A stretch of DNA of 64,000 nucleotides, taken from NCBI RefSeq assembly GCF_027595985.1, contig NC_073306.1, forward strand, positions 194,834,000 through 194,897,999, written 5' to 3'. The first letter of the stretch is position 1, and each line of letters starts with the position of its first letter. The notes below the pieces were generated by a model. It made no database searches. It had not been told where the DNA came from and saw only the letters and a list, made by a program, of their open reading frames with translations. This stretch comes from Sorex araneus. Lineage: Eukaryota > Chordata > Mammalia > Eulipotyphla > Soricidae. The translations under genes and the position numbers were made by a program. Of the stretch, positions 1 to 64,000 are shown in pieces.

Positions 1-420
1 CTGACACCCAAGGACAGAAGATTGAAGGGCCAGGGGGATTGCCCCATAGCTGGAAGACTGCTTCATGAGCGAAGGAGAGAAGGCAGATGGAATAGAATAG
101 GAATCACTAAGAAAATGATGGCTGGAAGAATCAGTTGGGATGGGAGATGCATGCCAAAAGTAGATAATGGACCAAACATGATGACCTCTCAGTGTCTGTG
201 TTGCAAGCCATAATGCCCAAAACTAGAGAGAGAGTATGGGGAATATTGTCTGCCATGGAGGCAGGGGGAGGGTGGGAAAGAGTGGGGGGTATGCCTGGGA
301 TATTGGTGGTGGGAAATGTGCACTGGTGAGGGATGGGTATTTGATCATTGTGAGATTGTAACTCAAACATGAAAGCTTGTAACTATCTCATGGTGATTCA
401 ATAAAATTTAAAAATTTTTT
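1..420 (+). mobile_element. L1 3' end (3' UTR and A-rich tail)
   Basis: This is the 3' terminal part of an L1-type LINE, cut by the window start. It has the G-rich 3' UTR block (gggatattggtggtgggaaa, then a short cactggtgagggatggg-type stretch) and the terminal 'tggtgattcaataaa' before an A/T-rich tail. The same block follows recognisable L1 ORF2 C-termini at 17.3-17.9 kb and 42.4-43.4 kb, which identifies it as the L1 3' UTR of this genome. The element lies in the OPRPN intron just upstream of the large coding exon. Confidence 0.75.
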
Positions 421-633
421 AAATTTTCCTTGGTTTCTGAAGAATTCCCAGACTTCCAGAATTGAAAACAAATAAACAGACAAAATACTCTGATCCTCTT
501 TTTGAACTAATTTTTCTCTGTAAAATATATCACATAACTTGGTGACTTTTTAAAAGTATAAATACTAGCAGTCGAACTGTAAATTATTAAATTCAGAAAC
601 CTTGGGGGGGTTTTTTGGATTTTGTCTCCACAG

Positions 634-3600
634 CCCAGTGAAAGTCAAAGATTTGTCAGGGGACCACCTCCACCTCCTAGACCATTGCCGCCGCCTCCAA
701 ACTACCAGCCAAGAAGGGTTCCACCGGGACCAGTTCCATCACGTCCACTGCCACCTCCTGGTCCTCGAGCACGTGCTCCACCACCGCCGCGTCCTCTTGC
801 CCCTGTTGGTCCACCAAGACGTATTGCTCCTCCTCCTCCTCCTCCTGCCCCAAGTGGTCAACCAAGACGCATTGCTCCTCCTCCTCCTCCTCCTCCTCCT
901 CCTCCTCCTCCTCCTCCTGCCCCATTTCGTCCACCAAATCGAATTCCTCTTCCTCCTCCTCCTGCCCCATCTCGTCCACCAAATCGAATTCCTCTTCCTC
1001 CTCCTCCTGCCCCATCTCGTCCACCAAATCGAATTCCTCTTCCTCCTCCTCCTGCCCCTTTTGTTCCACCAAGACCTGTTCTTCCTCCTCCGCCCCCTCC
1101 TCCTCCTGCCCCTGTTGGTCCACCCAGACGAATTCCTCCTCCTTACCCATCAGGATATCGTCCTCCTCCTCCATACCCCGTTCGTGTTCCACCTAATTCA
1201 GGGAATCCTGTTAGACAACCACAGCCCGTCCCAGGTTATCCACCATTCCAACCATTTCCTTACCCTACAGGACCTATTAGGGTGCCTCAACCACCCTTTG
1301 TACATCCAGTTAGACCTCCATTACCTAATCCTAGACCCCCAATTCAACCAACCACCACCAAAACCACAGTCACTACCACTAAAAAACCAACCACCACAAC
1401 AAAAACCACCACCACCAAAACCACAGCCACTACCACTAAAAAACCAACCACCACAACAAAAACCACCACTAAAACCACAGCCACTACCACTAAAAAACCA
1501 ACCACCACAACAAAAACCACCACCAAAACCACAGCCACTACCACTAAAAAACCAACCACCACAACAAAAACAACCACCACTAAAACCACAGCCACTACCA
1601 CTAAAAAACCAACCACCACAACAAAAACAACCACCACCAAAACCACAGTCACTACCACTAAAAAACCAACCACCACAACAAAAACCACCACCAAAACCAC
1701 AGCCACTACCACTAAAAAACCAACCACCACAACAAAAACAACCACCACTAAAACCACAGCCACTACCACTAAAAAACCAACCACCACAACAAAAACAACC
1801 ACCACTAAAACCACAGCCACTACCACTAAAAAACCAACCACCACAACAAAAACCACCACCAAAACCACAGCCACTACCACTAAAAAACCAACCACCACAA
1901 CAAAAACAACCACCACTAAAACCACAGCCACTACCACTAAAAAACCAACCACCACAACAAAAACAACCACCACCAAATCCACAGTCACTACCACTAAACA
2001 ACCAACCACCACAACAAAAACAACCACCAAAACCACAGCCACTACCACTAAAAAACCAACCACCACAACAAAAACAACCACCACCAAAACCACAGTCACT
2101 ACCACTAAAAAACCAATCACCACAACAAAAACAACCACCACCTCCAGAAAACCCACAACCACAACTGCAACCACCACTACAACCACAACTGCAACCACTA
2201 CCACCACCTCTACAAAACCCATAACCAAAATTGCAACCACCACCACCACTTCCACAAAACCCACCACTACCAAAGCAACTACCACATCCACTAAACCAAC
2301 CACTACAGTAAAACCCACTGCCGTTGCAGAAATCACCACTTCCACAGAACCCACTACCACCACAGCAACCACCACTTCCCCTGAACCAACCACTACGGTT
2401 GAAATTACCACCACTTCTCCTGAAGCCACTACTACCACAGCAACCACCACTTCCCCTAAACCTACCACTACAGTAGAGGTCACCACCACTTCCCCAAAAC
2501 TCACCACTGCAGCAGAAACCAACACTGCTTCCACAGAACCCACTACTGCCCCAGAAACCACCACTTCCCCTAAACCCACCACTGCTTCCACAGAACCCAC
2601 TACCACCCCAAAAATCACCACTTCCCCTGAACCTACCACTACAGTAGAGGTCACCACCACTTCCCCTAAGCCCACCACTGCAGCAGAAACCACGACTGCT
2701 TCCACAGAACCCACTACTGCCCCAGAAACCACCACTTCCCCTAAACCCACCACTGCTTCCACAGAACCCACTACCACCCCAAAAATCACCACTTCCCCTG
2801 AACCCACCACTACAGTAGAGGTCACCACCAATTCCCCTAAACCCACCACTGCAGCAGAAATCACCACTGCTTCCACAAAACTCACTACTGCCCCCCAAAT
2901 CGCCACTTCCCCTGAACCCACCACTACAGTAGAGATCACCACCACTTCCGCTAAACCCACCACTACAGCAGTAACTACCACTGCTTCCACAGAACCCACT
3001 ACCACCCCAAAAATTACCACTTCCCCTGAACCCACCACTACAGTAGAGGTCACCACCACTTCCCCTAAACCCACCACTGCAGCAGAAACCACCACTGCTT
3101 CCACAGAACCCACTACCGCCCCAGAAACCACCACTTCCCCTAAACCCACCACTACATCAGTAACCACCACTGCTTCCACAGAACCCACTACCACCCCAAA
3201 AATTACCACTTCCCCTGAACCCACCACTACAGTAGAGGTCACCACCACTTCCCCTAAACCCACCACTGCAGCAGAAACCACCACTGCTTCCACAGAACCC
3301 ACTACCGCCCCAGAAACCACCACTTCCCCTAAACCCACCACTACAGCAGTAACCACCACTGCTTCCACAGAACCCACTACCACCCCAAAAATTACCACTT
3401 CCCCTGAACCCACCACTACAGTAGAGGTCACCACCACTTCCCCTAAACCCACCACTGCAGCAGAAACCACCACTGCTTCGATAAAACTCACTACTGCCCC
3501 CAAAATTGCCACTTCCCCTGAACCCACCACTACAGTAGAGATCACCACAACTTCCCCTAAACCCACCACTGCAGCAGTAACCACCACTGCTTCCACAGAA

Positions 3601-6309
3601 CCCACTACCACCCCAAAAATCACCACTTCTCCTGAACCCACCACTACAGTAGAGGTCACCACCACTTCCCCTAAACCCACCACTGCAGTAGTAACCACCA
3701 CTGCTTCCACAGAACCCACTACCACCCCAAAAATCACCACTTCTCCTGAACCCACCACTACAGTAGAGGTCACCACCACTTCCCCTAAACTCACCACTGC
3801 AGCAGAAACCACCACAGCTTCCACAGAACCCACTACCACCCCAGAAACCACCACTTCCCCTAAACCCACCACTACAGCAGTAACCACCACTGCTTCCACA
3901 GAACCCACTACCACCCCAAAAATTACCACTTCCCCTGAACCCACCACTACAGTAGAGGTCACCACCACTTCCCCTAAACCCACCACTGCAGCAGAAACCA
4001 CCACTGCTTCCACAGAACCCACTAACGCCCCAGAAACCACCACTTCCCCTAAACCCACCACTACAGCAGTAACGACCACTGCTTCCACAGAACCCACTAC
4101 CACCCCAAAAATTACCACTTCCCCTGAACCCACCACTACAGTAGAGGTCACCACCACTTCCCCTAAACCCACCACTGCAGCAGAAACCACCACTGCTTCC
4201 ACAGAACCCACTACCACCCCAAAAATTACCATTTCCCCTGAACCCACCACTACAGTAGAGGTCACCACCACTTCCCCTAAACCCACCACTGCAGCAGAAA
4301 CCACCACTGCTTCCACAGAACCCACTACCGCCCCAGAAACCACCACTTCCCCTAAACCCACCACTACAGCAGTAACGACCACTGCTTCCACAGAACCCAC
4401 TACCACCCCAAAAATTACCACTTCCCCTGAACCCACCACTACAGTAGAGGTCACCACCACTTCCCCTAAACCCACCACTGCAGCAGAAACCACCACTGCT
4501 TCCACAGAACCCACTACCGGCCCAGAAACCACCACTTCCCCTAAACCCACCACTATAGCAGTAACCACCACTGCTTCCACAGAACCCACTACCACCCCAA
4601 AAATTACCACTTCCCCTGAACCCACCACTACAGTAGAGGTCACCACCACTTCCCCTAAACCCACCACTGCAGCAGAAACCACCACTGCTTCCACAGAACC
4701 CACTACCACCCCAGAAACCACCACTTCCCCTAAACCCACCACTACAGCAGTAACCACCACTGCTTCCACAGAACCCACTACCACCCCAAAAATTACCACT
4801 TCCCCTGAACCCACCACTACAGTAGAGGTCACCACCACTTCCCCTAAACCCACCACTGCAGCAGAAACCACCACTGCTTCCACAGAACCCACTACCACCC
4901 CAAAAATTACCATTTCCCCTGAACCCACCACTACAGTAGAGGTCACCACCACTTCCCCTAAACCCACCACTGCAGCAGAAACCACCACTGCTTCCACAGA
5001 ACCCACTACCGCCCCAGAAACCACCACTTCCCCTAAACCCACCACTACAGCAGTAACGACCACTGCTTCCACAGAACCCACTACCACCCCAAAAATTACC
5101 ACTTCCCCTGAACCCACCACTACAGTAGAGGTCACCACCACTTCCCCTAAACCCACCACTGCAGCAGAAACCACCACTGCTTCCACAGAACCCACTACCG
5201 CCCCAGAAACCACCACTTCCCCTAAACCCACCACTACAGCAGTAACCACCACTGCTTCCACAGAACCCACTACCACCCCAAAAATTACCACTTCCCCTGA
5301 ACCCACCACTACAGTAGAGGTCACCACCACTTCCCCTAAACCCACCACTGCAGCAGAAACCACCACTGCTTCCACAGAACCCACTACCGCCCCAGAAACC
5401 ACCACTTCCCCTAAACCCACCACTACATCAGTAACCACCACTGCTTCCACAGAACCCACTACCACCCCAAAAATTACCACTTCCCCTGAACCCACCACTA
5501 CAGTAGAGGTCACCACCACTTCCCCTAAACCCACCACTGCAGCAGAAACCACCACTGCTTCCACAGAACCCACTACCGCCCCAGAAACCACCACTTCCCC
5601 TAAACCCACCACTACAGCAGTAACCACCACTGCTTCCACAGAACCCACTACCACCCCAAAAATTACCACTTCCCCTGAACCCACCACTACAGTAGAGGTC
5701 ACCACCACTTCCCCTAAACCCACCACTGCAGCAGAAACCACCACTGCTTCGACAAAACTCACTACTGCCCCCAAAATCGCCACTTCCCCTGAACCCACCA
5801 CTACAGTAGAGATCACCACAACTTCCCCTAAACCCACCACTGCAGCAGTAACCACCACTGCTTCCACAGAACCCACTACCACCCCAAAAATCACCACTTC
5901 TCCTGAACCCACCACTACAGTAGAGGTCACCACCACTTCCCCTAAACCCACCACTGCAGTAGTAACCACCACTGCTTCCACAGAACCCACTACCACCCCA
6001 AAAATCACCACTTCTCCTGAACCCACCACTACAGTAGAGATCACCACCACTTCCCCTAAACCCACCACTGCAGCAGTAACCACCACTGCTTCCACAGAAC
6101 CCACTACTTCCCCAGAAACCACCACCCCAGAAATCACCACCACTCCCACTGAACCCACCACCACAGCCACTACTCAAGCCACAACCAATTCTCCCTCTAC
6201 CACATTGCCCAGTACTACTTTGCAAACTACAACTACAACTACCATCCAAGCTACAACAAAATCATTTATTCAAAATATTTGGGATAAGATACGTTCTTGG
6301 TTTGGTTGA
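634..6309 (+). CDS. OPRPN: OPRPN (PROL1) main coding exon, expanded into a giant Thr-rich mucin (partial gene)
   Basis: This is the last coding exon of opiorphin prepropeptide/proline-rich lacrimal 1. The exon starts after a pyrimidine tract and AG at 632-633, giving PSESQRF, which matches human OPRPN just after its signal peptide. The signal-peptide exon lies outside the window. The exon encodes 1891 residues and stops at TGA 6307-6309. Domains in order: QRFVR peptide (646-660); a Pro-rich region to about 1350, including RQP..PGYP..GPIR..PPF as in human OPRPN; 14 Lys/Thr repeats of 18-19 residues; an irregular Thr-rich stretch; a long array of 63-residue Thr/Pro/Ser/Glu units; and a non-repetitive tail ending SFIQNIWDKIRSWFG, comparable to the human KSFWQKLFAIFG end. 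Human OPRPN is about 250 residues with only a short Thr-rich segment. The rodent ortholog is the submandibular mucin Muc10, which is a precedent. The array is open over 5 kb with no frameshift. It is probably a secreted, heavily O-glycosylated salivary or lacrimal mucin. The orthology is well supported; the mucin function is inferred. Confidence 0.92.
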   Translation, partial: PSESQRFVRGPPPPPRPLPPPPNYQPRRVPPGPVPSRPLPPPGPRARAPPPPRPLAPVGPPRRIAPPPPPPAPSGQPRRIAPPPPPPPPPPPPPPAPFRPPNRIPLPPPPAPSRPPNRIPLPPPPAPSRPPNRIPLPPPPAPFVPPRPVLPPPPPPPPAPVGPPRRIPPPYPSGYRPPPPYPVRVPPNSGNPVRQPQPVPGYPPFQPFPYPTGPIRVPQPPFVHPVRPPLPNPRPPIQPTTTKTTVTTTKKPTTTTKTTTTKTTATTTKKPTTTTKTTTKTTATTTKKPTTTTKTTTKTTATTTKKPTTTTKTTTTKTTATTTKKPTTTTKTTTTKTTVTTTKKPTTTTKTTTKTTATTTKKPTTTTKTTTTKTTATTTKKPTTTTKTTTTKTTATTTKKPTTTTKTTTKTTATTTKKPTTTTKTTTTKTTATTTKKPTTTTKTTTTKSTVTTTKQPTTTTKTTTKTTATTTKKPTTTTKTTTTKTTVTTTKKPITTTKTTTTSRKPTTTTATTTTTTTATTTTTSTKPITKIATTTTTSTKPTTTKATTTSTKPTTTVKPTAVAEITTSTEPTTTTATTTSPEPTTTVEITTTSPEATTTTATTTSPKPTTTVEVTTTSPKLTTAAETNTASTEPTTAPETTTSPKPTTASTEPTTTPKITTSPEPTTTVEVTTTSPKPTTAAETTTASTEPTTAPETTTSPKPTTASTEPTTTPKITTSPEPTTTVEVTTNSPKPTTAAEITTASTKLTTAPQIATSPEPTTTVEITTTSAKPTTTAVTTTASTEPTTTPKITTSPEPTTTVEVTTTSPKPTTAAETTTASTEPTTAPETTTSPKPTTTSVTTTASTEPTTTPKITTSPEPTTTVEVTTTSPKPTTAAETTTASTEPTTAPETTTSPKPTTTAVTTTASTEPTTTPKITTSPEPTTTVEVTTTSPKPTTAAETTTASIKLTTAPKIATSPEPTTTVEITTTSPKPTTAAVTTTASTEPTTTPKITTSPEPTTTVEVTTTSPKPTTAVVTTTASTEPTTTPKITTSPEPTTTVEVTTTSPKLTTAAETTTASTEPTTTPETTTSPKPTTTAVTTTASTEPTTTPKITTSPEPTTTVEVTTTSPKPTTAAETTTASTEPTNAPETTTSPKPTTTAVTTTASTEPTTTPKITTSPEPTTTVEVTTTSPKPTTAAETTTASTEPTTTPKITISPEPTTTVEVTTTSPKPTTAAETTTASTEPTTAPETTTSPKPTTTAVTTTASTEPTTTPKITTSPEPTTTVEVTTTSPKPTTAAETTTASTEPTTGPETTTSPKPTTIAVTTTASTEPTTTPKITTSPEPTTTVEVTTTSPKPTTAAETTTASTEPTTTPETTTSPKPTTTAVTTTASTEPTTTPKITTSPEPTTTVEVTTTSPKPTTAAETTTASTEPTTTPKITISPEPTTTVEVTTTSPKPTTAAETTTASTEPTTAPETTTSPKPTTTAVTTTASTEPTTTPKITTSPEPTTTVEVTTTSPKPTTAAETTTASTEPTTAPETTTSPKPTTTAVTTTASTEPTTTPKITTSPEPTTTVEVTTTSPKPTTAAETTTASTEPTTAPETTTSPKPTTTSVTTTASTEPTTTPKITTSPEPTTTVEVTTTSPKPTTAAETTTASTEPTTAPETTTSPKPTTTAVTTTASTEPTTTPKITTSPEPTTTVEVTTTSPKPTTAAETTTASTKLTTAPKIATSPEPTTTVEITTTSPKPTTAAVTTTASTEPTTTPKITTSPEPTTTVEVTTTSPKPTTAVVTTTASTEPTTTPKITTSPEPTTTVEITTTSPKPTTAAVTTTASTEPTTSPETTTPEITTTPTEPTTTATTQATTNSPSTTLPSTTLQTTTTTTIQATTKSFIQNIWDKIRSWFG
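646..660 (+). other. OPRPN: Opiorphin-like pentapeptide QRFVR at the mature N-terminus
   Basis: Codons CAA AGA TTT GTC AGG encode Gln-Arg-Phe-Val-Arg, followed by Gly. Human OPRPN has Gln-Arg-Phe-Ser-Arg (opiorphin, an inhibitor of neprilysin and aminopeptidase N) at the same place after PSES. The next human residue is Arg; here it is Gly. The first Gln, the Phe and both Arg are retained, and only position 4 differs. Release of a free peptide and its activity are inferences. Confidence 0.7.
829..1053 (+). repeat. Coding CCT microsatellite and three 45-bp Pro-rich repeats
   Basis: Within the OPRPN exon, two CCT runs (about 829-846 and 876-918) encode polyproline. Three adjacent 45-bp units starting at 919, 964 and 1009 each encode a 15-residue block of the form APSRPPNRIPLPPPP; the first has F instead of S. 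A fourth start at 1054 diverges. The units are nearly identical, indicating recent tandem duplication that keeps the frame. Confidence 0.85.
1381..2148 (+). repeat. Lys/Thr-rich mucin repeat array (14 units of 54 or 57 bp)
   Basis: Thirteen complete units plus a fourteenth diverging one. Each starts KKP (once KQP) followed by PTTTTK-type sequence, and they alternate between 18 and 19 residues depending on a TTT versus TTTT run. The 13 full units from 1381 to 2106 add up to exactly 242 codons. A typical 19-residue unit has 13 Thr and 4 Lys, so the segment would be both densely O-glycosylated and strongly cationic. Every length change is a whole codon. Confidence 0.9.
2440..6108 (+). repeat. 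63-residue (189-bp) Thr/Pro/Ser mucin repeat array
   Basis: The motif PTTTVE(V/I) recurs about 25 times. Full units are 189 bp apart, for example 'cagtagaggt' at 3041, 3230 and 3419. A complete unit has three related parts of about 21, 25 and 17 residues (ASTEPTTAPETTTSPKP, AVTTTASTEPTTTPKI and VEVTTTSPKPTTAAE). By my count a unit has 29 Thr, 10 Pro and 5 Ser in 63 residues. Several units lack one part. Rare variants recur as blocks: the PKITIS variant at about 4221 and 4902, and the KLTTAPKIATSPEP variant near 3483 and 5754. These point to larger duplications inside the array. All length changes keep the frame. Confidence 0.9.
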
Positions 6310-6412
6310 AGATATAAAAAATGATATTTTTCCAAACGACTCTGAGCTCTTAAGAGAAATGCACTTTAATTATTTCATTAGAATCAACCTGAGTTTAACT
6401 TGCACATCAACA

Positions 6413-6418
6413 AATAAA
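6413..6418 (+). promoter_or_regulatory. OPRPN: OPRPN polyadenylation signal AATAAA
   Basis: A canonical AATAAA lies about 100 bp after the TGA stop and is followed by T-rich sequence (atgtctcttttcctg). A 3' UTR of roughly 120 nt fits this compact gene family. Confidence 0.6.
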
Positions 6419-6429
6419 GTATTTGAGCA

Positions 6430-7667
6430 ATAATATGTCTCTTTTCCTGTCAAATGGCTTTCATTATATTCTAATGTTTTATTACCTACCAATAGCCAGT
6501 ACGCCAATTTCAAATGGGAATAAGTAAAAGACTCCAATTAAAAAAGAGGAGTGGGATTAAATGAACTAGGTTATTGATGTATTTAGGGTCTAGAGTAGAG
6601 CTGGTAGTGTTCAAAAGTTTGATGGGGTAACGGGATCAAAGAGTGATACCAGTGTCTAAATGAAAGTTTGATCAATGAAGATAACCCAATCAAATTTCTT
6701 GTTATGAAATAATGTGCCTATAGCTAGATAATCTAGTTTATAGCAGAGAGGGAGCAGGACAGTGTCCTATCTTATCAGTGGACTCTGACCAAAATCTCAC
6801 AGAGAACAGTATGATGAGTTTGCCTCTATCACAGAGAGCTAGGCAGAAATCTATGAATCCCCAGTGAGAAACTACCAACATACAGTAAATAGCCTGAATG
6901 ATTATCTTGGGGTCAAATATAAATAAACAAGGAAATATTTCTGACTTCCTTCATAAAAATGGAAAAAGATGGTACATGGTAAATTTTATTAACTTTATTT
7001 TCTTTTGTCTGGAAGTGAACATGTCCTATAGATATAAATAGACCCATAATGTTCATATTTATAGAAACAAGCAATAATGGTAAAAATAATATGTGAAATT
7101 GTTAAAGAAATATTTAATGGTAAAAACTAAAAAATACACATATCAGTATATCAATAAGTATATCAAACAAATAAATACATGTTAAAAATTTTGGAGGTAC
7201 TTTTGATTATAACAATAGTCTGAAAAAATAAAATATCTCATTAAATTGATTTAAAAAATTAGTTAGCTCCCTTCCAAATATTTCAATATATGGATTTATC
7301 TTTTCTAATTGTGGTATCAATGATATATTTATTTAAGGAGTATAAAGCCAATTCTACCTGTTCTAGAAAATCAAAATTTCTAAGTAATAATTTCTAAAAT
7401 ATTTTATTAAAAATTAAAATAAATTTTTATTATTGACAAAAAATACTTTTAGAGGTGTAATCAATAAATATATTTACAAACTTAGTTGGCTTGCTCACTC
7501 AACCTAACATCAGGTAAATTGCTGTTATTTCACATTTTTATTTTTTGCTGGCTTTTTTTCTTTCTTTTAAGCAAAAGATTATACCAACTCTTTATGGAGT
7601 GTATGGAAAGTATGAGAGTATATACATTTCTACCTGCTCATCTTCAATCTCTTCAGGATAGTTTTGA
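6430..7667. other. AT-rich intergenic sequence, nothing recognised
   Basis: No gene, RNA or clear repeat was seen. It is AT-rich with many short A/T runs, and no open frame of meaningful length. Possibly very old repeat remnants. Confidence 0.5.
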
Positions 7668-7925
7668 ACACCTTTCATGAATCACGAATCAAGAAATCCC
7701 GTTGATCGTCAAGTGGCTCCAGCGGTCGCAGTAACCTCTACATTCGTCTTATCCCTGAGATTTTAGGCTTCAGGGTCAGGGGGATGAGATTCAGCTGGTT
7801 ATTCGCTTTGGCATATAGATACACCATGGGAAGCTTGCGAGGCTGCCCCATGTGGGCAGGAAGCTCTCAGTAGCTTGCTAGTTTCTCCCAGAGGGAAAAA
7901 TGGGTTATAAGATAGCCAGAAAGGG
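7668..7925 (-). mobile_element. RTE-tailed SINE-like repeat, truncated copy 1
   Basis: On the minus strand the 3' end reads gttactg..., then gatcaacgggatttcttgat. This repeat resembles the sequences at 22740-23281 and 23495-24150; shared blocks include 'cagtaacctct', 'ccctgagattttag' and 'tttctcccagagggag'. The 3' tail (GG..TTACTG...CAACGGGAT) resembles the 3' end of the RTE LINE at 8.5-10.1 kb. Confidence 0.6.
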
Positions 7926-8145
7926 CCTACCAGAATCTCAGCACTGTAAACACTTTGCTGCCTTTCCTACTTTTGCTACAAGTAACCTGACAAATTCATG
8001 TCAGGTTAATTGCTATATTTTAGCTCCAGGTTAATTCGCTATATTTTCTTTAATCTGCTAGACTTTCATGTTAAATCCTTGGTTTTATTAGGCATTCACT
8101 ACATTCTGTTCAAAAAATGTTTAGAGCAAAGTTATTAAAAATACT

Positions 8146-8325
8146 GGGGTTTTTTTTTTGGCTTTTTGGGTCACACTCAGTGATGCACGGGGGTTACTCC
8201 TGGCTAATGCACTCAGGAATTTACTCCTGGCGGTGATCAGGGGATCAAATGGGATGCTGGGAATCGAACCCGGGTCAGCTGCTTGCAAGGCAAACACCCT
8301 ACCCACTGTGCTATCACTCCAGCCC
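8146..8325 (-). mobile_element. SOR-type tRNA-derived SINE
   Basis: Reverse complement of the shrew SINE. It ends '..gtgctatcactccagcccc' on the plus strand (5' end of the element) and starts with a T-run plus 'ggctttttgggtcacactca' (A-tail and 3' end). The B-box-like block lies in 'aatcgaacccgggtcagctg'. Confidence 0.88.
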
Positions 8326-8499
8326 CTAAAAATACTGTTTTTTTCATCAAGGATTTCTTACAGCTTTTACAGCTATTACATTCTTTTTCTGCACAAAGTA
8401 TTTCATGGAGGCAATTAATACCATTTGCTTATTAAGGCCTGTACTAGTTGCCAGACTAGGTTGGCCATCTGGAGGGATAATAAAAAAGAATAATAAGAC

Positions 8500-10165
8500 C
8501 CTGTGGCTCATATATCCCTTTTCACAATGCTCTACACAACCTCGATAGCCACATTCACCTGCCCACATACCAAATTCCACTGAATGGATATATCAATCCC
8601 ACCATTCTTTCTTCCGAAATCCGAAACGCCATTTCATCAGTAAAGAAGCGTACAGCACCCGGTCCAGACAAGTTCAGACCTGAACACCTGAAGAATCTGC
8701 CACCAGTACTCATCGATACACTGGCTCAGCTCTTCACATGCTACCTGTTTGAATGCAAGGTTCCTTCCCAATGGAAAACCAGCAGGACCATCCCTGTTGT
8801 ACAAGAAGGGAGATATCCACGACATCGGCAACTATCACCCAATCTGCCTATTGTCCGTCATCTACAAGTTATTCACTTCAGTCATCCTGAATAGGATTGG
8901 CAGAACACTAGATGAAGGACAAACATACAAGCAAGATGGGTTCCAAAAAGGATTCAGCACAATAGACCATATCCACATGGTGACCAAGCTCACTGAGGTT
9001 TCATGAGAGTTCAAGGTGCCGCTCTGTCTAATGTTTATTGATTTAAAGAAGGCCTTTGATTCTGTTGAGACTGAAGCTGACATCGAAGCCCTAGCCAAAC
9101 AGGGCATTCAAATTCAATACATCAGGATCCTCCATGAGCTGTATTACAGATTCACCACCAGGATCTCACCGTTCTCCAAGGAAGTGATCATCTACACAAA
9201 GAGAGGTGATCAGCAGGGCGATACCATTTCACTGAAACTCTTTAGTACCACCCTTGAGAACATCATACAATGACTGGAATGGGAAAAAATAGGAGCAAAG
9301 ATAGACAGTCAGCAACTACACCACCTCCGCTTTGCTGATGATATCGTTCTAATAACACCAAACAGTAGCCAAAAGGCACGAATGCTGGCCAACTTCGACC
9401 ACAAGTGTGGAAAGGTTGGACTGCAGCTGAATATCATGAAGACAATGTTCATGAGAAACGGACTAGTTCCTGATCTTCCACTTCCTATCAACAGAAAGAA
9501 CATCTCCGAATGCAGCAGTTATGTGTACCTAGGTCAAGAACACAGCATGACTTACAACCTGGCACCTGAGCTGCACAGGAGGAAGAGAGCGGCGTGGATC
9601 ACCTTTAAGAGCATCGAAGAAGTTAAGAGGAAGAAGAATCTCCAGCTCTGGGCATATCTTTTCGACTCCACCATTCTTTCTGCAGTAAATTATGCCTCAG
9701 AGACCTGGGCCCTACGAAAACAGGATAATAATGCTATTCAGATCTCCCAAAGAGGAATCAAAAGAGCTATGCTTGGAATATCACATTTCACTCAAGTGAG
9801 AGCAGCAATCTGGAGTTCCAACCTCCACCGACAATTGAGAATCAGGGATGCCGTCTCGGTTGCCAAGGCGTTGAAAATCAGATGGTTCTGGACATGTAAT
9901 GTTATTTGGAGATGACCACTGGACTAGAGCTGTTACCGACTGAATTTCACGGAATGTCAAAAGAATGCCTGGCCGCCCACCTAGGAGATGGTCAGACTTC
10001 TTCGTCAAGACCCTGAATGAACGGTTTGAGGTTCTTTGTGTTCCTCGAGCGAGCAGAAGCCATTGGGCTACACTAGCACACAACAGGGACTAATGGAGAT
10101 ATTACTGGCACCCACTCGAGCAAAACCAATGAGCAACGGGATGACAAGTTATACAAGTGATGTCA
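8500..10165 (+). pseudogene. Decayed RTE-clade LINE (reverse transcriptase to 3' end)
   Basis: The broken frame encodes, in order, an RTE-type polymerase region (APGPDKFRPEHLKNLPPVL), the NYHPICLLSVIYKLF fingers motif, a palm motif DLKKAFDSVE, GDQQGDTIS, the catalytic box FADDIVLI (FADD at 9331-9342), then SECSSYVYLG-type thumb sequence and the RKQD..AI..SQR C-terminal block typical of RTE elements. It is 5'-truncated. Breaks: a frameshift near 8795-8800, in-frame TGA at 9004 and 9271, and another frameshift near 9885. The 3' end (about 10088-10150) reads ATTACTGGCACCCACTCGAG then CAACGGGATGACA, the same tail found on SOR long-form SINEs in this window. Inactive copy; clade assignment is from motif recognition. 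Confidence 0.85.
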
Positions 10166-10679
10166 CAAAATAAAACAAATTAAAAACTTTAAAGCTGTAA
10201 ATGAATAAATAAATTACATGTAATTTTTAAAAGCAGAGGTTAACAATGCCTCAATCAGCAACTAAAAAGAGAGAAATTACATAACGGGGAATTCCCACAA
10301 GACTGTTGTATTTGGGCAGCATGAACTTTTTAAACAAGGAGAGAGTAGAATTGTAAACGCTGAAAGAAAAAAATAATTAATTCTTTATCTATTAATAATT
10401 AATTAATTATTAATGCCCTACCCAGAAAAGCCAGTTTTCAGAAAGGGAGAGGCTTTCCTAAACAAACAAAAGCTTAAGAAGACTTCACCTGTATTACAAA
10501 TACAGTAATATTTGTACAGTAATATTTGCCCACTTCACCTGTATTACAAATATTTTAATTTTTAATGTGGATGTAATGAAACACTAACATTGATAAATAG
10601 AGCAAGGTAGCATAGACTTATTGCTAATATGAAATAGATAAAGCCAGATACACTAAATGTTTACACTTCGAATGGTGCA
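10166..10679. other. AT-rich spacer, nothing recognised
   Basis: No gene or identifiable repeat, apart from a short local duplication of 'cacctgtattacaaatac' (about 10487 and 10533). Confidence 0.45.
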
Positions 10680-10915
10680 GATTCCAAAACACAGTCTCTA
10701 CAGGAATGATAAGACAAGATCCAAGTTGCAACCCCAAGGACTTGTGATGTACCTGTCAAGGTGGGCATAGAATATGGGGACACTGGCGGAGGGAAGCCTA
10801 CACCAACAGAGGGATCAGTATTGGAACATCATATGTCTGTAACTCAACTACCAATATCCTTGTAAATCACAGTTCCCTGATTAAGTACAATGTATACTAA
10901 TAAAAATTAAAAGGG
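10680..10915 (+). mobile_element. Old L1-like 3' end
   Basis: A degenerate version of the L1 3' UTR pattern (gggacactggcggagggaag, then 'gtctgtaactcaactacca' and a terminal 'aataaaaattaaaa'). It resembles the segment at 19.3-19.5 kb. No coding part remains. Confidence 0.5.
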
Positions 10916-11690
10916 ACATAGAAAAAATACAGGTAGCAAAAAATAACCATGTTACATAATATCCATAACTATAATCATTTATTTATTATACAAATAATGC
11001 ATCAAAAGTTTTAAGCCAATAAATCTGCATGTTGTAGACTCAAAAAAAAAGGCTAAAACTTTCAGCTACTTACTGTAAAACACAAATTGTTTTTGTTACC
11101 TTCCTGTTTTTCCGAATGCTAACAAATTCCATAATCTACAAAAATTACTTTTTCTTGTATTTTACACAGGATTCTGGAAGAAAAGCTCTAAGGCAGGATT
11201 TTTCCCCCCTAATTGATTCACAAAATCCAATGCAGCCTATAAGAAATAGCAGTCATTTGATAAGGGATAGAATCTTTTTCGTTAGTTATACCTGCTGGGT
11301 TTTGACTACAAACAAAATTTAATTTTGCAGGAATAGAAAGCATTGCTAGCATTTCAAACTGAGACCAAAAATAAACTCTTTCTTCTTCTCCCTGAGCACA
11401 CAGCTAAACATTTCCCAGGATTCGTTGGTCATATGACTGAGTTCCAAACTGTTGTACTATGAGTTATTCATATAGATTATGAGCAGCATTGATATAGTGA
11501 CTCCAGACAAAATCTCATATAAGTATGCTATTGCTTCCATTTTATTTTTTAAATAACTGGATCAAGGTGTTGATTATCTCCCTGAAGATAATGAAGTCAC
11601 AGCATGAAAAGTATCTGAATTACCACCTGAAGTTAACCAAGGATCTACCATTCTCTTTATTGTCCCTCTCCTTGCTTATGTTATCATCCA
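10916..11690. other. Intergenic sequence, nothing recognised
   Basis: AT-rich sequence with no supported exon, RNA gene or dated repeat. Confidence 0.45.
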
Positions 11691-11769
11691 TGTGGTGTCC
11701 AGGAATCACACACTTGGTTCAGCGTTCACACACAGCCTGTTATGGTGCTTCAGAAGTTTCGTTTGTGAC

Positions 11770-11885
11770 TCGAGAGGACCACACCTATAGTGTCAGGAGA
11801 CACACTCAGTGATGTTTAGAGGTACAAAGGCTGAATTCATGCAAGCAAGGCAAGCAGTCTCCCACTGATCCACATCCCAGGGCCT
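11770..11885 (-). mobile_element. Old tRNA-SINE remnant
   Basis: Weak reverse-strand similarity to the local SINEs (gtgtcaggagacacactcag ... ctcccactgatccacatcccagggcc). Strongly diverged. Confidence 0.4.
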
Positions 11886-11913
11886 TATAATGCCAATCCT
11901 AAAAAAAAAAAAA

Positions 11914-12060
11914 GTCCTGGGCTAGGGAGATAGTGCATCACAAAGGTGTTTAACTTGCATGCAGCACACCTGGTTCAATCCTCAGCATCTAATATGGTCC
12001 CCCAAACTCCCTCAGTGATCCCTGAGTGCAGTCCTGAGCACAGCAGATATGATCGACAGA
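11914..12060 (+). mobile_element. tRNA-derived SINE (diverged SOR-like)
   Basis: Starts 'tgggctagggagatagtgca', contains a B-box-like 'ggttcaatcctcagcat' and the 'agtgatccctgagtgcag' body. It has no clean A-tail because the tail expanded into the adjacent GGAA repeat. Confidence 0.65.
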
Positions 12061-12069
12061 GAGAAAGAG

Positions 12070-12262
12070 AGAGGAAGGAAGGAAGGAAGGAAGGAAGAAA
12101 GGAAGGAAGGAAGGAAGGAAGGAAGGAAGGAAGGAAGGAAGGAAGGAAGGAAGGAAGGAAGGAAGGAAGGAAGGAAGGAAGGAAGGAGGGAGGGAGGGAG
12201 GGAGGGAGGGAGGGAGGGAGGGAGGGAGGGAGGGAGGGAGAGAGGGAAGGAGGGAGGGAGAA
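12070..12262 (+). repeat. (GGAA)n then (GGGA)n microsatellite
   Basis: About 110 bp of GGAA repeats followed by about 70 bp of GGGA repeats, growing from the 3' end of the preceding SINE. The long open frames across it are artefacts of a 4-bp repeat lacking stop codons. Confidence 0.95.
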
Positions 12263-13375
12263 GTTGACATATGTAAATTACTGAAAGTAAGGAATTATAA
12301 GTATCATTAGTTATCGTTAGTAGATAAGCTTGTTTTTAATCCAAGTTTTATTTAAATACCATGTTTTACAATGGTATCAATATTCATGCTCTAGGCTTAC
12401 ATTCCTACTATATCACCAGTATCTTCCACCACACCGCTGTTGCTATGTGCCACCACTGTGTTCCTTCTAGCCTCCCACCACTACCCAGGTGGCTTCCTCA
12501 GCTCTGTTGGCAGTAACTGGTTCTATTTTCATTGGCCGCTGTCAAATTCCTCACCTTGTGTTATTGTATTGCACATATGAATAGTATCCAGTATTTATCT
12601 TTCTCCTTATGACTTACTTTACTTAGCATGATGCCCTCAAGATCCGTGTGAATTGCCATGAATGTCAAGATTTGATCTTTCTTATAGCTAAATGATATTC
12701 CATTATGTACAAATGTACTACAATATCTTAGTCCACTCATCTGTTGCTGGACACTTTCCTGATATTGGCTATTGTAAATAGCACTGCATTAAATCTCAAT
12801 GTGCATATAACTTTTCAAATTAATTTTTTGCTGTTCTTGGGAAATATGCTAAGGAGCAGAATTTCTGGGTCACATGGATATTCTATTTTTAATTTTTTGA
12901 GAAGTTTTTATACTCTTTTCCATAGAATCTAAACCAGTTGACATACCCACCAATAGTGTGATTATGATGGTGTTTTCACCCCATTCTCAGAACTAGGTTT
13001 GGGGTCTTTTCAACATTTTTTATATTGTCCATTATCAACAGTATGAAGTAATATCATATACATTTTGCTTTAAATTTCCCTAATATTCAATGATGATGAA
13101 TAATTTTCCACATGCCTCTTAATTTCTTTCAGAAAATATCTGTTGACTTCCTCTTTTTATTTATTTTTTTTTCTGATTTTGCTCACACCTCCCATTTTTT
13201 GACACAGAACTTTAAATGTATCTTATATGTCTTGGATATTAGATCTTTGTCAGATGTATGATATCCAAGTATTTTCTCCCATTCTGTGCCTGTCTTTTTA
13301 TTGTAGCCATCATTTCTTTCTCAGTTTAGAAACTTTTTAGCTTACCATTTATTTTTGCTTTTTGTTGTCTTTGCT

Positions 13376-13562
13376 CCTCCGCCCCTCTTGGAGAGCCCAG
13401 CAAGCAACAGAGAGTATCTCGACCAAACAGCAGAGCCTGGCAAGCTACCCGTGGCGTATTGGATATGCCAAAAACAGTAACAATAAGCTTACAATGAGAC
13501 ATTACTGGTGCCCGCTCGAACAAATCGATGAGCAATGGGATGACAGTGACAGTAACAGCTGT
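13376..13562 (+). mobile_element. SOR long-form SINE, 5'-truncated, RTE-type tail
   Basis: Contains the long-form body (cctggcaagctacccgtggc, 'ggatatgccaaaaacagtaa') and ends 'attactggtgcccgctcgaa ... gatgagcaatgggatgacag', matching the RTE LINE 3' end at 10.1 kb. The tRNA-like head is missing. Confidence 0.8.
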
Positions 13563-13647
13563 CCTTGCTAGTGAGGTTAAATCACTGAAGACACCTCAGA
13601 GGTAAACATAGTAGAGAGTTCTACCTCTGTTTTCCTTAATGATTTTT

Positions 13648-13735
13648 TTTTAATTCTTTTATTATTTCACCATGTGGAAAGTTACAAAGCTTTCAGGTTA
13701 AAGTCTCAGTTATACAATGCTCAAACACCCATCCC
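13648..13735 (-). mobile_element. Very short L1 3' end with 17-bp TSD
   Basis: Reverse complement of the L1 3' tail (attatttcaccatgtggaaa ... caaacacccatcc), bounded by the perfect 17-bp direct repeat tttccttaatgattttt at 13631-13647 and 13736-13752. A severely 5'-truncated insertion into the older L1. Confidence 0.8.
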
Positions 13736-14077
13736 TTTCCTTAATGATTTTTATAAATTTGGGTTTAATGTTGGCATCTTTAGTCCATTCTGAATTAATC
13801 TGTGTGTATAATGCAACGCGGGGATCCAATTTCACTTTTTTTCCATGTGGCTAACAAACTTCTCGAACATAATTTGTTGAAGATTTTTTTGCCTCACTTA
13901 ATGTATTTCACTCCTTTGAAAGTAACTGTCCTTACATCTGAAGGTTTATCTCTGGGCACTCAATTCTTTCCCAATGGTCTGAGTGTCTAACTTTCGTACA
14001 TACCACACCAAATTTTACTATCACTTTATAGTGTAGTTTAAAGACGGGGAATATTGCTGTCTCAAAAATAGAAAAAT

Positions 14078-14664
14078 GGGTCAACTGGAGGGTGGCAGGT
14101 AAGGCTCCTCCCCACCCCAATGGAGCCAAGCCCAACTGGCGAAAACCTCTAGAACTCAACTGCTGCTGGACTCAGAGCCCTTCTCCACAATCTTGTCTCA
14201 CCCACGAAGGAATCTATTCCTGGACATCTCATACTTTACACCACCAATATGCCAAGAGTAGCATACCACATTTGATTGGGTTTAAAATATAAGGCACCAA
14301 TCTCAGGGGGAAATATATGTATACAGACAGATATAGTTATTGATACAGAGATGCACACAAGGCTCACCCCTTAACAACATGCACTAATCTCTTATAGAAT
14401 GGCTTAATGGCTTCTGGGTGAAATACAACAATCTTCACACACTTTCCTCTAAGAAACCTTTTTGTCTCATTTTTTAGTGGATTATTCATAATAAGCAATA
14501 CAAAATAAATTATTTTCATTCTGCTTTGGGGGAAGTTTGGGGTTTAGGATGGAAATATGGTGGTGGGAAGGTGTGATGGTGTTGGGATTGGTGTTCAAAT
14601 ATTAAATGTAATCATATACTGTGAACAACTTATAAAAATTAAAATTTTATTTTTTTGAAAAAAA
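14078..14664 (+). mobile_element. Retroposon insertion without ORF, L1-like 3' end
   Basis: It interrupts the L1 and ends with a pattern like other L1 3' ends here (ggatggaaatatggtggtgg, then an A-rich tail at about 14640-14664). Flanks share an A-rich near-repeat (aaaatagaa). The 5' part is not recognised and has no coding capacity. Confidence 0.45.
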
Positions 14665-15000
14665 AGAAAATAGAAGAAAATCTCTCTTTGTTTTTGGCAT
14701 TGCTTTGTTATTTGGGTGGTTTCATACAAATTTTAGAAGCTTTTGGTCTATGTCCTTAAAGAATGTCAAGTGGATCTTTTTAGAGATTATATTTAATCTG
14801 TACAGTGTTCCTTTTAGTAGTGATTTGAAATTCTCACTTAAGAGTTATGTCCTTTGTTGAATTAACTCTGATATTTAATTTTTTGACAGAATTGTAAGAT
14901 TGTTTAATTATTTTGTATTTGTTATAATTTGCATATAAATATGCAACATATTTCTGCACACTGATTTTGTAGTCTGTTATCTTACTACAGACAGAGGATT

Positions 15001-15499
15001 AAATTAGGGATCACTAAGACAATCAAATATTGGGAAGTCAAACCAGATATTGTGAATAGTGAGAAGTCTATCATACTGGTGGTATCCTCAGGAATATCAC
15101 CATTATAAAGGAATGAAATTTGAGAAACCATGTTTCAATGGATAAGTAGCCTAATATTACATGAGAATCAGGAACAAAATTTGCCCCAATAGTGAGGTGA
15201 ATCACTTAAGTTATGAATAATTTCTACTTTAATTGTATGTATGATATTCCAAGTTGTTCCTTTTTAGAGGATTATTCTTAAATATGGTAGGCTGGAGGGT
15301 GACCAAATCAACACTGCCTGAAATCATATTTTTAACTCCTAAAATAACATATTTTTTTGAAAAAATAAAACTGAAAAACAAGCAGAATCAGTTAGCAGGT
15401 ATTATGATCTTCATTTGCATAATATACCATACTACAAAATATGGCCAATACAATGAAGATCAAATGTGCACCTAATTAGATATACAATTCATTACTGTT
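15001..15499. other. Intergenic sequence, nothing recognised
   Basis: AT-rich; no supported gene or repeat. Confidence 0.45.
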
Positions 15500-15514
15500 A
15501 AAAAAATAATACTG

Positions 15515-16277
15515 GTGCCGCCACCACACCTTCTCCAGATGGAACCCTGGCGCCACTGAGCAGCAACTAACACGGCTCCAGGATTCGGGACTGGGACAGA
15601 TCCGAGCCGCGGGGGCCACTGGAGTGGGGCGGCGCCAGCCCAAAACTCCAAGTGGTCCCGGCCTCCGGAAGTCACGCCCTCGACCTACCCTCGGCGCCAT
15701 CTTCATGCCACAATCCACAGAGAAGCGGCAGGCATTCTGGTGAGCAACGCGGCCCGGACAATGCTCCGGACCCGAATCGGGGCCAGCAACACCGGGGGGC
15801 CGGAAGGAGGAGGTGCCGCCACCACACCTTCTCCAGATGGAACCCTGGTGCCACTGAGCAGCAACTAACACGGCTCCAGGATTCGGGACTGGGACAGATC
15901 CGAGCCGCGAGGCCGCGTTAGCCTTTTCTAACACCTGAAAACATACAATATTTGAATGGAAAACTAATTATCAAATGCCTCCTTATTAGGGTTATCTTGT
16001 TTGGGTATATAACTTCCACAACAATAGTGAGTTTTGTGTTGAAATATGGAACGTAATCAAGGTGAAGAGAAAATAAAGTGAGGTTCATCAGTTATACAGT
16101 TGGGGTGGAGGGCGGGGGGTATACCGGGGATTTTGGTGGTGGAATATGGGCACTGGTGAAGGGATGGTGTTTAAATACGGTGTAAATGAGACATAAACCT
16201 GAGAACTCTGTAACTTTCCACATGGTGATAAAATTTAAAAAAATATATAATAAAAGGCAAAAAAAAAAGAAAAAAAG
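15515..16277 (+). mobile_element. Composite retroelement: GC-rich tandem monomers joined to L1 3' UTR, with TSD
   Basis: A complete insertion flanked by the perfect 15-bp repeat aaaaaaataatactg (15500-15514 and 16278-16292) and ending in an A-rich tail. The first 400 bp are GC-rich and contain a 98-bp sequence twice, at 15514-15611 and 15812-15909 (offset 298 bp, one mismatch), so about 1.3 monomers. The last part (from about 15930) is the L1 3' UTR: it shares 'aattatcaaatgc' and 'aacaatagtgagttt' with the L1 that carries an ORF2 C-terminus at 46.4-47.2 kb. No ORF lies between. The monomers look like an L1-type tandem 5' promoter, but that is inference. Confidence 0.75.
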
Positions 16278-16292
16278 AAAAAAATAATACTG

Positions 16293-17009
16293 ATGTAGGT
16301 TCAAAATAATATAGAATTAACAAATAAAACAGAACATTTCCACTAAAATTTTATGAAAACACTCTAGTGCCTTCAATTATTTATATTTTTTGTACTTTTT
16401 TCAGATTTAAACATTAATTCTTAGATGAAATTAACATGAGTAATGGTACGCTTTTTCTTTGTTAGTACCACTAAACTTTCTGAAGAATTATGAAAACCTT
16501 GGTGTTGGAACCTGAGTGTAACATAGCTTAGCAAACCTTCCAGGAAACTTGAGCACTTGGAAAATCCTGGTATGCCGATTCACAGCACAACTTCCTCCAA
16601 AGTAACACAAAAGACAAATATCAAGCACAGTAAATGACAATGACAACCATTTATTCTATTGTTTAAGCACAACACTTGATCCAATTATGACCTTCTTCAT
16701 AGAACCCTATTTCCTTTCTCTTAAAAAAAGAGAAGGACAGGGTAAGGTTATAAAAACCATTGTTGGGTACCTGATTCTTCTTTTCTGCGTCCTTTGTCTT
16801 CACTTATACTTTGAGTTCATGGAGCTCACATGCAGCAATAACAAGAATACATTTAAGTAGCTGTTTGAGCACGTGAGAAAGAAGACACTATCAGGGTATG
16901 TTATTGCTGCATGTATAGAGGCTTTGAAAAAAACCCAAATTAAGATTTATTTTGTTAACTTTAGATTTTTCACTCTGCTATAAGCAATATGTTATTGTGA
17001 TAAGCTTAC
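16293..17009. other. Intergenic sequence, nothing recognised
   Basis: AT-rich; no supported gene, RNA or recognisable repeat. Confidence 0.45.
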
Positions 17010-17022
17010 AATAAAAGACATC

Positions 17023-17210
17023 TGCGGGGCCGGAGCGTTATCACAGCAGGTAGGGTGTTTGCCTTGCACGCAGCCAACCTGGGTTCAATCCCTGGCATCC
17101 CATATGGTCCCCCAAGCACTTCCAGGAGTAATTCCTGAGTGCAAAGCCAGGAGCAACCCCTGAGCATCGCTGGGTGTGCCAAAAAAAAATCAAAAATAAA
17201 TAAATAAATA
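17023..17210 (+). mobile_element. SOR-type SINE with 13-bp TSD
   Basis: Near-consensus head (ggggccggagcgttatcaca), B-box-like 'gggttcaatccctgg', 3' body and an (AAAT)n tail. Bounded by the direct repeat aataaaagacatc at 17010-17022 and 17211-17223. A young copy. Confidence 0.92.
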
Positions 17211-17223
17211 AATAAAAGACATC

Positions 17224-17935
17224 ATAGCAGCACTGTTTACAATAGCAAGAATCTGAAAAAAAAATGAGTGCCCAAGAACAGATGACTGGTTAAAGCTTGG
17301 TACATCTACACAATGGAATACTATGCAGCTGTTAGAAAGGATGAAGTCATGAAATTTGCATATAAGTGGATCAACAAGGAGAATATCATGTTAAATGAAA
17401 TGAGTCAGAAAGAGAGAGACAGATATAGAAGGATTGCACTCATTTGTGGGGTACAAAATAACAGAATAGGAGACTTACATCCAAGAATAGTAGTAGAGAT
17501 GAATACCAGGAGGATTGCTCCATGGCTTGGAAGCCAGCCTCACATGGTGGGGGAAAAGGCAGCTCAGATAGAGAAGGGACCACCAAGAATAGGGTGCTTG
17601 GAGGGCCTGTTCGGGATGGGAGATGCAAGCTGAAAGTAGACTACAGACCTAATGATGGCCATCCAATACCTCTATTGCAAACCACAACACCCATAAGGAG
17701 AGAGAGGGAGAGAGAGAGAGAGAGCAAGAGGGAATGCACTGCCACAGAGGCAGGGGGAGGGGAGGCTAGGGGTCAGGGGGGGTGGGAGGGATACCGGGAT
17801 CATTGGTGGTGGAGAATGGGCACTGGTGGAGGGATGGGTACTCAATCATTGTATGACTGAAACATAAGCATGAAAGTAAGTCTGTAACTGTACCCCACAG
17901 TGATTCATTAAAAAAAATTTTAATTAAAAAAAAGT
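17224..17935 (+). mobile_element. L1 ORF2 C-terminus and 3' UTR
   Basis: The frame from 17313 reads MEYYAAVRKDEVMKFAYKW, then ENIMLNEMSQKERDRY, which is the C-terminal end of L1 ORF2. It is followed by a G-rich 3' UTR with a GA microsatellite (about 17699-17728) and the terminal 'cacagtgattcatt' plus A-tail. 5'-truncated. Confidence 0.85.
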
Positions 17936-18311
17936 ACAGCCAGTAATTCTGCTTTTACCAATCTGTAAGATATATGTCAGAGAACATAATAGGAAAATAT
18001 ATTCAATAAATAAAAATAAATGCATTCATTAAGCCACATAGTAAGAGTTTAATAATAAAATAGCAGTGCAATTTTCCCTTGTTCTGGCATTCTAGCTCTG
18101 TATTTTAATTAGTTTGCCAGACAAAGTCATAGAACTAAGAAATACAAAACAACAGAAAAAATATGTCAAGAAAGAAAAGCAGGCTTTATTGTAGAATGTT
18201 TGCATAAAAATTCACTATTAGCAAATTTTTCATGATGCCACAACAAAAAAAAGAAAAACAGAAGCAAAACCAAAGAGTCAGGAATTCGTGTTTTCAAATT
18301 CTAGTTGTCTA

Positions 18312-18460
18312 AAACTGGAGAGATGGTGCAGTGAATGGAGCACTTGTCTTGCATGTGGCCAACCTAAGGTTCAATTCCTGTCACATAATCTCCTGAGTCC
18401 CACCAGGAGTGATCCCTGAACACCACAGGTATGTCCCAGAAGCCAAAAAAAAAGGGAAAA
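18312..18460 (+). mobile_element. Diverged SOR-like SINE
   Basis: Shows 'actggagagatggtgcagtg', 'cttgtcttgcatgtggccaa', 'aggttcaattcctg' and 'caggagtgatccctgaacac', then an A-run. Confidence 0.65.
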
Positions 18461-18544
18461 CAAACAAAAGGACAAATTCTAATTTTGTCACTTACTGGAT
18501 TTTATAATTTGAGCAAATTGTCTAAACTGCTGTGTAAAATGAAG

Positions 18545-18690
18545 ATGATTCAGATCCCAAGAGTAGTAGAGCAGGTAAAGTGCTTGGCTTGCACAAAACT
18601 GACTCAAGTGCGCTGACCAAGGTTGCTCCCTGGGCACAAGCTAGTATAGTAAGTCCTGAGCACAATGAGCTACAACATATGTATATACAA
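18545..18690 (+). mobile_element. Very old SINE remnant
   Basis: Faint match to the same SINE body (gtagagcaggtaaagtgctt ... gtaagtcctgagcacaatga). Confidence 0.35.
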
Positions 18691-18899
18691 ATATATATAC
18701 AGTTTTATATATATAGTTAATTTTTACAACATGCAGTAAACACTATACTCTATTCAATAATGGTAACCAGTTTTCTAAACTGGAGTTTGATTTTATGACA
18801 TATTGCACTAACTTATTAGAAATCAACATTTCATGCTTTCTCTGTTAAGGTTGATTTTCTCTTCCACTGAGCTCATTTAAGTGAGCATTATCGTATAAT

Positions 18900-19520
18900 C
18901 AATGTGCTTAGAAACGACCAAGTGCCCAAGAACAGATGACTGGATAAAGAAGCTATGTTATATATATGCACATTGGACTACTACACAGCCATTAGAAAAG
19001 TGAAGTCCTGAAATCTTCTGATACATTGATGGATTTGGAGAATATTATGCCAAGTGAAATAAATTAGAGGGAGAGGAACAGGCTCAGAATGAGCACACTC
19101 GTAGGAGGAACATCAAGAAACATAGTAGGGGAATAACGCTCAAAGACAATGGAAACAACGGGCAGGAGAACTGGGTCCTTAGTAGAAAGTTAGGGGAGGT
19201 GCTGTTTGGACAGAAAAGAGAACACTCTGGAAAAGAAAGAGGGAAGTGGGTGACTCTGGACAAAAACTGTGTGCTAAAAGGATATAAACTGATATGCATG
19301 ATACCCTTTCGGTAGCAGTATTGCAAACCACTGTGCCAAAAAGGAAAAAATGCCTTCCCTAAAGGCAGGTTGGGGGTGTGAGGGGAACTGGGGACATTGG
19401 CGGAGGGAGGGGGACACTGGTGAAGGGATTGGGGTTGGAACATTGTCTGTCTTTACTCAATCATGAATAAGTTTGTAACTTTGTAACTCACAATGATTTT
19501 TAATTAAAATATTTTAATGA
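18900..19520 (+). mobile_element. L1 ORF2 C-terminus and 3' UTR, diverged
   Basis: Starts in the ORF2 C-terminal region (caagtgcccaagaacagatg ... actacacagccattag) and continues into a 3' UTR ending 'cacaatgatttttaatt'. Frame broken. Confidence 0.7.
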
Positions 19521-19563
19521 CTTTTCATTAAAATAGTAATTCACAAAATTTCAATAATTTTTT

Positions 19564-19813
19564 TAATTTTTTATTAGAGAATCACTGTGATGTACAGTTA
19601 CAAACTTATGAACTTTTGTGTTTGCATTTTACTCATATAATGATCGTTTACCCATCCCTCCACCAGTGCCCATTCACCTCCACCCATGATCCCAGTGTCC
19701 CTCTCACCACCCCTATCCCCCACCACCCCACCCTGCCTCTGTGGCAGGGCATTCCCCTTTGTTCTCTCTCCTTTTGGGTGTTGTAGTTTGCAATAGAGGT
19801 ATTGAGTGGCCAT
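19564..19813 (-). mobile_element. L1 3' end forming the 3' half of a U6-L1 chimera
   Basis: Reverse complement of the L1 3' UTR (cagtgattctctaat at its end; 'tccaccagtgcccattc' on plus). Read on the minus strand it directly follows the U6 3' end with no gap, and it ends in an A-rich tail next to the left TSD. Confidence 0.85.
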
Positions 19814-19863
19814 AAAAATATGGAACACTTCACGAATTTGCGTGTCATCCTTGCGCAGGGGCC

Positions 19864-19896
<33 letters not shown>

Positions 19897-19920
19897 CATA
19901 TGTGCTGCCGAAGCGAGCAC
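19814..19920 (-). pseudogene. RNU6: U6 snRNA retrocopy, full length, fused to L1
   Basis: On the minus strand this is a full-length 107-nt U6 snRNA, from GTGCTCGCTTCGGCAGCAC to GTTCCATATTTTT. I see two differences from the mammalian U6 I know: ATACTAAA is ATGCTAAA, and GAAGCG is GAAGTG. Its 5' end abuts a target-site duplication and its 3' end runs straight into L1 sequence of the same orientation. It is therefore a template-switch retrocopy and not a genomic U6 gene with its own upstream promoter. Confidence 0.93.
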
Positions 19921-20159
19921 AAACTTCAATAATTTTTTAAGTGAGCATTATTAGGATGGCTATTTTGAAGCTCTAATCATAATGTGCACATTATGTACAC
20001 AGCACTAGAGTACACATAATGTCGATGTGCTTGAGGTGCTTCCCAGACCTTTGTCTTCATTCATCAGTGAATGTGAGTCCGTCCATTACTTCCTTATGCT
20101 AATGTTACACAAAGACAAGGATCTGTGTTCAGGAAAGCCTGGCTGAGCCAAAGATGCCA

Positions 20160-20770
20160 TGTGAAAAAGGAACCCTCATCAACTGCTGGGGGGTGCAATC
20201 TGGCTCAGCTTCTATGACAAACACTGAGAACTTCCCAAGATATTAAAACTAAAGCTTCTTTATGGTCCACTGATTTTAATTCTTGGCACCTATCCTGAGA
20301 ACACAAAAATATTAGTTCAAAAGATACAGAACACCTATGTCCATTGAAGCAAAACTTATAGTAGCCGAGTTATGGAAACACCCCAAGGGACCCATGACAG
20401 AAAAGTGCATACAGAAGTTGTATAGGGCATGAATGATCTTAGAGCAGGTGGGCACTCACTTACCTTGCATGCACCCAATCTGGGTTCACTCCCCAGCACC
20501 CATTATGGACCTCCGGGACTGCCAGCAGTGATTCCTGAGCACAGAGTCAGGATTAAGCCCTGAGCGCTGCTGGGTGTGGCAAAACATGAGAAGTTGTACA
20601 TATGAATCTACACATACACAGTGAAATATTACTCAGCTATAATAAATTATTAAAAATAAAAATGAGCACTTGCCTCTTGCTAAAATTTGATTGAATCAAG
20701 AGAAAGTCATGCTAAGTGAAATTAAACAAAAAATAAGGACACATGCTAGATGATCTCATTTATATATGAT
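20160..20770 (+). mobile_element. Old L1 ORF2 fragment split by a SINE
   Basis: L1-like 3' coding sequence (aaccctcatcaactgctggg ... 'agtagccgagttatggaaac', resuming with 'cacagtgaaatattactcag' and 'gtgaaattaaacaaaa'). A SINE interrupts it at about 20425-20590. Confidence 0.6.
20425..20590 (+). mobile_element. SOR-like SINE
   Basis: Contains 'cttaccttgcatgcacccaa', 'gggttcactccccagcaccc', 'gtgattcctgagcacagagt' and 'gctgctgggtgtggcaaaac'. Confidence 0.75.
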
Positions 20771-20774
20771 GAGG

Positions 20775-20937
20775 GGGGAGCTCACCCGGTAGTGCTCAGG
20801 GGTTACTCCTGGCTCTGTGCTCAGGAATTAGTCCTGGAAAGTTCAGGGTAGCATATAGGATGTTGGGTTTCTAATTCAGGTCGGCCAGGTGCAATGAAAA
20901 TGCCTTACCCCAAAATGCCTTATCACTCCAGTCCCAT
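20775..20937 (-). mobile_element. SOR-like SINE
   Basis: Reverse strand body 'ggggttactcctggctctgt', 'ctcaggaattagtcctgg' and 5' end 'ccttatcactccagtccc'. Confidence 0.75.
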
Positions 20938-21289
20938 TTGTACATGAAATATAGTAAAAACAAAATAAATCAAAGAAATTGAAAGCATCTAATGAAGACA
21001 ACTCTTTAGGCATCGAATAAGAAACTGAAATTGCCAAGTTGGAGGATGAAGAAGAAGAGAAGATTCAGGCTAGGTTCAAACCCCGGACAGTGGTAGAGAG
21101 TCTTAGCACTCTGGCAATGGCATATGGGCAATAATTTTGTACACCATAAACAAGAATATGTATACTATTGTAATCAGGTTACTTCAACTACAACCTTGTT
21201 TTATTTTTTTAATGTAGAAGTACTGCTATTTATTTAGCCATTGATCAAGCTGATTGAATTGGGCATGAACTACACATTACTTTTTTTTA

Positions 21290-22075
21290 TTCAGAATGTT
21301 AATTTTATTTTATTATTTTTTATTATTTTTTAATCACCATGAGATACAGATACAAAGCTTTTCTATTTGAGTTTTAATCATATATAATGATTGATCACCC
21401 AAGCCTCCACCAGTGCACATCTTCCACCACCAAAGTCTCCAGTACCCCTCCATCCCTCCCCCTGCCTCTAGGGCAGACAATCTCCCCCATACGCAACTTT
21501 GTTTTAAGGAAGACATGGGCAGGAGCTGGAGTTTACAACTTCCAATTGCAGTCATCATTCCCCGCATCAACAAATAGGGTATTTTCTTTTTCTCCGCATT
21601 TATGCCAAGAGTGGTGGGTTCTGTCCTTTGTGATGTTGCCATTCTCACTGGTGTGAGGTTATTTCTCATTATTGCTTTTAATTTTAATTTCCCTGATATC
21701 AAGAAATGCAGACATTTTTCATATTCCTGTTTGCTGTATGTCTTCTTTGAGGAAGTTTCTGTTCATCTCTTCTTCCTGTTTTTTGATGGGGCTGATTGTA
21801 TTTTTCTTGTTAAGTTTTGCAAGTGTTTTGTATATTTGAATACTAACTCTTTATCAGATGAATAGTGGGTAAATAATTTCTCCGAGCCTATGGGGTGTGT
21901 TTTATTTTAGACATTGTTTTTTTTTTCAGGGCAGACGCTTCTTAGTTTGCTGTCCCACTTGTTATCTTTGCTCCTGACTTAGCCAGTGGCATTGAATCAT
22001 TGACAATGTCTTTATAATCACCCTCATGAAGTGTTGATTTTTTTCAATATAACTTCTGAATTCAGGTCTAATATT
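21290..22075 (-). mobile_element. L1 ORF2 end and 3' UTR
   Basis: Minus-strand reading includes MRNNLTPVRMATSQRTEP, an L1 ORF2 motif (about 21570-21680). The reverse-strand 3' UTR and A/T tail are at 21290-21500. The right half is typical reverse L1 (gtgtgaggttatttctcatt, 'ctaactctttatcagatgaa'). Frames broken. Confidence 0.75.
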
Positions 22076-22689
22076 GAAGTCTTTAGATTGCAAGTTTTTA
22101 TCTCTGCCTTCCAATTATAGGCATAGAAAGGAAAAATTCCAATACTGAAGCTACAGTGCCACCTAAAGGGAAAAGTAGGGGTTCACCCATGTGCATACAC
22201 AGAAAATTTCTTGGGGCAACTTGTTGAAAAATTTTAAGATGAAATTCTTTGAAGAAAATGACATTTCTATAGTGGGGAAAAAAAGTTAAAGGCACAGAAT
22301 TGTAGAAGGTAACAAACACATATGGAGAGTAACCATCAAAGTTAATAAACCTAGAGAATCTTGACTAAACCCAGAGAAGCAAATCCAATATAACCACGTA
22401 AGCAAAAAGAGCACGAGGAGTTCAACAAAGAGACTGAAGATGCTAATTCCAAACAGAGATGCTGTTTACAAAAAGCACAGTACAGGAGATTCAATATTAG
22501 TCTTTCTTAAAAATCAGCTTTGTACTAAAATTTATGTTAGGTCTATAATTTTAGTCCTAACAAAGTTGTCCACGCAACTGGACCCAGACTCGGAGTGACC
22601 ATTCCAGAGGTGTGTACTACCCAGCAAGGCAGTGGCCTCAGCCTCAGCAATAGCGACAGCCACAGTTCAACCCTGACAAATTTAATCCT

Positions 22690-22739
22690 GAGCCAGAGAT
22701 ATAGTACAGTGAGTAGAGCACTAGCCTTACATCAGGTTT
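22690..22739 (+). mobile_element. SOR SINE, left half (interrupted)
   Basis: The 5' half of a SINE (gagccagagatatagtacag ... ccttacatcaggttt). The rest resumes at 23292 after a nested insertion. Confidence 0.75.
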
Positions 22740-23281
22740 CATGATCACACGATCACGAAATCCCGTTGATCATCGAATTTCTCGAGCGGTCTCAGTAACC
22801 TCTCCATTTGTCCTATCCCTGAGATTTTAGAAGCCTCTCTCTACTCGGCCATCCCAACGATGCTGCATTGGAGGCTCTTTCAGGGTCAGGGGAATGAGAT
22901 CCAGCTTGTTACTGGCTTTGGCATATGGATACACCATGGGAAGTTTGCGAGGCTGTCCCATGTGGGCAGGAAACTGAGTACTTTGCTAGTTTCTCCCAGA
23001 GGGAGAAGTAGGCTGTAAGATACCGCTTCTGGGAGCTTGCTTTTAAGTCTCTGGATGTTGGCCATTGATGGGATTACACACACCTGGGTTCCTCTGCTGG
23101 TACCTTCATGCGTGAGGCTTGTCCGAACGTGTGGAGAGGGGCCTTGAGCATGGCTGTGGCTAGGTTCTGGTGGTCTTCGGCTGCTGGGAGCTCTGCTCGA
23201 GGTAGGGAGGGAAGCTGGAGCCCATCCCCTTCGAGGGGCCCAGAAGACAGCCAGGCGTGCAGGCAAGAGACTCTCTGCCTG
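22740..23281 (-). mobile_element. RTE-tailed SINE-like repeat, copy 2, nested in a SOR SINE
   Basis: A 542-bp insertion bounded by the perfect 10-bp repeat catcaggttt (22730-22739 and 23282-23291). On the minus strand it ends gttactgagaccgctcgag, then gatcaacgggatttcgtgat and a short simple-repeat tail. Shares its full body with copy 3 at 23495-24150. No coding capacity. Confidence 0.75.
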
Positions 23282-23291
23282 CATCAGGTTT

Positions 23292-23400
23292 ACCCTAGTT
23301 TAATCCCTATCACCACATGTGGTCCCCTAAACACTGCCAGAATAGATTCCTGAGCACAAAGCCAGGAGTGAGCCCTGAGCACTATTGAATATGACCTTGC
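23292..23400 (+). mobile_element. SOR SINE, right half
   Basis: Continues the interrupted SINE: 'ccctatcaccacatgtggtc', 'gattcctgagcacaaagcca', 'gtgagccctgagcactattg'. Confidence 0.75.
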
Positions 23401-23494
23401 CCCAAAGAAAACAGAAAGAAAAAAAAGCAAAGAAAATACACAATCTTGGCAACACCCAAACAGGTTTACAACCTCAGCCCTAGCCAACAGATTC

Positions 23495-24150
23495 TAGGTG
23501 CTGTCATCATCATCATCATCATCATTATCCCTTTGATCGTCGAATTTCTCAAGCAGTCTCAGTAACTTCTCCATTCGCCCTAGCTCTGAGATTTTAGAAG
23601 CTTCTCTTTACTCATCCTTCCCAATGATGCCACACTGGAGGCCCTTTCAGGGTCAGGGTAATTAGACCCAGCATTGTTACGGTTTTGACATATGAATACA
23701 CCATGGGGAGTTTGCGAGGCTCTCCTATGTGAGCAGGAAACTCTCAGTAGCTTGCCAGGTTCTCCCAGAGGGAGAAGTATGCTATAAGAGGTGGGGAGCT
23801 TGCGTTTAAGTCTCTGCATATTGGCCATTGGTGGAATTACATGACACCGGGGGCAGTCCCTAGGTGTGACCGCCTACCTACTGAAAAATGGGGAATCTGG
23901 GTAGAAGAGGCCTAGTCCTGATCCGAGTAGGCTTGGAGGTCTCAGCCCCAGGTCCCGCACACCTAGGTTCCTCTGTCAGTACCTTCATGTGTGAGGCTCG
24001 TCCGAATGTGTGGAGAGGAGCCTTGAGCATGGCTGTGGCTAGGCTCCAAAGGTCTTTAGCTGTTGGGAGCTCTGCTCAGGGCAGGGAGGGAAGTTAGAGC
24101 CCACCCCCTCCAAAGGGCCTCAGGGAAGACAGCAAGAGGCACTCTAAAAG
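23495..24150 (-). mobile_element. RTE-tailed SINE-like repeat, copy 3 (longest)
   Basis: Begins on plus with a TCA microsatellite (about 23502-23527), which is the element's 3' simple-repeat tail, then 'gatcgtcgaatttctcaagc' and 'ctctgagattttagaagc'. It shares the right-hand block 'gtgtggagagg(a/g)gccttgag' with copy 2 and holds about 100 bp extra (23850-23960) that copy 2 lacks. Confidence 0.7.
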
Positions 24151-24159
24151 TGTAATCTT

Positions 24160-25570
24160 AAAATTAAAAAAAAAAAAAGTCAGTTCTTGAAAATTAAAGA
24201 CTGATGAAAAAGACATAGTCATGACAAAGATTAACAAATTTAAGTGGTAGAAATGAAAACTAATGAGACATTTTCATGTAAAGTGAAAATAATTTATTAA
24301 ATCTAAAAATACTAGAGAAAGCAGTATTAAGAAAGCATCAGTCATTTTTCACTATTTCACTAACTGCTGTTAAACAAAATTTATGTGCCTCCAATATAAT
24401 TGCTTCTATTAATTTTTATCATTAATGATTATCACACACGTGAAAGTACTTAGGAAATTAAAAGGATTTATGTACATTTATTATTTTAGGACTAATAATA
24501 GAGATTGAATAGGTTGGAATAGTAAATTACAAAGTAAATAAATTCCTAATTCCCATTTTCTTCCTCAAATTTTTTTCCTTTTTTTCCATGAAAATAAATT
24601 ATAGGCTTGTGAAAGATGATACACTGTTCCCCATTCCTATTTCAGCTATCTTCTGCTAATACCATTAGCAAATTCTCATGTTCTTCACTAGTTTATTATT
24701 GTAAATCTGAATGGAGACCATTGACTATAAATCCCATCCTGTAAATCTCTCAAAACCCTGAAGAAAGTCAACTTTAAACTTTTAAAACAAATGAAAAAAG
24801 ACACACCTTTGTTGATATTTGTATTAGGCTGGTTGGTTGCACCTTTATGGCTCCATTGAAGCAAAGGAAGTTTCTGTCTGAGAGGATGTCGCCCATCTTA
24901 TTCATGAAAACAAGATGTCATTTCTTGGAAATAAAATGTGAAAATCTATTGGTTGCTAAAAAAGCACATTTTAATCCACACAAGCAAATCTTAATATTAG
25001 CACAGTATAAACCTTCTTGATCCATTGATTAAAATAATTGTTAAGTTTTATATTCTAAATAAGTTGTATAAAGTATTAGATAGCATAAAATTATATCAAA
25101 GTCCATGAATCAAGGGTTCAGGATAGCAAATAAGGTGATAAAAAACCTTTTACTTTAAAATCTACTGCAAAGGACTTTAATTAACCAACATCCAGTCCTG
25201 ATTAATTCAAACAAGAAGTGATTTTTTTTCAGTTATGAAGCATTTGGGAGGGTTGAATTGAAAGGATAGTGAGAAACACGAAAGCAGCTAGAGCTTTTTC
25301 TATTCCAAAGGGCAGAATACAAAGAAAAGTAGAACAGGGAGTAGTTTTAATGTTCTGCCTCACATCACAACACATAGTGCTCATTTAAAACCTGGCATTT
25401 GATGATTTATATTCTAAATGTTAGTAATTTAGAATATAGAATAATTTAGAATATAAATCATTTATAATTTATAAATTATAAATAAAATAAGTTCCAAAAT
25501 ATGTATAATTTATGTAAATATGTATGATTTACATAAGCTACTGCATGATAATGAATTCTTTTCTTTCTTT
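24160..25570. other. Intergenic sequence, nothing recognised
   Basis: AT-rich. A self-similar A/T block with small palindromes lies at about 25420-25540 (repeated 'atttagaatata' and 'ttataaatta'). No supported exon. Confidence 0.45.
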
Positions 25571-25574
25571 TTGG

Positions 25575-25655
25575 TTTTGCACCAAGCCACACCCTGCTAT
25601 GCCAGGGATTCCTCCCCAGACCCTTAAGCCCTGTATTGTTTCTCTGGCCCCTGCA
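25575..25655 (-). mobile_element. SINE fragment
   Basis: Reverse-strand tRNA-SINE pieces (accaagccacaccctgctat ... 'tgtttctctggcccc'). Confidence 0.5.
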
Positions 25656-25819
25656 TGATTATGAATTTTACATCTTCAAATAACTTCAGCATCTTGAGCA
25701 TTAAAACAATAAATGAGTGTTTTCTTTTTTTCCCAATTTCTTCTAAAAAATGCAGCAAAGTTAAAGGAGACGATTGTTACCATATCCACTAACCTTTGGC
25801 ATTTAATTTATAGGATATT

Positions 25820-26065
25820 TAAAGGTTAGCACAGTGGGTAGGGCGTTTTCCTTGCACACAGCTGACCCAAGTTTGATTCTTCCAACCCTCTAGAAGAGTC
25901 CGGCAGGTGACCGAAAGTATCCCACCCACAAGGCAGAGCCTGCAAGCTACCCGTGGAGGATTCGATATGCTGAAAATAGTAACAAGTCTCACAATGGAGA
26001 CGTTACTGGTGCCCGCTCAAGCAAATCACAACAGGGAGACAGTGCTATGACAGTGCTATTAAAGG
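25820..26065 (+). mobile_element. SOR long-form SINE with RTE-type tail
   Basis: Head 'ggttagcacagtgggtaggg', body 'cagagcctgcaagctacccg', 'acaatggagacgttactggt' and a tail close to the RTE 3' end (gcccgctcaagcaaatcaca), then a degraded (GACAGTGCTAT) repeat. Confidence 0.8.
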
Positions 26066-26329
26066 ATATATGGGAGAGTTAAAGTTCAAATCCAGGTTCA
26101 ATTAAAGTTCAACTAAAGAACATATAGGAGAGTTAAAGTTTGAATCAAGGTTCTACCTTTCTACTACTTATAAAATCTGAACAAAATCAGGCAACATGGT
26201 CAGTTAGGTGGGGATCAGATAGCACTGTTTCAGCACCATATCAAAAACTGTATTTAAAAAAAAGTAAATTTAAAAAATGAATAAATAAATAAATAAAAAT
26301 TTTAAAAAGTAAATTAAGTGAGAATTTAT

Positions 26330-28040
26330 GCGTGGGATCCTCCCGGAAAAAAAGTTCACTAAAAAATTCAGACACCATCCCCAGAAGAACCCCAATAAGG
26401 AACAAGGACAGTAGATGAGATTAAAAGCTAAGGAGCACTGGATAGGGAAGGACAGAGCAGAGACTGCTGGGAGTATAATGCTGCCCTTGGAAAAGTGGGA
26501 TGTGAACTAAAGACCCCAACCCCAGCCTTAATAAAACTTGATCAGGAAGCAAAAACTATGCATGACAAGAAACCCAGGGCAGGAAGTTGCACCAGCCTGC
26601 ACCTCAGTGGCCTCTCGCAAGCTGGCGGCAACCTACCAACAAGGTTCCTCAAACCAAGGAAAAGTCTCACACAAGCAGCACTCAAAGTTAAGGGCAAAAC
26701 AACAGTGGACTAAGTAACAGACCCTAAAGTCAGCACCTCCAAAGCCACATCTGACACTATCAGGAAAATATAATAAAAGCCTAGAGGCAGAAAGAGCTTT
26801 CCAGAAAGAGGTGGAGAGGAGGGGAGAAGTAGAGAAACCCACCATGCAGCACACCCTTGGCTGCCACATTCAGCCACACACAGTCCACTTTTGAACACTT
26901 CACATTTGTTTGGAGCCAGCTTGGCCAAACTTAGGGCCACAGTGATCAGCAATTACTGCGCTGTGGGGCAACAGGGTATTTCACGGGTCTGCTTGAGCCT
27001 GACAGCGCAACTGTTGCCAGATGGTCTCGGTGCAACTACACAGATCTGCTTAGTGCTACAGACCTTCCTCAGCACTCCTGACCATGAGAGTCCATTTGCT
27101 GCCCAGGCTGCTTGGACATTGGCACCACAGCCACTGTGAGGTACCAAAATGTGGATCCTGAGACACACCACCGGTCTACCGGTCCTTGTGGCTGCATCTG
27201 TTTCAGTATGCTTGAGACTCCAAATTGCCAACAGCAGTTCAGAGCTACATAAACTCACAGATACATTTTTGGCTGAAATTAGCAAACACGAACCCAAAAT
27301 TACCACCAAAATCTGGACGGACAAAACTATACTCTCACATGATGAAGAAGGGCAGAGTTTCACTCACTTTGATAAATAGAGACAAATTCCTGGGAAAGTT
27401 CTCAAATACTCAAGAAGTGTCAAAAGTCCCTAGTCAAAATTGCAAAGTGAGAATGGCAAGAATATTCACTTCAATAAGGAAACTAATAAAACAAAACTTC
27501 AAAAAGGCCTGGAAAAAAGTGTGAAATAAAAAGTATGAGAAAATGAGTCAAATTAACTGAGTTAAGGAATATTGTAAATGAACTAAAAATACACAATAAA
27601 GTAACTCATCGGCAGAATATCAGAAGCTGAAAAATGATAGTAGCAATCTTGAGATCATTAAATAAAGCAATCAAAGCAAGAAAGAAGGGAAATTTTTTAA
27701 TGAAGAACACAAAATCAATTGGATAGCATCAAGAAGAACAATAGTCACATGATAAGAATTTCAGGAACAGGAAAGAGCAATCATGTTTTTCTGCCTCTAG
27801 ACCAGATTTTATGAGAGAATAATGGACAGAAGTATTCTTGGTTTAAGAAAGTGTAGCCGAGAATTTATATAATTTAACAAAAGAAGACATATATACACAT
27901 TCCTGATGCTCAAAGAGTTTCAGCTAAAATAAAAGCAAATAAAACAGCAAGATGCATTATAATTAAAATAGCAAAATTTAAAGATAGAGATAGAATCCCT
28001 GAGAACAGCAAAAGATATGAGTTTCCATAAGACTCACAGC
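26330..28040 (+). mobile_element. Probable old L1 5' region/ORF1 remnant
   Basis: No intact frame. Parts resemble old mammalian L1 5' UTR/ORF1 sequence (about 27760-28040: 'aaaatagcaaaatttaaaga', 'agaatccctgagaacagcaa', 'tccataagactcacagca'). The 26.3-27.5 kb part is less GC-poor than its surroundings and is not securely identified. Confidence 0.45.
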
Positions 28041-28044
28041 AATG

Positions 28045-28215
28045 GGCCACAGTGATAGTACAACAGGTAGGGTGTTTGCCTTGCACATAACTGACTCAGG
28101 TTCTATCTATCCAGGTATGGCCCTCCAAGCACTGCCAGGACTGATCCCTAAGCAGTCTGGAGTAACTCCTGAGCATAGCTAGTGTAGCACAAAAACAAAC
28201 AAACCAAAAAAAGAT
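28045..28215 (+). mobile_element. SOR-like SINE
   Basis: Head 'ggccacagtgatagtacaac', 'gggtgtttgccttgcacata', body and AC-rich A-tail. Confidence 0.75.
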
Positions 28216-28284
28216 TGTTAGTAGAGTTAACAAATGAAACCCCTATAGACAGGGATGGAACTCTATGACATAGCCAACACGCTG

Positions 28285-28975
28285 AAGGAAAAAAATATTC
28301 AATGGGTAGAATACTACACAGCTATGAATATATACAATATATTCATAGCACTGTAGCACTGTTGTCCCGTTGTTCATCGATTTGCTTGAGCGGGCACCAG
28401 TAACGTCTCCATTGTGAGACTTGTTGTTACTGTTTTGGGCATATAGAATATGCCACGGGTAGCTTGCCAGGCTCTGCCTTGCAGGCGCGATACTCTCGGT
28501 AGCTTGCCGGACTCTCCAAGAGGGACGAAAGAATCGAAACTGGGTCGGCCGTGTGCAAGGCAAACACCCTACCCGCTATGCTATCACTCCAGTCCATGTT
28601 CATGTATATACATATATATATATACATATATATATAAAATTTTCCTTTCTCTAAACTTAGAACTAGAGGATGCTATATTAACTGAAATAAGTTGGAGGAA
28701 GAAAGTATTTGTACTTGATGTTCTCTATCATATTTAGAATATAAAGAAACAAAGTAAGGGAACAGACAAACCCAAGAAAATAATTCTGTCAACAGAACTG
28801 AGTTCTAAGAATGGGCTGGTGTGTAGACAGTTCTGAGAGAAGAGATGAAAAGGAGCCTAGGGACAGTTGTGGAAGGATATTGGCACTTCTGTTGTGGATA
28901 TCATATCAAAACATTGCACGCCTAAAGTAAAAGAATAATACTATTGTAAACCATGTTGCCTCAATAAAAATTAAG
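28285..28975 (+). mobile_element. L1 3' end, split by a SINE
   Basis: Left part 'agaatactacacagctatga'. It resumes at about 28640 with 'gctatattaactgaaataag' and a degenerate 3' UTR ending 'ctcaataaaaattaagcaga'. Confidence 0.6.
28346..28595 (-). mobile_element. SOR long-form SINE, near complete
   Basis: Minus-strand copy with all parts. The tail is on the left (tgtcccgttgttcatcgatt, 'cgggcaccagtaacgtctcc'), the middle has 'atgccacgggtagcttgcc', and the head is on the right ('gctatcactccagtcc'). An AT-dinucleotide run follows (28600-28636). Confidence 0.88.
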
Positions 28976-29389
28976 CAGAAAGAAATTAGACTTTGACAAA
29001 TTGTTATTTCTTTTTTAAATATCTGAAAGGCACTGGAATGGTGATAATATATTCATTTTTTATGCTTTTCCAATTTCATAAAAAATATGCATTTTTGGTG
29101 TGAATCAAGAATCAGAAGTCTTTTTTTCAGATGATAAATCATCAACTAGTTGATTATTAAACTGAAATTTATTTGTGAATGTTCAAGTAAAAATATGTCT
29201 CAGAAGAATTTGCTTCACATCCATAAACTTTTCATTCCAAGTCAGTTTTCACTACAATAAGCATGTTGACTCTACAGTCATTGATATTGGTGATAATTTG
29301 CAAAAGAGAGAGAAATAAGTAGATATTATAATCACATATATTAACTCAAGTGCTGTGTTAAGACTGCTGATTCCCACTATTCAGTTGAA

Positions 29390-30200
29390 AGATGATAAAA
29401 TCATGTAATTAGTTGCAACTTAGATGTAACTGGAGGATATAATATTAAGTGAAATAAGTCAGGATAAATACCAGATGAACTCACTTATCAGTGGCATATA
29501 GAATAGCAGGACAAGGGAATGCAAGGTATTAGAGAGAGATGCTTAGGGTATACAAAACCCTAGATTATAGAAATGTATCGCTTGTATCACTTGTCATCCT
29601 TCGATTTGCTCGATCGAGCACCAGAGGCGTCTTCATTCATCCCTGTGCATGCTAGTGTAGCCCAATGGCATTTGCTCGATCCAGGAACACAAAGAGCCTC
29701 AAACCGTTCGTTCAGGGTTTTGAGGAAGAAGTCTGGCCATCTCATAGGTGGGCGGCCACACAGTCTTTTGACATCCCATGAAATCCACTTTGTAACAGCT
29801 CTAGTCCAGTGGTTGTCTCTAAATCGCATTACGTGTCCGGCCCATCTGACTTTCAATGTCATCGTTCTATAATCGTTAGGATTATCGAAATGAGGATGAG
29901 AGAAATGGAGGGTGAAATTAAGAGGTGGATGAAAGCTAACTGGGGCATGGCTCAGGGGCCTTGGACATGTCAGTGGTTGAGGCATATGTATATATCTAAA
30001 CCACGGAGCCTCTATAAGCATAAGACACACACTACAATAACCAAAGTTCAAAATGTACCTGTCAGGCAGACAGACTGGGGTAGTGGGAGGAAATCTGAGG
30101 ACATTGTTGGAGGGAAGTTTGCACTGGTGGTGGGGCTGGTGCTGGAAAGCACCGTGCAGAGTGTTTCAAATTGTCAATGTTATTCCACAACTTCATAAGG
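29390..30200 (+). mobile_element. Old L1-like 3' sequence split by an RTE insertion
   Basis: Left part 'aatattaagtgaaataagtc' with 'atcagtggcatatagaatag' (29.4-29.56 kb). The right part (29.89-30.2 kb) ends with a G-rich L1-like 3' UTR (ggaaatctgaggacattgtt). Diverged. Confidence 0.5.
29576..29879 (-). mobile_element. RTE LINE 3' fragment with TSD
   Basis: On the minus strand it translates as KVRWAGHVMRFRDNHWTRAV, then GRPPMRWPDFF and LNERFEALCVP: the C-terminal part of the same RTE family as 8.5-10.1 kb. Flanked by gattatagaaatg (29563-29575) and gattatcgaaatg (29880-29892), a 13-bp TSD with one mismatch. 5'-truncated. Confidence 0.82.
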
Positions 30201-30461
30201 TAAATGATGCAACTATTTCACGGATATGAAAAGTGAAGACTAGAGAAATTAGATAACTCACCAAATACATTGCTACAAACTCAAGTAAATTAATTCAAAT
30301 AATATAACTTCTGAGCCTTCCCTCAATCAGTGTGAAAAGAACAAATTTACTCACTAAAGTGGAATCATGGCTTCAAAACTATATTCCAGTTTAATGATTT
30401 CATATAGTATTTGAGAACCTTTGTATAATAATTAAATTTCTTCCTCAAAATAAATATTAAG

Positions 30462-30630
30462 AGGCCAAAGAGAGAGTGTAGTGGGTGAGGTACTTGTGCT
30501 ACATGCAGTTGACCTTGGTTCTATGCCCAGAACCACATACAGTTCACCAAGCACCGCCAGGAGTGATCTCTGAGCACAGAGCCAGGAGTAATTGGCTGAA
30601 CACTAGTGGATTTGTGCCCAAATAAAGATA
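30462..30630 (+). mobile_element. Diverged SOR-like SINE
   Basis: Contains 'gaggccaaagagagagtgta', 'gccaggagtgatctctgagc' and 'gagccaggagtaattggctg', then an A-rich tail. Confidence 0.7.
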
Positions 30631-30639
30631 AATAATAAA

Positions 30640-31588
30640 TAAGTATTTTGAATGCTGTTCCATCCAAATTTGTTCTTGAAGCTGGTCTTCAAGAAAATCA
30701 GGATATAAGTAACATGATGAAGAAAAAATATGTTTTTGTTGAAAAGAAACTAGATGCATAACAAGAAAATTGAATACCTAGTTCTTACTTGAGTTCTGAT
30801 CAGAATAAAACAACTAAAATTTCTTTTGGTATTATTTGGGAAATTCTAACATGGGCCAGATTTTAAATTACATGAACAAATTGTTAATGTTATTGAATGT
30901 CGATAATGTTATATTACAAATTAAAGTTTTTAAGTTATTACAAATTATAGATTTTCAGTTATAATTTCTATAAATTATCTTTAAATATTTTAGCAAAACA
31001 ATAGATTAGTCAGAATATATTAGCAATTATGAAATCAGGGAGTGTGTACATCATGATAACTTCTATTGTTATTCTCACTTTTCTGTTTGAAAATTTCAAA
31101 AGCCAAAGTTTTAGTTGTACATATTTAAAAAATCCAATTTGTACATTTCAGCTCTGTGAATGTCCTTTACCAATATTTAACATTGTGTACTACATTTTAA
31201 TCCTCTTCCCTCTGCTAAGTCATGTCTCTTGACAATGGTTAAGTAGTGTTCCTTCACATGAGCTATCAAAAGGCTAACATTCTACTTCCTTTGACAAGGT
31301 AACAGGAAATGATAGAAGGTCTGTTCCTGCTTGGAAGACCTGGGCTATAGTTACTCTTGTCTCATAAAGTGCCATCAATCACTACCACACTCCTTATCAA
31401 AGAAGTGAAAAAACACTGTGTGTAGCTGTGTTCATCAGGAAGAAACTGAATCACAAAGAGCTACTGTCACTCTCAACAAATTACAATTGTACATTCCTTG
31501 TCTTTGAAATCAAACTTATGGACAGAGATGACCTTATCCTAAATCCAATAAGTTTCCTATTTGAAAAAAAACACCTCAGTAAGAGAAC
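30640..31588. other. Sequence upstream of MUC7, no repeat recognised
   Basis: Single-copy-looking sequence between the last SINE and the candidate MUC7 TATA box. It could hold MUC7 regulatory sequence, but no specific site is supported. Confidence 0.4.
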
Positions 31589-31595
31589 TATAAAA
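31589..31595 (+). promoter_or_regulatory. MUC7: Candidate MUC7 TATA box
   Basis: TATAAAA lies about 30 bp upstream of a C/T-rich start region and a possible short non-coding exon ending cagtacag|gtatat. The spacing fits an RNA polymerase II promoter with a short untranslated exon 1, as is usual in this SCPP group. Position relative to exon 2 is about 2.5 kb. Prediction only. Confidence 0.4.
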
Positions 31596-31619
31596 CCTGA
31601 AAATCCTCTTACGCTTTCT

Positions 31620-31712
31620 CCTCCTTTGCTTCCAATTACTATTCGGAAAGCATCAGCTGAAGAATATCAATTGGACCAAATATCCTAAGAAGAAAGAATT
31701 GTATCAGTACAG
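31620..31712 (+). other. MUC7: Candidate MUC7 untranslated exon 1
   Basis: About 93 nt from the predicted start to a splice donor CAG|GTATAT at 31712/31713. MUC7, OPRPN and SMR3 genes share a short non-coding exon 1 followed by a signal-peptide exon. The start is estimated from the TATA distance, so the left edge is approximate. Confidence 0.38.
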
Positions 31713-32094
31713 GTATATGAATGCTTTACATATTATAATGTGTTCTACTATAATTAAACTTAACAGGTTTCGAACGTGTGTATATATTTTATACATATAA
31801 TAGCCGCAGTTGCTCCCATACAATTCTCTCTTCTTGTGAATTGATAAATTATGTGTTAACAAACTCAGCTTTTAAATTATTAGAAGAAAACATTGTCTTT
31901 GGGAATTCTTTTACCTTGAAAATAAATTGACAATCCAACAGGGTACTAAGACCCTGCTAAAATGATTACAGCAATTCATTTCTATTTTTTCTAAGTTGAC
32001 CAACTGGTTTTCTCCTGATAATTATAAGCACACACCTCTGAAGCTGTTTTCATGGACCAACCACTGTACTTATTCAAGTTAATCTTCAGAACAT

Positions 32095-32268
32095 TCTTTT
32101 GTTTTTCTGGGTTCATATGCAGCGGTGCCCTGGTGCTACTCCAGGTTCTGTGTTTAGCAGTCACTGTTGGGGTTCTCAGGAAACACATACAGTTCCAGGG
32201 AGCTAACCAGCGTCAGCCACATGCAAGACAAATGTCTTAACTCTTGTACTATCTCTCTGGCCCCAGGA
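32095..32268 (-). mobile_element. Diverged SOR-like SINE
   Basis: Reverse copy with 'gtgctactccaggttctgtg' and 5' end 'gtactatctctctggcccc'. Lies in predicted MUC7 intron 1. Confidence 0.65.
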
Positions 32269-32585
32269 CAATTAAGACCTAAAATCTCAGCTCAACCAAA
32301 GTGACAGATATGGAATGTAAGCAAAGTTTTATAGACTAATCCTATGTGGTGATGTATTGCTGATATGATGGTACAACAATGGTGTATGAACACAAATTTA
32401 CTTGCCCAAATAAGTGCTCTATTGCACAATAATTTAACATTGATTTTGTTTTCTAAAATTTAGTTGGCATGTACATAGTGTAGAAATAAAAATAATGGGG
32501 GGGAATGAAATGCCATGTATTTTCCTTATGCTTCATCAATTTAACTCAGCCAAATTTAGAATGCACTTATTCTTTAAAAATTTAT

Positions 32586-32765
32586 AAAATCTAGGACTGA
32601 AGCAATAGTATAGTGGCTAGGGCGTTTGCCTTGCATGTGACTGACCCGGGTTCTATTCCCAGCATTCCATATGGTCCCCTGAGCACTGCCAGGAGTAATT
32701 CCTGAGTGCAGAGCCAGGAGTAACCCCTGTGCATCACTGGGTGTGACCAAAAAAAAAAAAAAGTA
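32586..32765 (+). mobile_element. SOR-type SINE
   Basis: Head 'ggactgaagcaatagtatag', 'gggcgtttgccttgcatgtg', 'gacccgggttctattcccag', full 3' body and a 14-nt A-run. Confidence 0.9.
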
Positions 32766-33133
32766 AAAATTTGTAAAATCTGTCTATGTGCTAAGCATAA
32801 TGATATAAAAATGAATAAAATTTGCGTTCTTGGTGAATTTAGAAAAAGTATATCAACTGGCAAGATCTTCAGTAGAATTTAGTTTTTGAAAGACTTAATT
32901 TGATGTAATTCTTTGTCCAAGGTAACAGTGTTATAACACAAAAATAAAGACTTTTTTTAAATAACATCAAAGAACATTTACAAAATTAAGTTTAGCAGAT
33001 ATTCATTTTTATTTATTTTACTTACTTATTTTATTTATTATACTGAAAACAGTTATTTTCTATAACAATTCATAGTTTGTCTGAAGGTTCAACAAATGGA
33101 ACTTTAAAAATGAGAATGAAAATTAGAAAGGTT

Positions 33134-33577
33134 GGGGAGGGTGATGCCTCCCATCATCTTTTTCCCAAGAATTGTTTTAGCTATCCTTGGACGTTTGTTA
33201 TTCCATATGAAATTTAGGATTGCTTGATCCATTTCTTTGAAGAATATCATGGGTATACTTATAGGGATCGCATTGAATCTGTATAATGCTTTAGGGAGTA
33301 TTGCCATTTTGACAACATTGATTCTCCCTATCCACGAGCAGGGTATATGTTTCCATTTCCTCATGTCCTCTTTGATTTCATGGAGTAGCGTTTTGTAGTT
33401 TTCTTTGTAAAGGTCTTTTACTTCCTTGGTTAAGCTGATTCCGAGGTACTTGATTTTCTGGGGCACGATTGTGAATGGGATTGCTTTTTTCATGTCCCTT
33501 TCCTCTGCCTCATTGTTTGCATATATGAAGGCCATGGATTTTTGGGTATTGATTTTGTAGCCTGCAACTTTAAAAAA
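33134..33577 (-). mobile_element. Inverted L1 ORF2 fragment with plus-strand poly(A) and TSD
   Basis: Open on the minus strand for 143 codons with clear L1 ORF2 sequence ([20 protein letters not shown], '[20 protein letters not shown]', '[16 protein letters not shown]'). It is flanked by the perfect 16-bp repeat gaaaattagaaaggtt (33118-33133 and 33591-33606). An A-run (33572-33590) sits at the right end on the plus strand, opposite to the sense of the ORF2 piece. This is the product expected from twin priming in which almost none of the 3' part was kept. Young, in predicted MUC7 intron 1. Confidence 0.85.
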
Positions 33578-33788
33578 AAAAAAAAGAAAAGAAAATTAGA
33601 AAGGTTTTTTTCTTCTCTTATAACTATTACTCAAAGATCCTGCCCTCACAAGACAATCTTCAGTAGAAAAAAACTCGTGCTTCAAACTAGTTACAAGGAT
33701 AATTTACTCTCTGAAATAATGTGTTAGCTTGAAACAATTGATTCTCACCACTCCAGTCAGAAACAGAATTTTTAGAAACCATTGATTT

Positions 33789-33972
33789 TGTTTGTTTGTT
33801 TGTTTGCTTGCTTTTTGGGTCACACCCAGCGATGCTCAGGGTAACTCCTGGCTTTGCACTCAGGAATTACTCCTGGCAGTGCTTGGGGGACCATATGGGA
33901 TGCCCGGGATCGAACCCCGGTCGGCCGCATGCAAGGCAAATGCCCTACCCGCTGTGCTATCGCTCCAGCCCC
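33789..33972 (-). mobile_element. SOR-type SINE with 11-bp TSD, just upstream of MUC7 exon 2
   Basis: Near-consensus reverse copy (ttttgggtcacacccagcga ... 'gtgctatcgctccagcccc'), with a (TTTG)n left tail. Bounded by accattgattt at 33778-33788 and 33973-33983. It ends 114 bp before the MUC7 exon 2 acceptor. Confidence 0.92.
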
Positions 33973-34101
33973 ACCATTGATTTATTTTAAGGTGTATTTC
34001 CTAGTATGTTACAACGTGCAATTTATCAAACTTCATCCCTCTCCACAATATCACAACAAATAGTGAGTCACTTTTTCATTTCTCAGGAACCAACAGAAAA
34101 T

Positions 34102-34155
34102 ATGAAGACTCTTTCACTACTGGCATGCATCTGTGCACTGATTTCTTGCTTCTCA
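34102..34155 (+). CDS. MUC7: MUC7 coding exon 2: signal peptide
   Basis: Encodes MKTLSLLACICALISCFS, almost the same as the human MUC7 signal peptide (MKTLPLFVCICALSACFS). The exon starts after 'catttctcag' at 34086, giving a 15-nt 5' UTR stretch before ATG, and ends with a consensus donor TCA|GTAAGT in phase 0. The phase-0 junction after the signal peptide is the common design of SCPP genes. Joined to 38577-39107 it gives a 194-residue protein. Confidence 0.93.
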
Positions 34156-34159
34156 GTAA

Positions 34160-36060
34160 GTATTCATCAAAATATCTAATCTTCTTATATTTCAGTAACA
34201 AATAGTGTTTCCCTACTTGAGACAGTAAGACTATAGCATGCATTTCCCATTTCCAAGAAGTTTTATATAATCTGTTTTCTATGATAACTTGTTCTAATCA
34301 TCAACAGATAATTAAATCATAAAAATAATCCATTTCATCTTATCTTTAATGGAGATTTTTCATAAAGAAATCAGATGAATGTCTCAGTGTTGGAAAGTCT
34401 CAGGATAATTGGAATGCAGTGAATCACTGTATTCTAATTCTGGGTGCTGGGATAAAATGGATTTCAGGGGACAAAAGCTGAAGGAAAGAGACCACTCAAG
34501 AAATTATAGCAATGGCTCGAATAGATTATGGCGATTATATTAATATCAGCAATTAAAAGAGAATATGAAGGTGTATTTAAGATACATTACACTGATTAAT
34601 TGTACAGTAATTTTGTATTGAGTGTATGGTAGAAGAAAGAAATGAACAGGAGAGTTCTATTTTAGACGTGTCAGACTTGAATGTGTGACTTCTCCAACAA
34701 GCTATCAAAAGACAATTAGCTATACATTGAGAAATTTAGATAAAGGGGTGAAGTCTTAGAATGCATTGAAGACTAGGGGAACTTGTTTGACCACCTAGAC
34801 AGAATATCTGAAAGGTCTGGATCTCAATTAAAATAACAGAAGAACCACAAGAAAGTACAGAAAATAAAGTTTACAAAAAGTATGTCTTCCAGAAAATAAA
34901 GTTTACAAAATGAGCCCTATCTCTAAGATTCTATATATCTAGGATCCACTGGGGAAAATAATAAAATCAATAAATAGTGATTTAGACCATGCCTAGTACA
35001 ATAATAACTTTACTTGACTCTACAGCTTCTCGACATATATGTAGGTTTTTTTCCTTTCAAAAAATTTGAAAGGACTTTCAAAAAACACATAAAGGTTTGT
35101 TGAATTAAGCTAGTCTCAGAATATTACTATTAGAAAGAATAGATAGCAGAAGAACAATTAAGGAAGATGGAATTTATTCTTGAATATGTGTTGTTCACTA
35201 ATTATATAATAGTCCTCAAAAAAACACCACTGAACTTTTTACATGTCTTCTAGTGCAAATTATGTGATTGTAGCAGAAAAAAAAAGAAACACTCAAATTG
35301 GGCTCAGAAACTTAAATTTATCAAACTATTTAGATGAAAACTATTTAGATAGATAAATCCATCCCAATTTCCATTTTGAGAACTTAGGTATCTAACATGT
35401 AAAGTATAGTGCAGTTATAATATGCTTTAAAATTGTTATAATCACTACTTACATACTAAATAAGTATTTTAGGTCTTACATGCATGGTGATGTTATTTGA
35501 TAAATTACACTTTAATCAAAAACCCCTGCTTGCCAAATATTTCTGGATTCCATGAAATGACACTTCAATGTACAAAATCGTTATGTGTTTATGGAATGAG
35601 TATATTGGGTTATTTTGAGTAGGCCCTTCATGGTAATTTCTATAAATACATGCATTTAAAAATCACTCCTCACAAATGTTCAGAATAAATAAACCTCTAG
35701 ACTGCTCAATTTCTTAAAAGATGTTAGTAAGAGAATTTCCAAAGAACTTGAGCATCAAGAAGTAGCACAGGAATGTCACTGTGGCCTTGTTTTTAGAAAA
35801 TAGAGGAAGTGTTTGTTGCTACCCATAATTGGAGAAGGTTAGTCTCCCAGTGCTCGAACCAACCTACTCTGCTTTCAGTGCCTCAGATACCGTGTCTCCT
35901 CTCTACCAGATTTCCCAAAAGGATTGCAGGGACATGATTTAGAGTCAGATGAAAAACTCTATAAGATGTAGCACTATTTAAAGATACAGCTTACTTGCTT
36001 GTTGGAAAAGAATTTGAAGTTTCAAAATGATCATAAAATAGACTAGTAACAAAATATAAA
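34160..36060 (+). other. MUC7 intron 2, left part: no repeat recognised
   Basis: AT-rich intron sequence. A short local duplication of 'agaaaataaagtttacaaaa' is at about 34857 and 34892. No exon or SINE was seen over about 1.9 kb. Confidence 0.5.
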
Positions 36061-36084
36061 AACATTTAGTATGGTATTTTTGTT

Positions 36085-36370
36085 TGTTTTTTAATTTCCA
36101 GGGAGGGCCATGTAGACCTTGTGATCTAGTTCTCTTCTTTTCTGGTTCTCCTTCTGGTGTCCCTTCTTTTCTGGTTCTCCTTCTGGTGTTCTCTCTCTCA
36201 TGACCTACTTTTCTTACTCCTCTACTTCCTGCTACCCTTCCTTCCTTCTTCAAGCATCCAGCTTCCCTCTCCCTGACTTCAGCCCTCTCCCACCCTTCTC
36301 ACTTTTGTCTATGACTCTACTCTTTCCTCTCTTCTCTCACTCTTTCCCCTCCCTTCCCTCTAAAACATAA
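36085..36370 (+). repeat. Pyrimidine-rich low-complexity tract
   Basis: C/T-rich sequence in MUC7 intron 2. It contains two tandem copies of a unit of about 31 bp with 'ttttctggttctccttctgg' (about 36139 and 36170). Confidence 0.75.
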
Positions 36371-36515
36371 TTCACATATGAAAATACATTCATTAAAAGT
36401 TACTTAATCTCTCTGTGACTCAATTTTCTCACCAGTATAATTAGGATAATAAAAGTATCTAAACATTTAGGATAAAGTCTTGCATAAAGTGCTTATATAA
36501 GAATTTTCCCCCCAA

Positions 36516-36666
36516 CGGAGAGTGGAGGGTTGGTGGGGAGGATACTGTGATTTGTGGTAGTGGAATATGTGCACTGGTGAAAGGATGGGTGTTTGAGCAT
36601 TGTATAACTGAGACTTAAACCTGAAAGCTTTGTACCTTTCCACATGGTGATTCAATAAATAAATAA
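36516..36666 (+). mobile_element. Short L1 3' end with 19-bp TSD
   Basis: G-rich L1 3' UTR end and (AAAT)n tail, bounded by the perfect 19-bp repeat ataagaattttccccccaa at 36497-36515 and 36667-36685. About 150 bp, very young by its perfect TSD. Confidence 0.9.
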
Positions 36667-37064
36667 ATAAGAATTTTCCCCCCAAAATGAGCATATCCTT
36701 AATACATTCCTATTGATTTGCATTGATTCTTACAAGTACCTCAGATTTTATTGCAAATATTTAGTGGCATTTTAAATTTCTTCCGTTTCAACTTCCCTAA
36801 CCCTAATTCCAAACAATAAATTCTGCTAAATGATAACTATAAACCACAACTATCTGTCTTTCTACATCTGTCATACCTCACTTTATATTATCTATAATAG
36901 CTGTGTAGTAGTCCACTGTGTAAATATACTGTGTTCATCTCATGATCAACATATATTTTTCTCCAATTTTTCATTATTAGTAGTAATGCTACAGTGAATA
37001 TGGAGCATATAGATCATTCAATTGTGTTTTATTATTCTTAAAATATCAGAATTAGAATACTAAG

Positions 37065-37910
37065 TTTTTTTTTTAAATAACTTTATTAAATAGAATCACC
37101 GTGAGAGCAGATACAAAGCTTTTGGGTTTCAGTCTCGGTCATAGAATGATGAAACACCTGTCTCTTTACCAGTGCACATTTTCCACTGCCAAAAACCCCA
37201 GTTATCCTCATCCCAGACCCCCCCCCCACCTGTGTGGCAAATGATTTCCACATTACTCTCTCTCTACTTTGATTGCATTCAGTATTTTGACACCAGACAC
37301 ACCATTATTACTTGGGATTTTACCCCAACACTCAGATCTGCCAAAAAGGCAACATTAGACAATTTATATTCCATTGCTGATTATGAAAAGCATATGATGT
37401 TGCGTGGCTGCAATAGCAGCTGCACGATTTTGGAATTCTGAAATTTTAATAATTAAATCTGGAGTGATTTCTACCAAAAGCCGATGGGTTTCGAGATTTG
37501 TTTCTGAGTCTCTGGGATCATGGCTTAAGCCGCTTGATCAATAGCCAGGGGGCCCATTCTTGGGCAGCGACTCAGGGTCTCGTTGGTGGGGGGGTTGGGA
37601 GGGGGGAGGACAAGACCAGCTCCACCCCCATCCCGTGAGGCCCCGCATGTCACTGCAGGCCCATACCTAGTTGTCCATTGGCCTCTGGAAGATGGTGACC
37701 ACTGAGCCCCCAGGGGGAACTGGCAGAGGGACAGCACCATTTCCCACCTGGTGTGACCTGCGAAGTCCAGACGCATTTCTGCCAAAAGCCGCTGGATTCC
37801 AAGATTTGTTTCTGAGTCTCTGGGATCATGGCTTAATCAGCTTGATCAGTAGCCAGAGGGCCTGTTCTTGGGCGGCGACTCAGGGTCTTGTTGGGGCAGG
37901 GGAGAAAAGG
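37065..37910 (-). mobile_element. Composite retroelement 2: GC-rich monomers plus L1-like 3' end, minus strand
   Basis: Bounded by agaatactaag at 37054-37064 and 37911-37921. The left end is a T-run followed by the reverse L1 3' UTR pattern (aatcaccgtgagagcagata, 'ttaccagtgcacattttcca'). The right end holds two copies of a GC-rich block of about 115 bp (about 37472-37585 and 37776-37895; each has 'gatttgtttctgagtctctg') about 304 bp apart. This is the same layout as 15515-16277, but I see no clear similarity between the two monomer types. No ORF. Confidence 0.7.
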
Positions 37911-37921
37911 AGAATACTAAG

Positions 37922-38570
37922 ATATTTTTAAATGGCTATTTTGATCATTTAAAACTTTTTTTAAAATAAGATTTTTACTTCCTAATAAACACTTTTAACA
38001 TTAAAGGTTTTATTCCATGAAAATTCAGGGGTTTTTTTCTTGTCAATCCCACCCATTGAATCTCCCAGTACGTGTTTAATAGGATATATCTGTTTTATGT
38101 TTAAGGCATAGTTTTAGGTATTGAACATATAAAATCAATAAAACAAAAGCCCTGTCTTCATGAAATTGGTCATCTGAGTTAGAAAATGAAAGTATAACTA
38201 TTCCAGCATAGAAATCATAGACTCAATTTTGTATGTGAAATTTAATTTCATCTGAATCATTTCATGCATAAGAAAACATTCACTAAGACCAAGTAAAAAT
38301 ACGTGATCAGTCTAAACTCACCCAGCTATTTAATGACTAATGCAGAATTTTGGAAACATAGTCCTCTAATAATCTGGGAATTTTTAGCATCTTCAGAGTC
38401 TGTCTGGGAAGTGAAAGACTGTTGGTGCTTATTGAAATTTGATCAAATTAGAAGAATAAACATTCAATCCACTACAATTCAGTTTTTAACTTCAAAACTG
38501 CTCAACCCACATTAAGCATTAGCTCTCAGTTACTTAATTATAGATGTTTTACATTCTTTCATCTTTCTTT
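37922..38570 (+). other. MUC7 intron 2, right part: no repeat recognised
   Basis: Single-copy-looking sequence leading to the polypyrimidine tract and acceptor tctttctatag at 38576. Confidence 0.5.
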
Positions 38571-38576
38571 CTATAG

Positions 38577-39107
38577 TTCTGTGAAGGTCACAGAAGACAC
38601 CCGGGGATGCATCACAGAGGTCATCATTACCATGGACCACCATTTCATCACAGACCACAAAACTACTTCCCTCCTGGTTATCCCAGATACCCACCACATT
38701 TTGGTTCAGGGATGGGAGTCATCATAATGCCAAAATTTCCTTTTCCACACAAATGTCCCCAAAAAAATAACACAGTGGTCAACAATAATACCCAAGAAAC
38801 TGCAACAGAAGCTCCACCTGCAAAAGCCACAACTCTCGGCGTTAATCCACCTCCAACCGAGGGTCAGAATGAAAATAAGGTCACTGAGGGCCCTACTGTA
38901 ACTCCAAAGGAGACCAGAGCTGTGCCAACTACAGTTTCTCCAACTTCATCTCCACCAGAGAGTACACCTGATACAGATAGCACATCTAGCCCTGCACCCC
39001 CAACCCAAGGTAGTACTTCAGCCCCTAAACAAGATAAGGCTTCTCAAATCCTGTCAGATCTAAATAAGTTGTGGCAACACATTATGGGTGTTCTGAAGGA
39101 GCAATAG
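38577..39107 (+). CDS. MUC7: MUC7 coding exon 3: His-rich head and short PTS region, no 23-residue repeats
   Basis: Starts FCEGHRRHPG after the acceptor and stops at TAG 39105-39107. Protein residues 19-194. The head is rich in His (10 in about 43 residues: HRRH, MHHRGHHYHG, FHH), as in the histatin-like N-terminal region of human MUC7. Cys20 and Cys78 are the cysteines of the mature part. Two NNT sequons follow Cys78, where human MUC7 also has Asn-x-Ser/Thr sites. A region of about 100 residues rich in Thr/Pro/Ser follows (TEAPPAKATT, TVSPTSSPPESTPDT). The end SAPKQDKASQILSDLNKLW...KEQ matches the human end SAPGQNKISRFLLYMKNLL...VEQ. Human MUC7 is about 377 residues with six 23-residue Thr/Pro/Ala repeats; here the repeat domain is absent. 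Secreted, probably salivary. Orthology is supported at both ends and by gene order. Confidence 0.93.
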   Translation, partial: FCEGHRRHPGMHHRGHHYHGPPFHHRPQNYFPPGYPRYPPHFGSGMGVIIMPKFPFPHKCPQKNNTVVNNNTQETATEAPPAKATTLGVNPPPTEGQNENKVTEGPTVTPKETRAVPTTVSPTSSPPESTPDTDSTSSPAPPTQGSTSAPKQDKASQILSDLNKLWQHIMGVLKEQ

Positions 39108-40020
39108 AATACCATAATTTTGAGGTGTCTTGTCAGTCTATATAACTTATGAAGGCAAGAGTACTATCTTAATTTTTCCACCAATCTCAGTAGAATTACG
39201 GTATCATTCTAATTTAAAGGACTAGTATAAATCTTTGAATCTAAATATTCACCTCACATGACCTACTAACAAGAAAAATATGTAGCACAAACCAGGTGGA
39301 TTTTCTTGTGGAATCTAAGAGGCTATTGATGAGTGACAAAGTTCTTAGATGAAGAAAGAAAAATGGCATAGATAAGCAAATATTACCTTTTCCCTAGATA
39401 TTCGGAGCTATAAGTTCACTTCATTGTACCCTCAATCAAAAATCCACCTGAATTCCCTGATCCTAAAAAGTATAAAGGATAAGAATTGGGTCTCTCGAAA
39501 TAAGTAAGAACACCCAAATATCTACAGACAGCTTTATAATTGTGCTAGTGGTTAGTTTCTGATCACTGTTAAAAGGAATCTGGCAACGAAATATGAACAG
39601 GATCAGTCATGACTTTTATTTTGAGAGTATGTAATATTTGTGATTGACATTAACTGTATTTTATCTAAGATAAGAAGATATTTTTGCAAGTTTATCTGGT
39701 GCTTATAATATTTTACCATTAATTTAATTACTTCACATTCATTTTCAGTCAAATTAATTAAATTAAATTGTTTGATGTTTTCTAAAACTCTTAGCTATAT
39801 GTTTGCCTTTTTTAAAAGAAAAACATACCTGCCTACTGCCCTAATGTTCTGAAAATAAGTCCTGATCCTAATTCGTAAAGGAATAATAATTACATGGTAT
39901 GTGCTAATAATGTTCATTTGGCCATGGAGGTATCTTTATTCTCTGGCACTATTGCTAAGAACTCTAGTGATTGTATTTAGTCATTTTTCTAACTAATTAA
40001 AACTTCACTTGGCAATCAAT
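39108..40020 (+). other. MUC7: MUC7 3' UTR and downstream, candidate poly(A) signal
   Basis: No repeat until the SINE at 40155. The best poly(A) signal is ATTAAA at 39996-40001, followed by a GT/T-rich stretch (tctttttgtgtgtttatttg), which would give a 3' UTR of about 0.9 kb. Weaker A/T-rich options exist upstream. Confidence 0.35.
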
Positions 40021-40154
40021 CTTTTTGTGTGTTTATTTGGAAACCTATGTCTCTCTTAGATTGATACTAGTACAGAGAAACCCAAATTAAAATTCACACA
40101 TTCTCATCACCCTGTAATTAAGTAGCCACATAACCTGTGTAAGAATCTCAATAT

Positions 40155-40335
40155 AAGGGGCTGGAGCGATAGCGGGTAGGGCATTTACCTTGCACACGTC
40201 CGACTTGGGTTCAATTCCCAGCATCCCATATGGTCCCATGAGCACTGCCAGGAGTAATTCCTGAGTGCAGAGCCAGGAGTAACCCCTGTGAATTTCCAGG
40301 TGTGTCCCAAAAAGAAAAAAAAAGGAGAAAAAAAT
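40155..40335 (+). mobile_element. SOR-type SINE with 12-bp TSD
   Basis: Head 'aggggctggagcgatagcgg', B-box-like 'gggttcaattcccag', 3' body and A-rich tail. Bounded by gaatctcaatat at 40143-40154 and 40336-40347. Confidence 0.92.
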
Positions 40336-40429
40336 GAATCTCAATATCTCTAGTCATCAAGGTATATTTTTGTTTCTTGAAAAACAAAGAATTTACTTAA
40401 ATTAACTCAAATGTCACTTAGTAGGGGGA

Positions 40430-40605
40430 AGGGGTTTTTTTGGTGGGGCCACAACCTGCAGTGTTAGGCTTACTCCTGGCTCTGTGCTCAGGGATCAACT
40501 CCTGGAGGGACTAGACAGATCATATGGAGTGCTGGAGATCAAACCCAGGTGTGCTGTATGCAAGGCAGGTGCCCTAGCTGCTGTATTGCCCTGGCCCCAC
40601 TTAAG
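40430..40605 (-). mobile_element. Diverged SOR-like SINE
   Basis: Reverse copy: 'cttactcctggctctgtgct', 'gatcaaacccaggtgtgctg' and 5' end 'tattgccctggcccc'. Confidence 0.7.
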
Positions 40606-40609
40606 TTTA

Positions 40610-41350
40610 TTTATTAACGTAACATTTACAATCCACTTTTTTTGCTGCATGCATCTCAGACTGCAATTATGAACCTCCAGAACTCTCACTTAACTATTTC
40701 TGATGGTCTCATTTTGGAGTACAAATCTTTTTTAGTTATTTTTAAAGAATAGTAGCAACTACTCCTTTACCTGGAACTGTACCCCAGATTGAGAATTGCA
40801 AAAAATATGTCATCATCAGACTGGGCATTCCACCATTCAGTGAAAGAATATGTCGATGTAGTCTCCATTTACATTAATTAAAATGCTTGGGAGGCATCTA
40901 CAATAGAATACATCACATTAATCACATTAGTCTCAGCAATAACTTTGTACAATACTACACTCAGTTGCCTTAAGCCATGTGAGACAGAGAGGGAAGAGTT
41001 CAGTACATGAATTAGTCAGAAATAAGTCATTTCTACTCTAGCCTATTAGCATACTTTCTGATGTTTCATGATCTGTTTTATCATTTTAAGGAAAGGTTAA
41101 ACTGTATAACTTCTTCCTACTATAACCTGCCATTTGTTAGAAAACAAAATGTGAGAGACTTATAGCCCTTGATAAGAAGCATCCTGAAATTTCAGATTTT
41201 TTAAAGGAGAATGTACAGATAAATAGTTTTTAATTTTGTAATTATTGTGACATTTTATTAGGCCTTATAAATATGCCCTATATTAGCTCATGTTAGTAGT
41301 AAAAAAGATAATTAAGAAGTAAAAGTTAACTAAGTTAACTAAAAGATAAT
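40610..41350. other. Intergenic sequence, nothing recognised
   Basis: No supported exon or repeat. Confidence 0.45.
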
Positions 41351-41351
41351 G

Positions 41352-41525
41352 AAGAGCCAGAGTGATAGCACACAGATAAGGTGCTTGCCTTTCATGTGTT
41401 CATCCCAGGTTCAATCCCAGGCATCCCATGTAGTCCCCCAAGCACCACTAGGACTGATCCATGAGTGCAGAGCCAGGAACAAGCCCTGAGTACCGCCAGG
41501 TGTGGCCCTAAAACAAAAGAAAAGT
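41352..41525 (+). mobile_element. SOR-like SINE
   Basis: Head 'agagccagagtgatagcaca', B-box-like 'aggttcaatcccaggcatcc', body and AAAC-rich tail. Confidence 0.8.
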
Positions 41526-41529
41526 GAAA

Positions 41530-42015
41530 ATATAGAAAATATTTCTAATTCGATTGTTAAATCTTTAAGTGGTAATAACTTTAAAGAAAAACTAACTCTA
41601 ATCAACAAACTAAATTTTGAGAAATGAAGTTATTCCAAACCCATGAAGATGCTTACTAACTATGTACATTTTTCATAATGGGAGGGACCATCTTAAGCAA
41701 GAGACAGAAACATCTTTACATAGTTCCCTGGAACAAATGCTACAGTTTTGTCAGATAACTGCTAAACAGTCCTCAAAGAATGCTTGAATATTTTACTGTT
41801 TTTCTTCTTGTTTATTACACTTTATGTCAGTGGTGAGCATGTATTAATGATCAATTCATTTTATTTCACCACTGAATTACAAAGGTAAGATGTGATGTAA
41901 AAGAAAAGTATATATGACTATTAGAGCTAATTATAATATTAAGCCTTCAGATCAATAATATTCTTCCATGAAGGAACAGAAAGAAATGTGTTTTCTTTAT
42001 CTTAAAAAAACAAAT
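41530..42015. other. Intergenic sequence, nothing recognised
   Basis: AT-rich, no supported feature. Confidence 0.45.
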
Positions 42016-42019
42016 CACT

Positions 42020-42200
42020 AGGACCAGAGCTATACTGTGTACAGTAGATACAGAACTTGCCTTTCACACAGCTGACCCAGGTTTGGTCTCCAGCAACCCA
42101 TATGGCCCCCTAATCCTGACAGGATTGATCCCTGGGTATAGAGTCAGGAGTAAACACTGGACACTTCTGGGTGTGCTCCATAAAAACTAATTACTGAATT
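42020..42200 (+). mobile_element. Diverged SOR-like SINE
   Basis: 'ggaccagagctatactgtgt', 'acagctgacccaggtttggt' and 'gtaaacactggacacttctg'. Confidence 0.65.
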
Positions 42201-42344
42201 AGCGTTGATTTATAATATTATACAGGTGTCAGATGTGCATCATTATAAATAAACAACTGTCCCTTTAATTATCTTTTGATTCAACATTGACCCCACTAGG
42301 AGACATTAATAACACCTGGAGGTCATTTCATTTATTATTAACTA

Positions 42345-43390
42345 TAAGAAATCAATTGACTATGACCCAGCAATACCACTTCTAGGAATATATCCCAAGT
42401 GTGCAAAAAAGTACAGTAGAAATGACATCTGCAATTGTATGTTCATTGCAGCACTGTTCACAATAGCCAGAATCTGGAAACAACCTGAGTGCCCAAAAAC
42501 AGACAACTGGTTAAAGAAACTTTGGGACATCAACACAACAGAATACTATGTAGCTATTAGGAAAGATGAAGTCATGAAATTTGCTTATCAGTGGATGGTC
42601 GTGGGGAGTATCATGCTAAGTGAAATGAGTCAGAACAGATATAGAATGACTGCACTCATTTTTGGAATATAAAATATCATAATATGAGATGGGCTTGAGT
42701 GATAGCACAGCGGTAGGGTATTCACCTTGCACGCGACCGACCCGGATTCGATTCCTCTGCCCCTCTCGGAGAGCCCAGCAAGCTACTGAGTGTATCGCAC
42801 CTGCAAGGCAGAGCCTGGCAAGCTACCCATGGGGTATTCGATACGCCAAAAACAGTAACAATAGGTTCACAATGAAGGGTTACTGGTGCCCGCTCAAGCA
42901 AATCGATGAGCAACTGGATGACTGTAACTGTGACTGACTGTGATTGTGATAATATAAGACAGACATCTAAGTACAGTGGAGACAGGGTTGGAAAAACTGC
43001 TCCACCGTTGGAAGCCTGCCTCAGGAGCTGGGGGAGAAGGCAGCTGGGATAGAGAAGGGATCACTAAGTCAATGATGGTTGGAGGGATGTCTCGGGATGG
43101 GAGATATGTGCTGAAATTAGATAAAGGACAAAACATGATGGCCTCTCATTATCTGTATTACAAACCATAATGCCCATAAGTAGAGAAAGAGTAAGAGGGA
43201 AACTATCGTCCATGGAGGCAGGAGAAGAGGTAGGATTGGTGTGTGGGGTGGGGGAGTAGGGATACTGGGGACATTGGTGGTGGAAAATGTGCACTGGTGG
43301 AGGGATGGGTGTTGGATAATTGCATGACTGAAACTCGAACATGAAAGATTTGTAAGTATAGCTCACAGTTATTCAATAATAAAAAAAGGG
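42345..43390 (+). mobile_element. L1 ORF2 C-terminus and 3' UTR, split by a SINE
   Basis: The open frame 42439-42672 reads MFIAALFTIARIWKQPECP, then NTTEYYVAIRKDEVMKFAYQ, the C-terminus of L1 ORF2. Upstream 'aatatatcccaagtgtgcaa' encodes the GIYP motif region. The 3' UTR resumes at about 42950 after a SINE and ends at 43390 with an A-run. Confidence 0.85.
42689..42948 (+). mobile_element. SOR long-form SINE, near complete, in L1 3' UTR
   Basis: Head 'ggcttgagtgatagcacagc', 'gcacgcgaccgacccggatt', body 'cagagcctggcaagctaccc', tail 'ttactggtgcccgctcaagc ... gatgagcaactggatgactg'. Flanks share ataatat(g/a)aga, a probable TSD. Confidence 0.88.
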
Positions 43391-43689
43391 AATATACATT
43401 TGCTAAGTACTATTCCAGATTTTTTTTTAAAAAAGAAGGAATCGTTGACATCTACAGCCTAGAGACCAAGAATCCTAAAAACAAAAACAAAAAATCTTTA
43501 CAAAGACCAGAGAGACAGTACATGTGTAAAGGCAGTGATATAGTGATAATATTTCTAGTCATTGTGCATGAACATTATACTATTCATATTTATACATTAT
43601 ACTTTTATACATTATATTTTTTACATTATACTTTTATATCACATTATATTAATGGTTCTATACAAATTTTATCTTTGTTATAAGTCCTT

Positions 43690-43890
43690 AGAGAGATTCA
43701 GTGGGATTTTTCTGGGAATTATATTGAATTTATATAGTAGTTTAGGTTAGTTAGGTTGCTCAGGAGTTACTCCTAGCTCTGCACTCAGAAAGTACTCCTG
43801 ATGTTGCTCAGGGGACCATATGGGATGCAGGGAATCAAACCTGGGTCCACAGCCTGCAAGGCAAATGTCCTCCCTGCTCATTTCGATGCC
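43690..43890 (-). mobile_element. L1 scrap and SOR SINE fragment
   Basis: 43690-43745 resembles reverse L1 (ggaattatattgaatttata). 43750-43885 is a reverse SINE without its 5' end ('gctcaggagttactcctagc', 'aaacctgggtccacagcctg'). Confidence 0.6.
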
Positions 43891-43899
43891 AGGGTAACT

Positions 43900-45770
43900 T
43901 CACCACTTTCCCCAGGTCCATCCCTCTCCCACAATGGGACCTCCCTTTTGAGGTGTCAGGAACTACAGCAACTGAAGCCTGAGTCAAGTAATTATGACCA
44001 ATGCCCAGGAGTAAATATATTTCAGAGTCTATCAACTCCCAAATATTAGGAGTATAGCATTAGCAGTCTTTCCATATATAACCAAAGAACATTACTCTAT
44101 AGTACAATTTAAAAACGCTACAGGGGAAATAGAAAAGCAGGTACAAATACATAGCCCTTCAAATACATAGCACTACAAATACAAAGTCTAGAATTACCAA
44201 AAAGTTTTGGCTTATAAGTAAACAAAACTGACTTGGGGAACTGTGAAAATGAGAGGTAAAACACAAAGAAAAGGTTAAAGATAAACTTTAAATTAGGGAT
44301 ACTAGCAAGAGCATGGTAATATCTGAGATGGAAAAGGGGCAACTCATAGATGAAGCTCAAAACACTTAGGGTTAATATCCAACAGTGTACATCAGAAATA
44401 AAGAGTATAAACTTGCTTTGTGACTCTAGATGAGTAAGATCATTCAGTATTTGTTTTCCTTTTGACTTATTTCACTAAACATGATGCCCTTTGGTTCCTA
44501 AATGGGCATATTTTGGTCACAGTGCTTGACCTCGTAGCAATTCTGTTCACTTTGACCACTTGTCATTCTGTTCTCCTTCTTTGTTGCTGTTCCTTCCCAA
44601 TCTCTTAAAAGGACTTTTCCACTCCCATCTACTTTGAAAAGCACTGGATTTTCACATAACTGAATCTTAGACTCAGAGGTCTCATTTTACACCAGAGACA
44701 GCAAATTAGCACTTATTACCTCAATCCTATTGTCTAGTACTGTGCCTAAAAAAAAACATTAAATACTCAAAAGTATTTGCTTGAAAAGTTAATTCATTTT
44801 AAGACTATAATTCACTGGTTATTTTTTGAGGCCATGATATATAAATTCTATCAGATTCTCAAAAGAATTCATAGCCTGTAAAAACTTCAAACTAAAGCTA
44901 ATATGATATTTTTAAGGGACAGACCTACAGGGTTAAGTGATGTCACCTATAGCTTATAAAACATTTTCTTGAATCCTGATATCCTGAGTCATTTCTGAAA
45001 AAAAAATAATATAACTTATTGTTTTTCTGCAGTCTCTCATTTGGGGAATGACAAGAATTTTCCCCTTTAACGGTACTTATTTCTTCTGACCCAACTTTAT
45101 AATTACATTATTACAAGTAATCTGCTTTCAGACAAATTTTTCTGGTGTAAGAAATTACTCAGCCTTCTTAATTTTCCTTGTTTATTTTGGTCAAAATCCA
45201 TCTGACTGCTTGGTTTCTCGAGCTAGGACATGTCCCATTTCTAGCTTGGGGTTGGAAGCATGTCTCCAACGAACTCTCAATACATGACCCTTCCCTGAAT
45301 CATCTGCTGCTCAGACTGTCACAAAACAGTGATTCAATCAGAATGAGCTATTCACTAGTGCTGTGCTTCATACTGGTGACAGAATCCAAGTCTGCTCACT
45401 TGGGGCCCAAATCCAACAGAGGCAGGAACTAAACTCTGCTTCCATGAAAAATAAAAGAAAATCAAGGAAATGCCTCCCCTATGCATTTAGTGAACATAAT
45501 ACCCAGGGGGAATATGGATTCCCCTGTGTGAGGAGCTGCTTTTTCATAAAACAAGACTTAAATCATTAATGTTCCCTTCCTTTAAAAAAAAAAAAAAACT
45601 ATGTGTGGACAGGGATTTTTATCGCTTTTGGTCATCATTTTATTGCCAGGGACTACAATTCCAGCAGCACAGAGAAAAGAAAAGACTAAAGAAATATAAA
45701 GCAAGGGTCCAAGAACCCTCTATCAAGTTCAAGAGAAACACATAATCAGGAATTAATGAAGAAATCGAAA
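43900..45770. other. Intergenic sequence, largely single-copy
   Basis: About 1.9 kb with no recognised gene. A TATAAAA-like site at about 44956 has no convincing downstream exon. 44410-44480 includes a weak reverse L1-like scrap (atttcactaaacatgatgcc). Confidence 0.4.
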
Positions 45771-45777
45771 AGATAAT

Positions 45778-46139
45778 CACTGTATCACTGTCATCCCATT
45801 GCTCATCAATTTGCTTGAGCGAGCACCAGTAATTTCTCCATCGTGAGACTTGTTACTGTTTTTGGCAATACTCCCCAAAGCACTGTACAAATTCATTGCG
45901 ACCCTTATAAAGATACCCTTGACATTCTTCAAAGAAATGGAGCAAGCTATGGAGAGTATCTCACCCGCACAGCAGATCCTGGCAAGCTACCAGGATTGAA
46001 CATTGAATACGTATTGAATACGTTTTTGGCGTATTCAATATGCCAAAAACAGTAGCTTGCCAGGCTCTCCAAGAGGGGCAGAGGAATTGAACCCCGAGCA
46101 GCTGTGTGCAAGGTCAACACCCTACCCGCTCCAGGCCCT
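45778..46139 (-). mobile_element. Chimeric SINE/L1/SINE insertion with TSD
   Basis: Bounded by aaaagataat (45768-45777 and 46140-46149). The left part is the reverse long-form SINE tail (catcccattgctcatcaatt). At about 45875-45950 a plus-strand L1 ORF2 piece is embedded (encodes ILPKALYKFIATLIKIP and TFFKEMEQA). Then come SINE body pieces in both orientations, including a palindromic stretch (gtattgaatacg ... cgtattcaatatgcc), and finally the reverse SINE head ('ccctacccgctccaggcc'). Confidence 0.7.
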
Positions 46140-46149
46140 AAAAGATAAT

Positions 46150-47235
46150 ATTTTGACAGCACAATTTGTTAAACATGCTTTCCTTGCTCCACTTCACATT
46201 TCTTGCTCCCCTATCAAAGATTAGATGATCATATATTTGGGGCGGTGTGTCAGAATGTTCAACCCTGTTCCATTGGTCTGCAGCTCTGCCTTTGTTCCAG
46301 TACCATGCTGTTTTAATTACTATCACTTTGTAGTACAGTTTGAAGTTGGGGAGGTTGATTCCTCCCATTTTTCTTTTTCCCAAGAATTCATTTAGCTATT
46401 CATGGGTGCTTATTGTTCCATATGAATTTCAGGATTGCTAAAAAAATTAGAAATTGAGCTCCCATTTGATCTAGCAATACCACTCCTGGGAATATATCCC
46501 GGAGAGGCAAAAAGGTATAGTAGAAATGACATTTGCATTTCTCTGTTCATTGCAGCGCTGTTTACAATAGCCACAATGTGGAAAAAACCGGAGTGCCCAA
46601 AAACAGGTGACTGGCTAAAGAAACTTTCGTACATCTACACAATGGAATACTATGCAGCTGTTAGAAAAGATGAAGTCATGAAATTTGCATATAAGTGGAT
46701 CAACATGGAAAGTATCATGTTAAGTGAAATGAGTCAGAAAGAAAGAGACAGACATAGAAAGATTGCATTCATATGTGGAATATAATGTAGCAGAGAGGTA
46801 CGATCTAGCAATGATGCAACTTCTGGCAGAAATTTCTCTGGACTTAGTTACTAAAATACTAAAATACAGAAATTCAAAACCTCATGGCCACTATTGTGGC
46901 CACACGACCTCCTATCTCTTCATTCTCAGCAATGGAAAACAAATTATCAAATGCTTCCTTTCCAGCAGGTCTGACTTTGGGAGGGGGGGGGAAATTCCAA
47001 ACAATAATAGTGAGTTTTTTGTTGAAATGTTGAATGTAATCAAAGTAAAGAGAAAGTAAAGTGAAATTTATCAGCTACACAGGCAAGGTGGGGGGCTGGA
47101 GAAGTGGGGGTGTGGGGGGAGGTTTACTGTGGTTCTTGGTGGTGGAATATGTGCACTGGTGAAGAGCATTATGTAACTGAGACTTAAGCCTGAAAGCTTT
47201 GTAACTTTCCACATAGTGATTCAATAAAAAAAAAT
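46150..47235 (+). mobile_element. Twin-primed L1: inverted ORF2 segment then sense 3' end
   Basis: 46150-46435 encodes, on the minus strand, L1 ORF2 sequence ([20 protein letters not shown], '[17 protein letters not shown]'). At about 46436 the orientation flips: the plus strand reads LEIELPFDLAIPLLGIYPGE, then LFIAALFTIATMWKKPECP and MEYYAAVRKDEVMKFAYKW, the ORF2 C-terminus, followed by the 3' UTR and an A-tail at 47227-47236. The ORF2 portion between the two segments is missing. Confidence 0.85.
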
Positions 47236-47239
47236 TTAA

Positions 47240-48896
47240 ATAATAATTTCTAAATAATAAGAAAATAATATTTTCACAAATAATAATAATATAAATGAGT
47301 AATATGAACAAAAATTCTACAGATATTTAAAATCAGTTATGTCTCCAATTTGTCCTCCATTGATTCCCTTATCACTTTAAGTGATAGGAAACAACAATTG
47401 TTTTATAGCTATACACTTGGTCTCTCTGGCTTTTGATGAGTATTGTACTCTTTGTGCTATTAATGAATCTCATTTTTCTCTTAAAATCAGCTCAAGGAAC
47501 TCCTCATCTATTAGGCTTCCTCTGACTTCTGCCCTCAAATATTAATCACACTCCCCTCATATCTGTGAATGTTTTTATTATTGTATTTCACAAGCATATA
47601 ATTTGTTAAACATTGAAATTTGTGTGTCCGCTCCTATAGAATATTTCCTCATTTGTATCTGGATAGTAACAAAGTTGATTACATAATTAATTAGATAATT
47701 AAAGAAAAATTTCTGGGAACGTGTCATTGAGGCAATTTTTCACTAACAGGCATTCTACACCCTAATATAAGCTAAATTCCTAATGGCCTGCTGTATGAAA
47801 TCTTGAATTACACAAATTCATCATTGATTTGAACTCAGAAGTTGCTAGAGATGGTAAGTCTCAAAAGTCCAGGTAAAGTCCAGAACCCTGAAAGCTTAGG
47901 GTTAGCACCTAATAGTTCTTTTAGTAAACCAAACTTAAATGAACCTCTATATTTCTATAGATTATAGCACATTTTCCCTGTTTAAAATTAAAGCAAATAT
48001 TCAACATTTTGGGGAGTCAATTTTTTCCATATTGTTCAAAATTTAAAATACCCACATCTTTTAATACAGAACTTCTGGAACTAAAACTTACAGAAATACT
48101 ACCATGTGTGTAAAGAAAATATCATAAATAATTTATAACATTACTCAGTGTACTACTTTCATAACTAAAAAATACTAAAATTAAATAAATATGAAATAAA
48201 AGGCCATAAACATGAAATGAACATATTAAAATATAATTTTTAAATAAATTATACTGCTGATATAAATAATCTTCCTATTTCATGTTAGGCAAAGTAATTT
48301 GCAAAGCAGCATAAATAATGTATCTCATTTTTTAAGTTACACACAGTGCTGTATATTTTGATGGTTTGTCTGTTCTTACAAACATGAGAAAACAGGAACA
48401 CAGGGAAGTTCTTTCAGAGATAAATGTGAACAAGAATTTTAATTTTTTGTCTGCACTTTTTTTAATTATACAAGTCACTTCTTTCTGAAATACCCTTTAT
48501 TCAAACAGTAGACACTGAGTAACATAATGTCTACAACTAATAACTCACTTAATGAAACGTTGGGAAATGAACTAAACCAAATGATTTCACAGGCAGCTAA
48601 GTCCTGATTGGTCTCTCTCAGTTGCCAAGTTCTTATAGTTGGATTTAAATTCCTTCTCAAATACTAGGTTCATCAAAGGGTAAAAAATTCACCAGAAACT
48701 GGAGAAGCCAACCTATTTGAATATTATCTCACCTGTATATTTTGCCTGTTAAGAGAAAGGTAACATTAACTGACCATATTTCAAATAGAATATGATCCTT
48801 TTTAAAAAGTAGCATTTTCTCTCAAACAAAAAGAACTGAGTTTTAGAGAAACCATCTATTTTGCTGTAGTCTTTTTGCATTTGTGTTTTGTTACAG
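47240..48896 (+). other. AMTN upstream region, no repeat recognised
   Basis: Single-copy-looking sequence ahead of AMTN exon 2. A possible untranslated exon 1 would be about 48670-48759 (TTTAAA at about 48643, donor AAG|GTAACA at 48759/48760). I cannot support it by comparison. Confidence 0.3.
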
Positions 48897-48911
48897 GTAA
48901 CAATTTGAAAC

Positions 48912-48965
48912 ATGAAGACTACGATTCTACTGCTTTGTCTTTTAGGATCAACTCAGTCATTACCA
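48912..48965 (+). CDS. AMTN: AMTN coding exon 2: signal peptide
   Basis: Amelotin is a secreted SCPP protein of maturation-stage ameloblasts and junctional epithelium, found at the basal lamina on enamel. This exon encodes MKTTILLLCLLGSTQSLP, close to human MRSTILLFCLLGSTRSLP. Acceptor ttacag at 48896, donor CCA|GTAAGT, phase 0. The eight coding exons in this window give a 207-residue protein (human 209). Every splice site follows GT-AG, all junctions are phase 0 except the last (phase 1), and no stop interrupts it. The gene therefore looks intact and functional. Confidence 0.95.
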
Positions 48966-51428
48966 GTAAGTACAATGGTTTATTCTGTTTCATGCACTGT
49001 TCTATCACTAATTGTGGGTCTACTTTCCTCCTTCAAACCTATTCTTTTTTTAGACTCATGCCTTTAGCTTTCTGTTCTTATTTTCCAAGGTGAAAGATGA
49101 TCTGATCGCATATTTGAATATACTTGCATCTTAAAAATGCATCACTAACCAGAAGACAGCTCAGGGGGCTGGAGCACATACCTTGCAAGCACAGGCCAGG
49201 GTTCAATCCCTGGCACTAGATTACCTCCAACCACTGCCAGGGGTGGCTATGGTGGTCCCAGGACACCTGGAGAGGCAAAAATAAATTAATTGATTGAATT
49301 AAATTAAATTATACCATCTTTATTGTGGGATAATTTCAATTCTTTTGCCAGAAGAATGAAATATATAATATACATTATAATATATCATAAATTATATCTA
49401 CTCAAAATGAGTATTGTATTTTCAAAACAGTGCAAAGGCTTGAGTGAGGTAAGGTAATTTCCCCAGTGTTTGGGGAAATAGCACTTCAAATAGAGGAAAT
49501 GGAAGTGAGGCTTAATTAACACTTCCTAGAAACTAATTTTGCTCTGAACTAAATAAGTAAACCACATTTTCTAATTGTCTAAAATCAAAAACGAAACATT
49601 TTGACAGCATAAATTCTCAAAAGCTTACCCAGTCATTCAGTACCAAGGAAATATCACAAAAAATGTCTATATATTTTACTTAGAACATTTCATCACAGAT
49701 ATATTCACATATATTTTACAGGTTTGTAAGGGGAGGTTACAAGGGGGGGAAGTACACATTTTCAAATATATACTTCATCTAGGCACCCCTCAATATTTTA
49801 GGATTGGGAGATGTGGGTCAGATCTACACCCAACAGTGCTCAGAAATGATTCCCAACTCTGTGCTCAGAGGTTGTTCCAGGCGGTGATTGCAGGGGAGAG
49901 AGAGCCTGTCAGAGACAGTCACGTGATAATGGAGGGTCAGTCACAAGCAAAGTAAACTCCTGAATTCCTGGATTGTCTCTCTGGACCCCTTAAATACTTG
50001 ATAGAGATTAGTAATTTGTATCTCTGAAGAGACTTCCCTTTGATTCTTGAATGTACACACAAAGTAAAAAGAAGAATTTTCTATGATATAAAACAAAACG
50101 AACCCTTTCTTAGCTGAATCTCAGGTTCACTGGGCATTTCTTTAACCATCCACCACAATAAGAACTTAATTCAGGTGCTGTGCAAGTTTCTGAAATAAAA
50201 TGGTAAGAACAACAAATAAAATGACTCCTCATGATATACACAAAGACTATAGATGCTTATAAGTAATTTTTAAGAAATATTAAATCATGACTACTATTCT
50301 TTGAAGGAGGTGAACAGAATGACTTTATGGGAGGTGGGAGTGCAGATGCAAATAACCAACCTCCCATTTTTATCCCAAATTTTTGAAAATAAGTCATCAG
50401 CAAAAGTTTAGTTTCTTAAAAAGGAAAGTAAGAAACTCAGGATTTTAAACTTTACTAAATAAGCTTACTAATATTTCTTCTAAATATAATGCCTCTGCTA
50501 TATTTAAAGTATTATATATATGCACATATATACATGTGTAGCTTTTCACTGTCAAAAATCAACATAAAAATTTCTGGGACTACCACTTTTATTCATAAGA
50601 AGTAACAGACAGGTTAAGTGCTAATAGAAATAATGACTGAACAGCTAAAGAGTTAGTGGTGAGGGGTTATGGGAGGTAACAAAAAAATGTCTATTATGTA
50701 CAGTAAAGATGTTTAACAAATGACAAATCAGATTACATAGACAAAGCTTTTTCATTATTATTTCTATACAAGCTTAAAAATTATAAAGGCATGCAAATAA
50801 ATCCATTTGCAACATGAACAATTAAAACATTGTTCGTGTTGTTTTTAGCCATTGTCTTTAGCACATCACACCTAATAGGGTGTATGTTAGAAAGTGGACA
50901 GGTGCTGTGTTCAGGAGTCACTCCATAGCAAAGTCAACCCGGCAAAGGCTAGAGTGGGGAAAGGGAATGAGCCGATCTCTGGGGAAATGACGATCCAGAT
51001 AGAGAAAACGGAGGTAAGAGTGTGACGGGCGAGACTCCTCTGCCCCACAAGCAGCAAGTGGCTTGTACAGCACTAGTAGGGGGAGTGAGAAGAGTTGAGG
51101 GGAGATAAAAGATCAGATAGAAAATCTGGGGGCCTAAGGCCAGAAGACCTTGGGGCTATAGGAGGTTTTCTGACTGTTAGTGAAAACTGAGGTGAATTCA
51201 GAAGCTGTACAGAATTATCAAAGATCAGAGAGTTGCTTTCTAAGGACGCTCTGGTTGGTTTGCTGACAAGGACTGTTAGACAATGAGAAGGCTCACTTAT
51301 AATTATGTAAGCTTACAAGTTAAAGGGCTCTTTGAAGAGACGCATCAATTTTACCTCTTAAAGAATGGGGGAGAAAATTCCAGAGTAAGCCAGGAGTTAG
51401 TAGTAGCTCCAGGGATGTAAGGAAGTGA

Positions 51429-51620
51429 GTTGAGGGGCCAGAGCAATAGCACAGAGGGGAGGGCGTTTGCCTTGCATGCGGCCAACACGGGTTCAATCCT
51501 CCACAACCCACATGGTCCTGAGAGCACCGCTGGGAGTGATCCCTGAGTACAGAGCCATGAGTAAGCTCTAAGCATCGCAGGTGTAACCCAAAAAGCAAAT
51601 AATTAAACAAATTGAAAGAA
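51429..51620 (+). mobile_element. SOR-type SINE in AMTN intron 2
   Basis: 'ggggccagagcaatagcaca', 'gggcgtttgccttgcatgcg', 'acgggttcaatcctccacaa', 3' body and an A/G-rich tail. 'aagtgagttga' occurs on both flanks (about 51423 and 51630). Confidence 0.88.
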
Positions 51621-51884
51621 AGAAAAAAGAAAGTGAGTTGATACCGTGCTGAAAGCCACACGGCAAGGCCCTCCAGGATTTGACTAGTTAGGCTCAACCT
51701 GTCTAGAGAAGGCTCACCTAAATGCGGCTGCACATACACTGAGAGGAACTAATGGAAGGATTTCTTTCTTCAAGGATTTCAAACACTCGCCTATATCATA
51801 GAACAAGCTCTCCCCCTTGCCTTTTCACCTTGGCATATCTATTTGCCTATCTGATCCTCAGTGTCCTTAGCTAGGAAGAGAACC

Positions 51885-52075
51885 ATACAGGGACTGGAGA
51901 GGTAGTATAGCCAGCAGGGCACTTACCTTGAACATGGCTGTCCAGAGTTTGATTTCCAGCAACCAATATGGCCCTCCAAGCCCTGCCAGGAGTGATCCCT
52001 GGGCAAAGAATAAGCCCTGAGCAAAGCTGGGTGTGGCCCAAAAACCAATCGATCAATAACTAAATAAATAAATAC
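51885..52075 (+). mobile_element. SOR-like SINE in AMTN intron 2
   Basis: 'gggactggagaggtagtata', 'gccaggagtgatccctgggc', 'gctgggtgtggcccaaaaac' and an (AAAT)n tail. Confidence 0.8.
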
Positions 52076-53174
52076 TATGCAACTAGATTATGTGGCTGGC
52101 AAAGAGATTTCACCCTGAAATTTTGTGACTGGTTTGGAGAGGTTGGGGTGGGGTTTTTTTGTAATTCATTATAATTTTGGTGATGTTTGCAATGGTGTTG
52201 GCATTTGTGGTCTTGGTGGTCTTGGTCTTGCTTTACTTCACCAGGAGAGTGCCCAAGATGCCCACACACACACACCCACGCCCCTGTGAGAACCCTAATG
52301 CAGTGATTCTTTCCCCTGACCAGAAAGGGTTTCATCCATGGATGACTTGTCAGACATGAGGTATACACAAGGTACTTTATAATAATACAGTAGAAATCAT
52401 GACTTCTCAAGAATTGGGGGAAGGACAAATTTGTACATAGGTAATGTAATGCAGGCTATGTCCTTTTAAGAAAGATAATGCAATTACAGAGCAGAAACTT
52501 GGAATTTGGAGCTCTATTGGTTTACAAAGGCAATACCAGAGAATTAGATTTTTAAAAAATGATGTTCTTAAGATTCTACTATTATGGCTATGTATCCATT
52601 TTGTTTTGTTTTAATTGGTCAATTGATTTTAAGTGATCTAGCTCTTTTATAGCATTTGCCTGTTTGTATGGGATAAGGTGGCATGTTATTTGTCATACAT
52701 CTTCTGTGACATTTTTGTGTCAGAATCTCACCCTGGGCATGGTTTGTTCTCACAAAGCAAAAGTCTTTCATGGATATTTTTCTGATAATAAATGCCGATA
52801 ATAAGTAAGTTTATTTCAATCTGTGTGACAGTGAAAAATTTAGTGCCCTGGGTTTTTACAGTGATATTAGTAAAAATAAAATATCACATTTATCAGCAAT
52901 TTTTAAAATGCAGATGCTTTAGTTTCCCTCTTTCCTCTCTCCTTCCCCTCCACATATCTGCTTTGGCATTGCATACCATGCTGCCCTTTCACTTCGTATA
53001 AAGCTTAAAATGCTCCAGGGAATTTTAAAACTGCTCTGGAACACATGGAGTCTTAAAACACATATTCTTGTATTTTGGAAGAATATTTGGAACAATGTAA
53101 AAACTGCTTGAAAGAAATAAAAACAAAACTTGAAACCCATTCCTACCTCTTCCAATATTTCTTTCTTATCACAG

Positions 53175-53258
53175 ATGCAGCTCAACCATGCTTTAGGACT
53201 TCCTCCAATAAATTTGGTTCCAGATCAGGCAACACTGAACCAACAGCAGTCAAATCAG
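53175..53258 (+). CDS. AMTN: AMTN coding exon 3
   Basis: 28 codons: MQLNHALGLPPINLVPDQ, then ATLNQQQSNQ. Human amelotin has QLKPALGLPPTKLAPDQ and NQQQSNQ in the same place. Acceptor cttatcacag, donor CAG|GTAAGA. This is the start of the mature protein, rich in Gln/Pro/Leu as is typical of P/Q-rich SCPPs. Confidence 0.95.
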
Positions 53259-53633
53259 GTAAGAGCCCTGAAACAGAGAACATTTGAGAGCAACAGAGGA
53301 AACATTCTCAGACTAGCAGATTTAAAACTTAAAAGTGCGCAGTCTCTTGGCTGATCAAGAGAAATGATTTCTTGTAGAGATATTTAAAAAAACAAACACC
53401 AACACAGTTTTTGATGCCTTTCATAAAGATATATTTATCTTGGGGAAAGCAAAGCATCCTAATTCTTTGTCCCTCTGTCCAAATAATAAGTTGACCCAGA
53501 AATCAAATCTACTAAAATTTGAAAAGGCACTGTGATACCTATTAACCAAGTTTTGTTAACTATGCTTTTGAAGTCCTGATATCATTCATGGTGTTTGCCA
53601 AAGCCTATAGAAATCAATATGTAACCTGTAAAA

Positions 53634-53735
53634 ATATCACTGTCACTGTCATCCCGTTGCTCATCGATTTGTTCGAGCGGGCATCACGGCCGCATGAAAG
53701 GCGAATGCCCAACCGCTGTGCTATCACTCCAGCCC
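53634..53735 (-). mobile_element. Internally deleted SOR SINE with 11-bp TSD
   Basis: Only the tail (tgtcatcccgttgctcatcg, 'ttgttcgagcgggcatc') and head ('aaccgctgtgctatcactcc') remain, joined directly. Bounded by aacctgtaaaa at 53623-53633 and 53736-53746. In AMTN intron 3. Confidence 0.88.
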
Positions 53736-53835
53736 AACCTGTAAAATTAATTAAGACAAATTTCCTCAAGGTATTTTCTATTCCACTATTGCTGATGAAC
53801 TCATGTGTCACTGAAAAAGTCTGTTTCTCAGACTT

Positions 53836-53897
53836 TAAAGAGCTTTAAAGAGCTCTTTAAAGAGATGAAGGAGTAGCCTTTAAAGAGCTACTCCTTC
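53836..53897 (+). repeat. Short tandem repeat and perfect hairpin
   Basis: Copies of a tttaaagagc unit (53834-53860) are followed by a perfect 11-bp inverted repeat: gaaggagtagc (53867-53877) and gctactccttc (53887-53897), with a 9-nt loop made of the same tttaaa motif. In AMTN intron 3. Confidence 0.7.
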
Positions 53898-54480
53898 GTC
53901 CCTCTCCAGCCTTTGCTCACCTCTGGTGGACCCCTTTTTATCTATACCTAGAATTTCTGAATTAATACAATCAGATAACATGAGAGTACAAAGTCCTCTT
54001 TTTAATATGTAGACATAATTAAGAATACAAATCACAATACTTCTTACTCTTTAAGAAGCATGAAGATTATATAATGTGAGGAACTCTTTAAGAGAAGAAT
54101 GTAGGGGTTCTGCATATGACTCAACAGTAGAACACAGATATTACATGTGTGGGGCTCTGGATTCAATCCAACAGCATACACACACAGAATAATAATTAGA
54201 CATATAAGACTAAATACAAAAATAAATAATTCATAATAAAATATAAGTGAATTACACATTTTCAAATAATAACTACCATAAACTCAACATATTGGCAAAG
54301 GTCATGCCTACGGCCATGAAAGAGTGGATGCTAGTGTAAATCTTTAGGCTTCAGCTCCATTTACCTTTTTTTATAAAACCATTTGTGCTGGAAATATAAG
54401 TTACTTGAGGAGATCCTCTATTGATACCAGAGAGGAAATGAACAATCTATATCTCATGCATCAATTTCAATGTCCCACAG

Positions 54481-54546
54481 GTCTTCCCTTCATTAAGTCT
54501 AATACCATTGACACAAATACTCACTCTGGGGTCAGATCTACAACTG
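54481..54546 (+). CDS. AMTN: AMTN coding exon 4
   Basis: 22 codons: VFPSLSLIPLTQILTLGSDL then QL. Human has VFPSLSLIPLTQMLTLGPDL. Acceptor atgtcccacag, donor CTG|GTAAGT. Hydrophobic, Leu-rich, the most conserved stretch of the protein. Confidence 0.95.
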
Positions 54547-55339
54547 GTAAGTATTACTCATGTAATTTTAATTTCCAATGCTAAATAAATATAGCCAATA
54601 CTATATGTATGCACAGCTACAAATATCCACATACACATATATTCATTGTAGATAAGTTGAAAGAGAAAAAAGAAAAGTTAAAGCTGGGTACAATTTAACA
54701 AATTTTACAAAATTTTTTGAGTAAATCTAGAAAGGAATTAATTTGATACTTAAGTCTTCACTTTTTGGTTCTTCTCAACTCGTCTTCAAACTCTTCTCTC
54801 CATCCTCCAATATATCATCCTCACTACACTCTACAACATCCACATATGTACACAAACAGCACCATCACCCTGATAACAACAACCAAAAAAAACTAGAAGA
54901 AATAGAAATATATAGTTTAATCTGTCTGAAGCAGAAAAGTAATTGTTCTATTCGTAATCAAAGTAAAATTTTCCCCAATGGACAGATACATATTAAACCC
55001 TACTCAGACTTTTATTCTGAGTCCCACAATTTTTACAGTGATGACCAGTGATGGCTACTATTTCTTCATAAAATAAGAAGCTATCACAAATTTCAGGAAG
55101 CACTGATGTAGCCGTCAAAAGAAAAAGCAAAGGTAAAATAAATCTACGTAGAATTTTCAAAAAGAATGGGTTAAAATGTCAAAGGAAAGCTATGTGATAA
55201 AAGAGTTTGGGGGTCTAAAGTAGATAAATAGCTCTATATTTTTAAACTTTTTCCCTGTATCAAAGCTCTATATATCTAAGCCCAAATGCAATATAGTATA
55301 GTATACAATGCCATAGCAAATTCTTCTATTAAAACTCTT

Positions 55340-55580
55340 TGAATGAATAACAACTGGCCAATGGAAAGAAAAACCCTGAGAGTCAGCCTACAGAACTGAA
55401 TCTGCCAAAAACTTGGGGGTGAGGGGAGTTCAGGGAGGCTGCAGATAGAGGACCTTAAAACAATGGCACAGGGACAATGACACTGTTGTGGGGTGCGCTG
55501 TTGGGACACGGTATGCCTAAAACTTTATTAATAGTAGCATTTTAAATCACTGTGCCTAAAAAAATCAATAAATAAAAATA
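55340..55580 (+). mobile_element. Retroposon 3' end in AMTN intron 4
   Basis: A segment ending with 'cactgtgcctaaaaaaatca' and an (AAAT)n tail, with a G-rich middle like old L1 3' UTRs. Weak identification. Confidence 0.4.
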
Positions 55581-55670
55581 GAACATTTGGCCTTTAGTAA
55601 GTGCATTTTAGTTTTATGATGTTCAAACTGAAAAAAAGTCACAATGAAAATATTTTTTTATTGTCCTCAG

Positions 55671-55751
55671 CGAAATGCTCCTGCACCTGGTGCTCAAACC
55701 CTCCCACTGTCCCTGGGGGCAGTGAATGGACAACAGCAACTGCAGCCACAA
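55671..55751 (+). CDS. AMTN: AMTN coding exon 5
   Basis: 27 codons: RNAPAPGAQTLPLSLGAVNG then QQQLQPQ. Human has NPAAGMTPGTQTHPLTLGGL then NVQQQLHPH. Acceptor attgtcctcag, donor CAA|GTAAGT. Confidence 0.93.
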
Positions 55752-56202
55752 GTAAGTGCCACAGTGTTCCTTGGAGAATATTTCTTCGCGGGGACCCAAC
55801 ATCTAAATTCACTGAAAGAAATGGTTGTTTAACTCCTCTAAAGTTTTACCCGGATCATTTGTGGCACTATATTTTACTAACTATGGAAGTCTTTGGAAAT
55901 TTGATTCTTATGAGGACCCAAAAATATACACCCAGAAAAAAACTGACCATATCTTTTCTTCACTCTTTAGAATTCATAATGACAGGAAAACATCAAGAAT
56001 GCAGGCAGACTGATGATGGAAAATATAAGGAGAAAACTGAGAGCTATTGGAGTTCTTCTCAAACTTGTTTTTTTTTCTATTTAAGGTTTTCTGGGTGGCC
56101 AGAATTATTCCTCTCTGCCCCCAGAAAAAGTTGTGCTTTGCATTCAGGAAGTGTGGGCTCAATTCTCAACAGGAGATGGTTTCCTGAGCACTGACAGCTG
56201 TA

Positions 56203-56206
56203 AAAT

Positions 56207-56249
<43 letters not shown>

Positions 56250-56258
56250 TACACGCAG
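56203..56258 (+). repeat. (CA)n microsatellite
   Basis: CA dinucleotide runs with two AT interruptions, following a diverged SINE fragment (about 56120-56200). In AMTN intron 5. Confidence 0.95.
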
Positions 56259-56429
56259 AGGTGCCAAGGATATGTATACAATTTAAATTTAGCATATCTG
56301 TAGTCAGCAAAAAATTTCCAAGTTCCTAATTTTTTCCACACTCACCAACATCTAAATTCATAAAACCTTGTAAATCTTCTCACACTAAGCTATAAATGAC
56401 ATAACTTTTTTTGGACATGTTTGCATTTT

Positions 56430-56590
56430 TTTTTGCTTTGGGTACTATTGCTGGCTCTGTGTTGAGCAGAGTGACCCCTTGAGAAACTGGGGGGAACATG
56501 TGTAGTATTGGGAATTCAAACCAGGCTCTGCAGAATGCTAGGCAAGGACAGAGAAATAAACTCCCATATTATCTCTTTAGTCCCACGTTT
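56430..56590 (-). mobile_element. Diverged SINE in AMTN intron 5
   Basis: Reverse SINE: T-run, 'gggtactattgctggctctg', 'gggaattcaaaccaggctct', 5' end 'attatctctttagtccc'. Confidence 0.65.
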
Positions 56591-56794
56591 GCATTTTTTT
56601 AGCAATGGACAAAGCTCAAAAGTTTAACTTTTGTCCTAGCACATGCCAAACATGGTCGCTCTCTCCCACAACCCGGCCCATTGCTTTAAGCAAACTATCC
56701 AAGCAATTACCCAGGGTGTGTGTATGGGGTGCGGGGGTGCATACAATGCTTCAATATATCATTCTCTGCTTAAAATAGCTATTATAGAAGCCAG

Positions 56795-57780
56795 AAAGGT
56801 AGTGCAGGGGTTAAAGCACTTGTCTTGCATGCAGCTGGCCATGGTCCTAAAGTTAGTGGGCCTCCACAGGTGGCTTATGTGAGGCTTATGTAATGGAGAG
56901 AGGCGGCCTCTTTCTCCTGACCCATCAGGGCTAGAACTGATAAGTCTGCAGCGAGCTTCTGTGCAGCACAGACCAGACCCTGCAGCCCACTAGGTGGCCA
57001 TCAAGCCACACCTGACACCTCCTTGACCTTCTCAGCACAGATTTCTCGGGGAGCCATGGATTCAGGCTGGAGTGAGGAACTGCTCTTTGCAGAAAAAGAA
57101 AGCTAGTCTAGTCCTAGGCCTGACTCAAGCCTTCCAGGTCCTTGCCTATCTCACAGAAAAGAATTTCAGGAAGAGATGAGCAGTGAAGTTAAAACAGATT
57201 TTGGGGGAAGGCTTTTTGAGGAAAGGGAATGAGGTAAAGAAAGGAAGAGAGAGTAACGTGTTCAAGAGAGAACTCGGACTTCTCCAAAGGCGGAGAGTAA
57301 CCCAGTACACATCACAAGAGGGGAGATGGGGAGATGCAGGCTACACATGTGCTCGGGCACCACATGTGCCTGGCCACATGGGCACAGCACATGGGCTTGG
57401 GCAGCATATGCACGCACTTCCTCTGTTTGAGGTAGCTTTTATAGAGTTTTCCCAAGTTGTCCCACATGGGGCTTCTAGCTAAGTAAGAGTTTATTGCTAG
57501 GGAAGTTGCCAAGCGGGTAAAGTTGGGAGTAGTTGATGATCTTTGAAATTCCTTTCCTGGCCTACTTTCCTGCTGGGGGTCCAGCCTTCTCTGGGTCTGT
57601 TGGTGACAGGTGAAGTCTTATCAGGCCTTAGTTCCTATGTCACAGGTGCGCTTTCTGCAGCCTTAAGCTACTGGTTTTACTACTTCTTAGGAATTCCACT
57701 GCCATGGGGGCCCTTTCCTATCTACCTGCCTACATCAGTTCCATCCTTGGCACCACATAGGACCCTCCAATCACATCTCT
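56795..57780. mobile_element. SINE split by a possible solo LTR
   Basis: 56795-56850 is a SINE 5' half (agccagaaaggtagtgcagg, 'cttgtcttgcatgcagctgg'). At about 57730 SINE-like sequence resumes (ccttggcaccacataggacc). The roughly 880 bp between are single-copy here, mixed in composition, contain 'gaatttcaggaagagatgag' and 'gcttttatagagttttccc', and have no ORF. A solo endogenous retroviral LTR would explain this; its ends were not defined. Confidence 0.4.
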
Positions 57781-57955
57781 CTGGGTCTCTCTTGGAAAAT
57801 TGGAAGAGTTTTAGTTACAGCTCCTTGAGTCTATATGATTACAGATGATACATTAGTGATAAGATCTATTCACAGAGAATTATCTTAATATTGATGTCTT
57901 TTGTCAGAGTTGCCCTCAAATTCATTTTTTAATGAAATTTTCACTATTTTTGCAG

Positions 57956-57991
57956 ATGTTACCAGTTATTGTAGCACAACTTGGAGCCCAG
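57956..57991 (+). CDS. AMTN: AMTN coding exon 6
   Basis: 12 codons: MLPVIVAQLGAQ. Human has VLPIFVTQLGAQ. Acceptor atttttgcag, donor CAG|GTAAGA. Tiny but with both splice sites and flanking exons in phase. Confidence 0.93.
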
Positions 57992-58242
57992 GTAAGATAA
58001 TTTTAAGTATAATTTAAATTTTAAGTAATTTTTGATGTGAAGTATTCAATCCTACCCCAAGTCACCAAATAGTTACAAGTTTCCCATTTCCTTTGCACTG
58101 TAACACTAATAATCAAAAGAACTTTCATTTATTAAGCACCTATTATGTACCAGCAGTGTTCTAGGTATATTATTCTTTACTATTTCATTTCAATTCTTTA
58201 ATTTTTATAGAAAAGTTTTCTGTTAAAAATATTTTTATTGGG

Positions 58243-58410
58243 GCCGGAGCGATAGCACAGCTGGTAGGGCGTTTGCCTTGCACGCGGCCGACCCGGGTTC
58301 CATCCCCGGCATCCCATATGGTCCCCCAAGCACTGCCAGGAGTAATTCCTGAGTGCAAAGCCAGGAGTGACCCCTGAGCATTGCTGGGTGTGACCCAAAA
58401 AGAAAAAAAA
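58243..58410 (+). mobile_element. SOR-type SINE, near consensus, in AMTN intron 6
   Basis: ggggccggagcgatagcaca, 'gcacgcggccgacccgggtt', full body and A-tail: the cleanest copy in the window. A T-rich near-repeat (atttttatt) flanks it. Confidence 0.93.
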
Positions 58411-58459
58411 ATTATTTTTATTTCCAATTTTAAAGTAAGTAGAATTACTTACTTTACTA

Positions 58460-59140
58460 AATAAGTAATTAAATTACTTACTTACTTACTTACTTACTAA
58501 ATATACTTACTTACATTTTGTGAGTTGCAGTCTCACAAAAATGATACAGATGGACTTTCCCCATTCTGGAGAAACCCTTGTTATATCTTGAACTAGTATC
58601 TCTCTCTTTCTTTCTCTCCCTCACAGCCCTCTAAATTAATTTCAGTAAAAGCAATTTTGCTTGATTTAAAAATATAAGACATTTATGAAGTGTGTAACTT
58701 ATTTAAAACAAACTATTAGTAAAATTATTTAAATCAATATTATTTTGGAATGATTTAATAATTAATGGCAGATACTTAATATAAAATAATATATTCATGT
58801 ATTCATTCTTAAATTTTAAATAACTTTTTCTCATTTTACATTTTCCTTTGCAAAATGAATTATTGATATTGCTGATAAAATTATTAAGAGAAAATCAAAT
58901 GTGAGCTTCTGTTATCACCTTTGGATTCTAAAAGAAGATTCAAATATAAAATTCATGTCAATTCAGTGCACCATTTAGAAACTTCTCAATAACCTAAAAT
59001 ACAATAAATATTTATTTATAAATATATTTCTTTATAAATATATTTATATCTTTATAAATATATTTCTATTTCTATTATTTATAAATAAATATATTTATCT
59101 TATAAATATATTTATATAGAAATATATTTATAAGAACTTA
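58460..59140 (+). repeat. (TTAC)n and AT-rich tandem repeats in AMTN intron 6
   Basis: TTAC/ACTT repeats at about 58470-58515, then, after unremarkable AT-rich sequence, repeated 'tttataaatatat' units at about 59008-59135. Confidence 0.75.
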
Positions 59141-59744
59141 AACTTATTCAGCACTTTCTATCTAAGCAGTTAAATAAATCTAAAATCATGTTGCTCGGAA
59201 GGATATTGGGCATAGCTTAAATTTAAACAAAAAGAAATGATTAAGTAAGCTTTCAACATACAAATCAAATACTTTGTGAACATTTTAAAGTATTTTCCTC
59301 CAAATTTGTTAGAATATAATTAAATGATAGTTTTGTAGTATAAAATAAAAGGTAAACAAAATATCTGCATACACGGCTTCTATTACATAAAAATGTGTTG
59401 AGAAACATCTGGACAAAATGCTAGAACTATTAGAACTAGGGGGGCTTGCCTTTTATTGTTTTTCACATTCTCAAAGTTTCCTACATTGAATACTAATTAC
59501 TTAACAATACAAATATATAAATGTAATGTAGAATGCCTTGTGCGACTCAGGAAACAGATGTTAGAAGTATAATGTCATATGCTGTATCGAGTTTTGTAAT
59601 GCAAGTCACAAAAGAATTTTGCTTAATATATTGTTAAAAAGATTTAATCCTTTATAATCTCTTAAATTATTTTAAGTATGTTGATTTTTTCTTATGTGAA
59701 TTTATTAAAATTTGTCTAATAATTTTTATTATTTTTCCTTTTAG

Positions 59745-59771
59745 GGTACTATTCTAAGCTCAGAGGAATTG
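59745..59771 (+). CDS. AMTN: AMTN coding exon 7 (phosphorylation motif SSEEL)
   Basis: Nine codons: GTILSSEEL, identical to human amelotin. The Ser-Ser-Glu-Glu motif is the conserved FAM20C-type (Ser-x-Glu) site of amelotin linked to mineral promotion. Acceptor ccttttag, donor TTG|GTAAAA (the weakest donor of the gene). Confidence 0.95.
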
Positions 59772-59827
59772 GTAAAATAACTTTTATATTTCCTAGTATT
59801 TAAATTTGTTTTTATTACTACTACAAT

Positions 59828-59959
59828 GGGCTGGAGCAATAGCACAGTGGGTAGGGCATGGCGCATTGGATATGCCAAAAATAGTAACAAGTCTCACAAT
59901 GGAGACGTTACTGGTGCTCATCTGAGCAAATCGATGAACAATGGAACAACAGTGCTACT
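59828..59959 (+). mobile_element. Internally deleted SOR SINE with 11-bp TSD, AMTN intron 7
   Basis: Head 'gggctggagcaatagcacag' joined to the long-form tail (catggcgcattggatatgcc, 'acaatggagacgttactggt'). Bounded by actactacaat at 59817-59827 and 59960-59970. Confidence 0.9.
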
Positions 59960-60966
59960 ACTACTACAATAATTTGCATTCATGTGATACTTAACTTGGC
60001 ATCAGAATAAAAAGCTGAGGAAACACCTGGGAAGACAGTTTAATGTAATCTTTCAATTTTAAAAAACAAAAAAGTAAATATTTGCCTATGAATAAAATCA
60101 AGTAATGGGGCAGTTTTTGCCAGCACAGATACTTGAACACCTGCATCTATTAATGTATCTTAGTTCATCCTTTCTATACCATGAATCCTTATCAAATTAC
60201 AGAGTAAATATTTCACGTGTGTGCTGAGGAGAGGGGTGGGGCCTCATATATGCAAGGCATTAACTCCGACACACTAAACTATAACAGCTCCCCCAAAGTA
60301 CAGATTTTTAATCCAATTTTATAGATAAAGAAACTGAGGCTCAGAAAACTTAAGCAACTTAGATCCCAAGGTGCAAAAAAAAAAAAGAGTAGATTCAAAA
60401 TAAGAGTTATTTTTATATGCACTATAACAGTGTTTTAAATTTTTTCTTATGTTTTCACATGTTTTACATCCCTGTAAAGCATGCACTAATAGTTACACTT
60501 CCCATGTACCTAACACAGACACACACACACACATACAATTTTGATAAGATAACATTTATCTTTATTATTTAGATCACTGATTTTCAACCATTTTATTCCT
60601 GTGGATTGATGAAGATAGAAATAGTTCTCAGACCTCTAAGGCAGAAAGCGAAAATACTTTCATATTTTTTACTTTGTTTTTACCTCTGATACACTTGATA
60701 TGAACAAATTCTGCATTATTCCTTTCCCAGCGGTTGATTTTATTCGGTTTTTCCTCTCAGAGGGAAATGTTGCACTGCAAGAAGTTCCAATAGCGAAACC
60801 AGCAAGAGGTTTTGCTCAAAGAGGCATTTCCTGTCTTCTCTTTTCTCTGACTCTGCCCTCTTCATCCTGCTACCCCTCCCCCCAAACCGTTGCCCTCCAA
60901 GATGACATGCTACCAGCTTTACAATGTGTTCCTCTGTCTCGTTTTCTCTTTCCTTCCTCACTGCAG

Positions 60967-61231
60967 CCAGTGGCCTCACCCCTGTTGACAGGCCTGGTCT
61001 TCCAACCCTTACTCCAGGGAGCAATCCTACCCAACAGTCAGATAAATCCAGACTTGCATAACAGAATACTTCCAGCTGGACAAGCAAAACCCAACCCTGC
61101 CCTCCATGGAACCCCAGAGGGTCCCCTCCCAACGCCAAGCGGCATAGATGATGACTTTGTGGTGACAACTCCTGCTGGCATCCCAAGAGGTTTGCATCTT
61201 CCTGAGGAAACCACCACAGAGTCTCCAGAAG
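60967..61231 (+). CDS. AMTN: AMTN coding exon 8 (largest)
   Basis: 88 codons plus one base, phase 1. Matches human through GAILPNSQINPDL, ILPAGQ, LHGTPEGPLPTPSGIDDDFV, VTTPAGIPR and EETTTES; human has GILPTSQAGANPD, SLPAGG, TQGTPAGRLPTPSGTDDDFA, VTTPAGIQR and EEATTES. Acceptor cctcactgcag, donor GAAG|GTAAGT. The upstream open frame (from 60700) is intron and not coding. Confidence 0.95.
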
Positions 61232-61536
61232 GTAAGTTCTCTGAGGGCGGAAAGCACCCCTGAACCACGAAAGGCTTCACGGAGTAGGAGAGTTTTTTGC
61301 TCTTTCCACTTTCTAGTCTCGGCTGAGTCTCTGAATCTTTCTAACCTAAAGGGGCAAGAAGTCAACGGGCCTGAGAGCACACGATAGATGAACCCATTCT
61401 CTAGTTCCCTCTCTGCGAATTACAAATGTTGCAAAAATAAGCTCTCCAACTAATAAGCAGAGTAATCACTTAACATATGGAAATGTCTAGAAGTAAATTA
61501 TTGCAGAAATTGTTTGATATTGGTACTCTTGTTCCT

Positions 61537-61665
61537 GCACTGCACTGTAGCACTGTTGTTCCGTGGTTCATCAATTTGCTCAAGCGAGCACCAGTAACAT
61601 CTCCATTGTGAGACTTGTTGTTACTGTTTTGGGCCTATTGAATACGCCGTGGGTAGCTTGCCAGG
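61537..61665 (-). mobile_element. SOR long-form SINE, tail part only, 11-bp TSD, AMTN intron 8
   Basis: Reverse copy of the tail and middle (catcaatttgctcaagcgag, 'tacgccgtgggtagcttgcc'). Bounded by ctcttgttcct at 61526-61536 and 61666-61676. 5'-truncated. Confidence 0.88.
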
Positions 61666-61762
61666 CTCTTGTTCCTAGAAAAAATAATTCTGATGACAAT
61701 AAATATGATTAAATTCAGTTTGCCATTACCTGCTTTTAAGAAGTGTTTCTATTTTCTTCCAG

Positions 61763-61773
61763 GATTTCAGTAA
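61763..61773 (+). CDS. AMTN: AMTN coding exon 9 (last codons and stop)
   Basis: The split Gly codon is completed, then Phe-Gln-stop (human ends Gly-Ile-Gln). Acceptor tattttcttccag at 61762, stop TAA 61771-61773. The 3' UTR follows; the best poly(A) candidate is ATTAAA at 62021-62026. Confidence 0.85.
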
Positions 61774-62020
61774 ACTGGATTTTTTTTTTCAACTAAACCA
61801 CCTCAGATGTGGTCATGTATGTGAATCTTTTTCATTGATCAGAGTGTGAAATAGATTGAGATACACTGGCGACCATCAGGAAAAGGTGTGCTTAGTTTAT
61901 CTAAAAACTTCCTTGAAACTGCAGAATTGACTACTTTCTGGATAATACTGACTCTGAAAAAAAAAGGATGTGTTTGAAATGTAACATGATGACACCACCT
62001 TGTAACTAGAAAATATGTAC

Positions 62021-62026
62021 ATTAAA
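62021..62026 (+). promoter_or_regulatory. AMTN: Candidate AMTN poly(A) signal ATTAAA
   Basis: About 250 bp after the stop, followed by T-rich 'ttgtttttctcttc'. Not confirmed; other A/T-rich hexamers occur nearby. Confidence 0.3.
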
Positions 62027-62029
62027 ACA

Positions 62030-62585
62030 CATTTTGAAATTTGTTTTTCTCTTCTTTGGAGATGGAAAATAGTTACATAAATAGCATCTACATTGGACAT
62101 TCTGATGACAATCCAGTTTTAGAACTTTCTTTGGAGTAGGAAGAAATACGTATGAATGAGAACAAAGCAAAGCAAAGAAAAAAACAGCTCAGTTTTGCTC
62201 ACAACCATAGTATGATTCATTCTCTTCAACAACTGAAAATTCAATTCTCATTAAGAATTATTTTTACCATGTGAAATATTCATGAAAACTAAGAATGATA
62301 ACTCTCACCTGGTTTCAAGTTGCTTCTATACAAAGTTAGTGATCATGACACTTAACTTTTAATTTTGGTATGTCTAAAAGTCAGGAATTACAGACATAAG
62401 CATGATAATTACATATATTGTTCTTGTTCTACACATTAAGTTTATAAGCTAAACCATTGCAACTAGAAGCAGGAGGGAGTTGAAGACATTCATACAAACT
62501 AGAAATGAAATGTGTGAATGTTCTGTTTTGTCCTTATTGAGTAACGTTGATTTATATCGATTTATATCGTATTTGTTTCAGGATT
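62030..62585. other. Sequence downstream of AMTN, nothing recognised
   Basis: No repeat or exon supported. Confidence 0.4.
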
Positions 62586-62589
62586 GCTT

Positions 62590-62930
62590 TCTCATACCCC
62601 TGCAAATGTAAGTTGTCACACCGCCTCTACCACTGAGTACAGAACTCTTGCCTCACAGGCCATTGGAGCCCTTCAACCTTTCAATACCCCACCCCCACCC
62701 ACTATGAAAACCTCACAACCGGGCTGGATTTTGTCTGTTTTCTTGCTTTGTTTCTTTGAATCCCAGAGAGGAGTGGGAATTTGCCTTTCCCTTTCTGATT
62801 TATTTCACTTAATCCAACAACCTCCAATTCTATCCAGCTCTCACAAACATAAAAAAAATTTTAAATATACAAAATTTTTACCATAATTTTTACCAACCCA
62901 TCAATGTAGAACAAATCCAAATGCACATCT
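62590..62930 (-). mobile_element. L1 fragment
   Basis: Reverse L1 3' sequence ('gatttatttcacttaatcca', 'cctccaattctatccagc'). Diverged. Confidence 0.55.
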
Positions 62931-62959
62931 GCAAAATATATTCAATAATAAGTTTTGCA

Positions 62960-63140
62960 GGGGTCAGGGTGATAGTACAGTAGCTAAGTGTTTTTGCCTT
63001 GCACCTGCTGGCCCAAGGTTAATCCATAGCATCTCATATGATCCCTGAGCCGACTAGGAGTGATTCCCAAATGCAGAACCAGGAGTAACCCCTGAATATT
63101 GCCAGGTGTGGCCCCCAAACAAATAAACAAATAAATAAAT
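62960..63140 (+). mobile_element. SOR-like SINE
   Basis: 'ggggtcagggtgatagtaca', 'gaaccaggagtaacccctga' and an (AAAT)n tail. Confidence 0.8.
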
Positions 63141-63175
63141 AAGTTTTACAATGGATTAAAAGTTTTCTAGAGGGG

Positions 63176-63345
63176 CCGGAGTGATAGTACAGTGGGTAGG
63201 GCATTTGCCTTGCACTGGGCCGAACTGAGTTCTATCACTGGCATGCCATATGGTCCCCCAAGCACTGCCAGGAGTAATTCCTGAGTGCAGAGCCAGGAAT
63301 AACCCCTGAGCATCACTAGGTGTGACCAAAAAAAAGAAAAAAAAA
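63176..63345 (+). mobile_element. SOR-type SINE
   Basis: ggccggagtgatagtacagt, 'gccaggagtaattcctgagt', complete with A-tail. Confidence 0.9.
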
Positions 63346-63505
63346 TGGTAACTTTAATAAAACTTTCTAAAAAAGACTAAAATAGCTTTCAGTTGTCTAA
63401 AAATAATTTATGATTCATATCTTTCTTACTAGAGGATGAAGATGTATTGATATATGAATGTTCAAGGTTTTCATGGCCAAGTAAGAGTAATTAATTTAAC
63501 ACTTC

Positions 63506-63757
63506 ATTGTAGCACTGTAGCACTGTTGTCCCATTATTCATCAATTTACTCGAACGGGCACCAATAACGTCTCCATTGTGAGACTTGTTGATACTGGTTT
63601 TGGCATATCAAATATGCCACGGGCAGTTTGCCAGGCTCTGCCATGCAGGTGGGGTAGCTTACCAGGCTCTCTGAGAGGGATAAAGGAATCGAACCCGGGT
63701 CGGCCAAGTGCAAGGCAAATGCCCTACCTACTGTGCTATCGCTCCAGTCTAACTCTT
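63506..63757 (-). mobile_element. SOR long-form SINE, near complete
   Basis: Tail left (tgtcccattattcatcaatt), head right ('gtgctatcgctccagtc'). Flanks taacacttca and taactcttca form a probable TSD with one mismatch. Confidence 0.88.
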
Positions 63758-63759
63758 CA

Positions 63760-64000
63760 CTATCCAAATATTTTTCACCATTTATATCATGAGATGCTAA
63801 TTTTAAATAATATCAAAAGACTTCATTGATAGGCCTCTATAAAAATTGTTCTCTGGAAATGACATTTTTTAACTATAAAATGGGAGGAAAATAAATTAAG
63901 AAAATGGACTCTTCTGGTGATCATGATAGATAATACATGAAAGTGCTTTGTGCACTCTAAACTACGATAGAAATCCATTTTGTTTACATCCAATATCCTT
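63760..64000. other. Window end, nothing recognised
   Basis: AT-rich sequence; no AMBN exon is visible. Confidence 0.4.

Follow-up and report, generated by a model that had tools for sequence, protein, structure and literature searches.

Organisation of the locus

The window analysed here is a 64,000-nucleotide stretch of the Sorex araneus genome (contig NC_073306.1, 194834000-194897999), together with which the 50 kb upstream were examined; negative coordinates denote positions upstream of window position 1. The genes follow one another in the order SMR3-like gene, copy A, copy B, MUC7 and amelotin (AMTN), the last of these serving as a marker of synteny (Table 1). Copies A and B are tandem copies of a gene that is best read as OPRPN (PROL1).

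The terminal coding exon of copy B falls within a stop-to-stop open reading frame of 1,908 amino acids in the ORF listing (583-6309), and TTTGTCTCCACAG directly precedes its start at 634. An exon with OPRPN-like ends around a long in-frame Thr/Pro/Ser array had been predicted at this place, and such an exon is what we find: 1,891 codons are open, the head begins with PSESQRF and the chain finishes with the tail KSFIQNIWDKIRSWFG. Between these ends run 1,587 codons of repeats (1348-6108, ~4.76 kb in frame), within which Tandem Repeats Finder reported a lysine-rich 57/168-bp sub-array and a 114/189-bp sub-array. From the start of the array to the tail, Thr and Ser make up 56% of the residues, and Pro, Thr and Ser together 69%.

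The candidate signal-peptide exon of copy B, MKTLIWAFSVLAILALFK, lies ~4 kb 5' of position 634, upstream of the window. With its donor AAG|GTAAAG it would splice in phase 0 onto PSESQRF at 634, and the product so predicted, signal peptide included, has 1,909 residues. The original prediction was to fall if no transcript joined a signal-peptide exon to 634; at the level of the sequence only, a fitting in-frame exon is present. The signal exon of copy A has the same donor, AAG|GTAAAG, and those of MUC7 and the SMR3-like gene match in length and phase. When the cluster genes were compared to find an upstream exon or promoter in common, the best matches looked like dispersed repeats; for this reason no 5' UTR exon was assigned.

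A search of the genome (2.41 Gb in 65 contigs) with window positions 1141-1350 as the query returned two places, namely copies A and B. Copy A has the head and the tail of copy B, and its product would have 663 residues with the signal peptide. The original prediction pictured a single gene. Its giant exon stands, but it belongs to one of two tandem copies, the other of which had been missed because it lies outside the window.

Table 1. Positions of the genes and sequence features described in the text, in window coordinates
Feature	Position	Strand	Remarks
SMR3-like gene	signal exon -43070; exon -40744 to -40136		PROL5-SMR, E 9e-11
Duplicated block with copy A	~-30156 to -10098		head to tail with the next block
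Candidate signal exon, copy A	-23670		18 codons, phase 0
Terminal exon, copy A	-19802 to -17865		645 codons
Duplicated block with copy B	~-10097 to 7221
Candidate signal exon, copy B	-3400 to -3347		18 codons, phase 0
Terminal coding exon, copy B	634..6309	+	open frame and AG acceptor; 1,891 codons plus stop
Proline-rich head	634..1347	+	238 codons, ~51% Pro, 28 Arg; starts PSES-QRFVR
Thr/Lys sub-array	1348..2130	+	57-bp / 54-bp units, TTTTKTTT(T)KTTATTTKKP; net charge +55
Diverged middle stretch of array	2131..2420	+	72-88% best identity to rest, five 57-base windows
Thr/Pro/Ser/Glu sub-array	2421..6108	+	mostly 12-13-codon units inside 114/189-bp higher-order units; net charge -46
C-terminal unique part	6109..6306	+	66 codons
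Amphipathic tail, end of C-terminal unique part	6259-6306	+	KSFIQNIWDKIRSWFG
AATAAA polyadenylation signal	6413..6418	+	~100 bases 3' of stop; one likewise after copy A
MUC7 signal-peptide exon	34102..34155	+	18 codons, phase 0
MUC7 terminal exon	38577..39107	+	without tandem repeats
ORF holding AMTN exon	60640..61263	+	Pfam PF15757, E 1e-31
Second gene pair, expanded member	signal-exon candidate -60430; exon -54444 to -53809		18-codon signal-exon candidate; exon of 212 residues
Second gene pair, unexpanded sister	~-73.6 kb		95 residues

Identity of the duplicated gene

OPRPN is the best-supported reading of the two copies, judged by where they lie, how their exons are laid out and the short motifs at their ends. 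Both sit between the SMR3-like gene and MUC7, and both show, by predicted splicing, the OPRPN layout of a short phase-0 signal exon and one large terminal exon. Human OPRPN likewise has SMR3 on one side and MUC7 on the other within the secretory calcium-binding phosphoprotein (SCPP) cluster, and we take the PSES-QRF start and the KSF...FG tail to agree with the human protein. Human OPRPN has ~250 residues. In both copies the pentapeptide QRFVR stands after PSES at the start of the terminal exon, the next residue being Gly. Opiorphin is QRFSR and sialorphin QHNPR (PMC5681609, excerpt); QRFVR occupies the same place as opiorphin in the human protein, with a different residue at position 4.

The copies might instead stem from a different gene of the SMR/MUC7 group, such as an SMR-derived one, that has come to lie at the OPRPN position. 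The Pfam profile search matched no family to the copy B exon or its head, and when signal peptide and head together (256 residues) were searched against a protein database, none of the 8,000 candidates scored was a homologue at E <= 1e-5. In addition, the neighbouring SMR3-like gene shares the layout, with 39-bp proline-rich repeats in its head, then a Thr/Ser-rich stretch and the tail KKGFFEKVVSAIG. We nevertheless regard such an origin as quite unlikely, since the position beside MUC7, the PSESQRF start and the KSF...FG tail fit OPRPN. The layout of the SMR3-like gene may be close to what OPRPN looked like prior to its expansion. The conversion of OPRPN to a giant mucin by repeat expansion, as originally put forward, remains the best-supported reading, as a prediction drawn from the sequence and with neither a Pfam nor a database homologue beside it.

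Coding status of the array

The coding frame has no stop over the 1,586 array codons examined (1346-6106). One reverse frame is open to the same extent, and the remaining four contain 47, 84, 214 and 2 stops. Because the array is stop-free in two of the six frames, its openness is weak evidence for coding, and we dropped it as a proof. Stronger support comes from the matching signal exon, the second intact copy and the length differences between the exons. Aligned to copy B, the copy A exon lacks 42, 393, 1449, 945, 870 and 39 bases, all six of them multiples of three in an alignment that depends on the gap costs chosen; the first of these gaps falls in the head.

Coding constraint was assessed within and between the copies. 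We counted 41 distinct unit changes within the copy B array, of which 18 are synonymous where 12.7 would be expected (p = 0.089; 144 array tokens, with 17 of the class 'other' left out), and the same test gave p = 0.24 to 1 in the other five frames. Between copies A and B we counted 16 synonymous and 23 nonsynonymous differences (pN/pS 0.60, p = 0.11). The head accounts for 4 synonymous and 5 nonsynonymous differences (pN/pS ~0.5); the C-terminal unique part, with 1 and 3 (pN/pS ~1), gives no sign of constraint. In the signal exons, 3 of the 54 bases are different, and two residues are changed. Over the aligned exons, 39 of 1,938 bases differ (2.0%), which is above the 0.6-1.1% of the 5' noncoding sequence, with the caveat that aligned array units need not be true counterparts. 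Neither test is significant, and they do not demonstrate strong purifying selection in the array; taken together, the values hint at most weakly at coding constraint.

These values bear on the possibility that the array is a non-functional minisatellite in an OPRPN copy that is decaying or not transcribed, and that its frame is open simply for want of a stop codon in the unit. The equally open reverse frame, the non-significant selection tests and an exon divergence that is not below that of the 5' noncoding sequence are all compatible with decay, the more so as the evidence for the gene is sequence evidence. Decay would, however, leave unexplained why the signal exon, splice sites, head, tail and polyadenylation signal are intact in both copies. 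It would also have to account for six of six exon gaps being multiples of three, whereas in four noncoding stretches (~10 kb in total) 10 of 13 indels, of 1-9 bp, are not. We consider a non-functional minisatellite very unlikely.

Duplication and the history of the arrays

The two copies lie in duplicated blocks arranged head to tail. In four noncoding stretches 5' of the exon, the copies differ by 0.58%, 1.00%, 1.06% and 1.13%; 3' of the exon the divergence is 2.4-3.0% over the first 0.7 kb and 0.9% over a further 213 bases. Gene conversion or chance may explain this unevenness along -30156 to 7221. Since the duplication, copy A has acquired a LINE-like insertion (~5.9 kb) and a second one, ~0.94 kb long, that carries a 25-bp minisatellite; copy B has acquired one SINE and one A-rich element. 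Target-site duplications are visible for three of these four insertions. The minisatellite insertion (-11075 to -10135), with an apparent target-site duplication, is possibly a composite retroelement, and the SINE within copy B resembles what we take to be the shrew SOR family.

An assembly artefact, either a wrong array length or two haplotypes set side by side as copies, is highly improbable: arrays are difficult to assemble and a divergence of 0.6-1.1% is within the possible allelic range, but the 50 kb upstream contain no N, the head-to-tail junction is clean, the 0.7 kb directly 3' of the exon are more diverged than that (the further 213 bases are not), and four insertions between the copies over ~13 kb in our judgement exceed allelic expectation, side-by-side alleles being unlikely because the insertions are copy-specific and mostly bear target-site duplications.

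The arrays of the two copies differ 4.5-fold in length, with 355 codons in copy A and 1,587 in copy B. The diverged middle stretch of the copy B array is absent from copy A. Its best identity to the rest of the array is 72-88%, compared to 98-100% for a control stretch, and it most simply predates the duplication; copy A therefore shrank. Growth of the long copy alone is ruled out by the same missing stretch. Copy B also grew by blocks, because it contains identical 505-base blocks (2977-3481 and 5248-5752) and 900-base windows ~99% alike at offsets of 681 and 2271. Through loss in copy A and gain in copy B, both arrays derive from one ancestor within the time since the duplication. The simple history of repeat growth first proposed gives way to one in which the gene was duplicated, one array shrank and the other gained blocks.

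Predicted product and mucin class

We think it likely that the coding sequence of one of two tandem OPRPN copies ends with this exon, and that the Thr/Ser segment of the gene was amplified into a mucin array. Copy B has the tandem repeats rich in Thr and Ser, with Pro, that are typical of mucins, and a mucin composition threshold of our own choice (Ser+Thr >=25 and Pro >=5 per 100 residues) is reached in 1,620 of 1,789 windows. The 55 Lys of the first sub-array are, in our judgement, unusual for a mucin domain and count against the mucin reading. The mature chain has no Cys in copy B and one in copy A. Pfam recognised in the exon neither a domain of the gel-forming mucins (VWD or cystine-knot, as in the MUC2/5AC/5B/6/19 type) nor a SEA domain of the membrane mucins, and the exon ends in a polar amphipathic tail of 16 residues. 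The lack of Cys and of a recognised domain therefore predicts a soluble, monomeric protein that is neither a gel-forming nor a membrane mucin. The hydrophobic moment of the tail is equalled by 3.7% of shuffles in copy B and 3.0% in copy A, compared to 0.7% for the MUC7 tail and 42% for the SMR3-like tail; the amphipathic character of the two OPRPN tails is suggestive only.

We infer the splicing, expression, glycosylation and function of the giant mucin as follows. The product would be a secreted, cysteine-free glycoprotein in which a basic proline-rich head is followed by a basic Thr/Lys array, an acidic Thr/Ser/Pro/Glu array and a short amphipathic tail. Salivary (or tear) gland cells would secrete it. 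Dense O-glycosylation of its ~800 Thr and 110 Ser would stiffen the array into a bottle-brush that may lubricate and may bind water and microbes, soluble and non-gel-forming like MUC7 and rodent Muc10. The basic head and the amphipathic tail might anchor the protein to surfaces or to other salivary proteins.

The repeat array of rodent Muc10, which had been named as a precedent, presumably arose independently of the one described here. By name (Prol1/Muc10) the mouse gene is the same gene, it functions as a salivary mucin, and in the mouse submandibular gland its mRNA is the highest among 18 mucin genes measured (PMC7815129, excerpt). The difference is that here the gene is duplicated, with one copy reaching 1.9 thousand residues. 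Recurrent conversion of genes for proline-rich proteins to mucins by repeat gain has been described (Pajic et al. 2022, as summarised in an excerpt of the review PMC12776774). The 'new mucin' of the original prediction is an instance of this mucinization rather than a new process. Like the described cases (PMC12776774, excerpt), it has a proline-rich secreted precursor, in-frame exonic Thr/Ser-rich repeats and a salivary context. Unlike them, it probably had a Thr/Ser segment already beside the proline-rich head, as the SMR3-like neighbour has, and this segment was then amplified, and tandem duplication came later. A literature search on OPRPN in shrew found no paper, and the titles and opening lines of abstracts among the matches listed for Sorex araneus mucins included none on this gene, which may already be catalogued in Pajic et al. 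2022.

MUC7 beside the expanded gene

MUC7, recognised by its position, His-rich head and exon layout, is intact here, with 194 residues and no tandem repeats. Its match to the PROL5-SMR profile (21.9 bits) is under the cut-off of 25.3, and a search of PDB sequences gave one chance-level match. Half of the MUC7 windows (39 of 77) still pass the Thr/Ser/Pro threshold. In the excerpt available of Xu et al. 2016 (PMC4997351), the shrew is among the mammals without PTS repeats in MUC7, with loss, polymorphism or assembly error left open as the cause, and across mammals Thr/Ser is higher in MUC7 than in the adjacent PROL1. The relation is reversed here, Thr/Ser being 17.5% in MUC7 and 49% in the adjacent OPRPN. 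MUC7 resembles the neighbouring copy B in its signal exon of 18 codons in phase 0, its large terminal exon and its amphipathic tail; it is a secreted, non-gel-forming mucin, as copy B is predicted to be, with likewise predicted monomeric behaviour. It differs in having a His-rich rather than proline-rich head and no tandem repeats.

The idea that OPRPN took over the role of soluble salivary mucin from MUC7 is appealing but hypothetical. The broader scenario, in which that role was handed over to the duplicated OPRPN at a locus that repeatedly makes mucins, a second gene pair 54-74 kb upstream following the same course, and the giant protein still carries an opiorphin-like QRFVR, we hold to be tentative and rather unlikely. 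If true, one giant protein would unite a mucin with a potential peptidase-inhibitor carrier. The locus is a compact natural experiment on how mucins arise, as it combines a long and a short young mucin copy, mostly ~1% apart in their noncoding sequence, with a MUC7 without repeats and a second gene pair of which one member has an array and the other none. The pace at which arrays lengthen and shorten, and whether one salivary mucin replaces another, would emerge from comparing the locus between shrew species and between individuals.

Other expanded genes and retroelements in the region

Upstream lies a second gene pair. The exon of its expanded member contains ~8 units of a 45-bp Thr-rich repeat. 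The unexpanded sister has the same ends and no array, and a scan of 40 kb, some of it N, turned up no signal exon for this gene. Neither member is above a Pfam family cut-off. Gain of Thr-rich repeats has thus affected at least two genes of the cluster, and in each case the neighbouring sister is shorter or unexpanded.

Two retroelement ORF fragments are present in the window, at 8484-9915 (+) and 29587-30165 (-). Matches to RVT_1 occur only in the first, at 29.2 and 25.0 bits, below the cut-off of 29.6. The fragments look like what we take to be RTE1_Sar. This element is shared with nematodes and, among the mammals examined, occurs only in Sorex araneus (Dunemann and Wasmuth 2019, PMC6542046, excerpt).
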